Below are positions 1 to 64,000 of a DNA stretch of 64,000 nucleotides, piece by piece. Source of the stretch: Actinoallomurus sp. (GTDB lineage: Bacteria > Actinomycetota > Actinomycetes > Streptosporangiales > Streptosporangiaceae); assembly GCA_025964685.1 (NCBI GenBank), contig JAOPYG010000461.1, positions 1 through 64,000 of the forward strand. The letters run 5' to 3'. The first letter of the stretch is position 1. Every line of letters begins with the position of its first letter. The position numbers were made by a program, and so were the translations under genes. The notes beneath the pieces were generated by a model. It did not search any database and was not told where the DNA came from. It saw only the letters and a list, made by a program, of their open reading frames with translations.

Positions 1-30
1 CGAGGAGCAGTGGAAGCGGAGAACCAGTGA
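1..30 (+). CDS. Possible 3' tail of an upstream gene (partial)
   Basis: One frame runs open from the window edge to a TGA at 28-30, reading RGAVEAENQ, and its stop overlaps the GTG start of the ABC ATPase as GTGA. This arrangement is typical of translationally coupled operon genes, so a gene probably lies just upstream of the window. Nine codons cannot identify the protein, and the overlap could be chance. Confidence 0.3.
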   Translation, partial: RGAVEAENQ

Positions 31-827
31 ACGTTCCACCCCCGCCTCAGACCGCCGCGCCACGCGATGACGGTGACGTCGCCGTGGCCCTGCGCGGCGT
101 GCGGAAGGTCCATGGGCGCAACGCCTCGGCCGTACGCGCACTCGACGTCGGCGACCTCGACTTCTTCAGTGGCACCTTCACCGCGGTGATGGGGCCGTCC
201 GGATCGGGCAAGAGCACCCTGCTGCACTGCGCGGCGGGGCTGGACCGGCCGAGCGCGGGCACGGTACGGCTGGCCGGGACCGACCTGGCGCAGCTGTCGG
301 AGACCGCGCTGACCAAGCAGCGCCGCACGCGGATCGGGTTCGTGTTCCAGGCTTTCAACCTTGTGCCGGCCCTGAACGTCCGGGAGAACATCCTGCTGCC
401 CTCACGGCTGGCGCACACCCGTCCGGACCGGCGCTGGCTGGCGGAGGTGGTCGAGCGGGTGGGCCTGTCGGAACGGTTGCGCCACCGCCCGGCGCAACTG
501 TCCGGCGGCGAGCAGCAGCGTGTGGCCATCGCCCGCGCCCTGTCCGTACGCCCCCAAGTGATCTTCTGTGACGAGCCGACCGGCGCGCTGGACACGACCA
601 CCGCGGCTCGGGTGCTGGAGCTGCTGCGTCAGGCGGTCGACGCCGACCGGCAGACCGTCGTCATGGTCACCCACGATCCGGTGGCGGCGTCGTACGCCGA
701 CCGCGTCGTGTTCCTGGCCGACGGCCGGATCGTCGACGACCTCGCGAGGCCGGGCGTCGAGACGATCGCCGACCGTCTCGCGCACCTGGGCGGCGCCCGC
801 GCCGGCGGCGGTGTGTCGTCATGGTGA
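27..827 (+). CDS. ABC exporter ATP-binding protein, MacB/LolD type
   Basis: This 266-residue cytoplasmic ATPase would power the FtsX-like permease that follows. It has a Walker A (GPSGSGKST, about residues 57-65), a Q-loop ([13 protein letters not shown]), the signature [15 protein letters not shown], a Walker B with catalytic Glu ([12 protein letters not shown]), a D-loop and the H-loop VTHDP. The tandem Phe-Gln-Ala-Phe Q-loop and the length are usual for the MacB/LolD/FtsE group. The GTG start has GGAG five bases upstream. Its last seven bases overlap the permease start, so the two are translationally coupled. Family members export peptides, lipoproteins or antibiotics or act in mechanotransmission; the substrate cannot be read here. 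No regulator of the pair is inside the window. Confidence 0.95.
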
Positions 828-3361
828 GGATCGCCTGGCGGATGCTGACCCAGCGTCCCGGGAGCATGATCGCGACCTTCCTGGCCCTGGGGTTCGCGGT
901 AGCGATCGTGACGACGTGCGGGGCGATGCTGGAGTCGGGCGTGCGCTACCACGGCGCCGTGTCCCGGTACGCCGCCGCGCCCGTGCTCGTCGCGACCACC
1001 CACCTCGAGCTGACCGAGGGCTCGGGGGAGGACCGCAGCACCGAGAGCACCCCGCTCCCCGAGCGCGGCCGGCTCGACGCCTCACTGCCGGGCCGGATCT
1101 CGGCGGCGCCGGGCGTACGCGCGGTCGTCACCGACGTCGCAGTGCCGGGCGGGCTCATCTCCGATGCCGGTACGGCGGCGGTGGAGCTGCACCCCTGGTC
1201 GGCGGCGCCCCTCACTCCGTTCACCCTGAAGGCGGGTGCGGCTCCGGCGGGCGGCGACCAGGTGGTCCTCGACCAGAACCTCGCCGCCGGGATCGGAGCC
1301 CGGCCCGGCCGGCAGGTACGGATCGGCCTCGCCGCGACGACACGGACGTTCACCGTCGCCGGCATCGCCGCTGCCACCGGGACGGCTCCGAAGGCTCCAA
1401 CGATCTTCCTCGACGACACGGAGGCCCGGGCCCTGTCCGGGGGTGTCGTCCAGGTCATCGGCGTCCTGCCCGCCCCGGGGACCGGGCCGAAGACGCTGGC
1501 CGAAACCGTACGTCACGCGCTCCCGCCGGCGCCCGCCCGCCTGTCCGGGGCGTACCCGCACGTCTTCTCCGGCGCCGGTCGTGGCAGCGTCGAGTCGCCC
1601 GACGTCGACAACGGACGCGAGTTCGTGATCGCCGTGTCGAGCGTCTTCGGAGGCTGCGCGCTGCTCATCGCCGTCCTGGTCATCGCCGGCACCGTGGGCC
1701 TGTCGGTCAAGCAGCGCCACCGCGACATCGCCCTGCTCCGCGCGCTCGCGGCGACTCCCCGCCAGGTGCGCCGGATGGTGGTACGCGAGGCGACGGGCCT
1801 GGGCCTGCTCGCCGCCGCCGCGGGCGTCTGGCCGGGCCTCGCGGGCGCCGACCGGCTGCGCGACCAGTTCGTCTCGCGCGGCATGGTTCCCGACACCTTC
1901 CGCACCCACCTGTCGTGGCTGCCGCCGCTCGTCGCGATGGCGTCCGCCCTGCTCATCGCGGTGGCCGCGGCCTGGACCGCCAGCCTTCGGGCCAGCCGGA
2001 TCCGGCCGACCGAGGCGCTGGCCGAGACGGCCGTCGAACGCGGCGGCGTCGGCCTCATCCGCACCGCGCTCGGACTGGTCGCGCTGGCCGGCGGGATCAC
2101 CCTCTGCGTCGTCTCCGCGTCCGTGAACGGTGACAGCGCGGCCGGCATCTCGGTCGCCACCGTGTTCACGCTGGTGGTGTCCGTCGCGTTCCTGAGCCCC
2201 CTGCTGATCCGCGCCGCCGCCGCGACGTTCGGCCGGATACTGCTCCTGGCCGGCGTCACCGGCCGGCTGGCCGCCGCCAACACCGCCACCTCGGCCCGTC
2301 GGCTGTCGGCCGTGGTCAGCTCCCTGGTCCTGGCGGTCGCGCTCGGTGGATCGCTGTGGTTCGTGCAGACCTCGGAGCTGCATGTGGCCGGCCGGCAGAG
2401 CCGCGCCGGCCTCGTGGCCGACCATGTCGTGACACCCGCCGGCCCCGGTCTGCCGCCGGAGGCGGCCGCGGCGATCCGGCGTACGGACGGCGTCGTGGCC
2501 GCCACCGGCGTCCTGCACGGCCGGCTCTTCTCACCGCAGGGCGGCTTCAGCGACTGGGCGGCCCAGGGCGTCGACCCGACCGGACTCGAGCGGACGATGA
2601 ACCTCGGCGTCACCAGCGGAAACCTCGCCGACCTGCGCGGGGACACCATCGCCCTGGACACGCTGACGGCCGGAGCGCTGCACCTGCATGTCGGCGGGCG
2701 GTTCCACGGCTGGTTCGGCGACGGCGCACCGGCCACCCTGCGGGTCGTCGCGATCTACACGCGGGGGCTCGGCTTCGCTCCGGTGAGCGTCCCGCACGAC
2801 ACTCTGCTGCCGCACACCGGCGCGGGGCTGGACGACACGCTGCTGGTGGCGACCGGCCGTCCGGGGGCCGCCGCCGCGGTACGCGCGGAACTCGGCCGGC
2901 TGGCGCCCGGCGCCACGCTGCTGGAACGCGACGCCTACCAGGTGGGCCTGGACAAGAACCTGACCGAGAACGCCTGGACCAACCAGATGGTCACCGGCGT
3001 GCTGCTGATCTACGTGGTGATCGGCGCGGTGAACACCCTCGCCCTGTACGCGCTGGGCCGCCGCCGGGAGTTCGCGGTCCTCCGCCTGTCGGGCACGACA
3101 ACGCCGCAGGTCATGCGCATGGTCCGGTTGGAGCAGGTGTTCCTTCTCGGACTGGCGCTGACCGTCGGCGCGTCGATCGCCGCGGCCACCCTGCTGCCGA
3201 TGGTCAAGGGCATCACCGGCTCGGCCACGCCGTACATCCCACCGGCCGGCTGGGCGGCGGTGATCGGCGGCGTGATCCTGCTCGGCGGCGCGGCGACGAT
3301 CGTGCCGGTCCGCCGCGTCCTCCGCACCCGCCCGGTCGACGGCATCGGCCTCCGCGAGTGA
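821..3361 (+). CDS. ABC transporter permease, FtsX/MacB family, two FtsX domains
   Basis: The 846-residue integral membrane protein pairs with the preceding ATPase. It has an N-terminal anchor (about residues 16-40), a large extracellular domain to about residue 265, three membrane segments (about 270-390) forming the first FtsX domain, further segments near 410-510, a second extracellular domain (about 520-700), and three C-terminal segments with a terminal TRPVDGIGLRE. This 10-TM architecture is the common actinobacterial form of the family, longer than the roughly 650-residue 4-TM MacB. Short cytoplasmic stretches such as KQRHRDIALLRALAATPRQVRRM and the matching RRREFAVLRLSGTTTPQVMRM are the usual coupling-helix regions. 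The ATG at 821 overlaps the ATPase gene by seven bases. The substrate is unknown. Confidence 0.93.
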   Translation: MVRIAWRMLTQRPGSMIATFLALGFAVAIVTTCGAMLESGVRYHGAVSRYAAAPVLVATTHLELTEGSGEDRSTESTPLPERGRLDASLPGRISAAPGVRAVVTDVAVPGGLISDAGTAAVELHPWSAAPLTPFTLKAGAAPAGGDQVVLDQNLAAGIGARPGRQVRIGLAATTRTFTVAGIAAATGTAPKAPTIFLDDTEARALSGGVVQVIGVLPAPGTGPKTLAETVRHALPPAPARLSGAYPHVFSGAGRGSVESPDVDNGREFVIAVSSVFGGCALLIAVLVIAGTVGLSVKQRHRDIALLRALAATPRQVRRMVVREATGLGLLAAAAGVWPGLAGADRLRDQFVSRGMVPDTFRTHLSWLPPLVAMASALLIAVAAAWTASLRASRIRPTEALAETAVERGGVGLIRTALGLVALAGGITLCVVSASVNGDSAAGISVATVFTLVVSVAFLSPLLIRAAAATFGRILLLAGVTGRLAAANTATSARRLSAVVSSLVLAVALGGSLWFVQTSELHVAGRQSRAGLVADHVVTPAGPGLPPEAAAAIRRTDGVVAATGVLHGRLFSPQGGFSDWAAQGVDPTGLERTMNLGVTSGNLADLRGDTIALDTLTAGALHLHVGGRFHGWFGDGAPATLRVVAIYTRGLGFAPVSVPHDTLLPHTGAGLDDTLLVATGRPGAAAAVRAELGRLAPGATLLERDAYQVGLDKNLTENAWTNQMVTGVLLIYVVIGAVNTLALYALGRRREFAVLRLSGTTTPQVMRMVRLEQVFLLGLALTVGASIAAATLLPMVKGITGSATPYIPPAGWAAVIGGVILLGGAATIVPVRRVLRTRPVDGIGLRE

Positions 3362-3475
3362 CAGGTCTCCCCAGGGGTCAGTCTCTGGGAGGAGTCCGAA
3401 CCGTCCCCGTGGGTGATGTGCGGGTGGACGGAAGTTCCTAACGTGGTTACCAGCAGATGCCAAGGAGGACGTGAC

Positions 3476-3679
3476 ATGAACGGTCTTTACCGTCCACGGG
3501 AGGGTCGGGTCATCGCTGGCGTGTGCGCGGGGATCGCCCGCCGATATGGTCTCGGCGCGTGGACCGTACGCTTGCTGGCGCTCATCTCCTGCGTGCTTCC
3601 CGGCCCGCAGTTCCTGATCTACATCGCACTGTGGATCATGATGCCGGACGAGCGGAAGTACGCCGCCTCGCGTCCGTGA
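3476..3679 (+). CDS. PspC-domain small membrane protein
   Basis: This is a 67-residue protein. It begins with the classical PspC signature (YRPREGRVIAGVCAGIARR, about residues 4-22), followed by a WTVR turn and one hydrophobic segment (about 30-57) ending IMMPDERK. PspC domains sit in the membrane and act in envelope-stress responses; a stand-alone domain of this size is common in actinomycetes. The ATG at 3476 is chosen because AGGAGG lies at 3463-3468. A longer in-frame start at 3413 has no such signal. The gene ends 20 bp from the convergent dehydrogenase gene. Its link to the ABC exporter upstream is not evident beyond shared direction. Confidence 0.88.
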   Translation: MNGLYRPREGRVIAGVCAGIARRYGLGAWTVRLLALISCVLPGPQFLIYIALWIMMPDERKYAASRP

Positions 3680-3700
3680 GAAGGGTCGCCCACGGGCGGC

Positions 3701-4987
3701 TCACAGGCGTTCGACGGTCGCCGACGGCGGCAGGACTCCGCGGGTGTCCAGCACCATCGTGGACCGTGTCGCGACCAGTGACAGGTCGAAGGAACGGTGC
3801 GGTTGCAGCAGGATCACCAGATCCGCCGTCACCAGCGCTTCTTCCAGGTCATGGGTCCGTGGCACGGGCACGCCGTCGGCCGACCAGTCGTCGATGAGCG
3901 GGTCGACGTACGTGACCCGCGCGCCGGCGGCGCGTAGCCGGCGGGCCAGTGGTTCGGCCGGTGACTCGCGGCGGTCGGCGATGTCGGGCTTGTAGCTCAC
4001 GCCGAGCAGCACCACGGAGGCGCCGTTGGCGCATCGGCCGTTCCGGTGCAGCAGGCGTGCGGCGCGTTCGGCCACGTACGCCGGCATCCGGTCGTTGACC
4101 TGCTGGGCGAGCTCGGCGAACTGAAACTGGTGCCCGAGCCGCCGTACCCGGTGGGACAGGTAGCTCGGATCGACCGGGATGCAGTGGCCGCCGACGCCGG
4201 GGCCGGGCCGGAACGGCTGGTAGCCGAAGGGCTTGGTGGCCGCGGCCGAGATGGTGTCCCACACGTCGATGGAGAGTTCGTCGCAGAGGATCGCGATCTC
4301 GTTGACGAGGGCGATGTTGACCTGCCGGTAGGTGTTCTCCAGCAGCTTGGCCATCTCCGCCTCACGGGTGCCGCGGACGGGCACCACCTGTTCGACGAGC
4401 TTGCCGTAGAACGCCATGGCCCGGTCGAGGCATGCCCCGGTCAGCCCACCGACGATCTTCGGCGTGTTGCGCAGGTCGTAGACCGGGTTGCCCGGGTCGA
4501 TGCGTTCGGGCGAGTAGGCGAGGTAGAAGCCGGTCCCCGCGCTCAGCCCGCTCTTCTCCAGCAGCGGGCGCACGACCTCCTCGGTGGTGCCGGGCCAGGT
4601 GGTCGACTCGAGGACGACCAGCGTGTCGGCGCGCAGCTGGTCCGCGACCATCTCCGCGGCACCGGTCACCGCTCCGAGGTCGGGCCGCCGGTCCTCGTCG
4701 AGCGGCGTGGGAACGCAGATCACCACGGTGTCGGCCGCGGCCAGGACACTCGGGTCGGAGGTGGCGCGGAACCCCTGCGCGAGCAGGGTCGCGACCTCGC
4801 CGTCGGAGATGTCATCGACGTGGGACACGCCGGCGTTCAGGTGGTTCACCAAGCCGGCGTCGATGTCGAGCCCGACGACCCGCATCCCGTTGCGGACGGC
4901 CTCGCGGACCATGGGCATCCCCACATAGCCCAGGCCGACCACGGCGAGGTCCCATTCGACGACTCTCTCGTCCGGTGCCATTTCCAT
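3701..4987 (-). CDS. UDP-N-acetylhexosamine 6-dehydrogenase (WbpA/TviB/WecC-like)
   Basis: The 428-residue NAD-dependent enzyme oxidises C6 of a UDP-sugar to the uronic acid. It has the N-terminal Rossmann motif GLGYVGMP, the catalytic-region motif GPGVGGHCIPVDPSYL with the nucleophilic Cys, and a central NTYRQVNIALVNEIAIL helix. The C-terminal domain contains GVSYKPDIADRRESPA. These details are closer to UDP-GlcNAc/UDP-ManNAc dehydrogenases than to UDP-glucose dehydrogenase. The ATG at 4987 removes 64 unconserved upstream codons and has a G-rich stretch in front of it. It is the last gene of a minus-strand run whose other members are an SDR epimerase and a glycosyltransferase, so it supplies a uronic precursor for the polysaccharide. 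The exact substrate is inferred. Confidence 0.88.
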   Translation of the reverse strand: MEMAPDERVVEWDLAVVGLGYVGMPMVREAVRNGMRVVGLDIDAGLVNHLNAGVSHVDDISDGEVATLLAQGFRATSDPSVLAAADTVVICVPTPLDEDRRPDLGAVTGAAEMVADQLRADTLVVLESTTWPGTTEEVVRPLLEKSGLSAGTGFYLAYSPERIDPGNPVYDLRNTPKIVGGLTGACLDRAMAFYGKLVEQVVPVRGTREAEMAKLLENTYRQVNIALVNEIAILCDELSIDVWDTISAAATKPFGYQPFRPGPGVGGHCIPVDPSYLSHRVRRLGHQFQFAELAQQVNDRMPAYVAERAARLLHRNGRCANGASVVLLGVSYKPDIADRRESPAEPLARRLRAAGARVTYVDPLIDDWSADGVPVPRTHDLEEALVTADLVILLQPHRSFDLSLVATRSTMVLDTRGVLPPSATVERL

Positions 4988-5033
4988 TTGCGCCCCCCCG
5001 ATTCCACGACGTTGAAGCGGACCCGAATCCCGA

Positions 5034-5987
5034 TCAGGGCATCGCACTCTCGGCGTAGGCCGGCCGCCCGCGGAACCAGGCCACCGTCCGCCGCAGGCCC
5101 TCCTCCAAGGGCACGGCCGTAGCGCCGGGGAACAGCAGGCGGAGCCGGTCGTCGGCCGCCTGCGAGTCGCGGACATCACCCGCGCGCGGCGGCCCGTGCC
5201 GTACCTCGACGGGTCCCCCCAGCACCACGCTCAGCCGCCGGCCGAGCTCCAGGACCGACACTCGGGTCCCGAACGCCAGGTTCACCGGCTCCGCGCAGGC
5301 CACCCGCCGGACCACCGCGTCGGCGAGCACCGCGGTCACCGTGCCCACGAAGGTGAAGTCGCGCGTCTGTTCCCCGTCCCCGTGGACGAGCAGTGGTTCG
5401 CCGCGCATCGCCGCGTCGATGAACGTCGGCACCACCGCCGCGTACGCGTGCCCCGCCGGTTGCAGCGGGCCGTACACGTTGAAGAAGCGGAAGGTCAGCA
5501 CCGGCAGCGCGAAGCTCGTTCCGTACGCGAGAACGTAGGCCTCGCCGGCGAGCTTGCTGGCCCCGTACGGGCTGAGCGGCCGGGTGGGCAGGTCCTCGTG
5601 CTTGGGCAGGTACGGCACGGAGCCGTAGACCGATGACGAGGAGGCCGCCACCACATGGACCGATTCACGCCGGCAGGCCTCCAGCACGCGCACCGTCCCG
5701 GTGGCGTTGACGTCGTGGCTGGCCACCGGGTCGGCCAGGGACCGGGGGACCGAAGGGCGGGCGGCCAGATGGACGACGGCGTCCGCGTCCGCCACCAGCC
5801 GGGCGACGAGCGTCGCGTCCAGGATGCTCGTCTCGACCAGCTCGGCGCCGGTGCCGTCCAGGTTCTCCGCGTGGCCGGTGCTGAGGTCGTCGAGCGCGAC
5901 GACCCGGTCGACCTCCGGCCGCTCCGCCAGCTCCCGGCACAGGTTGGCGCCGATGAAGCCGGCGCCGCCGGTGACAAGGACCCTCAT
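5034..5987 (-). CDS. UDP-sugar 4-epimerase-like SDR (WbpP/TviC-like)
   Basis: This 317-residue extended SDR has the NAD motif TGGAGFIGANL, the DLSTGHAENL loop, the SSSSVYG strand, the catalytic YGASK and the RFFNVYGPLQP substrate loop. The SRSLADP...NATGTVRVLEAC region resembles UDP-GlcNAc/UDP-GlcNAcA 4-epimerases. Next to the 6-dehydrogenase it would interconvert the uronic acid precursors (for example GlcNAcA to GalNAcA), which is inference. The start is ATG 5987, with AGGAGGT just upstream. The start overlaps the glycosyltransferase stop as ATGA (5984-5987), so the genes are translationally coupled. A dehydratase or decarboxylase role is possible but less likely. Confidence 0.82.
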   Translation of the reverse strand: MRVLVTGGAGFIGANLCRELAERPEVDRVVALDDLSTGHAENLDGTGAELVETSILDATLVARLVADADAVVHLAARPSVPRSLADPVASHDVNATGTVRVLEACRRESVHVVAASSSSVYGSVPYLPKHEDLPTRPLSPYGASKLAGEAYVLAYGTSFALPVLTFRFFNVYGPLQPAGHAYAAVVPTFIDAAMRGEPLLVHGDGEQTRDFTFVGTVTAVLADAVVRRVACAEPVNLAFGTRVSVLELGRRLSVVLGGPVEVRHGPPRAGDVRDSQAADDRLRLLFPGATAVPLEEGLRRTVAWFRGRPAYAESAMP

Positions 5988-7165
5988 CGGACCTCCTCTT
6001 TCCTTTGTACGGGCCACCAGCCCCGTTCCTCGGCGATGGACCCGTACATCCCGGTGATGTCGGAGACGAGGCGGCCGGGTCCGAACCGCTGTGTCGCGAA
6101 CGCCCGCGCCCGGCGGCCCATCTCGCGGCGAGCGGGGTCGTCGAGGAGCAGGCGCGCGGCCTGGCGGGCCAGCTCGCCGGCGTCGCACGGGGCGAGCAGG
6201 CCGGTGACACCGTCGTGCACGACCTCGGCCACGCTTCCGACGCGTGTGGCGACGACCGGTACGCCCGCCAGCCCGGCCTCGATCAGGGAGACCGGCATTC
6301 CCTCGTTGTCGGAGGTGAGCAGGGCCAGGTCGGCCGCCGCGTACACGGTCTCGACGTCGGACCGCCAGCCCACCGTCCGCATCGCGTTCCCGAACTCCCG
6401 AGCCGCCTCCGCGACCTGTCCGGCCGCGTCACCGCCCCCGCAGATCACGAACCGCACGCCGGGCACCAGCCGGCGCAGCTCGCGGGCGACCTCCATCAGC
6501 CGGTCGGGCCGCTTCACGCGGGTCAGCCGCCCGACGAACGCGACGACCGGGTCCTCACCGGGAACCCCGAGCGCGAGGCGCGCGGCGGCGCGGTCGGGCA
6601 GCGTCCCGAGCGTGGTGCCCGGCGGCACCACGGCGTACTGGCCGGGGCGGCCGATGCCGGCGGCGATGAGCTCGTCGCGCACGCGTGTGCCGACGGCGAC
6701 GAGACGGTCGCTGACCATGGCCGACATCCGTTCGGTGCCCACCACCAGCCGCGTCTTCGCCGGCGAGAAGTATCCGTACAGCAGATGCCCGTGGTAGGTG
6801 TGAACGCGCACCGGCACCCGCGCGAGCACGGCCGCGGTTCGTCCCAGCAGACCGGCCTTGGCGGTGTGGGTGTGCACGATGTGCGGCCGGAACCTCCGCA
6901 TCTCGGCGACCAGTGACGCGACCGCCCGCGCGTCGCCGGCGGGCCGCACGGAGCGGCCGAGCGTCGCCACCCGGTGCGGGATGATGTCGCGCGCGCGCAG
7001 GTCCAGGTAGTCGGCCTCGCCCGGCTCCACCACCCCGGTGTAGAGGCGCTGCTCGAACCGTTCCGGATCCAGCCCGCGCATCAGGATGCTGGTCTGGAGG
7101 GCCGGTCCGCCGACGTTCATCCGCGCGATGACGCGCATCACCCTGATGCGCTCGGTGCCGGTCAC
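5984..7165 (-). CDS. GT4-family glycosyltransferase
   Basis: The 393-residue cytoplasmic GT-B enzyme adds one sugar to the lipid-linked repeat unit. It shows the N-terminal glycine loop (MNVGGPALQ, about residues 15-23), a VHTHTAKAGLLGR strand, GRLTRVKRPDRL at the start of the C-terminal domain, and the donor-binding E-x7-E region EGMPVSLIEAG (about 300). The C-terminus EERGWWPVQRKEEVR is charged. The donor and acceptor cannot be told from sequence. The gene is coupled by ATGA overlaps to the SDR genes on both sides, placing it firmly in the precursor/assembly operon. Confidence 0.9.
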   Translation of the reverse strand: MTGTERIRVMRVIARMNVGGPALQTSILMRGLDPERFEQRLYTGVVEPGEADYLDLRARDIIPHRVATLGRSVRPAGDARAVASLVAEMRRFRPHIVHTHTAKAGLLGRTAAVLARVPVRVHTYHGHLLYGYFSPAKTRLVVGTERMSAMVSDRLVAVGTRVRDELIAAGIGRPGQYAVVPPGTTLGTLPDRAAARLALGVPGEDPVVAFVGRLTRVKRPDRLMEVARELRRLVPGVRFVICGGGDAAGQVAEAAREFGNAMRTVGWRSDVETVYAAADLALLTSDNEGMPVSLIEAGLAGVPVVATRVGSVAEVVHDGVTGLLAPCDAGELARQAARLLLDDPARREMGRRARAFATQRFGPGRLVSDITGMYGSIAEERGWWPVQRKEEVR

Positions 7166-8172
7166 GGCAGGACCAGGTCGGGGCGTGGCGCCGCCTCGCG
7201 TCGCGCGTCGGTGATGACGTCGTTCAGCACGTCGGACAGCGTGTACCGGGGCGCCCAGCCGGTCAGCGTGCGCAGCTTCGTCGTCTCGGGGACCCTGCGC
7301 TGCATGTCCTCGAAGCCGGCGCCGTACGCCTCGTCATAGGGCACCATCCGGATCCGCGAGCCGCTCTCGCAGCGCTCGATGATCGCCTCGGCGAGACGGC
7401 CGATGCTGATCTCCTCCGACGATCCGATGTTGAAGGTGTGGCCGATGGCGGCGTCGTCGTCGAGCAGCCGGAGCAGGGCCTCCACCACGTCGAGCACGTG
7501 GGCGAAACAGCGCGTCTGCCGGCCGTCCCCGAACACCGTCAGCGGCTCGTCGCGCAGGGCCTGCTGCACCAGCCTCGGGATGACCATGCCGTACGCCGCG
7601 CTCTGCCGGGCGCCGACGGTGTTGAAGAGCCGTACGACGATCGTCGGCAGGCCGCGTTCGCGGTGGTAGCAGTTGGCGAGGATCTCATCGACGGCCTTGG
7701 CGGTGCTGTAGGCCCAGCGCACGATCGACGGGCTGCCCAGGATTCGGTCGGCGGTCTCGTGCAACGGCCCGAGGGAGTTCTTCCCATAGATCTCGGACGT
7801 GCTGGCCATGAGGATCTTGCGGCGGTACCGATGCGCGGCCTCGATCACGACCTGGGAGCCGCGGATGTTGGTGGTCAGCGACTTCAGCGGCTGTTCCACC
7901 ACGAGACGGACGCCCACCGCCGCGGCCATGTGGATGACGACGTCGCACTGGTGCACCAGTTCGTCGACCACCAGTTCGTCGAGGACCGACCCGTGGACGA
8001 AATGAAATCCAGGAGCCTCGCTCGCCTCGTCCAGATTGGTCAGCCGTCCCGTCTGGAGATTGTCCAGAGCGACAACCGAGTCACCACGGGCTAAAAGCGC
8101 ATTGACAAGATAGGAACCGATGAAACCGGCTCCGCCCGTCACCAAATACTTCGTCTCGGTCCTGTCCGCCAT
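7162..8172 (-). CDS. NAD-dependent sugar epimerase/dehydratase (extended SDR)
   Basis: This 336-residue SDR is the first gene of the minus-strand sugar operon. Motifs are TGGAGFIGSYL near the N-terminus, DNLQTGRLTNL, STSEIYGKNS, the catalytic YSTAK and RLFNTVGARQS. The C-terminal half contains FGDGRQTRCFAHVLDVVEAL and FNIGSSEEISI, typical of UDP-glucuronate decarboxylase and GDP/UDP-sugar epimerase relatives. The insertion ILGSPSIVRWAYSTAK is seen in the decarboxylase/ArnA-like branch. Either decarboxylation (to a pentose) or 4-epimerisation is possible, and the product is not fixed by the sequence. The ATG at 8172 has GAGAGGG about 7-13 bases upstream. It diverges from the polymerase gene across a 165-bp promoter region. 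Confidence 0.83.
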   Translation of the reverse strand: MADRTETKYLVTGGAGFIGSYLVNALLARGDSVVALDNLQTGRLTNLDEASEAPGFHFVHGSVLDELVVDELVHQCDVVIHMAAAVGVRLVVEQPLKSLTTNIRGSQVVIEAAHRYRRKILMASTSEIYGKNSLGPLHETADRILGSPSIVRWAYSTAKAVDEILANCYHRERGLPTIVVRLFNTVGARQSAAYGMVIPRLVQQALRDEPLTVFGDGRQTRCFAHVLDVVEALLRLLDDDAAIGHTFNIGSSEEISIGRLAEAIIERCESGSRIRMVPYDEAYGAGFEDMQRRVPETTKLRTLTGWAPRYTLSDVLNDVITDARREAAPRPDLVLP

Positions 8173-8337
8173 GACACGCCCTCTCGAAATTCCAGGTGGC
8201 CAGCGAAGATGCGGATACCCTTCGTGATCACGTAGTCACATCAGGCTAGGTGCTGGTGATCAAAAAGTGGGTCATCAGGTCACCCGGCCACGACATCTCT
8301 TGGCGCGTATCAAAAAGGCGCCGACGGGCAGGGGAAG
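8173..8337. promoter_or_regulatory. Divergent intergenic region with repeated ATCAAAAAG
   Basis: This 165-bp gap separates two divergent polysaccharide operons and must hold both promoters. ATCAAAAAG occurs twice on the plus strand (8259-8267 and 8309-8317), starts 50 bp apart, about five helical turns. The first copy lies in GGTGATCAAAAAG, which recurs upstream of crtI. No textbook -35/-10 pair is obvious. Confidence 0.4.
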
Positions 8338-9657
8338 ATGCGACGCGGCGGCACGACCACGGATGCGCTCGCGGCCAGGCTTCGCCGTGCGGCGTCCGGC
8401 TGGACACGGCCGGCGTCTCTGGTCCCGCTGGCCGCGCCGCTGGTCACGTTCCTGGCGGTGAACCGCTCCTGGCCGGCCGTCGTCGCGGTGGGCATGGCGG
8501 GCGTGGCCCTGCTCGCCACGTGCGGCCCGGTCGCGGTGCTCGGGCTGGTCCCGCTGAGCCTGCTCGGCGGGGCGGTGCCCGGTTCCACGAGCATCACGCT
8601 CGGTGCCATCGGCGTGGTGGCACTGATCACAGCGGTGCAGGTGGTGGCCGGGCACCGGCGGCTCCGCCCGCCGCACCTGTGGATGTCGCTGCTCGGCCTG
8701 CTCCTGCTCCTCGCCTACCTCTTCCCCGCGGTCAAGGTCGGGCGGGCACCGAGCCGGTTCTCCGACCTCGTCTGCCTGCTCGCGGGCCTGGGGCTCACCG
8801 CCGCGATCGCCGCGTCACCACCGCCGCCACGGGCCGTGGCCAGGGTCACCGCCCTGGTCGGAGCGATCACCGCGGGCTGGGTGCTGCTGGCCGGCGACCG
8901 CGTGGACGGCCGTCTCGAAGGACTCGGTCTCAACCCCAACTATCTGGGGGCCTTCCTCGCACTCCCGCTCATCGCCGCGGTCGGGCTCGCGCGGCACCGG
9001 AAGCCGATCTGGCTCGTCCCCGGCGCGGTCTGTCTCGCCGCGATGGTCGCGACCCAGTCGCGGGGGGCGGTGGTCGCCGGAACGGTCGGCGTGGCCCTCG
9101 TGCTCATCCAGGGCCGCCGGCGCGGCATCCAGGCGGTGATCGTGATCGCGGCCATCGGGTTCGGCGCGGTCTTCCCCGGTGTCATCGACGCCGCCGAGCG
9201 CGTCGCCGTGGGCGGCCGGCAGGCGACCGAGCTGAGTCAGAACTCCTCGGTGCGCGAGCACGTGGCGTGGTGCGCGGCGAAGGTCGCGGTCGAGCACCCA
9301 CTCCGCGGCATCGGCTACGGCATGTTCCCGTCCTATGCCGAGAATTCCACCAGCCTCGGCATTTACGTCGCCACTCATAATGATTTTCTGCGCTTGGCGG
9401 CAGAGGCAGGAATTCCGGCACTCGGCGCTTTTCTCATCTTGATCTGGCTCGCGATGAAAAGTCCCGGATCAGGGGACCTGGCAGTGCCACGGGCGATGGC
9501 CGCCGGCTATGCGGTCAGTCTGCTGTTCGCCAATCAGCTGTCCAGCCTCGTGGTGAGCATGCCGTTCTGGCTGGCATTGGGCTGTCTGCTCGCCGCTCCC
9601 GAGCCGCGCGGCACTCATATCACTTCGGCACTGGAGGAACAAAAACATGATCGATGA
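8338..9657 (+). CDS. O-antigen ligase/Wzy-like polysaccharide polymerase
   Basis: The 439-residue polytopic protein has about ten hydrophobic segments. A long extracytoplasmic loop in the C-terminal half (about residues 285-355) includes the region around RGIGYGMFPSYAE and ATHNDFLRLAAEAGIPALG. This H-N-x-F/Y...G-hydrophobic pattern is the Wzy_C/WaaL hallmark, where the conserved residues handle undecaprenyl-linked glycan. It would polymerise or ligate repeat units outside the membrane after flipping by the neighbouring Wzx-like protein. The ATG at 8338 follows GGGGAAG. The 3' end overlaps the methyltransferase start by 11 bp. Family members are hard to divide into polymerase and ligase by sequence, and polymerase is preferred from context. 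Confidence 0.85.
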   Translation: MRRGGTTTDALAARLRRAASGWTRPASLVPLAAPLVTFLAVNRSWPAVVAVGMAGVALLATCGPVAVLGLVPLSLLGGAVPGSTSITLGAIGVVALITAVQVVAGHRRLRPPHLWMSLLGLLLLLAYLFPAVKVGRAPSRFSDLVCLLAGLGLTAAIAASPPPPRAVARVTALVGAITAGWVLLAGDRVDGRLEGLGLNPNYLGAFLALPLIAAVGLARHRKPIWLVPGAVCLAAMVATQSRGAVVAGTVGVALVLIQGRRRGIQAVIVIAAIGFGAVFPGVIDAAERVAVGGRQATELSQNSSVREHVAWCAAKVAVEHPLRGIGYGMFPSYAENSTSLGIYVATHNDFLRLAAEAGIPALGAFLILIWLAMKSPGSGDLAVPRAMAAGYAVSLLFANQLSSLVVSMPFWLALGCLLAAPEPRGTHITSALEEQKHDR

Positions 9658-10501
9658 CCGGAACGAGGTCCTCACCGGTGACCGGTTCGCGTTCGGCAGC
9701 AACTGGCGCGCCTTCATCGAACTCGTGGACGAGAGGAGGATCAAGGCCGCCGTCGACTCACTCGGCGGCCCGCTGGGCACCACCGACCTGACCGGACGCA
9801 CCTTCCTCGACGTCGGCTGCGGGAGCGGCCTGTTCTCACTCGCCGCCCACCGGATGGGCGCACGCGTCCGGTCCTTCGACCATGACGCCGAGTCGGTCGC
9901 CGCGACGATCGAGCTGCGCGAGCGGTTCGCCGCCGACGCGGCCTGGACCGCCACCCAGGGCTCGATCCTCGACGAGGAGGGCGTCACCGGGCTCGGCCGG
10001 TTCGACGTCGTCTACTCCTGGGGCGTGCTGCACCACACCGGCGACCTCTGGCGCGCGATGGACCTCACGTCCCGTCTCGTGGCGCCGGACGGCCTGCTGT
10101 TCATCTCCGTCTACAACGACCAGGGGCTGGAGAGCCGCATGTGGCGCCGCGTCAAGCGCCGCTACAACAGGTCCGGTGCGCTGGCGCGGCGGCTGCTCGT
10201 CCTGGCCAGCGCCGCCTACCTCTACCGTCGCCGGGCGCCGGCGGGCGTCCTCGCGATGATGCGCGGCGGGAACACCGCGTTCGTACGCTCGCCGCGGGCG
10301 CGCGGCATGTCGGCAAAGCACGACCTGGTGGACTGGGTCGGCGGGTATCCCTTCGAGGTGGCCAAGCCGGAGCAGGTGTTCGCCTTCATGCGCGAACGCG
10401 GCTTCGAGCTCCGCTACCTGAAGACCTGCGCCGGCGGGCTCGGCTGCAACGAGTACGTCTTCGAGCGTGGCGACGGGTCAGGAGCCCCGGCGGATCGCTG
10501 A
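9647..10501 (+). CDS. Class I SAM-dependent methyltransferase (polysaccharide-associated)
   Basis: The 284-residue enzyme has the SAM motif I FLDVGCGSGLFSLAA (about residues 50-64), an acidic motif II in the following strand (SFDHDAES), and the motif FDVVYSWGVLHHTGD around residue 125, which is common in ubiE/Methyltransf_11-type glycan methyltransferases. The C-terminal region (about 165-225) is basic and helical. It probably O-methylates a sugar or the end of the glycan chain, in line with its place after the polymerase. It overlaps the polymerase gene by 11 bp and overlaps the convergent flippase gene by 24 bp at the 3' end. The acceptor is not predictable. Confidence 0.83.
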   Translation: MIDDRNEVLTGDRFAFGSNWRAFIELVDERRIKAAVDSLGGPLGTTDLTGRTFLDVGCGSGLFSLAAHRMGARVRSFDHDAESVAATIELRERFAADAAWTATQGSILDEEGVTGLGRFDVVYSWGVLHHTGDLWRAMDLTSRLVAPDGLLFISVYNDQGLESRMWRRVKRRYNRSGALARRLLVLASAAYLYRRRAPAGVLAMMRGGNTAFVRSPRARGMSAKHDLVDWVGGYPFEVAKPEQVFAFMRERGFELRYLKTCAGGLGCNEYVFERGDGSGAPADR

Positions 10502-11776
10502 CAGCCGGGCGAGACCGCTCCGTACGTAGGCCGCCTCCGCGGGACCGGGCAGCAGGTCCCGTGGGGAGGCGCCGGTGGCGCGGAGGAACCACGCGGTCTG
10601 CAGTCCGGCCAGCGCGGTGTACGCGACGCTGGAGGCGATCGCGCTGCCGACGATGCCGTACGCCGGCACCAGCACGAGGTTCAGCGCGATGTTGACGAAC
10701 AGGGCCGCGACGGACATGGCCGACGCGAGCATCGGGCGGTCGAGCCGCAGCAGGAAGGCCCCGATCGGCCGGGTCGCGCCGAGGGCCAGCAGCCCGGGAG
10801 CCAGCGCGAGCAGCGACGGCACACTGCCACGGAACGAGGATCCGTAGACGATCGGGATCAGCGGCGGCGCCATCGCGCACATCAGGCCTACCGAGGTGAG
10901 CGCGACGATCGCGGTGAGGCGCGTGACGCCCAGGGTCGTGGCGGCGGCGTCCTCATCGTCGGCGTCGAGCTGCCGGGGGAGCGCGATCTGCGCGATGGCG
11001 TCCGTGACCAGGCGGGTCAGCTCGGCGAGACTCACCGCGAGGGAGTACAGGCCGACCGCGGCCATCGTCGTCAGCCCGTCCAGGATCAGGATGTCGGAGC
11101 GGAAGAGCAGGAAGACCGAGGCGAGCCCGAGGTGGTACCGCAGGCCGCGGTCGAGGGCGCGCCGCGCCAGCGCCCCGTCCCAGTACCGGAACCGCGGCCG
11201 CACCGCCGGTACGAGCACGATGAGAGGGACCGCCGAGGTGAGCGCCCACAGCGCGACGACCTGGGAAGGGGACAGCCGCGTCACCGCCGACAGGAGCAGT
11301 AGCACCCCGCACTGCAGCAGGCCGCCGAGCAGGGCGGCCTTGTTGACCACCTGAACCTGGGACCGCAGGACGAGGATGTTGTTGAGGTAGAGCACCGCCA
11401 TCGCGCAGGGGATGGCCGCGAGTGCCGTCGCGAGCCGGCCGTAGCCGGCGACCGGGATCACGGCAGAGCCCAGGACGCCGACGATCAGCGCCGCGGCCAG
11501 CGCGGCCAGAGCGCCGACGGTGAGTCCCAGCACGAGGCTGTTCGCGGCGAGGGATCGCTGATCGGCCGCCCGCGACCACAGAAAGACGTGCGACTGCTCG
11601 ATCGAGAGATGGCCGACGGCGAGCGTGATCGTGGCGATCGTCACGATCACGAAGTAGACGCCCCGTCCCTCCGGCTGCAGCTCCCGGGCGATCACGACAC
11701 CGCTGAGCCCGCCCAGAACCATCAAGGTGGCGCGCGCGACGACGGTATGCGCGACCCGGCGGACCAGGGTCCTCAC
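10478..11776 (-). CDS. Wzx-like lipid-linked oligosaccharide flippase (MOP superfamily)
   Basis: This 432-residue polytopic protein, with 12-14 predicted membrane helices, is a polysaccharide transporter in the Wzx/MurJ superfamily. The first helix (about residues 18-40) follows the basic segment VRRVAHTVVARAT, and GRGVYFVIVTIATIT and a repeated helix-pair pattern follow. It would move the undecaprenyl-linked repeat across the membrane for the Wzy-like enzyme. The chosen start is GTG 11776 because it directly precedes the conserved N-terminus; the frame stays open 777 bp further upstream but only as a shadow of the amidotransferase gene. No strong ribosome binding site is visible. A 25-codon ATG reading frame ends in GTGA at this start, so coupling is possible. 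Confidence 0.85.
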   Translation of the reverse strand: MRTLVRRVAHTVVARATLMVLGGLSGVVIARELQPEGRGVYFVIVTIATITLAVGHLSIEQSHVFLWSRAADQRSLAANSLVLGLTVGALAALAAALIVGVLGSAVIPVAGYGRLATALAAIPCAMAVLYLNNILVLRSQVQVVNKAALLGGLLQCGVLLLLSAVTRLSPSQVVALWALTSAVPLIVLVPAVRPRFRYWDGALARRALDRGLRYHLGLASVFLLFRSDILILDGLTTMAAVGLYSLAVSLAELTRLVTDAIAQIALPRQLDADDEDAAATTLGVTRLTAIVALTSVGLMCAMAPPLIPIVYGSSFRGSVPSLLALAPGLLALGATRPIGAFLLRLDRPMLASAMSVAALFVNIALNLVLVPAYGIVGSAIASSVAYTALAGLQTAWFLRATGASPRDLLPGPAEAAYVRSGLARLSAIRRGS

Positions 11777-11850
11777 CGGAGCGGCGCCCGGCACCCGGCG
11801 AGCTGCAGCGGGCCGATCGGGAGGACGACGCGGAGGGGCCGGTCCGCCAT

Positions 11851-13773
11851 CTAGGCCCGCCAGTTGTCGGCGCCCGCCGCGATGGCGGTGCTGGCCCGCG
11901 TGTGGGCCCCGTCCACGAAGGTGCGGTGCCACAACTCGAACTGGATCAGGGCCCAGATCCGCGGGCTGTGGTCGGTGCCCTCGTCGTGCTCGCGGAGGAG
12001 CCGCGCGACCGCCGTGGGCCGGAACAGGCCGCGCGAGCGTGCCGTGTGATCGGTGAGCAGGTCCGAGGACAGATCGCGCAGCTCGGTCCGCAACCACGCC
12101 GCGAGCGGTACGCCGAACCCCATCTTCGGCCGGTTGATCAGCTCGGGCGGCAGCCAGTCGGCGACGGCGCGCTTCAGCAGGTACTTGGTCGTGCGCGAAC
12201 GGATCTTCAGGTCGGTAGGGAGCCCGGCGGCCCACTCCATCAGGTGGTGGTCGAGGAACGGCGACCGCGCCTCGATGGAGTTGGCCATCGTGGTGATGTC
12301 GGACTTCACCAGCAGGTCGCCCGGAAGGTAGGTGTTGACGTCGACGTCCATGATGGCGCCGATCTGCGAGCCGGCGCGTGACGCGGCGAACGACGCGTCC
12401 ATGATCTCGTAGCTGTCGATCCCGTCGAGCTGCTCCCGCAGGGCGTCGGAGTAGAGCGCGAACTTCTGCTCGGGGCTGAAGTAGGACATCATCCGCGCGT
12501 ACCTGCGGGGGAGCGGATGGCTGAGCAGCTCCAGCACCCGCCCGACCTTCCACGGCGGTGACTGCGGCGCACCGCGCGACGTGAGCAGCGAGCCGAGACG
12601 CTCGAGACGCGGCCGCATCGCGGGCGGCAGCGAGATCCGGCGCGTCCGCGCCATCGCTACATAGCGCCGGTAGCCGCCGAAGATCTCATCGCCTCCGTCG
12701 CCGTTGAGCACGACGGTCACCCGCTCCCGGCTCATCTTGGCCACGTAGAAGCTGGGGATCGCCGACGAGTCGGCGAACGGCTCGTCGAAGTGCCACGCGA
12801 GCGTCGGCAGCACGTCGATCGCGGACGGCCGGACGACCAGCTCGTGGTGGTCCGTGCCGTACCACTCGGCCAGCTTCCGCGCGTAGCGCCGTTCGTCGAA
12901 CTGGTGCTCGTCGAAGCCGATGCTGAAGGTCTTCACGCGCCCGGAGGTCTGGCGGGCCATCGCGGCCACGACGGCCGACGAGTCGAGGCCGCCGGACAGG
13001 AAGGCGCCCAGGGGGCGTTCGCTGACCATGCGGACGCGGGTGGCGTCCAGGAGCTTGTCCCGGAGTTCCTCCGCCGCCTCGCGCTCGTCGGTCACCGGGC
13101 GCGGTGTGCAGTCCAGCCGCCAGTAGCGGTGCAGCGCGTGCCGGCCCTTCTGCCACACCAGCAGATGTCCGGGCGGCAGCTTGTGCACGTCGCGCAGGAT
13201 GGACCAGGGAGCCGGAACGTACTGGTAGGTGAGGTAGTGGTGGAGCGCCACCGGATCGATCTCACGCGGCATCGACGGGTCCTGCATCAGCGCCTTCAGC
13301 TCGGATCCGAAGACGAGTGAGGTGCCGTCGGACCGCCAGTACAGCGGCTTCTTGCCGACCCGGTCACGGGCGAGCAGCAGGCGCCGCTTCCGCGCGTCCC
13401 AGATGGCGAACGCGAACATCCCGCGTAGCCGGTCGACCAGCCGGTCGCCGTACTCCTCGTACAGGTGGACGAGGCACTCGGTGTCGCCCTCACTGGTGAA
13501 GCGGTGGCCGCGACGGCGCAGTGAGTCCCGCAGTGTCGCGAAGTTATAGAGCTCGCCGTTGAGCACGGCGGCCACGGTCCGGTCCTCGTTGTAGACGGGC
13601 TGGTCGCCGCCGGCCACATCGATGATCGCGAGCCGGCGCATACCCAGGGCGGCGTGCTCGTCCGTGTGGAAGCCATCGCCGTCCGGGCCCCGGTGGATCA
13701 GCGCCTCGCACATCCGGTGGACCAGCCCGGCGTCGGGTGCGCCGGCCGACACGCTGCCCGCTATTCCGCACAT
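11851..13773 (-). CDS. Glutamine-dependent amidotransferase, asparagine synthase (AsnB) family
   Basis: The 640-residue protein begins MCGIAG, exposing Cys2 as the glutaminase nucleophile (class II GATase, residues 1-210, with HRGPDG and LNGELYNF). The synthetase domain follows with the PP-loop SGGLDSSAVVAAMA (about residues 258-271) and SIGFDE. The C-terminal region contains DGGDEIFGGYRRY. In polysaccharide loci, relatives such as WbpS amidate sugar uronates rather than aspartate; with a UDP-uronate-forming dehydrogenase nearby, that role is inferred here. A true asparagine synthetase cannot be excluded by motifs alone. It overlaps the downstream-reading GT4 gene by 13 bp and precedes the flippase. 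Confidence 0.9.
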   Translation of the reverse strand: MCGIAGSVSAGAPDAGLVHRMCEALIHRGPDGDGFHTDEHAALGMRRLAIIDVAGGDQPVYNEDRTVAAVLNGELYNFATLRDSLRRRGHRFTSEGDTECLVHLYEEYGDRLVDRLRGMFAFAIWDARKRRLLLARDRVGKKPLYWRSDGTSLVFGSELKALMQDPSMPREIDPVALHHYLTYQYVPAPWSILRDVHKLPPGHLLVWQKGRHALHRYWRLDCTPRPVTDEREAAEELRDKLLDATRVRMVSERPLGAFLSGGLDSSAVVAAMARQTSGRVKTFSIGFDEHQFDERRYARKLAEWYGTDHHELVVRPSAIDVLPTLAWHFDEPFADSSAIPSFYVAKMSRERVTVVLNGDGGDEIFGGYRRYVAMARTRRISLPPAMRPRLERLGSLLTSRGAPQSPPWKVGRVLELLSHPLPRRYARMMSYFSPEQKFALYSDALREQLDGIDSYEIMDASFAASRAGSQIGAIMDVDVNTYLPGDLLVKSDITTMANSIEARSPFLDHHLMEWAAGLPTDLKIRSRTTKYLLKRAVADWLPPELINRPKMGFGVPLAAWLRTELRDLSSDLLTDHTARSRGLFRPTAVARLLREHDEGTDHSPRIWALIQFELWHRTFVDGAHTRASTAIAAGADNWRA

Positions 13774-14972
13774 CGGCGCTCCAGCAGCTCTTGGTAGATG
13801 TGGACATGGCGGTCGACCATCGCGTCGGCGTGGAGGTGCCGGAGGCTCCAGGCGCGGGCCCGCGTCCCCAGGCAGGCGGCCAGCTCGGGGTCGCCCAGTA
13901 CGCGGCCGAGCCCGTCGGCCAGCGCCTCACTGTCGGAGGGCGGGACCAGGACCCCGCGGTCCCGCAGCAGCTCGCCGGTGCCCCCGACGTCGGTGGCGAC
14001 GACCGGCCGTCCGGCCGCCATGGCCTCCATGACGGCGTTGCTCATGCCCTCGTGCAGAGAGGGCAGCGCCACGACCTGCGCGCGCGCGAGCAGCGGCTCG
14101 ATGTCGGTACGGGTGCCGAGGAACCGCACGTCGATCCGCAGTTCCGCGGCCTGTTCCTCCAGCGCCCGGCGTTCGGGCCCGTCACCGACGAGGACGAGGG
14201 TGCAGGTCAGATCCTGGTCGCGCAACCGTGCGACGGCGTCGAGCAGGAAGCGGTGGCCCTTGTCGGGTTTGAGGTTGGCGATGCAGAGGATGACCGGTGC
14301 CGTGCTGTCGAGCGTCGCGGGCGGCGCCGGGTCGAAGGCGGAGTCCGGCAGGCCGTTGTACACCGTCGTGATCTTGTGGGGACGTACTCTCTCGTGGCGC
14401 CAGGTGTCCTGGGCGACGGCCTCGGCGTTGGCGACGATCAGGTCGGTCACGCGGGTCGCGAGACGTTCGACCGCCAGCAGGACGCGGCGGCCGCGCTTGA
14501 AGTCCCCGAGGCTGCGCCGGCCCGCCACGACCACCTTGATCCTGGCCAGGCGCGCGGCCGGAGCGGCCGTCACGTAGCAGTGGAACAGGAACGCGTGCAG
14601 AATGTCGGGCCGCAGGCGACGCAGGCTGCGGACGAGCCGCGCGAAGGCCACGGCGTTGGCCACCAACATGCGCGGACCGGGTGCGCTGGAGACGAAGCCC
14701 AGACGTACGACGGGGATTTCCGCCTCTCGCAGCCCGCTCTCTCGCGGGCCGCCCTTGAACATCAGCAGCACATGGACGTCGACGCCTCGGGAGCGCAGGC
14801 CCTGCGCGAGCAGGACGACCTGTTTCTCCGTGCCGCCGAGGCCGAGCTGGCCGATGAGCAGGCAGACGCGGGTGGGTGAGCCGCCGCGCGGCCCGGCCGC
14901 CTCCGTCGGCCGGGCGTGCTCGGCGAACCCGTGGCCGCTCCCCTGATCGTCGCGTGTACGAAAGTCAGTCAT
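13761..14972 (-). CDS. GT4-family glycosyltransferase
   Basis: This 403-residue GT-B glycosyltransferase has an N-terminal LIGQLGLGGTEKQVVLLAQGL glycine loop (about residues 37-57). It also has a central VVAGRRSLGDFK, a linker NLKPDKGHRFLLDAV at the start of the donor domain, and the E-x7-E element EGMSNAVMEAMAAG (about 305-318). The sugar transferred is unknown. ATG 14972 is chosen because GGAGAT lies about 12 bases upstream and the 23 extra codons of the longer frame are unconserved. It is the first gene of the minus-strand GT-amidotransferase-flippase unit and overlaps the amidotransferase start by 13 bp. Confidence 0.9.
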   Translation of the reverse strand: MTDFRTRDDQGSGHGFAEHARPTEAAGPRGGSPTRVCLLIGQLGLGGTEKQVVLLAQGLRSRGVDVHVLLMFKGGPRESGLREAEIPVVRLGFVSSAPGPRMLVANAVAFARLVRSLRRLRPDILHAFLFHCYVTAAPAARLARIKVVVAGRRSLGDFKRGRRVLLAVERLATRVTDLIVANAEAVAQDTWRHERVRPHKITTVYNGLPDSAFDPAPPATLDSTAPVILCIANLKPDKGHRFLLDAVARLRDQDLTCTLVLVGDGPERRALEEQAAELRIDVRFLGTRTDIEPLLARAQVVALPSLHEGMSNAVMEAMAAGRPVVATDVGGTGELLRDRGVLVPPSDSEALADGLGRVLGDPELAACLGTRARAWSLRHLHADAMVDRHVHIYQELLERRCAE

Positions 14973-15071
14973 CCCGCTCGCATCTCCAATTCCGGCGGGT
15001 CGTCGCCGTGTGTGCCGGTGCGGTCGTGTCCCGGCACACACGGCCTGCCCGTCAGGCGGGCGACGTGAAGG

Positions 15072-15998
15072 TCAGCTCGCGCAACCGGCCACCGAGCCCG
15101 GGGGAGCGCAATTGTTCGGAGTGTTGTTGCGAACGAGGCTGGTGATCAGCGACACCCGGCTCGTGACACCGGCATTGAAAATGCCGCCGCCGTTCGTCGC
15201 GGTGTTGAGCTCGACCGGCGTGCGCTCCAGGATCAACCGGCCGTCCGCGGCGTTGAAGAGTCCCCCGCCGGTGGCGCCGGCGGTGTTCTGGTCAAAGGTG
15301 GTCCTGAACGTCTGGGTCTGGCCACCCTGACCGTTGTAGATGCCGCCGCCATTCGTGTTGGCGCGATTGCCCCTGATGATGCTGATCTCGATGACGAGGG
15401 AACCGTCGTTGTAGAGGCCACCGCCACCACCGCCGCCCGTGCGGGTCGTGTTGTTCTGGATGAGCGTGTTGGCGACGTTGAGACGCCCACTGTCGTTGGA
15501 GATGCCGGCGCCGTTGTCCGCGGTGTTGCCCTGGATCGTCGTCTGGACGAGCGTGATGGTGCCGCGGGAGTTGAGAATGCCGCCGCCTGTGTCGTTGGTC
15601 GGTACGGTGGCGTCGGTCAGGCCGCGGGTGACGAAGAGACTCCGCAGGTCGAGACTGGCGCCCGCCGCGACCTCGATGATCCGGAACGGCGCCGCGGCGG
15701 CCGACCTGGTGATCGTGGTCGAGGTCCCGCCGAGGATGCGGAGGTCACCGGTGATCAGCAGCCCGTCCGGCCCCCGCCCGGTCGCCGACGGCGCGGTCAG
15801 CGCGTAGGTGCAGTTCGAGGCGAGCAGAAGCGTGCCCGAACCGACCGCGTTGGCGGCGTTGACCGCAGCGACCAGTGCCGGCGAGTTGCAGGGCACGTTC
15901 ACGGTCTGGCGGGCGTACGCCGGCTGCGCGACGGCCATTCCAGTAACCATCAGTACGGCGGTGCCGATGCCGCCAGAAATTCTCATTGCCGAACCCAT
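15072..15998 (-). CDS. Secreted right-handed beta-helix repeat protein
   Basis: The 308-residue protein has a Sec-type signal peptide (about residues 1-29, cleavage after AYA). A short Cys-containing start (VPCNSPALVAAVNAAN) resembles CSLREA/polymorphic outer membrane protein N-termini. Repeats of about 22-25 residues follow, with N/T-rich turns and GGGI or GGGL-N motifs (GGGILN, GAGISND, GGGLYND, GGGIYNG, GGGLFNA, GGGIFNA), the pattern of a parallel beta-helix. Four Cys (two near residues 37-63, two at the C-terminus) could form disulphides. No catalytic lyase residues are evident, so a polysaccharide-binding or surface role is only inferred from its place in the glycan locus. ATG 15998 has AGGAGGG about four bases upstream. 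Confidence 0.8.
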   Translation of the reverse strand: MGSAMRISGGIGTAVLMVTGMAVAQPAYARQTVNVPCNSPALVAAVNAANAVGSGTLLLASNCTYALTAPSATGRGPDGLLITGDLRILGGTSTTITRSAAAAPFRIIEVAAGASLDLRSLFVTRGLTDATVPTNDTGGGILNSRGTITLVQTTIQGNTADNGAGISNDSGRLNVANTLIQNNTTRTGGGGGGGLYNDGSLVIEISIIRGNRANTNGGGIYNGQGGQTQTFRTTFDQNTAGATGGGLFNAADGRLILERTPVELNTATNGGGIFNAGVTSRVSLITSLVRNNTPNNCAPPGSVAGCAS

Positions 15999-16300
15999 CA
16001 GGCCCTCCTGGCCAATCTGGACATTTCCCTATGTGGGTGGCGGAATTGTTTCCATAGGCCACTTCGGAAAATGGAATCAGTGATCCTCGTGCATAAATCA
16101 GGCCGCACGCTACCACGCTGTGCAGACTAATTAAACCTTCGAAATATTGACTATTGCTGGCAACCCTTTATTCGGTCGAATGTTTCGGTTCGCGGTGTCC
16201 CGAAACGTGCGCTGACGTGCATCGATGCACCGTGTTTTGCGGCAGGCGTCACGCGGTACCACAGCTGATGAGTTTCTGCCGTCAACGAGAGACCAGGCCA
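15999..16300. promoter_or_regulatory. AT-richer divergent intergenic region
   Basis: This 302-bp gap lies between the beta-helix gene and the WecA-like gene and is clearly lower in GC than its surroundings (for example 16110-16160). On the plus strand TTGACT (16147-16152) and TATTCG (16169-16174), 16 bp apart, form a possible promoter for the WecA/Wzc operon. No coding region is supported here. Confidence 0.4.
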
Positions 16301-17305
16301 ATGGCAATGACGTGGGTGGCGGTCGCGGCATTCGCGCTGGTCGGGATATTGACCGAATTCGCCCGCAGGCTGGCCGTTCAGCTGGCGTTGACCGACCGTC
16401 CCGGCATGCGGAAGAGCCACGACAACCCGACTCCCTACCTTGGGGGCGTCGTCATCGTCATCGGCGTTCTCGCCCCCACGGCCATCGCGGTGGGCGGCGG
16501 CGACCCACGCGTGCGGATCCTGCTGGTGGCGGCGACGGCGGTCGCGCTGCTCGGCCTGGTCGACGACGTGCGGCCGCTGTCTCCGTACCCGCGCCTGGCC
16601 ATCGAGGGACTGGCCGCCGTGACGGTCGTGGGCGGCCAGGTGGAGATCTTCGGGAACTGGCTCGACTACGTCGTGCCGGTGGTGTGGATCGTGCTGATCA
16701 CCAACTCCTTCAATCTCCTCGACAACATGGACGGCGCCGCGGCCGGCGTCGCCTGCGTGACGGGGGCGGCCCTGGCCCTGCCGGCCGTGATGGTCGGACA
16801 GCGAAGTATCGGCGTGCTGCTCATCGCCCTGGCTTGCGGGTGTGCCGGGTTCCTTCCCCACAACTGGACACCGGCACGGATCTTCATGGGCGACGCCGGC
16901 TCCCTGTTCCTCGGGTTCGTCATCGCCGCCTCGGCGCTGCTCGTCTTCGCCCCGTCCGGCCACGACACGAACGTCGCCGGGCCGCTCATGGTGACATTCG
17001 TCGCCACCGTCGACACCTGCGTCGTTCTGGTCTCCCGGCACCTCGCGGGCCGGCCGCTGATGCTCGGCGGCACCGACCACGTCTCACACCGCCTGCGCCG
17101 GCTCGGCCTCAGCACCGGACAGGTCGCCCTGGCGCTGTCCGGGGCCGCCGCCGTGACGTGCCTCGCGGTGATCCCGGTCCTGCGGGGCTGGCTGCCGGCA
17201 CCCGTGCCGCTCGCCATCGGGGCAGGGCTCGGCGCGTTCCTTGTGTGGCTGCTGCTGAAGGTGCCCGTGTACGCGAAGCACGACGACCACCTACGGACGA
17301 CGTGA
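16301..17305 (+). CDS. WecA/TagO/Rfe-like undecaprenyl-phosphate sugar-1-phosphate transferase
   Basis: The 334-residue polytopic enzyme starts glycan synthesis by moving a sugar-1-phosphate (usually GlcNAc-1-P) from UDP to undecaprenyl phosphate at the inner leaflet. Diagnostic motifs are KSHDNPTPYLGG, LVDDVRPLSP, the NSFNLLDNMDG catalytic loop with the DD pair and Mg-binding Asp, PHNWTPARIFMGDAGSLFLGF, and the late cytoplasmic GGTDHVSHRL loop with its His. About ten membrane helices alternate with these loops. The start ATG 16301 matches the usual N-terminus; ATG 16307 is an alternative, and the longer in-frame extension is unconserved. The chain-length protein follows after 22 bp, so they probably form one operon. 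Confidence 0.9.
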   Translation: MAMTWVAVAAFALVGILTEFARRLAVQLALTDRPGMRKSHDNPTPYLGGVVIVIGVLAPTAIAVGGGDPRVRILLVAATAVALLGLVDDVRPLSPYPRLAIEGLAAVTVVGGQVEIFGNWLDYVVPVVWIVLITNSFNLLDNMDGAAAGVACVTGAALALPAVMVGQRSIGVLLIALACGCAGFLPHNWTPARIFMGDAGSLFLGFVIAASALLVFAPSGHDTNVAGPLMVTFVATVDTCVVLVSRHLAGRPLMLGGTDHVSHRLRRLGLSTGQVALALSGAAAVTCLAVIPVLRGWLPAPVPLAIGAGLGAFLVWLLLKVPVYAKHDDHLRTT

Positions 17306-17327
17306 GATCTCTGTGAAAGGCAGCGGC

Positions 17328-18698
17328 ATGGAACTCTTCCACTACCTGCGCCTCCTGCGGCGCCGATGGTCCATCGTGGCGGCGTCGGTCCTGCTCGCGT
17401 TGATCGCGGCCGCCCTGGCCACGGCGCGGATGAGCCCGCAGTACGCCGTGTCGATCACGATGGTCGTGTCCGTGCCCGACGACGGCGAGAATCCGGCCGC
17501 CGCGTACCAGGCGGCCCTGTTGTCGCAGGACCGGGCGAAGTCGTACGCCAAGCTGCTCCAGAGCCGGTCCGTCGCGGCCGCCGTGTCGAGCGCGCTGGGC
17601 GACGGCCTGACCGCCGAGGAACTGCAACGCAAGATCAGCGCCGCGGTGGTGCCGGAGACGGTCCTGCTGCGGGCCACCGTCACCGATCGGTCTCCGGCGC
17701 TCGCGATGCGGATCGGCCATACCCTCGGCACCGAGTTCGCCCGTTACGTCGACGGCCTCGAACGGCCGGAGAGCAGCGCGCCGGCCCGGGTGCGCGTCAC
17801 GGTCGCCGACGACGCGGACCTGCCGCGGGACCCGGTGAGCCCCCGGCCGTTGCGCAACCTGGGGCTCGGGCTGGTGGTGGGCCTGGTCATCGGAGCGCTC
17901 GGCGCCGTCCTCCGTGACCTCACCGACACGTCGATCCGTTCCGCGCGGTCGCTGCGCGACGCCGCCGGCGGCGTCCCGCTCGGTGCCGTCACCTCCGACG
18001 GCCGCCTCGGCTTCGGCGTGCGGGGCGACTCTCCGCACGCGGAGGCGTTCCGCGGCATCCGCACCAACCTGCGCTTCGCCGAGGGCGACGCGCTTCCCCG
18101 ATCGGTGGCGGTGACCAGCGCGCTGCCCGAAGAGGGCAAGTCGATGATCGCGTGCAACCTCGCCGTCTCGCTCGCGGAGGCGGGCTGGCGGGTCATTCTC
18201 CTGGACGCCGACCTGCGGGGTTCCCGCCTCGCCGCGCGCCTGGACATCGACGAGACGCCGGGTCTGACGGACGTCCTCGCCCACGACCGGCCGGTGCGAA
18301 CGCTGCTCCGGCAGTGGGGGCCCGACTCGCTGTCCGTCCTGCCGGCCGGCTCGGCCACGGGTGGCTCCGGTGAACTGCTCGCGTCACGGAAGCTGCCGTC
18401 GGTCCTGCGGGAGCTCGAACGGCAGGCCGACATCGTCGTCGTCGACACGCCGTCCCTGCTGTCCGTCACCGACGCCGCCATCCTCGCGCGCGGCTGTGCC
18501 GGAGCGATCCTGGTCGCCTGGCACGGCCGGACACGCCGGGAGGACGTCGTCCGGGGCGTCGAACGGCTGGAGGCGGTGCACGCCAGAGTGGTGGGAACCG
18601 TGCTCAACGGCGACCAGCCGACGGGCCGGCCACCGGGCCAGGGCGGATTCCGCCTGCTCCGGTCGATCCACCACCGGCGGCTCGCCGCACAGCGCTGA
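17328..18698 (+). CDS. Wzc-like chain-length determinant fused to BY-kinase-type ATPase
   Basis: The 456-residue protein has an N-terminal Wzz domain with helices at about residues 15-35 and 180-205 flanking an extracytoplasmic coil. A cytoplasmic ATPase follows with Walker A SALPEEGKSMIA, Walker A' ILLDADLRGSRL and Walker B IVVVDTPSLL. The EAFRGIRTNLRF segment before Walker A is typical of capsular exopolysaccharide kinases. It would control polymer length and export with the Wzy and Wzx proteins. Two oddities appear: the P-loop reads EEGKSM where G-x-GKST is usual, and the C-terminus (LLRSIHHRRLAAQR) has no tyrosine cluster. ATG 17328 has GAAAGG seven bases upstream; an in-frame GTG lies at 17313. 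Confidence 0.87.
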   Translation: MELFHYLRLLRRRWSIVAASVLLALIAAALATARMSPQYAVSITMVVSVPDDGENPAAAYQAALLSQDRAKSYAKLLQSRSVAAAVSSALGDGLTAEELQRKISAAVVPETVLLRATVTDRSPALAMRIGHTLGTEFARYVDGLERPESSAPARVRVTVADDADLPRDPVSPRPLRNLGLGLVVGLVIGALGAVLRDLTDTSIRSARSLRDAAGGVPLGAVTSDGRLGFGVRGDSPHAEAFRGIRTNLRFAEGDALPRSVAVTSALPEEGKSMIACNLAVSLAEAGWRVILLDADLRGSRLAARLDIDETPGLTDVLAHDRPVRTLLRQWGPDSLSVLPAGSATGGSGELLASRKLPSVLRELERQADIVVVDTPSLLSVTDAAILARGCAGAILVAWHGRTRREDVVRGVERLEAVHARVVGTVLNGDQPTGRPPGQGGFRLLRSIHHRRLAAQR

Positions 18699-19108
18699 CG
18701 TTCAACGCGGCTGGGAATCCAGGTCGCTCAAGATCACCGACAGTGCGTACGGCGCGCCGAAATTGGTGAGCGAATGCCGTCGGCTGAGCTGACCTGCCAT
18801 TTCCATACCGTTCCCTCGGCGGCGCGGCCGCAAGCGTCGGCGGTGCGGGGCCGACGGTCACCGGGGCCAGACATAGGGCAGGTCATCAGGCACGTCCGGG
18901 AACACCACCAGGCCGGTCGCGGGAACGGACGGTCACCGTCGTGCTACCCGCCTGCGACGCGCGCCAATGCGGGGGTGCGGTCCCGCGACGGCTCGGCCGG
19001 ATTGATGGCGGGCGTCGGGGGAAGTATCGCGCGGAGGCCCCCACCTGTGTGCGCGGGCCGTGGCAGGAGCGGGCCGCGAGCCGGTGCCGCAAGGAGGGGA
19101 GCGACTTC
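18699..19108. other. Gap between glycan and carotenoid loci
   Basis: About 410 bp without a supported gene. Open frames here are short and lack ribosome binding sites or family motifs. It presumably carries the terminator of the Wzc operon and the promoter of the Rieske gene, but I see no strong hairpin or -35/-10 pair. The only clear signal is AAGGAGGGG at 19091-19099, the ribosome binding site of the next gene. Confidence 0.5.
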
Positions 19109-20107
19109 GTGGCGGATGAGGACGACCGGCCCCTGCGTCCCGGGAGATGGCCGCTGCGGCCGGTGCCGCGCTCTCGATGGTCGGCCCAGAGACCGACGGT
19201 GGACGACGCGGACCCGGCACTGATCACGGCGGCGCTCAAGCGCGCCCAGGCGCGGCCGTCGGGCAACTGGTTCGTGGTCGCGGCGAGCGATGACGTACGG
19301 GCCGACCGGCCGTTCGGCGCCAGGGTGACGGGGCGGGAGATCGTCCTGTGGCGGGACCGTACGGGAGCGCCGGTGGCCGGGCCGGGCGCGTGCCCGCATC
19401 TCGGCGCACCTCTGGCGCGGGGACGGGTGGCGGACGGCTGCCTGACGTGCCGATGGCACGGGCTGCGCCTGCCCGCGGAGGGCACGGAAGAGTGGCGCCC
19501 GCTGCCCGCCTATGACGACGGGGTGCTCGTCTGGGTGCGCCTCGACCCGTCCGGCGGTGAGGCGCCGCTCGACGAGCCGGTGCCGGCGGCCCGGCCGCGG
19601 CCGGAGGGCGCAGTCGGGGCGGTCGCCCGCATGGTGGGGGTCTGCGAGCCCGGCGACGTCGTCGCGAACCGCCTCGATCCCTGGCACGGCGCCTGGTTCC
19701 ATCCGTACTCCTTCACTCACCTCCGGGTCGAGTCGACGCCGGACGAGGCCGATGACCGGTTCCTGGTGCGGGTGACCTTCCGGGTCGGCCCGTGGCTCGG
19801 CGTCCCGGTGCTGGCCGACTTCAGCTGCCCGGACCCCCGCACGGTGCTGATGCGCATCGTCGAGGGTGAGGGCGAGGGCAGCGTCGTGGAGACGCACGCG
19901 ACCCCGCTCGGCCCCGGCCGCGACGGCCGTCCCCGTACGGCGGTGATCGAGGCGGTGGTCGCGACGTCGGACCGGCCGGGGTTCGCGGTGGCGCGGGTCG
20001 CGGCGCCGTTGCTGCGGCCGATGATGCGGCGTGCGGCGAGCCGTCTGTGGCGCGACGACCTGGCGTACGCCGAGCGGCGTTACGCGCTGCGTTCCGGCAC
20101 GGTCTGA
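19109..20107 (+). CDS. Rieske [2Fe-2S] protein beside the carotenoid cluster
   Basis: The 332-residue protein has a Rieske motif CPHLGAPLARG...CLTCRWHG (C-x-H and C-x2-H) at about residues 95-120. A C-terminal region of about 190 residues contains DPWHGAWFHPYSFTHLRV, a likely non-haem iron or START-like oxygenase-type domain. The domain arrangement resembles Rieske proteins that modify carotenoid ends, such as the CruH type of cyanobacterial synechoxanthin synthesis; that comparison is from memory. GTG 19109 is chosen because AAGGAGGGG is nine bases upstream; the frame is open for 56 more codons without signal. It converges on the crtU-like gene, overlapping its 3' end by 28 bp. Oxidation of the aromatic carotenoid is inferred. 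Confidence 0.8.
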   Translation: MADEDDRPLRPGRWPLRPVPRSRWSAQRPTVDDADPALITAALKRAQARPSGNWFVVAASDDVRADRPFGARVTGREIVLWRDRTGAPVAGPGACPHLGAPLARGRVADGCLTCRWHGLRLPAEGTEEWRPLPAYDDGVLVWVRLDPSGGEAPLDEPVPAARPRPEGAVGAVARMVGVCEPGDVVANRLDPWHGAWFHPYSFTHLRVESTPDEADDRFLVRVTFRVGPWLGVPVLADFSCPDPRTVLMRIVEGEGEGSVVETHATPLGPGRDGRPRTAVIEAVVATSDRPGFAVARVAAPLLRPMMRRAASRLWRDDLAYAERRYALRSGTV

Positions 20108-21591
20108 GCCCGCCGGCGCAGGCGCGGCGGGGTGAGGCGGCCACGTGTGGGCACGGTCGTCAGCGGATGCCCGGCCAGGCCCCAGCCGGACAGCAGCAGG
20201 TTGGCCGCGTGCCATCCGGTCGTGGCGGCGCGTTCCATCAGCGCCACCGGCAGGTCGATCCGGATACCGTCGCCGGCCAGCATCAGCCCCGGCGTCGGGC
20301 CGGCCACCGTCGGCCGGTCGGCGAAGGTGCCCGGGGCGAACAGCGGGCAGTCGGCGTGCCACTCGGAGAACTCGCCCACCACGGAGGCGGCCGCGGTCTC
20401 CGGATACAGGTCGTGCAGCCGGTCCAGCAGGCGCGCGGAGATCTCGCCCTGTGGTCCTGCCGCCGCGTAGGCATGCAGTTCGACCACCGAGCCGCCGGTC
20501 GCGTCGGCCCATGCCGCCGCCTCGCGGTCGTACCGCTCCAGCACGCTGATGTTGTCCAGCGGTGCGAGGCCGCCGGCGGCGAGAAAGGCGGGCCGGTCCG
20601 CGGCGACGGGCCGGTCCAGCCACAGCCGGCGGACCAGGAACGGCGGCGCCGTCGACAGGGCGGCGATCCGCCGCCGCCAGTCGGGGGTGCCGAGCGCGGG
20701 CGAGGCGGCGATCAGCGAGCGCAGTCCCGGCACGTCGAGGGCCAGCACGAGGGCGTCGGCGCGCAGGGTCTCGTCGTCGAGGTCCACCGCGAACCCTCCC
20801 GGCTCGGGCCGGACGGCGCCGACCGGCGCGCCGAGCCGCACCCGGCCGCCCAGCGCCGCCAGATGTTCGCCCAGCGGCGTCCACAGGCCGGGCAGCGGCA
20901 CATTCGGCACGTCGAACAGCAGCCCCTCGGACGAGCCGAGGAAGTACAGGTGGAACATGACCGCGAGCTCGGCCGCGGACAACCGGTCGGGCGGCGCGAA
21001 GAAGCTGCGGGAGAACACCTCGAAGGCCAGGTGGCGCGCTGCCGGCGGGAAACGCAGCCGGGCCAGGAACTCCTCGGCGTCCAGATGGTCCAGCCGCCGG
21101 TACGTCTCCGGCACGCTGACGTTCATCAGGGGCAGTGCCGCGCGAGCGTCCAATCGCAGCAGGTCACGCGGCTTGAAGGTGGGGCTGCGGAGGGCGAAGG
21201 CCAGGGCGTTCAACGGCGGGGTGCGGGGCAGGCCGCGGAAGGTGTCGGTGCGGCCCTTCGCGTCGATGAGGGGATAGTCCGGAACGGCGGTGAGCCGGCT
21301 CAGGTCCGGATCCGTCCGGCGTAGCAGCGTGCGCAGGTTGTAGTACTGACGGAAGAACGCGTGGAAACCGCGGCTCATGCCCACGCCGGTGCCGTCGGGC
21401 AGCGTCTCGGTCCAGCCGCCGGCCCGGCCACCGAGATGGTCGCGGCGCTCGCACAGGTCAACGGTGACGCCGCGTTCGGCCAGGGCGATCGCGGCCGTGA
21501 GCCCGGCGATCCCGGCGCCGACCACGACCGCGCGGGGGCGCCGGGGCAGCAGCCCGGCGTCGCGCGCCCCGCGGGGCGGGGCGTGGCGCAC
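20080..21591 (-). CDS. crtU: CrtU-like FAD-dependent carotenoid desaturase/methyltransferase (isorenieratene synthase type)
   Basis: The 503-residue FAD protein starts a few residues before the dinucleotide motif AVVVGAGIAGLTAAIALAERG and contains GGRAGGW. It then has the diagnostic MSRGFHAFFRQYYNLRTLL segment, FSRSFFAPPDRLSAAEL, and GLLFDVPNVPLPGLWTPLG, closing with MLAGDGIRIDLPVALMERA. In actinomycetes this subfamily converts beta-ionone ends of carotenoids to aromatic phi-ends. It is the last gene of the minus-strand crt run after crtYc/crtYd. The start is uncertain: GTG 21591 lies 217 bp inside the preceding methyltransferase reading frame and has no clear ribosome binding site. A frameshift at the junction is possible. 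Confidence 0.78.
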   Translation of the reverse strand: MRHAPPRGARDAGLLPRRPRAVVVGAGIAGLTAAIALAERGVTVDLCERRDHLGGRAGGWTETLPDGTGVGMSRGFHAFFRQYYNLRTLLRRTDPDLSRLTAVPDYPLIDAKGRTDTFRGLPRTPPLNALAFALRSPTFKPRDLLRLDARAALPLMNVSVPETYRRLDHLDAEEFLARLRFPPAARHLAFEVFSRSFFAPPDRLSAAELAVMFHLYFLGSSEGLLFDVPNVPLPGLWTPLGEHLAALGGRVRLGAPVGAVRPEPGGFAVDLDDETLRADALVLALDVPGLRSLIAASPALGTPDWRRRIAALSTAPPFLVRRLWLDRPVAADRPAFLAAGGLAPLDNISVLERYDREAAAWADATGGSVVELHAYAAAGPQGEISARLLDRLHDLYPETAAASVVGEFSEWHADCPLFAPGTFADRPTVAGPTPGLMLAGDGIRIDLPVALMERAATTGWHAANLLLSGWGLAGHPLTTVPTRGRLTPPRLRRRAQTVPERSA

Positions 21592-22349
21592 CCGGCGCCG
21601 ATCCGTACCGGCCGCGACGTCGCGGCAAACGGCCGTCCGTCCGGCCCCAGGCCGCGGAAGGCGTGCACGATGCCCTTCTGCCAGCCGCTCATGGTGCCGG
21701 CACGCACGTCGGCGAACCCGGCACGGCGCAGCCGCTCGGTGAACTCCTCCGGTCCGTCGAAGTCCAGTGCGCTGCGCCACAGGTAGCGGTACAGGCTCGC
21801 GTCACCGGTCATGAGACGCCCGGCCGGAATGATGACCGTCCAGCACACCGTGTGCCAGATCAGCCGGGTCACCGGGCTGTCCCGCACCGAGTAGTCGTGC
21901 ACGACGAGCCGTCCGCCGGGCCGCAGGAGGGCGCGGAGCGATGCCAGTGTGGCGTCTGGGGCGGGCAGGTTGCGGATGAGGTACGCGGCGAAGATCCCGT
22001 CGAACGGCCCGGTCACGCCGGCGTCGGCGAGGTCCTCGACCCGGCCGTGCGTGAACTCCACGACGGCGGGCCACGTCTTGGCCCGCGCCTGGGCGAGCAT
22101 GCCCGCGGACGCGTCCAGGCCGACGACGCTTGCGCCGGGCATGGCGGCCAGCAGCGCCGCGGTGGAGGCGCCGGTGCCGCAGCCGACGTCGAGCAGCCGC
22201 AACGGCTCGTCGCTCCCGGCAAACCCGAACGCCCGGGCGGAGCGGCGCAGGTGCGCGTGATATCCGGGGTTCGCGCCGACGAGCCGGTCGTAGGCGGACG
22301 CGCCGCGGTCGAACGCCGCGGGCACCTGCCGGCGCACCAGGCGGGTCAC
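21375..22349 (-). CDS. Carotenoid-cluster SAM methyltransferase (CrtT/UbiE-like)
   Basis: The reading frame is 324 residues, but only about the first 235 look like a methyltransferase: SAM motif LLDVGCGTGASTAALLAAMPG (about residues 38-58), VVGLDASAGML, FDGIFAAYLIRNLP, LLRPGGRLVVHDYS and the terminal SGWQKGIVHAFRG. The remaining ~85 residues are an out-of-phase reading of the crtU 5' end, so the normal stop seems to be missing. A methyltransferase gene between lycopene cyclase and crtU also occurs in Streptomyces (crtY-crtT-crtU). GTG 22349 overlaps the crtYd stop as GTGA. The methyl acceptor is unknown. Confidence 0.75.
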   Translation of the reverse strand: MTRLVRRQVPAAFDRGASAYDRLVGANPGYHAHLRRSARAFGFAGSDEPLRLLDVGCGTGASTAALLAAMPGASVVGLDASAGMLAQARAKTWPAVVEFTHGRVEDLADAGVTGPFDGIFAAYLIRNLPAPDATLASLRALLRPGGRLVVHDYSVRDSPVTRLIWHTVCWTVIIPAGRLMTGDASLYRYLWRSALDFDGPEEFTERLRRAGFADVRAGTMSGWQKGIVHAFRGLGPDGRPFAATSRPVRIGAGCATPRPAGRATPGCCPGAPARSWSAPGSPGSRPRSPWPNAASPLTCASAATISVAGPAAGPRRCPTAPAWA

Positions 22350-22669
22350 CGGGCACCGTCCTCGTGGGCCGCCCGGCGTTCCCAGATGAGCAGGGTCGCG
22401 GTGACCAGGGCGAAGCCGAACAGGAAGTCCTCGATGGGAATGTCGAACGGCACGCGCACCCCGCTCAGCTGGTGCGGGTCGTAGCTGACGATCGGCGCGG
22501 ACAGCTTGGTCAGCCATCCGTCGACCGCGACCTGGAAGCCGAAGACGATCGCCATCGTGATCCAGTACGCCCGCCGACGGAACAGCCCGGTGCGCAGCCG
22601 GCCGAGCTCCAGCGCGACCACCGCCGCCACCGAGACGACGGCCGGGAGTGTGTAGCCCAGCCCGGTCAT
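22346..22669 (-). CDS. crtYd: Lycopene beta-cyclase subunit, CrtYd
   Basis: The 107-residue membrane protein has three hydrophobic segments and the C-terminal signature PFDIPIEDFLFGFALVTATLL, the conserved motif (IPIEDxxF) of heterodimeric lycopene cyclases. Such cyclases need two small subunits, CrtYc and CrtYd, to close the beta-ionone rings of lycopene. The ATG overlaps the crtYc stop as ATGA (22666-22669) and its own stop overlaps the methyltransferase start, so expression is tightly coupled. Its tandem position after a paralogous subunit supports the assignment. Confidence 0.87.
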   Translation of the reverse strand: MTGLGYTLPAVVSVAAVVALELGRLRTGLFRRRAYWITMAIVFGFQVAVDGWLTKLSAPIVSYDPHQLSGVRVPFDIPIEDFLFGFALVTATLLIWERRAAHEDGAR

Positions 22670-23007
22670 CGCGCGTTCTCCTCACGTGCCTTCGCGCGCC
22701 GGTCCGGCGCCAGCCGCCGTACGGTCTCGAGCGTCAGCACGGCGCAGATCGGGATGACGAGGAAGAACAGCGCCTCCTCCAGCGGCAGTGACAGCGGCAG
22801 GGCGACGCCGGTGACATAGCGGGGGTTGTAGTCCCACACGCCCGCCGCGATGGCGATGACGTCCCACACCGCGAACACCGCCGCGACGGGGAGTACGGCG
22901 CGTGCCAGCCGGCCGGGCCGCCGGTAGACGCGGCTGCCGGACAGCTCCAGCGGCAGCGTGACCGCCGCGCACCCGGCGAGCAGCAGCAGATACTGCAGAT
23001 GGTCCAT
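22666..23007 (-). CDS. crtYc: Lycopene beta-cyclase subunit, CrtYc
   Basis: This 113-residue protein has three membrane helices (about residues 4-20, 35-55 and 75-95) and the motif LPLSLPLEEALFFLVIPICAV, the PLEExxF signature shared with CrtYd and fungal bifunctional cyclases. WDYNPRYVTG precedes it, as in other CrtYc proteins. ATG 23007 has AAAGGA about seven bases upstream; an 88-codon in-frame extension is only a shadow of crtB. The cyclase comes right after crtB (23-bp gap) and before crtYd (4-bp overlap), as in the Brevibacterium-type order crtB-crtI-crtYc-crtYd-crtU, although crtI is first here. Confidence 0.87.
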   Translation of the reverse strand: MDHLQYLLLLAGCAAVTLPLELSGSRVYRRPGRLARAVLPVAAVFAVWDVIAIAAGVWDYNPRYVTGVALPLSLPLEEALFFLVIPICAVLTLETVRRLAPDRRAKAREENAR

Positions 23008-23029
23008 TGTCGATCCTTTCCACCGCTCC

Positions 23030-23983
23030 TCACGGGGTCTGCTCGACCGGAGCCGTACGCGTGCGCGCCCACATCGAACGCGCGACGGCGCCCCCGGCGA
23101 GTGCCAGCCTGCGGCCGATGCCCACGGAGACGCGCCCGGCGAAGACGTTGTACCCGTGGGCCTCGATGCGGTCGAGGATGTGGGAGTAGAGGGTGAAGGC
23201 CGTCGCCACGCAGGGCCGCGACGTCGGGTGCAGCAGGGCGATGCCGGGCCGGGCCCGCTGGTAGACCGCACGCGTCCGCGCGATCTGGTCGGCGAGCGCG
23301 CGCCGTACCCTCGGCTCGACCTGGCGGGTCCGCCGGCACCACGAGAGCACCTCCCGGTCGACCCCGAACGCCGCGAGCTCGTCGGCGGGCAGGTACACCC
23401 GGCCCCGGTCGAGGTCCTCCGCCACGTCGCGCAGGAAGTTGGTCAGCTGGAACGCCTGGCCGAGCGCGGCCGCTCTCGGGGCGGCCTCGGCCGGATCCCC
23501 CACGGTGCCGAGCACGGGCAGTAACTGCAGGCCGATGACCTCGGCCGAGCCGTAGACGTACTCCTGCAGCGCGGCCCGGGTCGGGTAGTCGGTGACGCTG
23601 AGGTCCATCCGCATCGAGCGCAGGAAGGCGGCGAACAGGCCGCCGTCGATGCCGAACCGGACGGCGGTGTCCACGACCGCCGCGAGCACCGGATCGTCGG
23701 CCCGGCCGGCGCGCAGGCCGGCGTCGAGGGTCTCGCCGAGATGGTCGAGGGCGGCGAAGAGGTCGCCGGGTGCCGTGCCCGGGGCGGGCTCGTCGACGAT
23801 GTCGTCGGCGTGACGGGCGAAGCCGTACAGGGCGTGGATCGCGGGTCGCCGGGCGGGCGGCAGCAGCCGGGTCGCCAGGAAGAACGTGCGACCGTGCTCG
23901 GCGTTGAGAATCCGGCACCGGGTGTAGGCATCCTGGAGTGACGGGTCGGTGATCCCGGCGGCGCCCAGCTCGCGCCCGGTCAT
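23030..23983 (-). CDS. crtB: Phytoene synthase
   Basis: The 317-residue squalene/phytoene synthase joins two geranylgeranyl diphosphates to phytoene. Both Asp-rich metal sites are present: RHADDIVDE (about residues 52-60) and DVAEDLDRGRVYLP (about 180-193). The family signature YVYGSAEVIGLQLLPVLG and QLTNFLRD are also present, as is RTFFLATRLLPPARRPAIHALYGF. The length is normal. ATG 23983 overlaps the crtI stop as ATGA. Of the lycopene precursor genes, only the geranylgeranyl diphosphate synthase gene (crtE) is missing from this cluster and must lie elsewhere. Confidence 0.95.
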   Translation of the reverse strand: MTGRELGAAGITDPSLQDAYTRCRILNAEHGRTFFLATRLLPPARRPAIHALYGFARHADDIVDEPAPGTAPGDLFAALDHLGETLDAGLRAGRADDPVLAAVVDTAVRFGIDGGLFAAFLRSMRMDLSVTDYPTRAALQEYVYGSAEVIGLQLLPVLGTVGDPAEAAPRAAALGQAFQLTNFLRDVAEDLDRGRVYLPADELAAFGVDREVLSWCRRTRQVEPRVRRALADQIARTRAVYQRARPGIALLHPTSRPCVATAFTLYSHILDRIEAHGYNVFAGRVSVGIGRRLALAGGAVARSMWARTRTAPVEQTP

Positions 23984-25515
23984 CGTCGCCCTGCGGGCTC
24001 GGCGGCACGCCGCGGCCGCAGGTCCGGCGCGCCCGTGATGCGGTCCGCGGCCAGCCGCCCCGAAAGCAGCGCGGTCGGGACGCCGACGCCGGGCACGGTG
24101 CCGCAGCCGGCCAGCACCGCGTTGTCCGTCGTACGGGGAAGGTTGGCGGGACGGAAGGGACCGGTCTGCCCGAACGTGTGCGCCAGGCTGAACGGCGTTC
24201 CGGCGATCAGCCCCTGGCGGTTCCAGTCGGCGGGGGTGATGACGTGCAGAGTCTCGGTCCTTCCGCGCAGGCCGGACCGCTCGGCCATGAGACCGACCAG
24301 TTCGTCCGCGTACTCCCCGCCGATCCGATCCCAGTCGAGCCGGCCGCGGGCGAGGTTGGGCGTGGGGGCGAGCACCGACACGAGCTGCCGCCCGGAGGGG
24401 GCAAGTGCCGGGTCCGTGGCGGTGGGACGGGTCAGCAGCAGCGAGGGGTCCCGCATCAGCCGGCCGTCGCGGATGAGCTCGTCGAAGGTCGTCCGCCACG
24501 CGTCGCCGAACAGCAGGTTGTGGTGTGCGGTGCCGCCGGTGTCCTCTCCCGCGTCGCCGGACACGCCGAGGTGCACGACGACCGCCGACGGCGCGGCCAT
24601 CAGCGGGAACGGACGCCGGGGAACGTAGCCGAGCAGCCGGTAGGCGGCCGGCAGTTCACAGGTCAGGACGACGGCGTCACAGGGGACCCGCTCGCCGTCG
24701 GTCGTGAGCGCGGCGGTGACCCGGCGGTCGCGGCGTTCCAGCGCCGACACGGTCGTGCCGTAGCGGAACTCCACGCCGGCATCCGAGGCGGCGCCGGCCA
24801 GGGCGTCGGGCACCGCCCGCATCCCACCGCGCGGGAAGTACACACCGCCGACCGTGTCCATGTAGGCGATCACCGCGTACAGCGCCAGCGCGCGGCGCGG
24901 CGGCAGCCCCGCGTACAGCGCCTGGAAGGTGAAGACGCGCCGTAGCCGCTCGTCGTGGAGGAACCGGCCGACCGCGCGCTCCCAGCGGCCGAAGCCGCCC
25001 AGCGCCGCCAGCCTCGCCAGCTGCGGGGTGAGCAGTCCGAGCGGCGAGTCGACGTTCGCGGCGATGAAGCCTGAGTACTCCACGTCGTACAGCCGGGTGA
25101 GCCAGTCGCGCAGCCGCGCGTACCCGGCCGCCTCACGCGGGCCGGCGAACGCGCGGACCGCCTCGATCATGGCGTCACGGTCGGTCCGCACGTCCAGCGA
25201 CGTGCCGTCCGCGAACGACGCGCGATAGGCCGGATCCAGACGTACCAGCGGCAGCCGGTCGGTCAGCGAGGCCCCGACGGCCTCGAGCGTGTCCCCCACG
25301 ATGTCGGGCATCGTGAGCACGGTCGGCCCAGTGTCCAGCCGGTACCCGCTCACGTCCAGGCGCCCTGCCCGGCCGCCCGGGACGGCGTCGCGCTCCAGCA
25401 CCGTCACGGTCCTGCCGCGCCCGCACAGATGCAGGGCGGCCGCCAGTCCGGACAGGCCCGCGCCGACCACGACCACGTGATCGGTTCTGCCCGGAACGGT
25501 CGAACGGTGCGTCAT
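23980..25515 (-). CDS. crtI: Phytoene desaturase
   Basis: The 511-residue FAD enzyme converts phytoene to lycopene. The N-terminal dinucleotide motif HVVVVGAGLSGLAAALHL (about residues 12-29), GGRAGRL and DTGPTVLTMPD are typical, as is the C-terminal carotenoid dehydrogenase signature region (AGCGTVPGVGVPTALLSGRLAADRI). TGGVYFPRGGMRAV matches bacterial CrtI. ATG 25515 is used because the conserved fold starts soon after; the ribosome binding site (AAGGG) is weak and slightly distant. It is the first gene of the minus-strand crt operon, and its promoter region contains GGTGATCAAAAAG on the coding strand. Confidence 0.95.
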   Translation of the reverse strand: MTHRSTVPGRTDHVVVVGAGLSGLAAALHLCGRGRTVTVLERDAVPGGRAGRLDVSGYRLDTGPTVLTMPDIVGDTLEAVGASLTDRLPLVRLDPAYRASFADGTSLDVRTDRDAMIEAVRAFAGPREAAGYARLRDWLTRLYDVEYSGFIAANVDSPLGLLTPQLARLAALGGFGRWERAVGRFLHDERLRRVFTFQALYAGLPPRRALALYAVIAYMDTVGGVYFPRGGMRAVPDALAGAASDAGVEFRYGTTVSALERRDRRVTAALTTDGERVPCDAVVLTCELPAAYRLLGYVPRRPFPLMAAPSAVVVHLGVSGDAGEDTGGTAHHNLLFGDAWRTTFDELIRDGRLMRDPSLLLTRPTATDPALAPSGRQLVSVLAPTPNLARGRLDWDRIGGEYADELVGLMAERSGLRGRTETLHVITPADWNRQGLIAGTPFSLAHTFGQTGPFRPANLPRTTDNAVLAGCGTVPGVGVPTALLSGRLAADRITGAPDLRPRRAAEPAGRR

Positions 25516-25922
25516 GCCGCACGAACTACCCTTTTTGATCACCGGGATAACACGACTCGTCGCCTTCAAGGCGCGGGCCGGCGCTGACACGGTTCACGTC
25601 GCGTGGCTGACCAGCCAGATCCGCTCAGCCGCCGATGCGATGTGACGGGAAGAGACCTGACGGGACTGCGGTACGGACGTTTCGGAGGAAGTACCCCAAA
25701 TCGGTGTATTGACCACCCAAGTAGGGGATGACCCGCAAGGAAGCAGTCCGGTACCGGGCTGCGTCATGCAGGGGTAAGGGGCCAAGCGCAGCGTGAACGG
25801 CACCGTGGGGGCGGTGTGCGCCATCTCACCTCGCCGGGCCCGGAGTAGCGTGGGAGTCACGGCGTTGATGCGCCGTCGCGGTCCAACAGCGAGGCCGCCC
25901 CACCATTGTTCGAGGGGGCTGC
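25516..25922. promoter_or_regulatory. Divergent region between crtI and the STAS gene
   Basis: About 407 bp with no convincing gene; an 88-codon minus frame here has no family features. On the crtI strand GGTGATCAAAAAG (plus-strand positions 25531-25543) lies 16 bp from the crtI ATG. Further upstream, 25690-25735 is AT-richer and contains TTGACC (25705-25710) followed by CACCCAAGTAGGGG, which may belong to a promoter or operator. The STAS gene has GAGGGGG before its ATG. Confidence 0.4.
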
Positions 25923-26369
25923 ATGGTTCGGACCGTGGCTTTGGATCTACCGACCTGGCACACCAGCCAATACGTGGTCGTGACGCTGCCGGGGGAGGTC
26001 GACGGGGCGAATGCGGACGTCGTACGGCAACACCTGCTCACCGTGCTCAACGCCGGTGGTCCCGGCGCGGGTCCGCTCATCGCCGACCTGACCGGCACGA
26101 CGTTCTGCGATTCATCGGCGATCAACGCGCTGCTGCGGGCGAACACCCGGGCCGGCGCGCTGGGCCGGAGGTTGTACGCGGCGGTCCCGCCCGGCGGAGT
26201 CGTCCGGAAGGTCTTTGATATCACCGGCATTCCGCGCGCGATAACCGTCTGCGACGACATCGGCTCCGCGATCGCCGCGGCCGTCGTCGCCGCGTTGGAC
26301 GACGCTCAGGCCGGTGAGCCGGCCGGTGCGCCCCGAACTCCCGGGGGCGATGACGGATCCCTTCGATGA
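25923..26369 (+). CDS. STAS-domain anti-sigma-factor antagonist
   Basis: The 148-residue protein has a STAS domain over about residues 15-115. The phosphorylation-site region is GTTFCDSSAINALLRA, with the DSS serine as the likely target, followed by a GGVVRKVFDITG strand-helix. About 30 disordered C-terminal residues follow. STAS antagonists bind anti-sigma kinases when dephosphorylated and so release a sigma factor. The gene ends inside the phosphatase gene (20-bp overlap), so the phosphatase that would reactivate it is made in the same operon. No anti-sigma kinase gene is nearby. ATG 25923 follows GAGGGGG. Confidence 0.88.
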   Translation: MVRTVALDLPTWHTSQYVVVTLPGEVDGANADVVRQHLLTVLNAGGPGAGPLIADLTGTTFCDSSAINALLRANTRAGALGRRLYAAVPPGGVVRKVFDITGIPRAITVCDDIGSAIAAAVVAALDDAQAGEPAGAPRTPGGDDGSLR

Positions 26370-27624
26370 CGCGCTGACCGGCCGGGTTCTCGCGGAGCTG
26401 CTGGACCGCTCCCATCTCATGGGACCCGCGGACCTGGCCCGCCAGCTCACGGAGGCGGCCCGGCCGCTGGGCTTCTCGGCCGTACGGATCTACCTCGCCG
26501 ACCTGCAACAGCAGCGCCTGAGTGCGATGCCCGACGGTAACGGGCCCGAACGCTCGCCACTGGCGATCGACTCGACGCTGGCCGGGCGGGCCTTCCAGAC
26601 CATCAGCATCCAGCGTGCCGCCGTGGAGGAGTCCACCGGGGAGCACCGGCTGTGGGTGCCGCTGGTCAACGGCACCGAGCGTCTGGGCGTGATGGAGATG
26701 TGCGTCGCCGAGAGGCCGCCCGGTGACGCCGATGGCGTGGACCTCCTGGACGTGGGCCTGGATGAGAAGGTGATGCTGGAGCGGTGCCGGACGCTCGCGT
26801 CGCTCGCCGCCCTCATCATCGAGAGCAAGAACGTGTACAGCGACAGCTACGCGGCGATCCAGCGCAGCCGTGAGATGACGGTGCAGGCCGAGATGGTGTG
26901 GGCGTTCATGGTGCCGCGTACGTTCGCGACCGGCCGGGTGCTGCTGGCGGCGGCCCTGGAGCCGGCGTACGAGGTCGGCGGCGACGCGTTCGAGTATTCG
27001 CTGCTCGGCGACTGCATGCACGTATCGGTCTTCGACTCGGTCGGCCACGACCTGACCGCCGGCCTCATCTCGAGCGTCGCGATGGCCTCCTGCCGCACCG
27101 CTCGTCGCGCCGGCGGTGACCTGCCCGAGATGGCCGCCCGCGCCGACCACGCCATCGCCGACCAGTTCGGCGCCTCGCGGTTCGCGACCGCGCTGCTGTG
27201 CGAGCTGGACACCGCCACGGGCGAGTTCCGCTGGCTGCCGTGCGGTCATCCGCCTCCGCTGCTCATCCGCGACAGCAGGGTGATCAAAGAACTGCTCCGG
27301 GAGCCCCGCCTGCCTTTGGGGTTGAACGAAGACCACGTCGGCGACGTCGGCGTCTACACCGAACACTTGCAGCCCGGCGACCGGCTCCTCCTCTACACCG
27401 ACGGAGTGGTCGAGGGGCGTGCCGCCGACGGCCGGGAGTTCGGCCTGGCCCGGTTGAGCGACTTCGTGATCCGCAACAGCGCCGAAGGCCTGCCCGCGCC
27501 GGAGACACTGCGGCGCCTCAACCGCGCGATCCTGCAGTACCAGCAGGGACGCGTGCGCGACGACGCCACCGTCGTGCTCGTGGAATGGCTACCCCAGCAC
27601 CCCGAACACGACCTCACCATTTAG
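26350..27624 (+). CDS. SpoIIE/RsbU-type PP2C phosphatase with N-terminal GAF-like domain
   Basis: The 424-residue protein has an N-terminal GAF-like sensory domain (about residues 15-165) and a linker helix with QAEMVWAFMVPRTFATG. A C-terminal SpoIIE domain follows, with metal-binding motifs EVGGDAFEY, FDSVGHDLTAGL, LPCGHPPPLLI and LLLYTDGVVEGR. It should dephosphorylate the STAS antagonist encoded just before it, with activity set by the GAF-like input. GVMEMCVAERPPG and the conserved dimer helix are intact. ATG 26350 is preceded by GGGGG; the frame opens 12 codons earlier without a start signal. The HATPase kinase domain sometimes fused to such proteins is absent. Confidence 0.9.
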   Translation: MTDPFDDALTGRVLAELLDRSHLMGPADLARQLTEAARPLGFSAVRIYLADLQQQRLSAMPDGNGPERSPLAIDSTLAGRAFQTISIQRAAVEESTGEHRLWVPLVNGTERLGVMEMCVAERPPGDADGVDLLDVGLDEKVMLERCRTLASLAALIIESKNVYSDSYAAIQRSREMTVQAEMVWAFMVPRTFATGRVLLAAALEPAYEVGGDAFEYSLLGDCMHVSVFDSVGHDLTAGLISSVAMASCRTARRAGGDLPEMAARADHAIADQFGASRFATALLCELDTATGEFRWLPCGHPPPLLIRDSRVIKELLREPRLPLGLNEDHVGDVGVYTEHLQPGDRLLLYTDGVVEGRAADGREFGLARLSDFVIRNSAEGLPAPETLRRLNRAILQYQQGRVRDDATVVLVEWLPQHPEHDLTI

Positions 27625-27636
27625 GGCGCTTGCTCG

Positions 27637-28449
27637 TCACAACTTCTCGAACGGCATGGTGGTGCCGCGCTCGACGACGCGGACATCGTCGGCGAATCCG
27701 CGCTTCCGCGCCTCCGCCTCGTAGTCGGAGAGCGGCGAGCTGAAAACGGTGTAGTCGTTGTAGTGGACGGGCACCACGCGCCGGGGGCCGATCAGCTCGG
27801 TCCAGTCGGCGCCCTGCCGGCCGTCCATGGTGACGATCGCCAGGCCGAGAAGGTTGGTGCCACCGAGATGCACCACGCCGACGTCGATGTCGGGGTAACG
27901 GCGCGGGATCTCCTTGAGCCCGTCGTACATGAGCGTGTCGCCGCTGATGTACATCCGCAGGTCCGTCCCGCCGCCGGCGGCGCCGAACTCCAGGATGGTG
28001 CCGATCACCGGTGGCAGGAGCCGGCCGACGAGGCCGAAGGCGTGCCGGCCGGGCATCGCCGTGATCCGTACCGTGCGGCCCTGCTTGGTGAACTCGTGCT
28101 GCTGCCATGTCCGCAGGCCGAGGGACTGGCCGAAGCCGCGGCTCTTGAGCCGCCCGGAGGCAGGTTCGGTGGTGATGATGGGCAGGGCGCGGTCGAGGTG
28201 GCGGGTGGCCAGCCGATCCCAGTGGTCACCGTGGAGGTGGGACAGCACGACGCCGTCCAGGGAGGGGAGCTCGTCGATGGAGATCGCCGGGTCGCGGATC
28301 CGGCGGGAACTCAGCCCGTATCCGAGGTAGGCCCGCTGGCCGCGCCGCAGGAAGTTCGGATCGGTCAGCAGAGTGAACCCGCCGTACCGGATGATCATGG
28401 TGGCGTTGCCGACGAAGTACAGCCCATCGGTGTCCGTCAGACCTGGCAT
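27637..28449 (-). CDS. Metallo-beta-lactamase-fold hydrolase (UlaG-like)
   Basis: The 270-residue protein has the metal motif SHLHGDHWD (H-x-H-x-D-H, about residues 70-78), a second-site His in PGRHAFG, the Asp in YISGDTLMYDG (about residue 165) and VPVHYNDYTVF near the C-terminus. The WIRYGGFTLLTDPNF-like start (here IIRYGGFTLLTDP) fits the UlaG/YtnP-like branch, which includes lactonases and phosphodiesterases; the substrate is unknown. ATG 28449 follows GAGGAA. It is divergent from an HxlR regulator with a 188-bp gap and so may be its target. It converges with the phosphatase gene 13 bp away. Confidence 0.85.
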   Translation of the reverse strand: MPGLTDTDGLYFVGNATMIIRYGGFTLLTDPNFLRRGQRAYLGYGLSSRRIRDPAISIDELPSLDGVVLSHLHGDHWDRLATRHLDRALPIITTEPASGRLKSRGFGQSLGLRTWQQHEFTKQGRTVRITAMPGRHAFGLVGRLLPPVIGTILEFGAAGGGTDLRMYISGDTLMYDGLKEIPRRYPDIDVGVVHLGGTNLLGLAIVTMDGRQGADWTELIGPRRVVPVHYNDYTVFSSPLSDYEAEARKRGFADDVRVVERGTTMPFEKL

Positions 28450-28598
28450 CGTGGTTCCTCCGTTGGTTCGCCCGGCGCCCGGGGTTGCCCCTTCCGTGGA
28501 TCGGCCGCGCCCGTGGTCGGACCGATACCCGCTTCGGAACGTGCTCAGTCCGTCACCGGATCGAAGTGCCGTGGCAGGAGGCACCGACGGAATGGCAG

Positions 28599-28637
28599 AT
28601 ACTTACTGATCTTTAGCACCTTACGTAATGTCAGTTC
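28599..28637 (+). promoter_or_regulatory. Leaderless promoter and likely operator of the HxlR gene
   Basis: TAATGT at 28626-28631, six bases before the ATG at 28638, looks like a -10 that starts transcription at the start codon. GATACTTACTGATC (28599-28612) and ACCTTACGTAATG (28618-28630) carry related CTTAC half-sites about 17 bp apart, overlapping the promoter, as expected for an autoregulatory HxlR dimer site. Confidence 0.45.
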
Positions 28638-29018
28638 ATGGAGAGTGGGCGGTACCCTGTGCGTATGGCGCGGCACGGCGGGGATGCGTGTAAGACGGTG
28701 GGCGCGGGCATCACGCGTGTCTTCGAGCTGCTCGGCAAGCGATGGACCGGTTTGGTCATTTCTGTGCTCATGCCGGGGCCGGTCTACTTCGCCGATCTGA
28801 GGCGGGCCATTCCCGGCATCAGCGAGCGCATGCTCTCCGACCGGCTCGGCGAGCTGACCGCCGCTGGCCTGGTCATCCGCGAGGTGGACGAGGGGCCACC
28901 CCTGCGCGTGTCGTACCGGCTGACGGAAGCCGGGACGGCGATGGATCCGGCGCTCAAAGAGCTTCAGGTATGGGCGGAGTCGTACCTCATTACGCCGACG
29001 GGCGACGGTCCCTGCTGA
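28638..29018 (+). CDS. HxlR-family transcriptional regulator
   Basis: The 126-residue protein carries a single HxlR winged-helix domain: ITRVFELLGKRWTGLVISVLMPGP at the start, FADLRRAIPGISERMLSDRLGELTAAGLV as the recognition region, and SYRLTEAGTAMDPALKELQVWAE in the wing and dimer helix. An N-terminal Cys (DACKTVG, about residue 18) sits where redox-sensing members such as YodB and HypR have theirs; a thiol switch is possible, not shown. ATG 28638 is preferred because a -10 element lies six bases upstream (leaderless); an internal ATG at 28665 lacks a ribosome binding site. It is divergent from the metallohydrolase gene, its likely target. Confidence 0.87.
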   Translation: MESGRYPVRMARHGGDACKTVGAGITRVFELLGKRWTGLVISVLMPGPVYFADLRRAIPGISERMLSDRLGELTAAGLVIREVDEGPPLRVSYRLTEAGTAMDPALKELQVWAESYLITPTGDGPC

Positions 29019-29137
29019 ACTGCGACGTCCGGCGCGGAACCGAATACGGATGATTCGGGTCGATGTTCGCGGATATAAATGGAAAAATCTTCTCGGGACG
29101 TCCGTACGGCGCCGGGCATCGGCGGATTGGGGAGGGC

Positions 29138-29476
29138 ATGGCACACGGCAGTGACGATGTCGGGTGGTACGTGCACCTCGGCAGGCTCTCGGCGGCGACC
29201 GACGGTGCGGCGGAGACCGCAACCGGCCTGCGCCGCAAGATCAGCGAAGTGCAACCGCGCTGTCTGGCCGCGGCCTCCGGCCATCAGGACATGGGATTCG
29301 CGGTCGCGCTGGCGAAGTGCCATGGGCGCTTCTCGGACCATCTTCACGGCCATGCCACCGACATCCATGAGATCGGTGAACACCTTTCGGACAACCACAC
29401 GGCTTACACCACCGCCGACCAGCGCGCGCTGGAGGCGACGGAAGTGCCGGCGGCCATGGTGAACCGGGACCGCTGA
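29138..29476 (+). CDS. Small helical protein, possible type VII (EspC-like) substrate or partner
   Basis: This 112-residue protein is predicted all-helical, with no signal peptide or membrane segment. It has the WYVHLGRLSAATDGAAETATGLRRKI helix near the start and a second helix (FAVALAKCHGRFSDHLHGHATDIHEIGEHLSDNHTAYTTADQRALE) ending in a typical ESX-like Y-x3-D-x2 tail (YTTADQRAL). This matches the general plan of WXG100/EspC-like proteins of type VII secretion, but there is no WXG itself. ATG 29138 is preceded by GGGGAGGG. It lies three bases from the SLT gene and is very probably co-translated with it. I do not recognise a named family. Confidence 0.7.
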   Translation: MAHGSDDVGWYVHLGRLSAATDGAAETATGLRRKISEVQPRCLAAASGHQDMGFAVALAKCHGRFSDHLHGHATDIHEIGEHLSDNHTAYTTADQRALEATEVPAAMVNRDR

Positions 29477-29479
29477 CCG

Positions 29480-30448
29480 ATGGTCACCTACCGCCAGCTC
29501 AAGGACGCGAACCCGGCGATGTTCCATCAGAGCGCCGGCGCGTGGAAGGAATGGGCCGACTCGGCCCTCGAACACGCCGGCTACCTCAGTGACCGGGTCG
29601 GCCGGCACATCGCCGAGCCGCACTGGGGCGGACTCACGTCCGCGCTGGCCCGCGGCAAGGTCACCGGTGCGCACGCCGACCTGTCCGCCTCGGCGGGGAA
29701 GCTGCGGACCGTCGAGACCGTGCTCGTGCAGGCCGGTCAGGACTTCGAGGACGCCCAGCACGACCTCCTCGGCGCGGTGAGCGAGGCGAAGCAGGCCGGC
29801 TTCAACGTCAGCGACGACGGCGCCGTCTCGGTGCCCGCGACGTTGACGAAGGACAAGACGCCCGCCGAGGTTCAGACGATCAACAACCACGGGTCGGCCC
29901 TCCAGACCCGCATCACCGCGGCCGTCTACCGGGCGACCCGGGTCGACGAGGGGGTGTCACGCGCGCTCGACGCCCTCGACCCGGGCGACGGAGGCCCCAA
30001 CGGCTCGAACGGCGGCGGCGGCCACGGCAGTGGCGGCTGGAACGGCGGCTACGGGTCGAGTGGGGCCCCGCCGATGCAGCGCCCCAGCGGTCAGGTCGCC
30101 GACTGGATCAATCAGGCGATCCAGATCCTGCGGCAGCAGGGCGTCACCATCAGTCCGAGCGACGCGAGCTACATCGCGACCATCATCCAGTACGAGTCCG
30201 GTGGAAACCCGAACGCGATCAACCTCTGGGACTCCAACGCCTCCGCCGGTCATCCCTCCAAGGGCCTGATGCAGACCATCGACCCGACCTTCAACAGCTA
30301 CGCGATGGCCGGTCACCGCAACATCTGGAACCCGGTCGACAACATCCTGGCCGGCACCAACTACGCCCTCCACCGCTACGGTTCGCTGGCGAACGTCCCC
30401 GGGATCCGCAACATGCTCCACCACACCGGCGGATACGTCGGCTACTGA
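29480..30448 (+). CDS. WXG100-like N-terminus fused to SLT lytic transglycosylase domain
   Basis: The 322-residue protein has no Sec signal. It has a long helical N-terminal region (about residues 1-175, with WKEWADSALEHAGYLSDRV and a PHWGG turn), a Gly/Ser/Asn-rich linker (about 180-210), and a C-terminal goose-lysozyme/SLT domain (about 220-322). The catalytic Glu is in IIQYESGGNPNAI, followed by SKGLMQTIDPTFNSYAMAG and NILAGTNYALHRYGS. The domain cleaves peptidoglycan glycan strands. The ESX-like N-terminus and absence of a signal peptide suggest type VII export, which is inferred. The gene follows its small helical partner after three bases and ends before a strong terminator. No secretion machinery is in the window. 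Confidence 0.82.
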   Translation: MVTYRQLKDANPAMFHQSAGAWKEWADSALEHAGYLSDRVGRHIAEPHWGGLTSALARGKVTGAHADLSASAGKLRTVETVLVQAGQDFEDAQHDLLGAVSEAKQAGFNVSDDGAVSVPATLTKDKTPAEVQTINNHGSALQTRITAAVYRATRVDEGVSRALDALDPGDGGPNGSNGGGGHGSGGWNGGYGSSGAPPMQRPSGQVADWINQAIQILRQQGVTISPSDASYIATIIQYESGGNPNAINLWDSNASAGHPSKGLMQTIDPTFNSYAMAGHRNIWNPVDNILAGTNYALHRYGSLANVPGIRNMLHHTGGYVGY

Positions 30449-30557
30449 CGCCCCCGCGTGCCGGAAGCGCCGGATCCGGGCCGAGGACGGCGTCGGCGGC
30501 CGTGCCTGCACGATCCTGGAGTCACTGTTCCCCTGATCGCTTCGGCAGGAGAAAAAA

Positions 30558-30600
30558 CGGCCGGGGGTGGATCCGCGACAGCGTGATCCGCCCCCGGCCG
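30558..30600. terminator. Strong bidirectional terminator hairpin
   Basis: The arms CGGCCGGGGGTGGATC (30558-30573) and GATCCGCCCCCGGCCG (30585-30600) can pair over 16 positions, with one G-T-type mismatch, around an 11-base loop, with AAAAAA just before the left arm. It sits between the convergent SLT and GH3 genes and can serve both, the A-run giving a U-tract on the minus strand. Confidence 0.85.
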
Positions 30601-30613
30601 GGAGCCCCGATCG

Positions 30614-33352
30614 TCAGGAGACGTGGACGACGAACGTCGTCGAGGCCGACCTGCCGTTGTAGTGGACGGTGGCGGTGACGGTCGCCACGCCCGCTCCGAC
30701 CGTACGGATCGTCTGGTTCCCGTCCACCCTGACCACCTGCGGGCGGTTGCTGTGGAAGGTCGCCTTCAGGCCCTTGGGCAGCGGGACGCTCGCCCCCTTC
30801 GTGACGTACCCGTAGATGCTCTCGTCCTGCATCGACACCGTGAGCTGGGGATCCACGGTGGTGTTCCTGGCGAACATCACCCGCTGGACGACACCCTGGG
30901 CGGCGTCACCCGTCTGCGCCGGCTTGGCGGTGAGCACCGACGGCGTCGGCCGCAGTGTGCCGCCGACCCGTACCGACGCGCGCGCCGCGATGCCGGAGTC
31001 GGCGCTCGACGTGCTGAGCTGCAACTCGTAGGCGCCGGGGTCGACCTTGTACCGGTTCGCCGACTCGTCGAAGAAGGCGAACTTCGACACCGGCAGGCTG
31101 AAGCTGACCTGCTTGGTCTGGTGAGGAGCGACCGTGACCTTCTGGAACGCCTGCAGCCGCTTGAGGGGACGTTGTGCGGAGGCGGGCTCGAACGGCGTGC
31201 TCACGTACAGTTGCGGCACCGTGCTGCCGGCCTTGGAGCCGCGGTTGGTGACGTCGGCGGTGACGCGCAGAGTGTCGTTCGCGTCGGCCGTGCGGCGGTC
31301 CACCCGCAGGTGCGAGTAGGTGAAGTCGCTGTAGCTCAGGCCGTACCCGAAGGGGTAGGTGACGTCGCCGCGGAAGTACATGTACGTACGGCCGTCGGAG
31401 GTCGCCGTCGGGCGGATGGAGTAGTCGCCGATCGCGGGCAGCTGGTCGACGCCGCGGTACCAGCTGAACGGCAGGCGGCCGCTCGGGTTCGCCGCGCCCA
31501 GCACTACGTCGGCGAGTGCGGCGCCCTGGCGCTGCCCGTTGTAGGAGCTCCACAGGATGGCCGGCACCTGGGACTGGAAGCCGCTGGTGTCGACCTGGCC
31601 CATGGTCTCCAGGTACGCCACGGTGTTCGGGTTCTGCGCCGCGACCTGGCTGATCAGCGCGGACTGGGCCCCGGGCAGGGCGAGCGTGGTGCGGTCGGAG
31701 TCCTCGTCGGCGGTCTTCTGGTCGGTGCCGGCGACCACGAGCACGGCGTCGTAGTTCTTCGCCGCCGCGACGGACGCCGGGTCGACCGTCTCCAGCTTGC
31801 TGCCGGTGACGCCCGGGTAGTAGTCGACGGTGGCGTCACCGTCGATCTTCTGGATGGCCGCCTTCACGCCCTGGTAGGCGTTGACCTCCTTGGCGACGCC
31901 CGCGGGGCCCTGGTTGCTGGAGTAGCCGCCGAGGTACAGCGACGACGGGTTGGCGTAGGCCCCCATCACCGCGACGCGGTAGGCACCCGAGGAGGGCACC
32001 TTGAGCGGCAGGAGGCCGTTCTTCGCGCCGCTCGCGGCCGTGTTCTTCAGCAGCACCAGGCTCTGGTCGGCCACCCGCTGGTCCAGCGCGAGCCGGTCGG
32101 GCGTCTCGGTGACAGCGTTGTTGGCGTCGGAGTTGGTCCACGTGCCCGGCGCCAGGCGGGCGCGCGCCGCGCGGACCCAGGGCACCGCGGTCTCGGCGTC
32201 GAACTCCCCGGTCTGGATGCGGGAGGTGAAGAGCCGGACCACCGAGGTGTCGACGTCACCCTCGTTGTAGACGTCGGTCTGGGTCGTGATGTGGTTCGCG
32301 ATGGCGGTCGGGATCGTGTTCCCGTAGCTGTAGGAGTCGTGGTAGCCCTGGTTGCAGTCCAGGTCCTCGCCGGCGGAGTTCGCGTACGCCGTGCGGCCGT
32401 ACTGGTCCAGCGGCGCGGGCGCGCCCGGCGGCTGCCAGTGGTGTCCGGCCTGGATCTCATAGATCGCGTCGCAGTCGGACGTGAAGTACCCGCGGAAGCC
32501 GAACGTCTGGCGGGCCAGGGTGTCCATGAGCTGCACGCTGGCGGCGGCCGGGACGCCGTTGACCCTGTTGTAGGAGCTCATGATCGAGCCCGGGTCGCTG
32601 TTCTGGATGATGTCGCGGAACTGCGCCGTGTAGTACTCCCGCAGCGTGCGCTGGTCCATGTCGGATGAGCCCGTACGGCGGTTGTACTCGCTGTTGTTCG
32701 CGGCGAAGTGCTTGATGGTGGCGATGGCCTTGAGATAGCCGTGCGCCGACGCGGGCAGCCGGCCGTTCATGTCCTGGCCCTGCAGCCCGTTGACGAACTG
32801 TGACGCGAGTGCGCCGGTGAGCGTGGGGTCCTCGCTCCAGGTCTCGTCGTTGCGGCCCCATCGCGGGTCCCGCGCCAGGTTGACGGTCGGGGAGTAGTAG
32901 TCCAGGTCCTGGGTGTTGTTCGGGGCGACGTCGCGGGCCTCGTCGGAGATCCGGCCGGCCTCCTCGTGGACCAGGTCGGGGTTCCACGTGCTGCCCAGCG
33001 ACAGGTCGACCGGGTACGACGTGGTGTTGGTGAGCACCGGCGGGTTGGCGCCGGTGTTGGTCTGCTGCCGGGCGACGCCGTGGGCGGCCTCGTTCCACCA
33101 GCCCCACTGGGCCACGCCCAGTTCGGGGATGGCCGGTGCGGAGCTGCTGTTCATCTGCTGTGCCTTCTGGGCCAGCGTGAGGCGCGAGACCAGATCCGCC
33201 GCGCGCTCGGCGGGCTGATAGTGCGGATCCAGGTAGATCGGGGTATCGGCCTTCCGCGCCGGCCCGCTGGCCAACGCGTTCGGCGCGCCCGTCACGACGG
33301 CGCAGCACAACGCCGCCCCGGACGCGATGATCGCGAATGTTTTCCTGTGCAT
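30614..33352 (-). CDS. Secreted glycoside hydrolase family 3 beta-glucosidase/xylosidase
   Basis: This 912-residue secreted enzyme has a Sec signal peptide (about residues 1-30). The GH3 N-terminal barrel has GWWNEAAHGVA, DPRWGRNDETWSEDP, IKHFAANNSE and the nucleophile Asp in FTSDCDAI (about residue 297). A GH3 C-terminal sandwich (VAVMGAYANPSS, TDQKTADEDSDRTTLALPGAQ) is followed by a fibronectin III-like domain (YVSTPFEPASAQRPLKRLQAF) and a terminal Ig/BIG2-like domain (about 800-912). The layout resembles xylan 1,4-beta-xylosidase/beta-glucosidase types; substrate specificity is not resolved. ATG 33352 has GGGAG six bases upstream. It is divergent from a ROK regulator. Confidence 0.92.
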   Translation of the reverse strand: MHRKTFAIIASGAALCCAVVTGAPNALASGPARKADTPIYLDPHYQPAERAADLVSRLTLAQKAQQMNSSSAPAIPELGVAQWGWWNEAAHGVARQQTNTGANPPVLTNTTSYPVDLSLGSTWNPDLVHEEAGRISDEARDVAPNNTQDLDYYSPTVNLARDPRWGRNDETWSEDPTLTGALASQFVNGLQGQDMNGRLPASAHGYLKAIATIKHFAANNSEYNRRTGSSDMDQRTLREYYTAQFRDIIQNSDPGSIMSSYNRVNGVPAAASVQLMDTLARQTFGFRGYFTSDCDAIYEIQAGHHWQPPGAPAPLDQYGRTAYANSAGEDLDCNQGYHDSYSYGNTIPTAIANHITTQTDVYNEGDVDTSVVRLFTSRIQTGEFDAETAVPWVRAARARLAPGTWTNSDANNAVTETPDRLALDQRVADQSLVLLKNTAASGAKNGLLPLKVPSSGAYRVAVMGAYANPSSLYLGGYSSNQGPAGVAKEVNAYQGVKAAIQKIDGDATVDYYPGVTGSKLETVDPASVAAAKNYDAVLVVAGTDQKTADEDSDRTTLALPGAQSALISQVAAQNPNTVAYLETMGQVDTSGFQSQVPAILWSSYNGQRQGAALADVVLGAANPSGRLPFSWYRGVDQLPAIGDYSIRPTATSDGRTYMYFRGDVTYPFGYGLSYSDFTYSHLRVDRRTADANDTLRVTADVTNRGSKAGSTVPQLYVSTPFEPASAQRPLKRLQAFQKVTVAPHQTKQVSFSLPVSKFAFFDESANRYKVDPGAYELQLSTSSADSGIAARASVRVGGTLRPTPSVLTAKPAQTGDAAQGVVQRVMFARNTTVDPQLTVSMQDESIYGYVTKGASVPLPKGLKATFHSNRPQVVRVDGNQTIRTVGAGVATVTATVHYNGRSASTTFVVHVS

Positions 33353-33418
33353 GGACACTCCCAGGACGCGGCTTGCTCTGCGGAGGCGGCTGCCGCCGAT
33401 GGGGTCGTGGACACCCGG

Positions 33419-33447
33419 ACTCTAGGTCCGGGGTTTATCCGCGTCAA
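33419..33447 (-). promoter_or_regulatory. Sigma-70-like promoter of the GH3 gene
   Basis: On the minus strand TTGACG (33442-33447) and TAGAGT (33419-33424) are separated by exactly 17 bp. Transcription would begin near 33412, giving a leader of about 60 bases before the GH3 ATG at 33352. Confidence 0.6.
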
Positions 33448-33480
33448 TGAGTAACTTCGGCGTAATATGGCCATTGTTTC

Positions 33481-33509
33481 TCCGGAATCCGGATTAACTC
33501 GTCTAACCT
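33481..33509 (+). promoter_or_regulatory. Probable ROK operator and leaderless -10
   Basis: The palindromic hexamer TCCGGA occurs twice, 33481-33486 and 33488-33493, one base apart. TAACCT at 33504-33509 lies six bases before the ATG at 33516, as in a leaderless actinobacterial transcript. The repeat could be the site at which the ROK protein represses its own gene and, with the GH3 promoter about 35 bp away, the glycosidase. No experiment supports this. Confidence 0.4.
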
Positions 33510-33515
33510 GGCCAC

Positions 33516-34709
33516 ATGACGAGCGCCCCCGGATCACTCGAATCCCTGCGTTCCCGAAACCGCCTTCGTGTTCTGGAGACGGTGCAGCAGCGCGGCGCGA
33601 TCAGCAGGGTCGACATCACCCGTGCGACCGGACTGTCACGGACGACGGTGTCCAGCCTGGTCGCCGAGCTGCTGTCCGACGGCGTGCTCAGCGAGCTGAC
33701 CGAACGCGCCGAGCCGCTCGTCCCCTCACCCGGCGGCGGTCGTCCGGCCACCCTCCTAGGCCTCAATCCCGACGGCGGCGGCGTGCTGGGGGTCCATCTC
33801 GGGCACGACGGCGTACGCGTCGTGCTCGCCGACCTGTCCGGCGCCGTCCTCGGTGAACGGCAGCGCGAGATCGACGTCGACCACCTCCCGGCCGACTCCC
33901 TCGCCTACGTCGCCGACGCGGCACTGGAGCTGGTGGCGGCCTCGGGGCAGGCCACGGACCGGATCATCGGCATGGGCGTCGCGGTCTCGGCACCCGTGCA
34001 GCTCGTCTCTCGTACGCTGCGCACCCCCTCGATGCTGCGGGACTGGACCGACACCGACATCGCGGCACAGCTGCGCGAACGGGTCGGCGTACCGGTCCAC
34101 GTGGGCAACGACGCCAACCTGGGCGCGATGGCCGAGTGGACGTTCGGCGTCGGCCGGGGGGCCGACGACCTGATCTACCTGATGCTGTCCGACGGCGTCG
34201 GCGCGGGGCTGGTCCTGGGCGGCCGGCCGTACGAAGGCGCCGCGGGCGCGGCCGGCGAGCTCGGCCACGTCACCGTGGTGGACGGCGGGTACGTCTGCCG
34301 GTGCGGCAACCGTGGGTGCCTGGAAACGGTCGTCGGCACCCATGCGCTCGTCGGCGCGGTCGCCCACAGCCGGGGGCCGGACACGACCCTGGCCGACGTG
34401 GTCGAGCTCGCGGTGGCCGGCGATCCCGGATGCCGCCGGGTCGTCGTGGACGCGGGCCGGACGATCGGCCGGGCCCTGTCGGGCATCTGCGCCATGCTCG
34501 ATCCCAAGTTGGTCATCGTCGGTGGCAAGATCGCCGCCGTGGGGGCGCCGTTGCTCGAGGGCGTACGCGAGGTCCTGTCCCGGCGGCTGCCGCCGGCCAT
34601 CAGCCAGGGAGTGGTCGTGACCGCGGGCCGTCTCGGCGATCGGGCCGAGGTCCTCGGCGCCGTCGCCCTCGCGACCCGAAGCACCTCGGCACACCTGCTC
34701 GCCCCGTGA
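33516..34709 (+). CDS. ROK-family transcriptional regulator (NagC/XylR-like)
   Basis: The 397-residue regulator has an N-terminal winged helix-turn-helix (RNRLRVLETVQQRGAISRVDITRATGLSRTTVSSLVAELL, about residues 12-55) fused to a ROK sugar-binding domain. The domain has GVHLGHDGVRVVLADLSG, VHVGNDANLGAMAEW, GELGHVTV and the zinc motif CRCGNRGCLE (about 262-271). Such proteins repress sugar genes until a sugar or sugar phosphate binds. It is divergent from the GH3 glycosidase, the obvious target. ATG 33516 has no ribosome binding site but a -10 six bases upstream, so the message is probably leaderless. Confidence 0.9.
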   Translation: MTSAPGSLESLRSRNRLRVLETVQQRGAISRVDITRATGLSRTTVSSLVAELLSDGVLSELTERAEPLVPSPGGGRPATLLGLNPDGGGVLGVHLGHDGVRVVLADLSGAVLGERQREIDVDHLPADSLAYVADAALELVAASGQATDRIIGMGVAVSAPVQLVSRTLRTPSMLRDWTDTDIAAQLRERVGVPVHVGNDANLGAMAEWTFGVGRGADDLIYLMLSDGVGAGLVLGGRPYEGAAGAAGELGHVTVVDGGYVCRCGNRGCLETVVGTHALVGAVAHSRGPDTTLADVVELAVAGDPGCRRVVVDAGRTIGRALSGICAMLDPKLVIVGGKIAAVGAPLLEGVREVLSRRLPPAISQGVVVTAGRLGDRAEVLGAVALATRSTSAHLLAP

Positions 34710-34754
34710 TCGAGCGCTCTGCTCGCTCCGTGATCGAGCGTCACTCGGTGTCCA

Positions 34755-34799
34755 GCGGGGGCCGTCCGCCCGTTCCCCCCGGAGGGCGGCGGCCCCCGC
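34755..34799 (+). terminator. Terminator after the ROK regulator
   Basis: GCGGGGGCCGTCCGCCC (34755-34771) can pair with GGGCGGCGGCCCCCGC (34784-34799) with one bulge around a 12-base loop, 46 bp after the ROK stop codon. There is no U-tract, as is common in this GC range. Just upstream, CCGTGATCGAGCG is duplicated at 34704-34716 and 34728-34740, the first copy covering the ROK stop. Confidence 0.65.
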
Positions 34800-34929
34800 C
34801 GGTTCACATGCACCACCGTGGAGCAGGCGGGGCCATCGCAGCGGTGGGCCTTGCACTGCCGGCTCCAAGTGGAAGCACTGACATGGTCCGTCACGGGCGA
34901 GGGCCGACGTATCACCCATCCGGGCAGGT

Positions 34930-35136
34930 CTAAGCACGGTCCTGGTCGGCGGGGGCCGTGTGCTCGGTCACCCACCGGGCGATCTGCACGCGCGAGGTGA
35001 AGCCGAGCTTCTGCAGGATGCGCTCGACGTGACCTTCGGCCGTACGCTGGGCGATCACCAGCGTGGCCGCGATGTCCTTGTTCCGCAGCCCCCGCGCGAC
35101 CAGCTCGACGATCTCCAGCTCAGACGCGCCGCCCAA
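34930..35136 (-). pseudogene. Truncated LuxR-family DNA-binding domain
   Basis: The 68-codon frame (TTG start) encodes a complete LuxR helix-turn-helix: [41 protein letters not shown]. Full regulators of this kind are several hundred residues long. The codons before it (about 35137-35160) read EEGRHFTL, which matches the inter-domain segment usual just before the HTH in AAA/TPR-type LuxR proteins, but the spacing is too short. So it looks like an internally deleted remnant. GGAGGAGGG about 14 bases before the TTG could still allow expression as a small DNA-binding protein. It lies 64 bp downstream of the IclR gene on the same strand. Confidence 0.65.
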
Positions 35137-35200
35137 TGTGAAGTGACGGCCCTCCTCCGGGAAGTTGACCTTCCGATTCTGCGGAGCAGAACACTCGCCG

Positions 35201-35965
35201 TCAGGCCAGTCCCTCGGTGACCGCGACCGCCGTGTCCGTCAAGGCCGCCACGAACCGCGGCACGTCCTGTTCGGTCATGCGCGACGCCGGCGTGGACACG
35301 GCGATGGCGCCGACGGCCCCGCCCAGCCCGGCCCGGATCGGCACGGCGACGGCGTTGAGGCCAGGTTCGCTCTCGCTGAAGTTGGTCGCGTAGCCGCGTT
35401 CGCGCGCGGTCGCGAGCTCGGTTTCGAGGTGATCGAAGTCGACGATCGTCCTTCCGGTGACCGTGGGCAGTCGCGCCGAGAACAACGCCCGCACCTCCTC
35501 GAACCGGAGCTCGGCCAGCAGCACCTTGCCGGCGGAGGTGGAGTTGGCCGGCAGCACCAGGCCGGTCCGGGTGCCGACCCTGATCGGCTGGTCGCCCTCG
35601 ACGCCGTCGATGAACCGCGTGCGGTCCCCCTGGAGCACCAGCAGGTTGACGGTCTCGTGCAGCCGCTCCGACAGCGCCTGAATGTGCGGGTGCGCCACGC
35701 GGCGTACGTCGAGGTTGCCGACGGCCGACAGCCCGATCTCCACGAGGACCCGGCCCGCGCGATATTCGCGGGTCACGGGGTTCTGCACGACGAAACCGTG
35801 GCCGGCCAGCGTGGCCAGCAGGCGGTGGGCGGTGGAGCGGGCGACGCCGAGCTCGTCGCTGACGTCGGTGACGCGCATGGACGCGCGTTCGCGCAGCGCG
35901 AGCAGGACACGCAGGGCGTTGTCCACGGACTCGATCATGTACGGGTTCGCGGTCTCCGCGCCCAT
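35201..35965 (-). CDS. IclR-family regulator of the gentisate operon
   Basis: The 254-residue regulator has an N-terminal winged helix ([48 protein letters not shown], about residues 10-58). The C-terminal IclR effector domain has the signatures [22 protein letters not shown] and [14 protein letters not shown]. Family members in aromatic catabolism bind the pathway substrate or product. It is divergent from the hydrolase-hydroxylase-dioxygenase-isomerase genes across 145 bp and is the likely activator or repressor. ATG 35965 has a perfect AAGGAGGT seven bases upstream. The frame is open 13 codons further without signal. Confidence 0.9.
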
Positions 35966-36110
35966 CGGACCTCCTTGTTTCGCTGGCCAGAACAGAATGC
36001 CCAAAAGTTTCGCTCAGTGCCACACGGTTGTACGTTGCTCGGAGCCGTGGGCGTCCCCGCCGCCCCTCGGCCGCGATGCGTACAGAGCCCCACCCGGGAG
36101 GACCCCGACC
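35966..36110. promoter_or_regulatory. Divergent iclR/gentisate operon control region
   Basis: The 145-bp gap contains a direct repeat GTTTCGCT at 35977-35984 and 36007-36014, 30 bp between starts, possible IclR half-sites. GGGAGG at 36096-36101 is the ribosome binding site of the hydrolase gene. No strong -35/-10 pair is seen. Confidence 0.4.
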
Positions 36111-36944
36111 ATGCGTCTTGCCACTGTCAGGCACACGTCCGGCACGCGTGCGGCGATCGTCGACGACGACACCGTCGCGGTGCTGCCGTACGGTGACGTC
36201 GGCGCGCTCCTGTCGGAAGTGGAACCCGGCGACCTGTCCGGCCTCCGCGGCGAGGCTCCCGTGACACCCGTGGCCGAGGCCGGCTTCGCCCCGCTGCTGA
36301 CCGCCCCCGGCAAGATCATCTGTGTCGGCCTGAACTACCGTTCACACATCCTCGAGATGGGCCGGGAGCTGCCGGCGCATCCGACGCTGTTCGCCAAGTT
36401 CGCCGACTCACTGATCGGCGCGCGCGACGACCTCGAACTGCCGGCCACCAGCGAGCAGGTCGACTGGGAGGCCGAGCTCGGCGTCGTGATCGGCGCGCCG
36501 GTACGCCGGGCCACGCCCGAGCAGGCCCGCGCGGCGATCGCCGGCTACACGATCGTCAACGACGTGTCGATGCGCGACTGGCAGTGGCGGACCACTCAGT
36601 GGCTGCAGGGCAAGGCGTTCGAGCGCAGCACCCCGGTCGGCCCCTACCTGGTCACCCCCGACGAGGTGGACCACGCGCGTGACCTGGAACTGCGCTGCGA
36701 GGTCGACGGGGTCACCATGCAGCGCGGTCGTACCTCCGACCTGGTTTTCGACCCCGCCGACATCGTCGCCTACGTCAGCGGGTTCACCACGCTCCGCCCC
36801 GGCGACCTGATCGCGACCGGTACGCCGGGCGGCGTCGGTGCCGCACGCGACCCGAAGGTCTTCCTCCAGCCCGGGCAGGTGCTGCGCACGGTGATCGACG
36901 GGCTCGGCGAGTGCGTGAACGAATGCCGTGAAGAGAAGGCCTGA
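36111..36944 (+). CDS. Fumarylacetoacetate hydrolase-family enzyme, likely fumarylpyruvate hydrolase
   Basis: The 277-residue enzyme has the FAH catalytic fold from about residue 65: KIICVGLNYRSHILEMG, PTLFAKFADSLIGARDD, VDWEAELGVVIG with metal-binding acidic residues, AGYTIVNDVSMRDWQWRT, KAFERSTPVGPYLV and GDLIATGTPGGVGAARDPKVFL. A short N-terminal domain precedes it. In the gentisate pathway this class cleaves fumarylpyruvate to fumarate and pyruvate, the last step. That role is inferred from the three neighbouring pathway genes; acylpyruvase relatives look alike. ATG 36111 follows GGGAGG. The hydroxylase gene starts 33 bp downstream. Confidence 0.88.
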   Translation: MRLATVRHTSGTRAAIVDDDTVAVLPYGDVGALLSEVEPGDLSGLRGEAPVTPVAEAGFAPLLTAPGKIICVGLNYRSHILEMGRELPAHPTLFAKFADSLIGARDDLELPATSEQVDWEAELGVVIGAPVRRATPEQARAAIAGYTIVNDVSMRDWQWRTTQWLQGKAFERSTPVGPYLVTPDEVDHARDLELRCEVDGVTMQRGRTSDLVFDPADIVAYVSGFTTLRPGDLIATGTPGGVGAARDPKVFLQPGQVLRTVIDGLGECVNECREEKA

Positions 36945-36977
36945 CCAGGCCCGTACGCCGGAATCGAGGAGTCAGCC

Positions 36978-38222
36978 ATGGACGTCGCCGTTGTCGGAGC
37001 CGGTATCGGTGGCCTGGTACTCGCCTTGGACCTGCACCGGCTGGGCGTTCACTGCCGCGTGTACGAGGCCGTCCCCGAGATCAAGCCGCTCGGGGTGGGC
37101 ATCAACATCCTCCCGCATGCCTCAGCGGTGCTGAGCGAGCTGAGCCTGGAGGACGAACTCACCGCGGCGGCCGTCACGACCGCCGAGTCGGTGTTCTTCA
37201 ACCGGTTCGGCCAGCTCATCTTCCGCGAGCCCACCGGCCGTTACGCCGGCTACCGCGCTCCGCAGTACTCCATCCACCGCGGCCGGCTGCACGCCGTGCT
37301 GCTCGGCGCCGTACGGGAACGCCTCGGGCCGGACGCCGTCCTGCTCGACCACCGATGCACGGGCGTCACGCAGGACGAGGACACGGCGCACCTGTCGTTC
37401 CGTACCTCCTCCGACGACACGGCACTGCCCGGTGTCCGCGCGGACGTCGTCATCGCCTGCGACGGCGTGCATTCGGCCATCCGCCGGCAGTTCCACCCGG
37501 GCGAGAGCGAACCCCGGTATTCGGGCGTCAACATGTGGCGCGGTGTGGCCGTCGGCCGGCCGTTCCTGTCCGGGGCGAGCATGGTGCGCGCCGGCTGGCT
37601 CGACCGCGGCAAGCTCGTCGTCTACCCGATCATCGACGACGTGGACGGCAAGGGCGGCCAGTTGCTGAACTGGGTGGCCGAGATCGAGACGCCGCACCAC
37701 GTCGCGCGGGACTGGAACCGCCGGGGCGATCTGAACGACTTCATCGGCGCCTTCGCCGACTGGCACTTCGACTGGCTCGACGTCCCCGCGCTGATGCGGG
37801 CCAGCGAATCGGTGCTGGAGTACCCGATGGTCGACCAGGAGCCGCTGGACCGGTGGACCTTCGGCAGGGTCACCCTTCTCGGCGACGCCGCGCATCCCAT
37901 GGTGCCGCGCGGATCGAACGGCGCCGGCCAGGCGATCCTCGATGCCACAGACCTGGCCGGCCGGCTCGTGAGCCTCGGGGATCCCGTGCGGGCGCTGGCC
38001 GCGTACGAGAGCACCCGCCGGCCCGCGACCGCCGAGGTAGTGCGCACCAACCGCCGCACTCCGCCGGACGTGATCATCCGCGAGGTGCGCGACCGTACCG
38101 GCGACCGGCCGTTCGCGCGGATCGAGGACGTCATCAGCCAGGCGGAACTGGCCGAGATCTCCCGGCGGTACAAGGACGTGTCGGGCCAGTCCGTCGCGGC
38201 TCTGCGAGCCGACGAGACCTGA
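36978..38222 (+). CDS. PhzS-like flavin-dependent aromatic hydroxylase, likely gentisate-forming
   Basis: The 414-residue group A flavoprotein monooxygenase has the FAD motif VVGAGIGGLVLALDL (about residues 5-19), PLGVGINILPHASAVL, YSIHRGRLHAVLLGAV, the DG motif ACDGVHSAIRRQF, NMWRGVAVGRPF and the GD motif LLGDAAHPMVPRGSNGAGQAILDA (about 295-318). The PLGVGINI, WRGV and DWNRRGDLNDFIGAFADWHFDW segments are the style of the PhzS branch rather than classical salicylate hydroxylases. Next to gentisate dioxygenase it probably 5- or 6-hydroxylates salicylate, 3-hydroxybenzoate or a relative to gentisate. ATG 36978 follows GAGGAG. Confidence 0.85.
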   Translation: MDVAVVGAGIGGLVLALDLHRLGVHCRVYEAVPEIKPLGVGINILPHASAVLSELSLEDELTAAAVTTAESVFFNRFGQLIFREPTGRYAGYRAPQYSIHRGRLHAVLLGAVRERLGPDAVLLDHRCTGVTQDEDTAHLSFRTSSDDTALPGVRADVVIACDGVHSAIRRQFHPGESEPRYSGVNMWRGVAVGRPFLSGASMVRAGWLDRGKLVVYPIIDDVDGKGGQLLNWVAEIETPHHVARDWNRRGDLNDFIGAFADWHFDWLDVPALMRASESVLEYPMVDQEPLDRWTFGRVTLLGDAAHPMVPRGSNGAGQAILDATDLAGRLVSLGDPVRALAAYESTRRPATAEVVRTNRRTPPDVIIREVRDRTGDRPFARIEDVISQAELAEISRRYKDVSGQSVAALRADET

Positions 38223-38247
38223 GCCTCTTTCGAAAGGACCAGATCAG

Positions 38248-39306
38248 ATGACCGATCTGCAGGAAACGACGCTCGAGGCGTTCTACGCCGAGCTCGCCCA
38301 CCACGGTCTCATGCCACTGTGGACCCAGCGCGACGACCTGATGCCGATGAGCCCGGAGCCAGCGGCCCGTCCGACGCTGTGGCGCTGGGCCGACCTCTAC
38401 CCGCTGGCCCGCCGGGCCGGCGAGCTCGTCCCGGTCGGACGCGGAGGCGAGCGTCGCGCGATCGCGCTGGGCAACCCCGGCATCCCCGGTCAGCCGTACA
38501 CGACACCGACACTGTGGTGCGCCATCCAGTACCTGGGTCCGCACGAGCAGGCACCCGCCCACCGGCACAGCCAGACGGCGTTCCGCTTCGTCGTCGAGGG
38601 GAGCGGCGTGTGGACGAACGTCGACGGCGACGCCGTCGCGATGCGAAAGGGCGACCTGCTGCTGACGCCGGGCTGGCACTTCCACGAGCACCACAACACG
38701 ACCGACCAGCCCATGGCCTGGATCGACGGACTCGACATCCCGCTGGTGAGCAAGCTCGACGCGGGGTTCTTCGAGTTCGGCCCCGACGAGCTCGGCACGA
38801 CCGAGACGCCCGAGCGGTCGCGCAGCGAGCGGCTGTGGGGCAGTCCCGGCCTGAGCCCGGTCGCGGCCCTCGGCGACCGGCCCAACTCCCCGCTCATGGC
38901 CTACCGGTGGGAGCACACCGACGCCGCGCTGACCGAGCAGCTCGCGCTCGAGTCCGAAGGCGCGGCCGCGACGGTCGAGCCCGGGCACGCGGCCGTGCGC
39001 TACACCAACCCGGCGAACGGCCGCGATGCCCTGCACCGGATCCGCACGGAGATGCACCGCTACCGCGCGGGTACCTCCGCCCGTCCGGTCCGTACGGTCG
39101 GGTCCTCGGTGTGGCAGGTATTCTCCGGCAGCGCGGCCGTGACCATCGGCGAGCGGCGGTTCGAGGTCGCCACCGGCGACCTGTTCGTGGTGCCCTCGTG
39201 GGTGCCGCTCACCGTGGAGGCGGCCGATGATCTCGACGCGTTCCGCTTCGGCGACGACCCGGTGTACGAGGCTCTCGGCCTGGACCGGCGATCCGAGAAC
39301 GGCTGA
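38248..39306 (+). CDS. Gentisate 1,2-dioxygenase (bicupin)
   Basis: The 352-residue bicupin Fe(II) dioxygenase opens the gentisate ring to maleylpyruvate. The first cupin (about residues 90-170) has the metal motif HRHSQTAFRFVVEGSG and GWHFHEHHN; the second (about 265-345) has WQVFSGSAAVTIGERRFEV and DLFVVPSWVPLTVE. FYAELAHHGLMPLWTQRDDLMPMSPEP at the N-terminus is the gentisate dioxygenase opening. The length is normal. ATG 38248 has AAAGGA nine bases upstream and the gene follows the hydroxylase by 25 bp. 1-Hydroxy-2-naphthoate dioxygenases are close relatives, but the maleylpyruvate isomerase downstream supports gentisate. Confidence 0.9.
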   Translation: MTDLQETTLEAFYAELAHHGLMPLWTQRDDLMPMSPEPAARPTLWRWADLYPLARRAGELVPVGRGGERRAIALGNPGIPGQPYTTPTLWCAIQYLGPHEQAPAHRHSQTAFRFVVEGSGVWTNVDGDAVAMRKGDLLLTPGWHFHEHHNTTDQPMAWIDGLDIPLVSKLDAGFFEFGPDELGTTETPERSRSERLWGSPGLSPVAALGDRPNSPLMAYRWEHTDAALTEQLALESEGAAATVEPGHAAVRYTNPANGRDALHRIRTEMHRYRAGTSARPVRTVGSSVWQVFSGSAAVTIGERRFEVATGDLFVVPSWVPLTVEAADDLDAFRFGDDPVYEALGLDRRSENG

Positions 39307-39326
39307 CGCGTCCGGCGGTACGGAGT

Positions 39327-39425
39327 CCTAGGGCGTGTCTGACGAATCGCGTTCGTAGCGAGCGGCGTTCAGGCGTCGTCTGGGCGCCGCGCAGCCGGAC
39401 AGGGATTTATCAGACACGCCCTAGG
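39327..39425. mobile_element. MITE-like element with 16-bp terminal inverted repeats
   Basis: The 99-bp element has perfect terminal inverted repeats, CCTAGGGCGTGTCTGA (39327-39342) and TCAGACACGCCCTAGG (39410-39425), and no coding capacity. The outer CTAG may be a duplicated target rather than part of the repeat. GGGCGTGTCTGA-type ends occur on actinobacterial IS5-like transposons, so this is probably a non-autonomous derivative; that family link is from memory. It sits between the dioxygenase and isomerase genes, and the right end runs directly into AGGAGG, the isomerase ribosome binding site. Confidence 0.82.
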
Positions 39426-39433
39426 AGGTAGCG

Positions 39434-40153
39434 GTGGTGACCCGCACACACGAGTCCGTCTCTCACTGGCTGCACGACGGAACCGAGGTGTTCCTCGCGC
39501 ACGCGTCCACGCTCGACGAGCGGTCGGTACGCGGCGCTTCGCTGCTGAGCGGATGGACCAGGGCGCACGTCCTGGCGCACATGGCACGCAACGCGGAGGC
39601 GCTGCGCCGGCTGGCGGACTGGGCCCGTACGGGCGTCGAGACACCGATGTACGCCGACCCGGCCCAGCGTGCGCGGGAGATCGACGCGACCGCCGGCCAC
39701 GGCCTGGACCGCCTGCTGTCCGACCTCTTCGCGACGAGCACGACGCTGGAGGAGTGCCTCGCCGTGCTGACCGAAGAGCAGTGGCGCCATGAGGTCCGTA
39801 CCGCGCAGGGACGGCTGGTCCCGGCCACCGAGATCCCGTGGCTGCGGGTCCGTGAGGTGTGGCTGCACACGGTCGACCTCGGCACCGGGTTCCACGTCGC
39901 GGACCTGCCCGGCGACGTGGTGGACGCCCTGCTGGACGATGTGACCGCGGCGTTCGGCAAGCGGGACGGTGTCCCGCCGCTCATCCTGACCGCGACCGAT
40001 CGGCCCGCCGTCCGGACGATCCCCGCGGGCGGTGGTGAGCCGACGGCGGTGACCGGACCGGCCGCCGCCCTCCTCGGCTGGCTGACCGGCCGCTCGGCGA
40101 ACGGTGTGACGGCGGACGCTCCGGCCCTGCCCGAGCTCCCACGCTGGCTTTAG
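39434..40153 (+). CDS. Mycothiol-dependent maleylpyruvate isomerase
   Basis: The 239-residue protein belongs to the DinB-like MDMPI family, which isomerises maleylpyruvate to fumarylpyruvate with mycothiol, an actinobacterial thiol. The N-terminal helical bundle has SGWTRAHVLAHMARNAEAL (metal His about residue 50) and PWLRVREVWLHTVDLG (Glu and His ligands, about 135-150), the expected H, E, H zinc set. A small C-terminal domain (about 170-239) with RTIPAGGG and LTGRSANGV follows. The GTG at 39434 is five bases after AGGAGG; GTG 39437 is an equally good start at eight bases. It completes the gentisate pathway but is separated from the dioxygenase by a MITE. Confidence 0.88.
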   Translation: MVTRTHESVSHWLHDGTEVFLAHASTLDERSVRGASLLSGWTRAHVLAHMARNAEALRRLADWARTGVETPMYADPAQRAREIDATAGHGLDRLLSDLFATSTTLEECLAVLTEEQWRHEVRTAQGRLVPATEIPWLRVREVWLHTVDLGTGFHVADLPGDVVDALLDDVTAAFGKRDGVPPLILTATDRPAVRTIPAGGGEPTAVTGPAAALLGWLTGRSANGVTADAPALPELPRWL

Positions 40154-40225
40154 GGCACCGGTGCTCCGAGGTCGGCGATCCAGACGATGAGCTCACCGGC
40201 GACGGTCTGGTGCTCGCCGGTGCCG

Positions 40226-40417
40226 CTATGCCTGATGGAAGACCTCGATGTCGTCCAGGACCGTGATGGTCACCATCACGTCCAGAGGGCTGTCCCAGTC
40301 GACATGGAGAAGGAACTCCACACCGCCGGCTTCGACCCCGCCGACGCCGTCCGGACCGATGTTCGTGACGTAGACGTTCGCGGCACCAAGGATCGGACGG
40401 CCGAGAGTTTCCGTGTT
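40226..40417 (-). pseudogene. Unidentified gene remnant
   Basis: On the minus strand a frame runs 63 codons from a TAA (40418-40420) to a TAG (40226-40228) with protein-like composition: NVYVTNIGPDGVGGVEAGG, then VEFLLHVDWDSPLDVMV, then TITVLDDIEVFHQA. It alternates like beta strands (a TNIGPDGVGGVEAGGVEF turn, VTITVLDD). There is no ATG near the beginning; an internal GTG exists before EFLLHVD. It is therefore a 3' piece of a lost gene, or a small gene with an unusual start. I do not recognise the family. It is not covered by any plus-strand gene. Confidence 0.5.
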
Positions 40418-40437
40418 TTAGCTGGCTGGAATACGGC

Positions 40438-41796
40438 CTAATCCACGGCGTTCCGTGGACCGGCCCGGTCGACCGCGGGCAGGTCCAGGGTCACGGTGAG
40501 GCCACCGCCCGGAGTGTCGCCCAGCCGGACCTTCCCGCTGTCGGCGGTGACGAGCCGGTGCACGATGGCCAGTCCGAGCCCGGTGCCGGCCTGGCCGCCG
40601 GAGCGGAAGCGCCGGAACGCCTCGGCCTTCGCCGCCGCGCTCATGCCGGGTCCGTCGTCGGTCACGGTGACGTCGACGCGGTGACCGGACCGGCGCGCGG
40701 CGAGCCGTACGTGCCCGCCCGGCGGCGTCGCGGTCAGCGCGTTGTCGATGAGGTTGTCGATGACCTGCTCCAGGTGGCCGGGGACGGCCAGGGCCGTGAT
40801 GGCTCCGGTCGTCTCCACGGTCAGCCGGACATCGCGTTCGGCGGCGATCGGCCGCCACGCCTCGGCGCGGTCGGTCAGCAGGCCGGTGACCGCGAGGGGC
40901 ACGGGTGGCTCGGTGACGTTCTCGGCCCTGGCGACGGCGAGCAGTCCGTCGACGAGCCGGGCCAGCCGGGCCACCTCTTCGAGGGCGGCCTCGAACTCCC
41001 CGGCGTCCGGGGCGTCGGTGGCGAGCAGCTCCATCCGCAGCCGCAGCGCGGCGAGAGGGGTGCGCAGCTGATGGGAGACGTCGGCGAGCATCGTCCGGTG
41101 GTCGTGGACGAGGCCCTCCAGCCGGGCGGCCATGACGTTGAAGCGCTCCGCGAGGCGGCGTACCTCGGCGGGCTGTCTCGGCGGCTCGGCGCGGGCGGCC
41201 AGGTCGCCGCCTCCGAGGGACTCGGCGGCGGCCTCCAGGGCGCGCAGGGGCCGGCCGGCCCAGCGGGCGAGCGCGACGGCCAGCACGACGGCGGCGGTCA
41301 CCGCGACGACGGCGACGACCGACAGCCGGATCCACAGCCGCCTGACGCGGTCGTTCAGCGGGGTCAGAGGACGGGACAGCAGCACGGCACCGGCGGCCTT
41401 CCCGGCGTGCCCGTTCACCGGCACGACGGCAAGCAGCCGGTCGCCGTCGTCGCTGAGGCGGGCACGTCCGGCCAGGGCGGGCGCCGCCCGTGCCGGGGTG
41501 TAGAGCCCGGTCTTCCGGCCGTCCACGACGTGCCCGTCATCGTCGATCACCGCGACCGTCATCGCGGGTCCGTACTGCTGCCGGAGTGCGGTGAGCGTGC
41601 GGGGCAGTGTGGTCGAGTTCTCGTGGTCGGCGAGCCTCTCCTCGGCGGCCGCCGCGATCGTGCGGGCGACGGTGAGGGTGCCGCTGCGGTAGTCCTGCTC
41701 GTGCTGGTGCGCCATGGCGAAGCCCAGCGGCAGGAGCGCGCCGAGCAGCAGGCCGGCGGTCAGGGCCAGGAGTGCGGCGAGGATCCGGCTGGTCAC
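40438..41796 (-). CDS. Two-component sensor histidine kinase
   Basis: The 452-residue membrane kinase has two helices (about residues 6-28 and 170-195) flanking an extracytoplasmic sensor of about 140 residues. A HAMP domain (RPLRALEAAAESLGGGDL), a DHp helix with the phospho-acceptor His in ADVSHQLRTPLAAL (about 270), and HATPase motifs N (NLIDNALTAT), G1 (TDDGPGM) and G2 (GTGLGLAIVH) follow. It should phosphorylate the OmpR-like regulator, whose stop overlaps its GTG start as GTGA. The signal sensed is unknown. No ligand-binding motif is visible in the sensor part. Confidence 0.93.
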   Translation of the reverse strand: MTSRILAALLALTAGLLLGALLPLGFAMAHQHEQDYRSGTLTVARTIAAAAEERLADHENSTTLPRTLTALRQQYGPAMTVAVIDDDGHVVDGRKTGLYTPARAAPALAGRARLSDDGDRLLAVVPVNGHAGKAAGAVLLSRPLTPLNDRVRRLWIRLSVVAVVAVTAAVVLAVALARWAGRPLRALEAAAESLGGGDLAARAEPPRQPAEVRRLAERFNVMAARLEGLVHDHRTMLADVSHQLRTPLAALRLRMELLATDAPDAGEFEAALEEVARLARLVDGLLAVARAENVTEPPVPLAVTGLLTDRAEAWRPIAAERDVRLTVETTGAITALAVPGHLEQVIDNLIDNALTATPPGGHVRLAARRSGHRVDVTVTDDGPGMSAAAKAEAFRRFRSGGQAGTGLGLAIVHRLVTADSGKVRLGDTPGGGLTVTLDLPAVDRAGPRNAVD

Positions 41797-42461
41797 CGGA
41801 CCTCTCCGAGGCGGAAGCCGCGAGCGTAGACGGTCACGATCGCCGCGGGGTCGCCGAGCTTGCGGCGCAGCGCCGCGATGTGCACGTCCAGCACCCGGGT
41901 CGGGCCGTACCAGCGGGTGTTCCAGACCCGTTCGATGATCTCCTGCCGGGCCACCACCCTGCCGGGGTCGGTCGCGAGGCACTCGAGGATGTCGAACTCG
42001 GTCGGGGTGAGCGTGACCTCCTGCCCGCCGGAGGTCACCTGGCGGGTGCGCGTGTCGATCCGCAGCCGGCCATGGGTGAGCAGGTGCGTGTCGGTGATGC
42101 GGCTACGCCGCAGGACGGCGCGGATCCGCGCGGTGAGCTCGGCGAACCCGAACGGTTTGACGATGTAGTCGTCCGCGCCCGCGTCCAGCGCCGCCACCCG
42201 GTCGGGTTCCTCCACCCGCGCGGTGATCACCAGGATCGCCGCGTCGGATCGCGCGCGCAGGCTCACGCAGAGCTCGACGCCGTCACCGTCGGGCAGGCCG
42301 AGGTCGAGCAGGACGACGTCGCAGGGATCGGCCGCCAAGGCGTCGGCGACCGTGCCCGCGATCTGGGTCCGGTAGCCGGCCCGGGTGAGCCCGCGACCGA
42401 GCGAGCCGGCGATGCCCGGGTCGTCCTCGACGATCAGTACGCGCACATCAGCGCTGGTCAC
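41793..42461 (-). CDS. OmpR-family response regulator
   Basis: The 222-residue regulator has a receiver domain with the acidic pair EDD (about residues 12-14), phospho-acceptor Asp in VVLLDLGLPDGDG (about 53), a Thr in ITARV and Lys in YIVKPFG. A winged-helix domain follows (LTPTEFDILECLATDPGRVVAR, RVLDVHIAALRRKLG). It acts with the kinase encoded downstream. The GTG at 42461 starts a divergent gap of 117 bp from the DUF2231 gene, a possible target. Confidence 0.94.
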   Translation of the reverse strand: MTSADVRVLIVEDDPGIAGSLGRGLTRAGYRTQIAGTVADALAADPCDVVLLDLGLPDGDGVELCVSLRARSDAAILVITARVEEPDRVAALDAGADDYIVKPFGFAELTARIRAVLRRSRITDTHLLTHGRLRIDTRTRQVTSGGQEVTLTPTEFDILECLATDPGRVVARQEIIERVWNTRWYGPTRVLDVHIAALRRKLGDPAAIVTVYARGFRLGEVR

Positions 42462-42578
42462 GATCTCACGCTAACGGCATCCCGGACATCTAAACGAGTT
42501 CTGAACATTTCCCTTATCCGACCCTGGCGCCGGGACCGCCACAGTTGTACTCACCTGCTCCCGCCCCCGAAAGCGATC

Positions 42579-43076
42579 ATGTTCTCCACAATCTTCGGTC
42601 TGCCCGCCCACCCGCTCGTCGTCCACGCCGTCGTCGTCCTCGTGCCGCTGGCGGCACTGTCGGCGCTGGTGGTCGCCCTGTGGCCGGCGGCCCGCTCGAG
42701 GTACGCGCCACTGGCCCTGGGCATCGCGACGCTCGCACTGATCTCCATCCCGCTGGCCACGCAGACCGGCGACCAGCTGGAGAAGCGCGTACAACCGTCG
42801 GCCTTCGTCGAGCGTCACACCGCGATGGCCGACGGGCTGCTGCCGTTCATGGCAGTGCTCTGGCTGGGCCTGCTCACCCTGGTGGTGGCCCGCCGGCTGA
42901 GCGCCTCCCGTGGCGTGAGCTGGACGCGCTACCTGGCCGGCGGGGCGGCGGTCGTCGCCGTCGTGGGAGCGGTCGCCAGCGGGGTCCAGGTCGCGCGGAT
43001 CGGCGACAGCGGCGCCCGTGCCGCCTGGCACGGTGTCGCCACCTCCTCCGGAGACGTCGCCGGACCGCATCACTGA
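42579..43076 (+). CDS. DUF2231-family membrane protein
   Basis: The 165-residue protein has four membrane helices (about residues 12-34, 40-60, 85-105 and 118-138). The family opening FGLPAHPLVVHAVVVLVPLAAL contains the conserved HP and H residues. RHTAMADGLLPFMAV is the second conserved region. Function is unknown; the paired histidines suggest possible haem or metal binding, which is only inference. ATG 42579 is preceded by GAAAG. It is divergent from the two-component operon and converges with the split LuxR gene 7 bp away. Confidence 0.85.
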   Translation: MFSTIFGLPAHPLVVHAVVVLVPLAALSALVVALWPAARSRYAPLALGIATLALISIPLATQTGDQLEKRVQPSAFVERHTAMADGLLPFMAVLWLGLLTLVVARRLSASRGVSWTRYLAGGAAVVAVVGAVASGVQVARIGDSGARAAWHGVATSSGDVAGPHH

Positions 43077-43083
43077 CGCCGGG

Positions 43084-43710
43084 TCACTGGGCCGGACGAT
43101 CCGTGCCGATGTACTCGGCGGCGGTCCGGGCGAGTTCGACGCGCGAGCCGATGTCGAGTTTCATGAAGATCTGCCGCAGGTGGAATTTCACGGTGTGCGG
43201 CGAGACGTACATCCTGCCGGCCACCTGCGGGTTGGTCAGCCCCTGCGCGACGAGCGTCGCCACGTTGCGTTCGGTGTCGGTCAGGCTCTCCCAGCCCGAG
43301 GTCGGGCGCTCGGCCTGGTTCCAGTGGCGGCGCCGGACCCCCAGCCTGCGCAGCCGGGCGCGGCCGCGAGCCGCGTCGCGGGTCGCACCGACGCGCTGGT
43401 AGCCCGCGAGGGCCTCGTCCAGCGCGCGGATCGCGGCCTCGGGATCGGACCCGCGCAGCAGAGCACCGAGGTCCTCGGCGGCAGAGGCGCGGTTCCACGG
43501 CCCGACGTACGCCCCGGCCGCGCGGCCCAGGGACTCTGGGTCGTCGTGGACGATGCCGCGGGCGTGCGCGGCCGAGGCGGCGAGGCTGGGAAGGCCGGGA
43601 TTGTCGCGCGCGAGCTCCTCCGCCGCCTGGGTGAAGGCCTCGGCGCGGCGGCGGTCGCCGATGGCGAGCGCGGTCCGGGTCAGCGAGGCCGCGGCTCCGA
43701 TCTCGGACAT
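43084..43710 (-). pseudogene. 3' part of split LAL regulator: LuxR DNA-binding segment
   Basis: This 208-codon part carries TPR-like helices (about residues 1-130) and a C-terminal LuxR helix-turn-helix (WESLTDTERNVATLVAQGLTNPQVAGRMYVSPHTVKFHLRQIFMKLDI). It is in the same frame as the larger upstream part, separated only by TAG and five codons (LYWLL). So the two are one gene of 955 codons interrupted by a single stop. An ATG at 43710 could in principle restart translation, but no ribosome binding site is evident. If it is made separately it would be a DNA-binding protein without its regulatory ATPase. Confidence 0.8.
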
Positions 43711-43725
43711 GAGCAGCCAGTACAG

Positions 43726-45951
43726 CTACTGGTCATCGGCGAAGGGTGCGCCCAGCAGGCCGACCGCGTTCTCGAGGTTGCCCCGCGCCTCGGCGACCAG
43801 CGCCATGCACCAGTTGCCCCACGCGGACAGGAGCATCACGCCGTGGCCCGCCTCCATCCGCGCTCTGTACTGCTCGGCCCGCTTGGCGGCGGTGACCATG
43901 TCCCCCTCGCGTGTCGCGATCACGGCGAGTACGGCGAAACCCAGCAGTGAGAACGCGTACGTCCCCATCTCCTCGGCCATGGCCAGCCCCGCTGCGGCCT
44001 CGGCCGAGGCGTCCTCGTGGCGGCCTTCGACGAGCCGCAGCCGGGACCGGAACAACGCGGGCCCGGCGGCGAACGCGGTGTACCCGACCGCCGCGATCTC
44101 CTCAGCGGTGGCCTGGAGCACGGTCTCCGCCTCGCGGACCTGGCCGACGCCGGTGAGCATGGCGGCGAGTTGCAGGCGCGGGTACGCGCGGTGCGCCTGG
44201 ATCGGCAGGATGCTCGCGATGCGCACGGCGTCGCGAACGTGACCCAGCGCGTCGGCGGCACGTCCCTCCGCCAGGCGCACGTACGAGACGAGCATGTGGG
44301 CGCCGATCAGGGCGGGATCATCGTCGTTCTCCCGGCCGGCCAGGACGGCCTGGGTGCGCTCGTGCCCGCTCCGGTACTCGTGGGCCGCCATCAGCCCGCG
44401 GAACAGCAGGGTCTGGGTGAGGCCCCGCAGTTCGTCGGAGATGCCCTCCTGGGCGAGCACCGTCTCGGCCTCGGTCACCACCTCGGTGGTGTGCCCGGCC
44501 AGGTAGAGGGCGTACCCCAGCTCGTACCTCAGGCGGGCGGCCTGGCCGGGAGGCGCGGCCTGGCCCAGCGCCCTGCGGGCGAGGACGATCGCCTCGGACA
44601 GGCGTCCGGAGGTCGTCAGTGCGTAGACGGCGGTCACCGTACGGTCGAATCGGCCAGGGTCGGTGGGGACGGTGAGCTCCAGGGAGCGTACGGCGAGGTC
44701 GGCCGCGGTCTGGGGGGAGGAGGACAGGAGTTCGCGCACCGCCTGGTCCAGTCCGGCAGCGGCCTGTGTGTCACCCGGGCAGGCGTACTGCAGCAGGTGG
44801 CCGGCGGCGAGGATCGCCGAGTCACCGCGTTTGAGCAGCATCTCGCCGGCCTGCCGGTGCAGGGCCTTGCGCACGGACGGGCCGATGGTCTCGATGACCC
44901 CGCGCCGGAGCAGCTCGTGCCGGAACCTCAGCGTGTCTCCAGAGAGCTCCACGACCCCCGCCGTTCCCGCCTCCTCCAGCGGGTGGAGCAACCGGCTCGC
45001 CGGTTCGCCGAGCATGTGGGCCAGGTCGTCGACCGAGAAACCACGGCCCAGAACCGCGGCGACCTGCAGCAGCTGCCGCGTCGCCGGGGACAGCCTGTTC
45101 AGGCCGCTGCGGGCGATCTCCTGCATCCGTCCGGGCACCCGCCGGGAGACGAGCCGCGCCCGCCCCTCGGCGACTTCGAGCGCGCCCTCATCGCGCAGTC
45201 CCCTGAGCAACTCTACGAGCACGAACGGATTGCCCGCGGCACCGGTCGCCAGAGTGAGCAGCTCGGTGCCCGGACGCGCGTCGAGGATGTCGGCGATGAG
45301 CTCGGCCACCGCCTGTTCGTCCAGAGGGTCGAGCACGATCCGGGTGGCTCCGTCGCGTTCGAGGACGTCGAAGAGCCGGTCCACATTGGAGCCGTCGCCG
45401 TCACTGGTACGCGCCAGGGTCCACACCAGCGGGTAGGACGACAGCTCGGGGATCAGGGATCGCAGCGCCAGGACCGTCGTCGGATCGGCCCAGTGAAGGT
45501 CGTCCAGCGTGATCAGCATCGGACCTCGCGCGGCCCGCTGCTCCAGCCGCTCCTGCAACCGCTCCACCAGCCACAGCCGCAGGTCGAGTGGGTCCACGCG
45601 GGTGTCGCCGGCGGCCTGCAGGTTCTGGACGGATTCCCCGAGGGCCGAGGTCAGTGACGCCAGGGGCATCAGCTGGCTGGGTTTGTCCGCCGCGCCCCGT
45701 GCGAGCGCGAACCCCCGCTCCGCCGCCGCGGCGGCGGTCTCCTCCAGCAGGCAGGTCTTCCCCAGGCCCGCCTGGCCCTCGACCAGGAGCACCCCGCCGC
45801 GGCTCAGCTCGGCCGCGCGCAGCAGCGACGTGACCGTGCGCCACTCCCGAATCCGGCCACGCCAGCCACGCCGCGAAGATCCCCCGAGATCGGATCCGTA
45901 CGCGGCGCGTTGCTTGGGCGAGGCGTCACCCGACGGCGGTTCCTGAGTCAC
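43726..45951 (-). pseudogene. 5' part of split LAL-type (AAA/TPR) LuxR regulator
   Basis: The 741 codons encode an N-terminal AAA/STAND ATPase with Walker A VEGQAGLGKTCLLE (about residues 58-71), Walker B MLITLDDLHWADPTTVL (about 148) and a TLATGAAGNPFVLVELL sensor. Winged-helix and TPR-like repeats (about 300-741) follow. The family normally ends with a LuxR helix-turn-helix at about 900-1000 residues. Here TAG at 43726-43728 ends it after APFADDQ and the missing DNA-binding end follows in frame. A CAG-to-TAG change is a simple cause. GTG 45951 is preceded by GGGG. If the stop is real, this product cannot bind DNA by itself. Confidence 0.82.
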
Positions 45952-46189
45952 CTACCCCACAAAGTACCTGGTCAGGTCAATTCTCCCGTTGGGCGCGGAT
46001 CAGCGCCGCTCGGCCGTCAGGAGCATGAACAGGGCCGCCGGGAAGCCGTCACGCCACCACGGATGGTCGCGAAGCCGTCCTCAGCACCCGGCCGAACTCC
46101 CGCACGGCCGCGATCGACGGCAATTGCGGACGGAATCCGGCCGCAATTGGGCCTAGCGTTCACCGCATCCCCACCCTGAAGGAGACGAG

Positions 46190-47290
46190 ATGCGACCGGT
46201 TCTGACCGCTCGTGCGCTGGGCCGGGCGACGCTGGAACGGCAGTTCCTCCTGCGGCGGTCGGCCATGTCGGCGCTGGAGGGCGTACGGCACCTGGTCGGG
46301 CTGCAGGCGCAGGCGGCGAACGCGCCGTACGTCGGGCTGTGGTCGCGCCTGGCGTCGTTCGCGATCTCCGACCTGACCGCGCTGATGGTCGATCGCCGCG
46401 TCGTACGGAGCGGGTCGCTGCGGGCCACTCAGCACCTGACCACGGCCGAGGACTACCTGTGGCTCCGGCCGCTCATTCAGCCGGTGAGCCTCCGGCAGCG
46501 TCAGGCCGGGTTCGGCCGGCGTACGGCCGGGGTGGATCTCGGCGAAGTGGCCGCGGTGGCCTCCGATCTGCTCGCCGGCCGGACGCTCACCCGGCCGCAG
46601 CTGCGCGATCTGCTGGCGGAGCGCTGGCCCGGCCACGACGCGGAGGCGCTGGCCTGGTCGGTGCAGTGCCTGCTGTGGATCGTGCATCCGCCGCCGAGCG
46701 GCACGTGGGGTGTCGGCGGCGCCACGCCGTTCGCGCTGGCCCACGAGTGGATCGGGCGTCCCGTGGTCACCGATCCCGAACCCGCGCCGCTGGTCCGCCG
46801 CTACCTGGCCGCGTTCGGCCCGGCGACGGTGAAGGACGTCCAGACGTGGTCGGGGCTGACCCGGCTCCGTGACGTGGTGGAGCGGATGCGGCCGGAGGTG
46901 CGGACCTTCCGTGACGAGGCGGGGACCGAACTGTTCGACCTGGCGGACGCCCCGCTGCCGGACCCGGACACCCCGGCGCCGCCGCGTTTCCTGCCCGAGT
47001 TCGACGATCTGATCGTGGCGCATGGCGACCGCCGCCGGCTGATGACGGACGCCGACAGGAAACGGACCTGTGTCGGCTCGCTGGTGGCTCCGACGTTCCT
47101 CATCGACGGTCGCGTCGCCGGCTCCTGGAGGCTCCAGCGCGATCGCGAGACCGCGACGCTGGTCATCGCGCCGTACCGGAGCCTCGGCGAGGCCGACCGT
47201 ACGGCCCTGGAGGAGGAGGGTGTCCGGCTGCTCGGGTTCGCCGCGCCCGCCGGCCGGACGCGGCACGTGACCTTCCGGCCCGTCGACTGA
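46190..47290 (+). CDS. Winged-helix DNA-binding domain protein (HTH_42/YcaQ-like)
   Basis: The 366-residue protein matches the HTH_42 family: RFLLRRS-like opening (QFLLRRSAMSALEGVRHLVGLQAQAANAPYVGLWSRL), VVRSGSLRATQHLTTAEDYLWL, then TPFALAHEWIG, FGPATVKDVQTWSGL and FLPEFDDLIVAHGDR. Some relatives are DNA glycosylases that act on alkylated or cross-linked DNA (AlkX/YcaQ group), with a QxQ-type motif that LQAQ here resembles. Which activity this protein has is not settled. ATG 46190 has AAGGAGA six to seven bases upstream. It stands alone between the split regulator and the DUF4239 gene. Confidence 0.85.
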   Translation: MRPVLTARALGRATLERQFLLRRSAMSALEGVRHLVGLQAQAANAPYVGLWSRLASFAISDLTALMVDRRVVRSGSLRATQHLTTAEDYLWLRPLIQPVSLRQRQAGFGRRTAGVDLGEVAAVASDLLAGRTLTRPQLRDLLAERWPGHDAEALAWSVQCLLWIVHPPPSGTWGVGGATPFALAHEWIGRPVVTDPEPAPLVRRYLAAFGPATVKDVQTWSGLTRLRDVVERMRPEVRTFRDEAGTELFDLADAPLPDPDTPAPPRFLPEFDDLIVAHGDRRRLMTDADRKRTCVGSLVAPTFLIDGRVAGSWRLQRDRETATLVIAPYRSLGEADRTALEEEGVRLLGFAAPAGRTRHVTFRPVD

Positions 47291-47374
47291 CGCCGGTATG
47301 CGGCCGGATGCGGTCGCTCGCCGCCGCCGTTTCGGCTATCTCCACGGTCACGTGCCGTGATAGTCAAATGACGA

Positions 47375-47396
47375 TAAGCCACGAGATCGTGGCTTA
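47375..47396. repeat. 22-bp near-perfect palindrome upstream of the DUF4239 gene
   Basis: TAAGCCACGA (47375-47384) and TCGTGGCTTA (47387-47396) are exact inverted repeats with a two-base centre. The loop is too short for a normal terminator, and the next start codon is 34 bp downstream, so an operator is more likely. Confidence 0.6.
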
Positions 47397-47429
47397 CGTT
47401 CGCGCCGTCGTGACGTTACGGAGTCGTGC

Positions 47430-48197
47430 ATGTTCGTCAGTCTTCTGGCTGTGGTCGCGGCGGTCGGCTTAGTGGCGGTGGTCGCCCGGGTCTTCACCAA
47501 GTGGGGGCGTGGCGCCGACGACGAGCATCATGACGGCACGACGTCCAAGCACACCGGTGCGATGTTGTCGGCACTGTTCCTGCTGGCCTTCGCCATCGCG
47601 ATCGTCGTGCCGTGGACCACGGCCGACGCGGCACGGCAGAACACCCACACCGAAAGCGAGGCCGTCGTCGGGGCGTACTGGGCGGCCGCGGAGTTGCCCG
47701 CCCCGGCGGGGCCGCAGGTGCAGGCCGGTCTGCGGGACTACGTCCACTTCGTCATCGGCACGGAATGGGGCGTCATGAAGCACGGCCGGCTGAGCGACAC
47801 CGGCTGGTCGCGGCTTGACTCGCTGCGCACCGAAGTCGTGCGGCTGCGTACGACCGATAACCAGGTCGAAGACGCTCGCACCACTCTTCTGACGCAGTTC
47901 CAGGCCATTTCCGAGGCGCGCAGCCAGCGTGCGCTGGACGCCAAGGCGAGACCGCCGGTGGCCTTGCTCTACCTCACCGTGCTGACCGGCCTCGCCACCG
48001 TGATCTTCCCCTTCATCGTGGGTGCGCGGCCGCGAGGGATGACGATGATCCCGCTGGGTGTCATGGCCGCGCTGCTCGGTTTCGGTGTCTACCTGACCTT
48101 TGACATCTCCCACGTGTTCGACGGGGGACTCCAGGTCAAGCCGGACGCCTTCCACGCGGCGCAGCAGGAGTTCCAGCGCATCCCGGCGAGTCGCTGA
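47430..48197 (+). CDS. DUF4239-like (bestrophin-like) membrane protein
   Basis: The 255-residue protein has membrane helices at about residues 2-20, 46-66, 175-195 and 200-222, with an extramembrane helical region (about 70-170, AARQNTHTESEAVVGAYWAAAELP) between. The DUF4239 pattern is E-x-x-x-V-G-x-Y/L following the second helix, and ETEARSQRALDAK before the third; both are seen in variant form. The function of the family is unknown. The ATG at 47430 has only GGAG (47420-47423) as a ribosome binding site. A palindrome 34 bp upstream could be its operator. Confidence 0.75.
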   Translation: MFVSLLAVVAAVGLVAVVARVFTKWGRGADDEHHDGTTSKHTGAMLSALFLLAFAIAIVVPWTTADAARQNTHTESEAVVGAYWAAAELPAPAGPQVQAGLRDYVHFVIGTEWGVMKHGRLSDTGWSRLDSLRTEVVRLRTTDNQVEDARTTLLTQFQAISEARSQRALDAKARPPVALLYLTVLTGLATVIFPFIVGARPRGMTMIPLGVMAALLGFGVYLTFDISHVFDGGLQVKPDAFHAAQQEFQRIPASR

Positions 48198-48348
48198 CGA
48201 CGTCCGGTGCGGCGACCCGGCGCCCGTCACCAAGCGTCATGGCCGATTCCTGGCGCTGCGTGGGCGCGCACTCGCGCACCGCCACCATCCCGTCGAAACC
48301 TGACCTCGGTTTATAACTGGCAGTAACCATCTGTTCTCAATTCGCGCG

Positions 48349-48377
48349 TTGACGGCCATTTTTCCCCGTTTTATGCT
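48349..48377 (+). promoter_or_regulatory. Consensus-like promoter of the M36 peptidase gene
   Basis: TTGACG (48349-48354) and TATGCT (48372-48377) are separated by exactly 17 bp inside an AT-richer stretch. Transcription would start near 48384, giving a leader of about 200 bases before GTG 48581. The rest of the 48198-48580 gap holds no supported gene. Confidence 0.65.
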
Positions 48378-48580
48378 CCCCACGGATTTATCCGGTGTGA
48401 AGGGAGGCGGCGGGTCTGGTCTTGGCCGGATTACCGGGCCGAGCCCGACGCAGCACATTTGCCATTCTCGCCGGCGAACGCCGATCGACCACGGAGTCGC
48501 TCGCCGTACCGCCCGTGCCGGAATACGCCGATCACGCTCCTTTCCCCGTCCCTCACGACCCCCAATGAGGTGGTAGAGCC

Positions 48581-51500
48581 GTGCGCGATAAAAGACGCAG
48601 AGCAAGGGTTCGTCGGCTGACGGCCGTGGCTTCGGTGAGTGCGCTTTTCGCGCTCGGACTGAACGGTGTGGCGTCCGGAGCCCCGACACCGACGCCGCGA
48701 GACCAGGCCCGCCATCAGGGCGTCGGTAACCGTGACGCCCGCCCGGGCCACCGCGACCCGACGTCGGCGCAGCGCGATCTGGCCACGCGCCAGCACGTCA
48801 CCGCCCGGTGGAACAAGCTGGGCACGCCGTCGAACCTGGCGCCGCAGGGACAGGCGCTCGCCAGCGGCCTGCCGGCCGATCCGGCGACCGCGGCCCGTAC
48901 TTACATCGCGCAGCATCGTGACCTGCTCGGGCTGAGCCAGAGGGCGGTCGACTCGCTCGAGGTGCTGGCCGTCAACCCGATCGGCAAGGGCTCCGCGGTC
49001 CTGTTCCGCGAGCGGTTCGGCGACCTTCCGGCGGGCTACGACGGCCTGGCGGCGGTCGGGGTCGCGGACGGCAAGGCGTACATGGTGAGCTCCACTCTGG
49101 CTCCCGACGTGGCCGCCCCCGAACCCGCCACCCTCGACCAGAAAGAGGCGCTGGGGAAGGCGATAAAGGACGCCTCCCTGTCCGGCGGAACGGTCACCGC
49201 GAAGGGGGCGTCCGGCGGCTGGAACCGCTTCGAGGTGAGCGGCCTGGCAGGCACGCAGAGCGTCAAGCCCGTCGCGGTGCCGCTGCCGGAGGGCGGCGTA
49301 CGTGCGGCGTACGAGGTGTCGGTCAACGACAGCGACCCGAACGGCGCGCAGGCCTACACGAGTTACGTCGACGCCCGCACGGGCGACGTCCTGATCCGCG
49401 AGGACAACGTCAACGACGAGGCCGACGACCCCCAGTGGAAGGCCTTCCCGGAGAACCCGCCGGCCGACTACAGCTCACGGGACACCCGCGAGACCTGGTG
49501 CTTCACCAAGACGCGCGGTTGTGACCGCGTCGTCGGCAACCCGGCCTCGCCGCTGCCCTGGGACGTCGATCCGAGCGTGAGCGCCACCGAGTCGACGCAC
49601 ACCACCCGTGGCAACAACGAGTGGGCGGCGCAGGACTGGCTCGACGCCACCGGCAGGGGCTTCAACATGGCCGGGTTCGCCACCCCCAGCCCGGACCGCG
49701 AGTACACCTATCCCTGGACGAACCAGTGGTATGCCTCCAAGTGCTCCCCGGCCGCCTTCGACAGCCCGCAGCGCAATGACATCGACGCCGCGGACGCCAA
49801 CCTCCAGGCCATGCACAACCGCATGCACGACTTCTCCTACAACCTCGGCTTCACCGAGACCGCCTGGAACATGCAGGACGACAACTTCGGCAAGGGCGGG
49901 CTCGGCGCCGACCCCGAGCACGGCAACTCCCAGTCGGGCGCGCGGGTCACGACCAGCCTGATCCGGGACAACGCCAACCAGTCCACGGGGCCCGACGGCA
50001 CGCCGCCGACCACGAACATGTACCTCTGGCAGTCCATCGCGGGCTCCTTCTACTCCCCGTGCGTGGACGGCGACTACGACATGTCGGTGATCGGCCACGA
50101 GTACACCCACGCCATCTCCAACCGGATGGTGGCCGGGCCGGACCGCGGCCTCAGTGGCTTCCAGGCCGGTTCGATGGGTGAGTCCTGGTCCGACCTGGAC
50201 GCCATGGAGTACCTCGCCGCCAACGACCTCGTGCCGCACGGCCAGTCGCCGTTCGTCACCGGCCAGTACGTGACCGGCAACAGCGTGCGCGGCATCCGCG
50301 ACTACGACCTGTCGAAGAACCCGCTGAACTACAGCGATCTCGGCTTCGACCTGACCGGACCTGAGGTGCACGCCGACGGGGAGATCTGGAACGCCGTCAA
50401 CTACGACATCCGGCAGGCGTTCATCAAGCGCTACGGAGCCGGCAGCGTCTCCCTGAGCAAGTCGTGCGCCGAGGGCAGGACGCCGGTCACGAAGTGCCCC
50501 GGCGACCGGCGGTGGATCCAGCTCGTCTACGACGGCTGGCTGCTGATGGCGAACGGTGCCGTCTCGATGCTGGACGCGCGTGACGCGATGCTGACCGCGG
50601 ACCAGCTGCGGTTCGGCGGAGCCGACCAGGATCTGCTCTGGAACGCCTTCGCCGGTCGCGGCATGGGCTCCGGCGCGGCCAGCAACACCAACGCCGACAG
50701 CGACGCGACGCCCAGCTTCGCCTCACCGAAGGCCAGGAACGCCTCCGTACGGTTCCGCGCCGTCGACGACAGCGGCGCCCAGGTGCCGAACACGCGGATC
50801 TTCGTCGGCGACTACCAGGCACGCGCCGTACCGGTCGCGGACAGCGACGCGGCCACCCCGCTCACGGACACCGCCTCGATCGTGGCGGGGAGCTACTCCT
50901 TCGTCGCCCAGGCCCCGGGACACGGGACGACCAGGTTCACCGCCCGTGTGACGTCCGGCTCGCACCCTACGGTGCAGGTGCGGCTGCCGCGCAATGTCGC
51001 CTCGGCGGCGGCCGGCGCGACGGCGACCGGTGACGGCGTCGACCTCGGTGCGCTCATCGACGACGACGAGGGAACGACGTGGGCCTCCCTGGGGGCTCAG
51101 GCGCAGCCGGTGGCGGGCAAGCAGGTCACGGTACGGCTCGCCGGGCAGGAACCGCAGGAGGTGCGGCGTGTCCAGGTCAGTGCCCTGCTGCGGCCGGCGA
51201 ACGCGCAGGACCCGGGCGGTGACACCCTCACCCAGAACCGGTTCACCGCGTTGCGGTCGTTCAAGGTGCTCGCGTGCAAGGCATCGGCCACCGTCGACTG
51301 CTCGCAGGCGAAGGACTACCGCACCGTCTACACCAGCAAGCCGGACGCCTTCCCGGCGGCCAGGCCGCGGCCGGTGGCGCCCAACCTGACCATGCGGTCC
51401 TTCTCGATTCCGAAGACCACGGCCACCCACCTGCGGTTCGAGGTCCTCGCGTCGCAGTGCACCGGCAACCCCGACTACGCCGGCCAGCAGACGAACGACC

Positions 51501-51583
51501 CGAACGTGCCGAGCGACTGTGTCACCGGAAGCACCATCTCCGGGCAGGTACGGGCGGCGGACTTCGCGGCCTTCACCCACTGA
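48581..51583 (+). CDS. Secreted M36 fungalysin-type metallopeptidase
   Basis: The 1000-residue protein has a basic Sec signal (RDKRRRARVRRLTAVASVSALFALGLNG, about residues 1-34). A propeptide with FTP/PepSY-like regions (about 60-290) is followed by the peptidase domain with HEYTHAISNRM (zinc His pair and catalytic Glu, about 505) and the third ligand in GESWSDLDAMEY (about 535). C-terminal domains include a VRFRAVDDSGAQVPNTRIFVG beta-sandwich (about 715-805) and a discoidin-like module with VDLGALIDDDEGTTWASLG (about 825-1000). It would degrade extracellular protein after removal of the propeptide. GTG 48581 has GAGGTGG eight bases upstream. It is followed by a strong terminator. Confidence 0.92.
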   Translation: MRDKRRRARVRRLTAVASVSALFALGLNGVASGAPTPTPRDQARHQGVGNRDARPGHRDPTSAQRDLATRQHVTARWNKLGTPSNLAPQGQALASGLPADPATAARTYIAQHRDLLGLSQRAVDSLEVLAVNPIGKGSAVLFRERFGDLPAGYDGLAAVGVADGKAYMVSSTLAPDVAAPEPATLDQKEALGKAIKDASLSGGTVTAKGASGGWNRFEVSGLAGTQSVKPVAVPLPEGGVRAAYEVSVNDSDPNGAQAYTSYVDARTGDVLIREDNVNDEADDPQWKAFPENPPADYSSRDTRETWCFTKTRGCDRVVGNPASPLPWDVDPSVSATESTHTTRGNNEWAAQDWLDATGRGFNMAGFATPSPDREYTYPWTNQWYASKCSPAAFDSPQRNDIDAADANLQAMHNRMHDFSYNLGFTETAWNMQDDNFGKGGLGADPEHGNSQSGARVTTSLIRDNANQSTGPDGTPPTTNMYLWQSIAGSFYSPCVDGDYDMSVIGHEYTHAISNRMVAGPDRGLSGFQAGSMGESWSDLDAMEYLAANDLVPHGQSPFVTGQYVTGNSVRGIRDYDLSKNPLNYSDLGFDLTGPEVHADGEIWNAVNYDIRQAFIKRYGAGSVSLSKSCAEGRTPVTKCPGDRRWIQLVYDGWLLMANGAVSMLDARDAMLTADQLRFGGADQDLLWNAFAGRGMGSGAASNTNADSDATPSFASPKARNASVRFRAVDDSGAQVPNTRIFVGDYQARAVPVADSDAATPLTDTASIVAGSYSFVAQAPGHGTTRFTARVTSGSHPTVQVRLPRNVASAAAGATATGDGVDLGALIDDDEGTTWASLGAQAQPVAGKQVTVRLAGQEPQEVRRVQVSALLRPANAQDPGGDTLTQNRFTALRSFKVLACKASATVDCSQAKDYRTVYTSKPDAFPAARPRPVAPNLTMRSFSIPKTTATHLRFEVLASQCTGNPDYAGQQTNDPNVPSDCVTGSTISGQVRAADFAAFTH

Positions 51584-51607
51584 CCGGAACATTTCCGACA
51601 AATGCGG

Positions 51608-51643
51608 CGGGACCCGCCGGCACCACGGTGCCGGCGGGTCCCG
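51608..51643. terminator. Terminator after the M36 peptidase gene
   Basis: CGGGACCCGCCGGCACC (51608-51624) and GGTGCCGGCGGGTCCCG (51627-51643) are perfectly complementary over 17 bases, 25 bp after the peptidase stop, followed by TTCATTC. The central pairs would open to form the loop. It may also serve the convergent DUF805 gene. Confidence 0.9.
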
Positions 51644-51708
51644 TTCATTCCGCGGGGATACGCCGCCTGAATACGCGGGGGGGATTCAGGTGACGCGGGG
51701 AAAGGCGA

Positions 51709-52068
51709 TCAGGCGACGGGCACGGCCTGCTTCGGGTTCGGCCCGTACTTGTTGTCCCCCGGCTCGCTGTCCAGGACCATGAAGACGATCAGGATGATGG
51801 CGCCGATGAACGGGATGAGGGCGATCAGCAGCCACCAGCCCGATCGCCCGGTGTCGTGCAGTCGGCGCACGCCCACCGCGAGGCTGGGGATCAGTACCAG
51901 GAGGCCGTAGATCAGGCCGAGGTAGGCCCCCAGCTTGGCGACCATGCCGATGAGGTCCAGGACGGCGGTGATGATGAAGCTGAAGAGGGCGAACATCCAG
52001 TATTCGGTGCGGCGTGCCCGGCCGCTGAATCCGGCGTAGTTCTTGAGTACCGCCATGTACCAGTTCAC
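51709..52068 (-). CDS. DUF805-family membrane protein
   Basis: The 119-residue protein has the family signatures YAGFSGRARRTEYWMF at the start, VGVRRLHDTGRSGWWLLIALIPFIGAI in the second half, and the PGDNKYGPNPK tail. Three to four membrane helices (about residues 25-45, 50-70, 85-105) make up the rest. Its function is unknown. GTG 52068 is chosen because GAAAGGAA lies about six bases upstream and the conserved NWY...L opening follows. It is divergent from the aldo/keto reductase and converges on the M36 gene. Confidence 0.9.
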   Translation of the reverse strand: MNWYMAVLKNYAGFSGRARRTEYWMFALFSFIITAVLDLIGMVAKLGAYLGLIYGLLVLIPSLAVGVRRLHDTGRSGWWLLIALIPFIGAIILIVFMVLDSEPGDNKYGPNPKQAVPVA

Positions 52069-52244
52069 TGCGTTCCTTTCGTGGCCCCCGTTGGGCCTTT
52101 TCATCCCCAAATGGTGAAAGCAAAGACAGGGTAAAGGGAATTACCGTCCGTTCGCCACCGAAATCACGCGTTGAGCGGCGATCAGGTTGGCGAGGAGCCA
52201 CACCGCCGCCGAGGCGTGCGGACCGGGGTCGTACGCTTTGGCGG

Positions 52245-53222
52245 GTGGAACAACGTGAATTGGGCAGAACAGGCAGGCAGGTCGGGGTCGTCGGTCTCGG
52301 CGCGTGGCAGCTGGGCGCGGACTGGGGGCAGGTCAGCGAGGACGACGCGCTGGCGACACTGACCGCCGCCGTCGACACCGGTGTCACCTTCATCGACACC
52401 GCCGACGTGTACGGCGACGGCCGCAGCGAGCAGATCGTCGGCGGGTTCATCAAGGGCCGGACCGGGCTGACCGTGGCCACCAAGATGGGCCGCCGGGTGC
52501 CCCAGGAGCCGTCCGCGTACACCCTGGACAACTTCCGCGCCTGGAACGACCGGTCCCGCCAGAACCTCGGCGTCGACACCCTCGACCTGGTCCAGCTGCA
52601 CTGCCCGCCGACCGAGGTCTTCTCCGACGAGGCCGTCTACGACGCACTCGACACCATGGTCGAGGAGGGCAGGATCGCCGCGTACGGCGTCAGCGTGGAG
52701 ACCTGTGACCAGGCGCTGACCGCCATCGCCCGGCCGAACGTCGCCACCGTGCAGATCATCCTCAACGCCTTCCGCCTCAAGCCCCTGGAGCGGGTGCTTC
52801 CGGCGGCGGCTGAGGCAGGGGTCGGCGTCATCGCCCGCGTACCCCTCGCCAGCGGGCTGCTGTCCGGCCGCTACGACCGCGACACCCGGTTCGGCGACGA
52901 CGACCACCGTAACTTCAACCGGCACGGCGACTCCTTCGACGTAGGCGAGACCTTCGCCGGGGTCGACTACGAGACCGGGCTGGCGGCCGTCGAACGCCTC
53001 AAGCCCCTCGTGCCCGCGGGCGTGACGATGGCGCAGTTCGCGCTGCGCTGGATCATCGACCAGCCGGGCGTCAGCGTAGTGATCCCCGGGGCGCGGACCC
53101 CACGGCAGGCCGAGGCCAACGCCTCAGCCGCCCGGCTGTCCCCGCTGGAGGACCAGACCCACTCATCGGTGACCGCCGTCTACGACGAACTGATCCGTCC
53201 GCTGGTCCACGATCGCTGGTAG
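52245..53222 (+). CDS. Aldo/keto reductase
   Basis: The 325-residue NADPH-dependent TIM-barrel oxidoreductase has the catalytic tetrad Asp and Tyr in FIDTADVYGDGRSEQIVG (about residues 46-63), Lys in LTVATKMG, and His in LDLVQLHCPP. The C-terminal cofactor-binding GVSVVIPGARTPRQAEAN is also present. Substrates are small aldehydes, ketones or sugars. GTG 52245 has TACGCT seven bases upstream and no ribosome binding site, so the message may be leaderless. No neighbouring gene suggests a pathway. Confidence 0.92.
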   Translation: MEQRELGRTGRQVGVVGLGAWQLGADWGQVSEDDALATLTAAVDTGVTFIDTADVYGDGRSEQIVGGFIKGRTGLTVATKMGRRVPQEPSAYTLDNFRAWNDRSRQNLGVDTLDLVQLHCPPTEVFSDEAVYDALDTMVEEGRIAAYGVSVETCDQALTAIARPNVATVQIILNAFRLKPLERVLPAAAEAGVGVIARVPLASGLLSGRYDRDTRFGDDDHRNFNRHGDSFDVGETFAGVDYETGLAAVERLKPLVPAGVTMAQFALRWIIDQPGVSVVIPGARTPRQAEANASAARLSPLEDQTHSSVTAVYDELIRPLVHDRW

Positions 53223-53301
53223 GACGTTCGCCTACTCGACGGTCATCGGCAACGGCGCTCCACTAACATGATCTTCGATCGGGCGCACGCCATGGCCTGA
53301 T

Positions 53302-54147
53302 GTGGTGATCCCTGGGCGGATCATTCCGGATGGAGGCATTCTCATCGAAGAGCAGGGCGATCCGTCGAGTCCCCACATCGACGTCAGCAGGCCCAGCGTG
53401 GCACGAATGTATGACTACTACCTGGGCGGCAAGGACAACTACCGGGTGGATCGCGAGGCGGTCGACCGCGTCGCCGAGGCGATGCCGGAGATCCGCCAGC
53501 TGGCCCAGGAGAACCGCGCGTTCCTGCGTCGTGCGGTCCGGTACATGGCTCGCCAGGGCATCCGGCAGTTCATCGACATCGGGTCCGGCCTGCCCACGGC
53601 CGGCAACACCCACGAGATCGCCCAGGAGGTCGTTCCTGGCGCGCGCGTGGTCTATGTCGACAACGACCCGGTCGTGCTCGCGCACGGTCGTGCCCTGCTG
53701 GCCTCGGACGACAACACCGCGGTGGCCACGGCCGACATGCACCGCCCGGCCGAGGTGCTGCAGCACCAGCAGACGACCAAGCTGATCAACTTCAATGAGC
53801 CGGTGGGCGTCCTCATGATCGCCATGGTGCACTTCCTGACCGTGGACGAGCGTCCGGCGGTCATGGGTCACCTTCGTGACGCGCTGGCGCCCGGCAGCCA
53901 CCTGGCGGCGACACACGTCACGACGGACGGCAAGTCCGCCGAGGCGGTGGCCAAGATCGAGGCGGTGTACGCCACCACCCCCACCCCGATCTACTTCCGT
54001 GACCGCGCCGAGGTCGGCCATTTCTTCGAGGGGTACGACCTCGTCGAGCCCGGTCTGGTCACCCTGGAGGGCTGGCATCCCGACCCGGCCGACCCCGCGC
54101 CGAAGGCGACCAAGTGGCTGTACGGGGCGGTCGGCCGCAAGAACTGA
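53302..54147 (+). CDS. SAM-dependent methyltransferase of the DUF574 family
   Basis: The 281-residue protein has the actinomycete-specific signature RPSVARMYDYYLGGKDNYRVDREA (about residues 31-54), FIDIGSGLPTAGNTHEIAQ as SAM-binding motif I, VVYVDNDPVVLAHGRALL as motif II and VGVLMIAMVHFLTVDE. The TPTPIYFRDRAEVGHFF and GLVTLEGWHPD ends are conserved. The family is highly expanded in actinomycetes and has no assigned substrate. GTG 53302 is the longest reasonable start; GTG 53305 is an alternative. A double hairpin follows the gene. Confidence 0.88.
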   Translation: MVIPGRIIPDGGILIEEQGDPSSPHIDVSRPSVARMYDYYLGGKDNYRVDREAVDRVAEAMPEIRQLAQENRAFLRRAVRYMARQGIRQFIDIGSGLPTAGNTHEIAQEVVPGARVVYVDNDPVVLAHGRALLASDDNTAVATADMHRPAEVLQHQQTTKLINFNEPVGVLMIAMVHFLTVDERPAVMGHLRDALAPGSHLAATHVTTDGKSAEAVAKIEAVYATTPTPIYFRDRAEVGHFFEGYDLVEPGLVTLEGWHPDPADPAPKATKWLYGAVGRKN

Positions 54148-54159
54148 CCGCCGAGCGGT

Positions 54160-54202
54160 GCCGCGGGAGCCTCAGGCTCCCGCGGCCGGGCCTCTCGGCC
54201 CG
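54160..54202 (+). terminator. Tandem hairpin terminator after the methyltransferase
   Basis: GCCGCGGGAGCC (54160-54171) pairs perfectly with GGCTCCCGCGGC (54175-54186) around a three-base loop. A second hairpin, CGGGCC and GGCCCG around TCTC, follows at about 54187-54202. Confidence 0.8.
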
Positions 54203-54380
54203 CCGGAAACTCCGTCGCCTTCGCACGGAACCCGGCGCTGGCGTTCATCATCGCGGTGATCCGCTCGGTCTCCACCGGCCCGGGACTCACCCCGACCACG
54301 CGGATGCCGTCCCGTAGGCTGTGGCCGCCGAGCGCCCTGCTGTCGATGCCGAGATGTCCGTTCGGAGCCCAGCATGGCGG
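54203..54380 (-). pseudogene. C-terminal remnant of a short-chain dehydrogenase
   Basis: On the minus strand an in-frame stretch reads GHLGIDSRALGGHSLRDG, then IRVVGVSPGPVETERITAM, then MNASAGFRAKATEF. The VVGVSPGPVETER segment is the conserved strand plus PG motif that follows the active site in classical SDRs, and RALGGHSLRDGIRV is the preceding helix. The N-terminal half, with NAD motif and YxxxK, is absent and nothing restores it upstream, since the next minus-strand gene reads in from 58206 and ends at 54414. It is probably all that remains of a deleted gene. Exact ends are not sharp. Confidence 0.6.
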
Positions 54381-54413
54381 GCTCGCGGAGACGAATGACC
54401 GGCGGCCTCCGGC

Positions 54414-56705
54414 TCAGAGCAGCTTGTCCAGCGTGATGGGCAGGTCGCGTACGCGTCTCCCGGTCGCGTGGTGGACGGCGTTGGCGATGGCCGCGGCGGC
54501 ACCGGTGATGCCCACCTCGCCGACGCCGATCAGGCCCAGTGGCATGGTCGGGTCGGGTTCGTCCAGGTAGTGGACGTCGAGCGGCGGGATGTCGGCGTGC
54601 ACCGGGACGTGATACTCCGCGAGGCCGGGGTTCATGATCCGCCCGCTGCGCGGGTCGACGAGCGTCTCCTCCGTCAGGGCCATGCCGATGCCCATCACGA
54701 TGCCGCCGCGGAGCTGGCTCGCGGCCGTCTTGGCGTTGATCACCGTGCCGACGTCGAAGACTCCCGTCCAGCGGGACACGCGTACCTCGCCGGTGACCGG
54801 GTCGACGCGCACCTCGCAGAACTGTGCTCCGCAGGCGGCCTTCACCCAGCGCCGCCGGTCGAGCATGAACTTCGACATGAACCGGAGCTGCCCGGTCATC
54901 GCCCCGAGGCGGGTGTCCGAGCCGACGGCGGCCTCGACGGAGTCGCGGCCGGCCCGCGCCAGGATCGTCGCGTAGCTCTCCCCGGCAGGGCCGGTCCACA
55001 GCCCGCCGTCGCGCGCCTCGAGAGTGGACGACCGCCGGCCGCGCAGCGGCGACTCGCGCGACCGTCCCGCGAGCGCGAGCACCGAGCCCTTCAGCTTGTC
55101 GCACGCGGTCAGCAGGCTCGCGGCCACACTCGCGGTCTGCCCTGACCCGCCCGCGCCCGGCCCGGTCGGCAGGGTCGAGTCGCCGTATTCCACGCGTACG
55201 GCCTCGAACGGCACGCCGAGCGCGTCGGCGGCGATCTGCGCCTGCGCGGTCGCCCCGCCCATGCCCATCTCATGGAACCCGCAGCGCACCAGGACCCGGC
55301 CGTCGGCCGACAGCCGTACCGTGACGTTGGCGGCGAACTGCCACGACGGGTGGTACGCCGAGGCCACGCCCATGCCGACGAGCCATCTCCCGTCGCGCAT
55401 CGAGCCGGGCCGGGGCGTACGGTCGGCCCACCCGAACCGCTCGGCGCCGAGCGCGTACGCCTCGCGCAGCATTCGGTGCGCGAACCTCTTGCCGTCGATG
55501 GGGTTGCGCTCCGGCTCGTTGCGCATCCGGAACTCGATGGGGTCCAGGCCGAGCTCGCCGGCGAGCTCGTCGACGGCCGTCTCCAGCGCGAAGGTCCCGA
55601 TCGACTCGCCCGGCGCCCGCATCACGGTGTTGGAGAGCGCGTCCAGTTCGGTGAGGTTCTGCTGGAGGAGGATGTTCGGCACGTCGTAGAGGTGCCGCGA
55701 CTGGGAGGTCACCTGCTCGGGGCCGCCGCCGACGCGTCCCACCTGCGTCACGCTGGTGTGGATCAGGGCGGTCAACCGGCCGTTCCGGCCGGCGCCGAGG
55801 GCGACCCGCTGCGTCGAGGGCGTCCGGCCGCCGACCGTGCGGTACACCCCTTCGCGGGTGAGCATCATCCGCACCGGGCGTCCGGTGACCCGGGCGGCGA
55901 GCACGGTGAGAAGGGTGCCGGCCCAGACCATGGTCTTGCCGCCGAAGGCGCCTCCCACGTACGGCGCGATCACCCGGATGTTCTGCGCCCGTACGCCGAA
56001 CCGGAGCGCGAGGTGCCGGCGCAGCCAGGAGATGTTCTGTGTCCCGTCGTGGACGGTCAGCCGGTCGCCGTCCCACGCCGCCGTCGTCGAGTGCGGCTCG
56101 ATCGCGTTGTGGTGGTGCGGCGGTGTGGTGAACCGCAGATCGACCGAGACGGGGGCGGCGGCGAGCGCCGCCTCCGCGTCGCCCTTGGTCGCACCGCCGG
56201 ACTGCAGCGCGCTGTTCTTCTGCGGCCGCGCGTCCTTCTCGGCGCCGGCGAAGTCGACGGTGGCCGGCAGCTCTTCGTAGGAGAGGCGCACCAGGGCGGC
56301 GGCCCGCAGCGCGGCGTCCCGGGTCTCCGCGACGACGACGGCCATCGGCTGTCCGTTCCAGTGCACCTCGTCGGTGCCGAGGTAGTTGACCGACGTCCCG
56401 GAGGCGAACGTGCTGAGGTCCAGCATGCTGAAGGAGGGCGCGGGTCTCATCGCCGGTGCGTTCCGGTGGGTGATCACGGCGAGCACGCCCGGAACGGCGT
56501 CGGCCTCCGCGGTGTCGATGCCGGTGATCCGGCCGCGGGCGATCGTGGCATGCGTGAGCGCGGCGTGCGTGAGGTCAGGGTAGGGGTACTCCGCCGAATA
56601 GCGGGCGGCCCCGGTGGTCTTGGCCGGCCCGTCGACGCGGTCGATCGGCCTGCCGACGCTGGGACCCGCGGGCGCGGTGCGAGGCGGACGCTCGGTCATC
56701 GTCAT
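54414..56705 (-). CDS. Molybdopterin-binding subunit of a PaoC/xanthine dehydrogenase-type aldehyde oxidoreductase
   Basis: The 763-residue large subunit binds the molybdenum cofactor. It has KTTGAARYSAEYP near the N-terminus, IEPHSTTAAWDGDRLTVHDGTQN, the GGAFGGKTMVWAG glycine segment, MRAPGESIGTFALE, GFHEMGMGGATAQAQIAAD, and the active-site Glu in GVGEVGITGAAAAIANAV near residue 740. It takes electrons from an aldehyde or heterocycle. ATG 56705 has GGGAG seven bases upstream and overlaps the FAD subunit stop as ATGA. The separated three-subunit (2Fe2S, FAD, Mo) layout and an Fe-S insertion in the FAD subunit resemble E. coli PaoABC. The substrate is unknown. Confidence 0.92.
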   Translation of the reverse strand: MTMTERPPRTAPAGPSVGRPIDRVDGPAKTTGAARYSAEYPYPDLTHAALTHATIARGRITGIDTAEADAVPGVLAVITHRNAPAMRPAPSFSMLDLSTFASGTSVNYLGTDEVHWNGQPMAVVVAETRDAALRAAALVRLSYEELPATVDFAGAEKDARPQKNSALQSGGATKGDAEAALAAAPVSVDLRFTTPPHHHNAIEPHSTTAAWDGDRLTVHDGTQNISWLRRHLALRFGVRAQNIRVIAPYVGGAFGGKTMVWAGTLLTVLAARVTGRPVRMMLTREGVYRTVGGRTPSTQRVALGAGRNGRLTALIHTSVTQVGRVGGGPEQVTSQSRHLYDVPNILLQQNLTELDALSNTVMRAPGESIGTFALETAVDELAGELGLDPIEFRMRNEPERNPIDGKRFAHRMLREAYALGAERFGWADRTPRPGSMRDGRWLVGMGVASAYHPSWQFAANVTVRLSADGRVLVRCGFHEMGMGGATAQAQIAADALGVPFEAVRVEYGDSTLPTGPGAGGSGQTASVAASLLTACDKLKGSVLALAGRSRESPLRGRRSSTLEARDGGLWTGPAGESYATILARAGRDSVEAAVGSDTRLGAMTGQLRFMSKFMLDRRRWVKAACGAQFCEVRVDPVTGEVRVSRWTGVFDVGTVINAKTAASQLRGGIVMGIGMALTEETLVDPRSGRIMNPGLAEYHVPVHADIPPLDVHYLDEPDPTMPLGLIGVGEVGITGAAAAIANAVHHATGRRVRDLPITLDKLL

Positions 56706-57697
56706 GCCGCGCTCCCTTCGGTGAGCAGCTGCCGCAGCGTCTCCACGAGGGTCCGCCGCGCGAGTTCGATCTTGAAGGCGTTCTGTGGCCGGCCGGTCGC
56801 GGGCGCGAGCTCGGCCGCCGCGGCGCGCCGGAACGACTCCTCGGTGGCCGGTGCGCCGAGCAGGATCCGCTCCGCCTCGTATGCCCGCCACGGCTTGGCG
56901 GCGACGCCGCCGAGGGCCAGCCGGACCGCGGTCACCGTGCCGTCGTCGACCTCCAGCGCGGCGGCCACCGAGACCAGGGCGAAGGCGTACGACGCGCGGT
57001 CGCGGACCTTGCGGTACCGCGAGGTCGCCGCGACGGGCAGCGCGGGCAGCTCGACGGCCGTGACCAGTTCGTCGGCGGCCAGAGTGGTCTCGAGGTGGGG
57101 CGTGTCGCCGGGCAGCCGATGGAACTCCGCCATCGGGACGCGCCGGACGCCGCGTACGCTCTCGACCTCGACTATCGCGTCGAGCGCGGCCAGCGCGACG
57201 CACATGTCCGACGGATGCGTCGCGATGCAGGAGTCGCTCACCCCGAGGACGCCGTGGTTGCGGTTGAACCCGTCCATGGCGTCGCATCCGCTGCCGGGCT
57301 CGCGTTTGTTGCAGGCCGCCGCGCCGTCGTAGAAGTAGGGGCAGCGCGTGCGCTGCAGCAGGTTCCCGCCTGCCGTGGCCATGTTGCGCAGCTGCGCCGA
57401 GGCGCCGGTGAGGATCGCCTGGGACAGCAGCGGATACCGGTTGCGGATCAGGCGGTGCGCGGCGAGATGGGCATTGCGGACGAGGGCGCCGATCCGGACG
57501 CCGCCGCCGGGCAGCTCCTCGACCCCGGTGAGCGGCAGAGCGGTGATGTCGATGACGGTGCCCGGACGTTCCACGCCTTCGCGCATCAGGTCGACGAGGT
57601 TCGTCCCACCCCCGATGAACTTCGCGCCGGGCTCGGTGCCGATGGCGCGGACCGCCGTGGCGACGTCCGGCGCGCTCACGTACGCGAACGGCCTCAT
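56702..57697 (-). CDS. FAD-binding subunit (PaoB-like, with extra [4Fe-4S] cysteines)
   Basis: The 331-residue medium subunit carries FAD via AKFIGGGTNLVDLMR (about residues 25-39) and NMATAGGNLLQRTRCPYFYDG (about 106-126). A Cys-rich insertion, RCPYF...ACNKREPGSGCDAM, then SDSCIATHPSDMCVAL follows. PaoB-type subunits bind an additional [4Fe-4S] there. The C-terminal domain (about 220-331) has AVELPALPVAATSRYRKVRDRASYAFALVSVA. It relays electrons from the molybdenum subunit to the acceptor. ATG 57697 overlaps the 2Fe2S subunit stop as ATGA. Confidence 0.9.
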   Translation of the reverse strand: MRPFAYVSAPDVATAVRAIGTEPGAKFIGGGTNLVDLMREGVERPGTVIDITALPLTGVEELPGGGVRIGALVRNAHLAAHRLIRNRYPLLSQAILTGASAQLRNMATAGGNLLQRTRCPYFYDGAAACNKREPGSGCDAMDGFNRNHGVLGVSDSCIATHPSDMCVALAALDAIVEVESVRGVRRVPMAEFHRLPGDTPHLETTLAADELVTAVELPALPVAATSRYRKVRDRASYAFALVSVAAALEVDDGTVTAVRLALGGVAAKPWRAYEAERILLGAPATEESFRRAAAAELAPATGRPQNAFKIELARRTLVETLRQLLTEGSAA

Positions 57698-58206
57698 CGC
57701 GGCGACTCCGCGACGTCCTGGATGGCGCGGACGATCCCGTTGTAGGCCCCGCAGCGGCACAGGTTGCCGCTCATGCGTTCGCGGATCTCGGCGCCGGACA
57801 GCGCGATGCCGGTCGCGGCGACGTGTTCGGTGACGGCACTGGCCGACCCGGCGCCGTGCTCGGCGAGCATGCCGATCGCCGAGCAGATCTGGCCGGAGGT
57901 GCAGTAGCCGCACTGGAAGCCGTCGTCGCGGATGAACGCCGTCTGCAGCGGGTGCGGGTCACCGCCGCCGGCGACGCCCTCGATCGTGGTGATGTCCCGG
58001 CCGGTGTACTGCACGGCCAGGGCCAGGCACGCGTTGATCCGCTCGCCGTCGACCAGGACCGTGCAGGCGCCGCAGGCGCCCTGGTCGCAGCCCCTCTTCG
58101 TGCCGGTCAGGCCGAGGTGCTCGCGCAACACGTCCAGCAGGCTGACCCAGGGCGGAACGTCGAGCGACTCGCTCACTCCGTTGACCCGCATCCGTATCTC
58201 GACCAC
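57694..58206 (-). CDS. [2Fe-2S] subunit (PaoA-like)
   Basis: The 170-residue small subunit has an N-terminal plant-ferredoxin-type cluster (GCDQGACGACTVLVDG and a following Cys in ACLAL) and a C-terminal helical cluster domain (CGYCTSGQICSAIGML and LCRCGAYNGIVRAI). It is the first gene of the operon and transfers electrons between molybdenum and FAD centres. GTG 58206 has GGAGGAAA in front. E. coli PaoA is Tat-exported; here the N-terminus lacks a signal peptide, so the enzyme is probably cytoplasmic. No cofactor-maturation protein (XdhC/PaoD type) follows in the operon. Confidence 0.92.
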   Translation of the reverse strand: MVEIRMRVNGVSESLDVPPWVSLLDVLREHLGLTGTKRGCDQGACGACTVLVDGERINACLALAVQYTGRDITTIEGVAGGGDPHPLQTAFIRDDGFQCGYCTSGQICSAIGMLAEHGAGSASAVTEHVAATGIALSGAEIRERMSGNLCRCGAYNGIVRAIQDVAESPR

Positions 58207-58238
58207 GTTTTTCCTCCGCTCGGCGATGTTCCCGGAAC

Positions 58239-58285
58239 GTTAACAGAACGGTGTTTCATTAACAAGAGAACGACGTTCTGTTAAC
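58239..58285. promoter_or_regulatory. TetR-type operator pair between the PaoABC-like operon and its regulator
   Basis: GTTAACAGAACG (58239-58250) and CGTTCTGTTAAC (58274-58285) are perfect 12-bp inverted repeats with a 23-bp centre, between the divergent genes. TATGCT (58293-58298) lies in front of the tetR ATG, so the right arm covers its -35 region. Binding by the adjacent TetR protein to repress both directions is inferred. Confidence 0.75.
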
Positions 58286-58307
58286 TCGGTCGTATGCTGC
58301 TCTGGAC

Positions 58308-58961
58308 ATGGCGCAACCAGGGTTTCTCCGGGCCAGGCGGCCGGAGCACAAGCAGCAGCGGCGCGCGGCCATCCTCGAGGCGGCGCGCGAACTCGCACTC
58401 CAGTCCGGCGTGCGCAACGTCAGCCTGGGCGGCGTGGCGGCGGCGGTCGGCATCGCCAAGTCCAACGTCGTCCGCTACTTCGGCACCCGCGAGGAGATCT
58501 ACCTCGAGCTCACCGCGGAGGCCTGGCGTGACTGGGAGCAGGCGGTCACCGAACGCCTGGCCGACGCGGACGGGCCGGACGACGTCATCGCCGCGCTCGT
58601 TGAGACGCTCGAGGCGCGCCCGCTGTTCTGCGACCTGCTCAGTCACGTCTCGACCAGCCTGGAGCACAACGTCTCCGTGCCGGCGGCGCGGGCCTTCAAG
58701 CTCGTCGTGCTCGAGGTCATCGCCGAGCTGGGCGCGCGGGTGACGGAGGCGCACCCCGCGCTGGCGGGAGACGAGGGCTTCGAGCTCGCCGCCGCCGCCA
58801 GCGGGCTCGCCGGCATGCTCTATCCGGCGGCCAATCCGCCGCCGACGCTGGTCGAGCTCTACGCCCAGGACCCGGTCATCGCCGCGGCGTGCGTGCCGTT
58901 CGCGCCGACGATGACGCGGGTGCTCGCGGCGATCGCCGCGGGCCTGCCGACGCTGCGCTGA
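58308..58961 (+). CDS. TetR-family transcriptional regulator
   Basis: The 217-residue regulator has an N-terminal TetR helix-turn-helix (RAAILEAARELALQSGVRNVSLGGVAAAVGIAKSNVVRYFGTREEIYLEL, about residues 18-68). The all-helical ligand-binding domain (about 75-217) belongs to the YcdC-like C-terminal group. ATG 58308 is ten bases after a -10-like TATGCT, giving a very short leader. It is divergent from the molybdenum oxidoreductase operon and a matching operator pair lies between them, so repression lifted by an aldehyde or aromatic ligand is likely but unproven. Confidence 0.9.
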   Translation: MAQPGFLRARRPEHKQQRRAAILEAARELALQSGVRNVSLGGVAAAVGIAKSNVVRYFGTREEIYLELTAEAWRDWEQAVTERLADADGPDDVIAALVETLEARPLFCDLLSHVSTSLEHNVSVPAARAFKLVVLEVIAELGARVTEAHPALAGDEGFELAAAASGLAGMLYPAANPPPTLVELYAQDPVIAAACVPFAPTMTRVLAAIAAGLPTLR

Positions 58962-58996
58962 GTCCACGGCACCGTCCGTTCCCCACCCGTACACGC

Positions 58997-59027
58997 CGTA
59001 CTTTGTCCTTAAAAAGAGAAAAGTACG
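58997..59027 (+). promoter_or_regulatory. Inverted repeat upstream of the ROK sugar regulator
   Basis: CGTACTTT (58997-59004) and AAAGTACG (59020-59027) are exact inverted repeats separated by 15 bp, in an AT-rich stretch about 80 bp before the ROK start codon. Likely an operator for the ROK protein, controlling the sugar importer operon. Confidence 0.55.
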
Positions 59028-59104
59028 TTCCAACGGATAAATAGGTCTTCCCAGATCCGACAAAGCTGGGTAGCGTCCACGCCACGAGCCCCCCGGAGGA
59101 CGGC

Positions 59105-60295
59105 GTGACGCGAATGACGGCCCGGCCGGAGAACGTGCACCAGGCGCAACTGCTGCGTCTGCTGCGGGACGACGGTCCGCGTTCACGGGCCGAGCTCGGC
59201 GACGTCGTCCGTCTCTCCCGGTCCAAGCTCGCCGTCGAGATCGACCGGCTGGTGGAGCTGGGGCTGGTCGAGCCGGCGGGCCTCGCGGCGTCTCGCGGAG
59301 GCCGCCGGTCGAGCATCGTGCGGCTGTCCAGCCGGCTCCGCGTGGTCGGCATCGACATCGGCGCCACCTCGATCGACGTCGCGGTCACCAACGGCGAGCT
59401 GGAGATCCTCGGGCACGTGTCCATGCCGTGCAACGTGCGCCAAGGTCCCGACGTCGTGCTGGAGAAGGCGCTTGAGCTGCTCGGCAAGCTGCGCGGCGAG
59501 GGCCTGGTCGAGGACGTCCACGGCGCCGGGATCGGCGTGCCCGGGCCGGTCAGCTTCCGCGAGGGCATGCCGGTCGTGCCACCGATCATGCCCGGCTGGG
59601 ACCGGTTCCCCGTACGCGAGGTGATCAGCCAGCGGCTCGGCTGCCCCGTCCTGGTCGACAACGACGTGAACATCATGGCCCTGGGCGAGGTGCACGCGGG
59701 CCTGGCCCGGTCGGTCGACGACTTCCTGCTGGTCAAGATCGGCACCGGCGTCGGGTGCGGCATCGTCGTCGGCGGCGCGGTCTACCGCGGCATGTCCGGC
59801 AGCGCCGGCGACATCGGGCACATCCGGGTCGACGAGGACGGGCCGACCTGCGTGTGCGGAAACGTCGGCTGCCTGGAGGCGTACTTCAGCGGCGCCGCGC
59901 TGGCGCGGGACGCCACCGCCGCGGCCCGCTCGGGGCGCTCGGCGTTCCTCGCGGAGCGGCTCGAACAGGCGGGCGAGCTGACCGCGGTCGACGTGGCCGC
60001 GGCGGTGGCGGCCGGTGACACCGCCGCGGTTCGGCTGGTGCGTGAAGGCGGCCGGCGGGTCGGACAGGTCCTCGCCGGCCTCATCAGCTTCTTCAATCCG
60101 GGCCTGGTCGTCATCGCGGGCGGTGTCGCGGGACTGGGGCACATGCTGCTCGCGGAGATCCGCAGTGTCGTCTACCGCCGCTCCCCGCCGCTGGCGACGG
60201 GGAACCTGCCGATCGTGCTGTCAGAACTGGAGGACACCGCTGGGGTCATCGGGGCGACCCGGCTCATCAGCGACCACATGTTCGCCGCCACCTAG
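59105..60295 (+). CDS. ROK-family transcriptional regulator of the sugar importer
   Basis: The 396-residue regulator has an N-terminal winged helix (HQAQLLRLLRDDGPRSRAELGDVVRLSRSKLAVEIDRLVELGLV, about residues 11-54) and a ROK domain. The domain has VVGIDIGATSIDVAVTNG, VLVDNDVNIMALGEVHAG, GTGVGCGIVVGG, GDIGHIRV and the zinc motif CVCGNVGCLEAYFSG (about 255-269). It probably represses the ABC importer genes that follow in the same direction until a sugar binds. GTG 59105 has GGAGGA six bases upstream. It is 21 bp from the ATPase gene and almost certainly in its operon. Confidence 0.92.
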   Translation: MTRMTARPENVHQAQLLRLLRDDGPRSRAELGDVVRLSRSKLAVEIDRLVELGLVEPAGLAASRGGRRSSIVRLSSRLRVVGIDIGATSIDVAVTNGELEILGHVSMPCNVRQGPDVVLEKALELLGKLRGEGLVEDVHGAGIGVPGPVSFREGMPVVPPIMPGWDRFPVREVISQRLGCPVLVDNDVNIMALGEVHAGLARSVDDFLLVKIGTGVGCGIVVGGAVYRGMSGSAGDIGHIRVDEDGPTCVCGNVGCLEAYFSGAALARDATAAARSGRSAFLAERLEQAGELTAVDVAAAVAAGDTAAVRLVREGGRRVGQVLAGLISFFNPGLVVIAGGVAGLGHMLLAEIRSVVYRRSPPLATGNLPIVLSELEDTAGVIGATRLISDHMFAAT

Positions 60296-60316
60296 GCGGT
60301 CGATGAGGAGGGCCTC

Positions 60317-61828
60317 GTGCCTGAACCGCCCCTGCTCGTCATGCGCGGAATCGTCAAGGAGTTCCCGGGCGTCCGTGCCCTCGATGGAGTCGACCTTGAG
60401 GTACGCCCGGGCGAGGTCCACTGTCTGCTCGGCCAGAACGGCGCCGGCAAGTCGACGCTGGTAAAGGTGCTGACCGGCGCGCACCAGCCCGACTCCGGCG
60501 ACATCGTCTGGCGCGGAGACCAGACCCCGCAGCTGACGAGCCCGACCGCGGCACTGCGTCTCGGCGTCGCCACGATCTACCAGGAGCTCGACCTCGTCGC
60601 CGGCCTGTCGGTCGCGACGAACATCTTCCTCGGCCATGAGCGGTCGGCGTTCGGGTTCAGCCGCCGCGGTGAGATGAACCACGCGGCGCGCGAACTGCTC
60701 GGCCGGCTCGGGCACCCGGAGATCTCCCCGGGGGCCGAGGTCGGCCGGCTGTCGGCGGCGGCCCGCCAGATCGTCAGCATGGCCCGCGCGCTCTCCTACG
60801 ACGCCCGGCTGATCGTCATGGACGAGCCCTCGGCGGCACTCGCCCACGACGAGGTCACGAACCTGTTCCGCGTCATCCGCCAGCTCACCGCCGCGGGCGT
60901 CGCGGTGATCTACATCTCGCACCGGCTCGAGGAGATCCGCGAGGTCGGCGACCGCGTCACCGTGCTGAAGGACGGCCGGACCGTGGCGGCCGGGCTGCCG
61001 GCCCGTACGACGCCGACCGCCATGCTGGTGGCGCACATGACCGGCCGTGCCTACGAGTACGTGTTCCCGCCCCGTCCTCAGGCGAACGAGGGTGCGCCTG
61101 AGATCCTCCGCGTCGAGGGGCTGACGCTGCCCGGTGTCTTCCGCGACCTGACGTTCTCGGTGCGGGCGGGGGAGATCGTGGGCCTCGCCGGGCTGGTGGG
61201 CGCCGGCCGCTCGGAGATCCTGGAGACGGTGTACGGGGCGCGCCGCCCGTCCGCCGGCCGGGTGGTCCTCGAGGGCCGTGAGCTCCGCGGCGGAAGCGTC
61301 GTCGCCGCGGTGCGCGCCGGTATGGGGCTGGCGCCGGAAGAGCGCAAGTCCCAGGGCCTGCTCCTGCTCGACACCGTCGCCGGCAACGTCAGCGTCGCCT
61401 CCCTGCGCCGCTACTCGCGGCTCGGCTGGCTCGACCGGCGGCGGGAGCTGGCGGACGCGCGCCGCCAGACGCGGGCGCTCGACATCCGCCCCGACGATCC
61501 TCGCCGGCCGATCCGCACGCTGTCGGGAGGGAACCAGCAGAAGGCGCTGCTCGCCCGATGGCTGCTCAAGGGCTGCCGGCTGCTGCTCCTCGACGAGCCG
61601 ACGCGCGGTGTCGACGTGGGCGCCCGCGCGGAGCTGTACGCCCTCATCCGGCGTCTCGCCGACTCGGGCGTGGGGATCGTGCTCGTCTCCAGCGAGATCC
61701 CCGAGGTCCTCGGGCTCGCGGACCGCGTCCTGGTGATCCGCGAGGGCCGGGTCCTGCGCGAGAGCGACGCCCGCGAGCTGGACGAACACCAGGTGCTCGA
61801 CCTCGTCATGGAAGGGAGCAACCGATGA
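60317..61828 (+). CDS. Sugar ABC transporter ATPase (RbsA/XylG/MglA family)
   Basis: The 503-residue protein has two fused ATPase domains. The first has GQNGAGKSTLVKVL (about residues 39-52), the degenerate signature LSAAARQIVSMARAL and IVMDEPSAALAHDE. The second has GLAGLVGAGRSEILETVYG, the signature LSGGNQQKALLARWLL and LLLLDEPTRGVDVGARAELYALI. This two-domain form is specific to the CUT2 class of monosaccharide importers. The GTG at 60317 follows GAGGAGGG. Its last bases overlap a 27-codon ORF as ATGA at 61825-61828. Confidence 0.95.
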   Translation: MPEPPLLVMRGIVKEFPGVRALDGVDLEVRPGEVHCLLGQNGAGKSTLVKVLTGAHQPDSGDIVWRGDQTPQLTSPTAALRLGVATIYQELDLVAGLSVATNIFLGHERSAFGFSRRGEMNHAARELLGRLGHPEISPGAEVGRLSAAARQIVSMARALSYDARLIVMDEPSAALAHDEVTNLFRVIRQLTAAGVAVIYISHRLEEIREVGDRVTVLKDGRTVAAGLPARTTPTAMLVAHMTGRAYEYVFPPRPQANEGAPEILRVEGLTLPGVFRDLTFSVRAGEIVGLAGLVGAGRSEILETVYGARRPSAGRVVLEGRELRGGSVVAAVRAGMGLAPEERKSQGLLLLDTVAGNVSVASLRRYSRLGWLDRRRELADARRQTRALDIRPDDPRRPIRTLSGGNQQKALLARWLLKGCRLLLLDEPTRGVDVGARAELYALIRRLADSGVGIVLVSSEIPEVLGLADRVLVIREGRVLRESDARELDEHQVLDLVMEGSNR

Positions 61829-61904
61829 GTGAGCCGCAGGGGCGCTACGTCGCCTGGCCTCGAGAGGCGGGGAGAGCGGACCGGAGGCGAACGGGGGACG
61901 CGGT

Positions 61905-61908
<4 letters not shown>
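61825..61908 (+). CDS. 27-codon coupling mini-ORF between ATPase and permease
   Basis: An ORF of 27 codons plus stop runs from ATG 61825, whose first four bases overlap the ATPase stop (ATGA), to TGA 61908, which overlaps the permease ATG (61905-61908, again ATGA). Its product (MSEPQGRYVAWPREAG...RRTGDAV) is basic, without membrane segment or known motif. The perfect double overlap suggests that ribosomes pass through it to reach the permease gene, which has no strong ribosome binding site of its own. Whether the peptide has a function is unknown. Confidence 0.55.
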
Positions 61909-62993
<1,085 letters not shown>

Positions 62994-63032
62994 CCGCTCC
63001 CCCCCATTCACGTCGGGATCGAAAGGACGATC

Positions 63033-64000
63033 ATGACTTCCAGACCATTGCGCGACCTCGGTCGCCGAGGCTTCCTCACGAGCGGCACCCTTGTGGGCGC
63101 CGGCGCGCTCGCGGCCGCCTGCACCAGCAACGCCGAGCCGCAGAGCGACAGCTCGCCGGCAGCGAAGGCCGCCGGCGCGAACGCGGCCCCCGGCAAGAAG
63201 GTCACCATCGGGTTCGCCGGTCCGCAGGCCGACCACGGCTGGCTGAACGCCATCAACGAGAACGCCAAGAAGGAGGCCGGCAAGTACTCCGACGTCGTAC
63301 TGAAGATCACCGAGGGCTCCAACGACGCCGCCCAGCAGGCCAGCCAGATTCAGACGCTCATCAACCAGAAGGTCGACGTCCTGATCATCCTGCCCGCCGA
63401 CGGCAAGCAGATGACGCCGACCGGCCGGAAGGCGATGACGGCCGGCATCCCGGTCATCAACCTCGACCGCGTCTTCGACACGGCCCAGGCGTACCGGACG
63501 TGGGTCGGCGGCGACAACTACCGCATGGGCCTGAACGCCGGCGACTACATCGCCAAGCGCCTGAACGGCAAGGGGACCGTCATCGAGCTGGCCGGGATCG
63601 ACACCCTGCCGCTGACGCAGGACCGGACCCGCGGATTCAACGACGCGCTGCGCAACTACCCTGGGATCAAAAGGGTCGGCCGTGCGGCGGCGGATTTCAC
63701 CGTGCAGTCGGGGCAGGCCCGCACGGCCGAGCTGCTCCAGGCACACCCCAAGTTCGACGCCCTGTGGAACCACGACGACGACCAGGGCATCGGGGCGCTC
63801 CAGGCCATCCGGCAGGCGGGCCGGACGAACTTCTTCATGGTGGGCGGCGCGGGCTCCAAGAGCGCGATGGACTCCATCAAGAAGGACGACAGCGTGCTCA
63901 AGGCCACCGTGCTCTACCCGCCGACGATGGCCGCCTCCGCGGTCCGCATCGGCCGGCTGCTCGGACAGGCCAAGGGCATGAGCGACCTGGCCGAACAGGA
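63033..64000 (+). CDS. Sugar-binding lipoprotein of the CUT2 importer (partial at window end)
   Basis: The first 322 codons of a periplasmic-binding protein fold are present; the 3' end is outside the window. The N-terminus has a twin-arginine-like motif (GRRGFLTSG) and a lipobox (LAAAC), indicating a Tat-exported or Sec-exported lipoprotein anchored outside the membrane. The mature part has the PBP type 1 features VTIGFAGPQADHGWLNAINENAKKEA, VDVLIILPADGKQMTP, IPVINLDRVF, TVIELAGIDTLPLTQDRTRGFNDAL and DALWNHDDDQGIGALQA, typical of ribose/xylose-type binding proteins. ATG 63033 follows GAAAGGA. It delivers its sugar to the permease encoded 39 bp upstream. Confidence 0.93.
   Translation, partial: MTSRPLRDLGRRGFLTSGTLVGAGALAAACTSNAEPQSDSSPAAKAAGANAAPGKKVTIGFAGPQADHGWLNAINENAKKEAGKYSDVVLKITEGSNDAAQQASQIQTLINQKVDVLIILPADGKQMTPTGRKAMTAGIPVINLDRVFDTAQAYRTWVGGDNYRMGLNAGDYIAKRLNGKGTVIELAGIDTLPLTQDRTRGFNDALRNYPGIKRVGRAAADFTVQSGQARTAELLQAHPKFDALWNHDDDQGIGALQAIRQAGRTNFFMVGGAGSKSAMDSIKKDDSVLKATVLYPPTMAASAVRIGRLLGQAKGMSDLAEQ

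Follow-up and report, generated by a model that had tools for sequence, protein, structure and literature searches.

A Rieske oxygenase gene of the DUF5914 family, paired with crtU in actinobacterial carotenoid clusters, as a candidate for hydroxylation of isorenieratene

Results

Organization of the Actinoallomurus crt cluster

The window analysed here is a 64,000-nucleotide stretch of DNA from Actinoallomurus sp. (contig JAOPYG010000461.1). A plus-strand open reading frame at positions 19109–20107, with a GTG start and a TGA stop, encodes a protein of 332 amino acids, which the reading frame and its Pfam matches identify as a Rieske non-heme iron oxygenase and which we designate CrtV. Pfam assigned a Rieske domain (PF00355, 61.4 bits) to residues 53–131 (window positions 19265–19501, plus strand) and a DUF5914 domain (PF19299, 310.3 bits against a cut-off of 27) to residues 149–330 (19553–20098, plus strand). 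The gene converges with crtU, which encodes β-carotene desaturase/methyltransferase (isorenieratene synthase) on the minus strand at 20080–21525, its start being uncertain (GTG at 21525 or 21591). The crtU stop lies at 20080, and the two genes overlap tail to tail by 28 bp (20080–20107). A reading of the same DNA from sequence only had described a Rieske gene convergent with an aromatic carotenoid cluster, and this description was borne out.

On the minus strand, crtU is followed by closely packed or overlapping genes in the order crtT, for a UbiE-type SAM methyltransferase (21375–22325; start uncertain, GTG at 22325 or 22337), crtYd (22346–22669) and crtYc (22666–23007), for two lycopene cyclase subunits (both PF18916), crtB, for phytoene synthase (23030–23983; PF00494, SQS_PSY), and crtI, for phytoene desaturase (23980–25515; TIGR02734, crtI_fam, 488.5 bits). 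A crtE gene was not seen among them, and the three polyprenyl synthetase matches of the genome are all located on other contigs. No redox partner adjoined crtV among the neighbours run through Pfam, which were a subset of the open reading frames of the window. The whole genome yielded 10 Rieske-domain matches and a single DUF5914 match, the latter being crtV.

The crtT frame extends approximately 150–217 bp into crtU in a different frame (21375–21591), farther than the match reaches in most relatives. A comparable overrun was observed in two other loci, L054 and L101, and it reflects either a natural overlap or a frameshift. Beyond crtI, the window encodes a STAS-domain protein and a SpoIIE-type phosphatase (25869–27624). 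In loci L045–L215 (E ≤ 1e-8), no counterpart of either was detected other than one 33% SpoIIE match in L068; these loci often stop 2–3 kb beyond crtI, so that a more distant link would escape. Given that the STAS/SpoIIE pair was absent from the other crt loci examined, a link between a stress regulator and the crt cluster was set aside.

A plasmid of S. anulatus carries crtE-I-B-V facing crtU-T-Y, with its DUF5914 gene situated after crtB in the place of V and convergent with crtU. From this position we equated the DUF5914 family with the gene named crtV, the identification being by place in the cluster. The plasmid protein shows 62.5% identity to Actinoallomurus CrtV, and CrtV of the Streptomyces crtEIBV/crtYTU clusters belongs to the same DUF5914 family. 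The arrangements differ, however, in that Actinoallomurus crtV stands alone opposite U-T-Yd-Yc-B-I whereas Streptomyces crtV ends an E-I-B-V operon, and in that the Actinoallomurus cluster has a two-subunit CrtYc/CrtYd cyclase and no visible crtE. The S. coelicolor crtV gene is listed in one source as a 'putative methylesterase' (PMC8539372, in the entry concerned), and a '2Fe-2S ferredoxin' that is perhaps a gene of the crtV family is listed for an isorenieratene cluster in another (PMC11998277, likewise in the relevant entry). Our searches of the open PMC literature found no paper on DUF5914 and none on a Rieske protein together with crtU and carotenoids.

Metal-binding motifs and predicted fold of CrtV

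CrtV contains both the C-x-H ... C-x2-H motif for a Rieske [2Fe-2S] centre (C95, H97, C114, and H117) and the D-x2-H-x4-H motif for a mononuclear iron (D190, H193, and H198). Among 83 CrtV proteins, C114, H117, D190, H193, and H198 were identical in all 83, and C95, H97, D316, and D317 were retained in at least 97%. All nine residues were invariant in two alignments, A1 (20 rows) and A2 (43 rows), the second of which was used for structure prediction.

The AlphaFold model of CrtV had a mean pLDDT of 86.5, with values below 50 for residues 196–200 at the iron site. Fold matches to the model spanned residues 48–332 and were headed by dicamba monooxygenase (3gke; Z of 21.8, 265 residues aligned, 3.4 Å), followed by guaiacol O-demethylase (7qwt; Z of 21.7, 268 residues aligned), GxtA and SxtT (Z near 20), and KshA (Z of 17–19), a group in which O-demethylases stand beside hydroxylases. 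These enzymes share the Rieske monooxygenase architecture with CrtV but are only 14–20% identical to it, and the COOH-terminal domain of CrtV forms a Pfam family of its own. In a sequence search against PDB chains, the Rieske part of CrtV alone was matched. Provided that the final helix aligns without gaps, the aligned ranges for the predicted model place D317 opposite the aspartate of dicamba monooxygenase that we take to be D294. Given that the model matches Rieske monooxygenases and that the motifs are conserved, the most plausible role of DUF5914 is that of the catalytic half in a Rieske oxygenase, and the motifs together with the predicted fold point to a one-subunit Rieske non-heme iron monooxygenase as the best reading of CrtV.

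Association of CrtV with CrtU

We examined a class sample of 394 evenly drawn Actinomycetes genomes, with the Actinoallomurus source genome counted in both of the following tallies. DUF5914 was present in 72 genomes and a CrtU match (E ≤ 1e-50) in 77; every one of the 72 DUF5914 genomes had a CrtU match, and 72 of the 77 CrtU genomes had DUF5914. With the source genome excluded, the starts of V and U lay no more than 15 kb apart on one contig in 67 of 71 DUF5914 genomes. For three of the remaining four (G161, G238, and G345), the DUF5914 match lay close to a contig end, no more than approximately 0.6 kb away, and CrtU was found on another contig, and the fourth (G253) had only a CrtU paralogue of 46% identity at a distance of 120 kb. 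V was present in 18 and CrtU in 20 of the 138 genera sampled, the genus-level numbers entered in the Fisher tests being 18, 0, 2, and 118. The genomes are not phylogenetically independent, and the Fisher tests ignore kinship. The linkage of V and U across the class is far beyond chance.

Two genome searches provided 82 loci around DUF5914 matches outside the source genome (four regions being widened to include crtU), and 81 of them contained another crt gene, the lone exception, L076, being a contig-end case. Another crt gene was also present in the stretch for 74 of the best 80 of at least 560 CrtV relatives in genome_contigs, a selection that leans toward close relatives. The other six of these 80 (L139, L141, L154, L158, L191, and L213) come from genomes that have CrtU elsewhere, at 59–69% identity. 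Homologues of the gene are thus located mostly inside crt loci, not outside them, the latter being the outcome that the sequence-only reading had counted as adverse. The same results show that actinobacterial crtU clusters include the DUF5914 Rieske gene as a rule, and the idea that it distinguishes the Actinoallomurus cluster from others found no support.

L139 and L141, from Prauserella endophytica and P. flavalba, encode CrtV proteins 70–71% identical to that of Actinoallomurus, with no crt gene within 8 kb and yet with a CrtU at 69% identity in the genome. Of the PLSDB records, 14 matched CrtV over 80% of its length, and exactly these 14 also matched CrtU (1e-20); the CrtV matches of 96 further records were all below 60% identity. 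A Nostoc plasmid gave a match of 25.5% identity in a region with a transposase. As this match was weak and had no annotated carotenoid gene nearby, it was dropped as a possible link to the cyanobacterial enzyme CruH.

Loci with a P450 in the place of CrtV or without a close CrtU

Five genomes of the class sample had CrtU without V. Two of them (G135 and G235) carried CrtU paralogues of 45% identity, and the 16.6 kb examined around them showed no further crt genes. The other three (G066, G155, and G384) belong to one genus, g69, the only sampled genus that combines a crt-cluster CrtU with the absence of CrtV, and possess crtI, crtB, crtT, and crtU, with no CrtV match anywhere in the genome at E ≤ 1e-5. 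All three encode a cytochrome P450 directly downstream of crtU and in the same direction, the slot that is held by V in Mycobacterium, where V follows U. A fourth g69 genome with CrtU (G454) has the same P450, at 95% identity, downstream of crtU and no CrtV in the 16 kb examined. CrtU was present in 4 of 49 genomes of this genus, and CrtT was retained in all four P450 loci. The P450 genes are located at 6755–8071 of L127, 6703–8010 of L128, 9369–10838 of L129, and 5937–7436 of L229; the last three are tblastn ranges, of which those in L129 and L229 begin inside the 3' end of crtU. Among the V-bearing loci of L045–L215, the g69 P450 was not found apart from a 26% match in L142. The CrtU proteins of G066, G155, and G384 fell in a clade with CrtV-bearing lineages with support of 100/100 (midpoint root; G454 left out). 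The simplest account of these gene arrangements would be that a P450 replaced the Rieske enzyme in genus g69. Either CrtV (71 genomes) or the P450 (3 genomes) was present in 74 of 74 class-sample genomes whose CrtU exceeded the 42–46% paralogue level, a cut set after the data were seen.

CrtU-like proteins at 45–46% identity were detected in G089, G334, G371, G387, G253, G135, and G235 and are distinct from the crt-cluster CrtU where a genome has both. In G253, a crtI-B-Yc-Yd-T-V cluster (L109, 3543–8615) lacks crtU between T and V, and its CrtV has C114, H117, D190, H193, and H198 intact. Actinoplanes sp. M2I2 has V and T, and the best CrtU in its genome is a 42% paralogue. The stretch concerned (L211, 4815–9929) encodes CrtV, CrtT, CrtYc/CrtYd, an RPE65-type carotenoid oxygenase, and a short-chain dehydrogenase, a gene content from which the product may be an oxygenated apocarotenoid.

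Distribution of CrtT

CrtT was judged within the loci already gathered, nearly all of which had been selected for having V. Among 152 loci with CrtU at an identity of at least 44%, a cut-off of our own choosing, 128 had both V and T, 21 had V without T, and 3 had T without V; restricting the count to loci in which 2 kb or more separate U from the end gave 102, 17, and 3. Among loci with both CrtU and V, CrtT was therefore absent from 21 of 149, or from 17 of 119 with the distance limit applied, counts in which some genomes appear twice, a divergent CrtT may escape, and 4 of the 21 T-less loci have U less than 2 kb from the end. That T is lost more readily than V suits action of V before T without proving that order. 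The presence of CrtT in the four P450 loci indicates that it is independent of V itself.

Discussion

We propose, with a probability of roughly two in three, that CrtV hydroxylates the ring of isorenieratene after the action of CrtU, likely at C-3, and that CrtT may then methylate the resulting phenol. In the scheme that we infer, electrons from a housekeeping ferredoxin or reductase would pass to the [2Fe-2S] centre of CrtV, and O2 would be activated at the mononuclear iron, with His193, His198, and Asp317 (or Asp316) as presumed ligands. CrtV would act after the desaturase CrtU on the aromatic end ring, with hydroxylation most likely at C-3 giving rise to 3-hydroxy- and 3,3'-dihydroxyisorenieratene.

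The products reported for a related cluster are consistent with this proposal. Expression of the S. argillaceus crta cluster in S. albus yielded, according to the parts of a 2018 report that describe the products, isorenieratene (leprotene), β-isorenieratene, 3-hydroxy- and 3,3'-dihydroxyisorenieratene, and three new methylated derivatives, of which the dimethylated one was the major product (PMC5993118). A whole cosmid was expressed in that study, known products were dereplicated, and the new ones were proposed from molecular formulas; the S. albus host has a carotenoid cluster of its own, and the vector control was unpigmented. CrtaV, which we liken to CrtV by its description there as a Rieske non-heme iron oxygenase encoded in crtaEIBV, was proposed by the authors as a candidate oxygenase, with CrtaT as a candidate methyltransferase (PMC5993118). 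The DUF5914 gene family and the product class are thus already known, and that proposal is the precedent for oxidative tailoring. Oxidative tailoring of the aromatic carotenoid, as advanced in the sequence-only reading, is upheld as an inference by the conserved motifs, the co-occurrence with CrtU, and the P450 in the CrtV slot, whereas the expected novelty of a polar product class was forestalled by the hydroxylated and methylated isorenieratenes of 2018. In Brevibacterium aurantiacum, according to the relevant passage of a review, isorenieratene is hydroxylated by a P450 (PMC12096840), which is said to perform the step that we propose for CrtV but is an unrelated haem enzyme.

Other functions of CrtV would fit parts of these observations. 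Oxidation of a ring methyl group to an alcohol, aldehyde, or carboxylic acid, in the manner of the cyanobacterial Rieske protein CruH in synechoxanthin synthesis, we regard as unlikely. CrtV does adjoin a CrtU-type desaturase, and several of the folds nearest to its model are demethylases by entry title, enzymes that attack methyl groups. CruH resembles our proposal for CrtV in oxidizing an aromatic carotenoid, a likeness drawn by description, and is described in the source concerned as converting a methyl group of renierapurpurin to a carboxylic acid (PMC8342508), in which respect it differs. The products that we found reported from a CrtV-bearing cluster are hydroxylated and methylated forms, not acids (PMC5993118, in its account of products), and a free phenol would supply CrtT with a substrate; the CruH-type outcome, from methyl to carboxyl, which the sequence-only reading had put forward, is without specific support. 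A slightly lower probability attaches to CrtV acting on the β-ring, either earlier than CrtU or at the same stage, or on some other intermediate of the carotenoid pathway, with no need for an aromatic ring. V and T are retained in G253 and Actinoplanes sp. M2I2 although neither has a close CrtU, which suggests that the substrate may not be strictly aromatic, and the carotenoid oxygenase and dehydrogenase genes of the Actinoplanes stretch point in the same direction. Some CrtU match was nevertheless present in every DUF5914 genome of the class sample, and in these two exceptions either V may accept non-aromatic rings or the 42–46% paralogue may stand in for CrtU.

It is also improbable that CrtV is an accessory to CrtU, clearing off-path intermediates or aiding aromatization, with isorenieratene as the end product. 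The near-fixed pairing of V with U and the similarity of their trees would be expected of such a helper, and most Streptomyces pathways, including that of S. griseus, are said to end at isorenieratene despite the presence of crtV (PMC5993118, in the passage on these pathways). However, S. griseus is reported to need neither crtT nor crtV for isorenieratene (Kruegel 1999, cited in a passage of PMC5993118), and the P450 that occupies the slot in another genus is more easily reconciled with an oxygenase step than with a helper specific to CrtU. Least probable of all is that CrtV serves some other metabolism as an ordinary Rieske protein and adjoins the crt cluster by chance. In a genome with 10 Rieske-domain matches, one near crt genes may mean little, but this one is the sole DUF5914 match, and in 18 genera the family follows the distribution of CrtU. 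Hydroxylation of the isorenieratene ring remains our preferred reading, although the demethylases among the related folds, the low pLDDT at the iron site, and the statement that most Streptomyces pathways end at isorenieratene weigh against it.

That pathways usually end at isorenieratene, as the sequence-only reading assumed for actinomycetes, is stated for most Streptomyces in the passage cited above, whereas the near-universal oxygenase in crtU clusters suggests that synthesis normally continues to an oxygenated pigment. In Streptomyces that stop at isorenieratene, either the oxygenase is silent or its products were missed. We lean, by little more than an even chance, toward isorenieratene being an intermediate in almost every member of the Actinomycetes whose CrtU belongs to a crt cluster and DUF5914 being a carotenoid-specific family of Rieske hydroxylases. 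The statement on Streptomyces pathways speaks against this view. If it is nevertheless true, the final pigment would be misnamed in many 'isorenieratene' annotations, from Streptomyces to Mycobacterium, and the label 'isorenieratene cluster' would appear to understate the products of these bacteria. Of most interest in the present analysis are the near-universal pairing of an oxygenase with CrtU and the exchange of Rieske enzyme and P450 beside crtU, the latter providing a natural control for function. DUF5914, a domain of unknown function, gains a concrete and testable role. CrtV could also be useful, given the statement that 3,3'-dihydroxyisorenieratene protects better against photo-oxidative damage than do other carotenoids (PMC5993118, in its remarks on this compound).

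The Actinoallomurus cluster has affinities outside its own family. In the CrtU tree, Actinoallomurus grouped with Pseudonocardiaceae (Prauserella, Amycolatopsis, and Saccharomonospora) with an SH-aLRT of 100, and with support of 97/98 in a second tree, and not with the rest of its own family as sampled. CrtV occupied a similar position, with Prauserella and Saccharomonospora, in a tree of 'quick' grade with support of 91 (below the mark of 95). U and V may have arrived together in Actinoallomurus. The order V facing U-T-Yd-Yc is shared with L147, L157, and L181 of the Pseudonocardiaceae group and is also present in L177 (Longimycelium), which is placed elsewhere in the trees.
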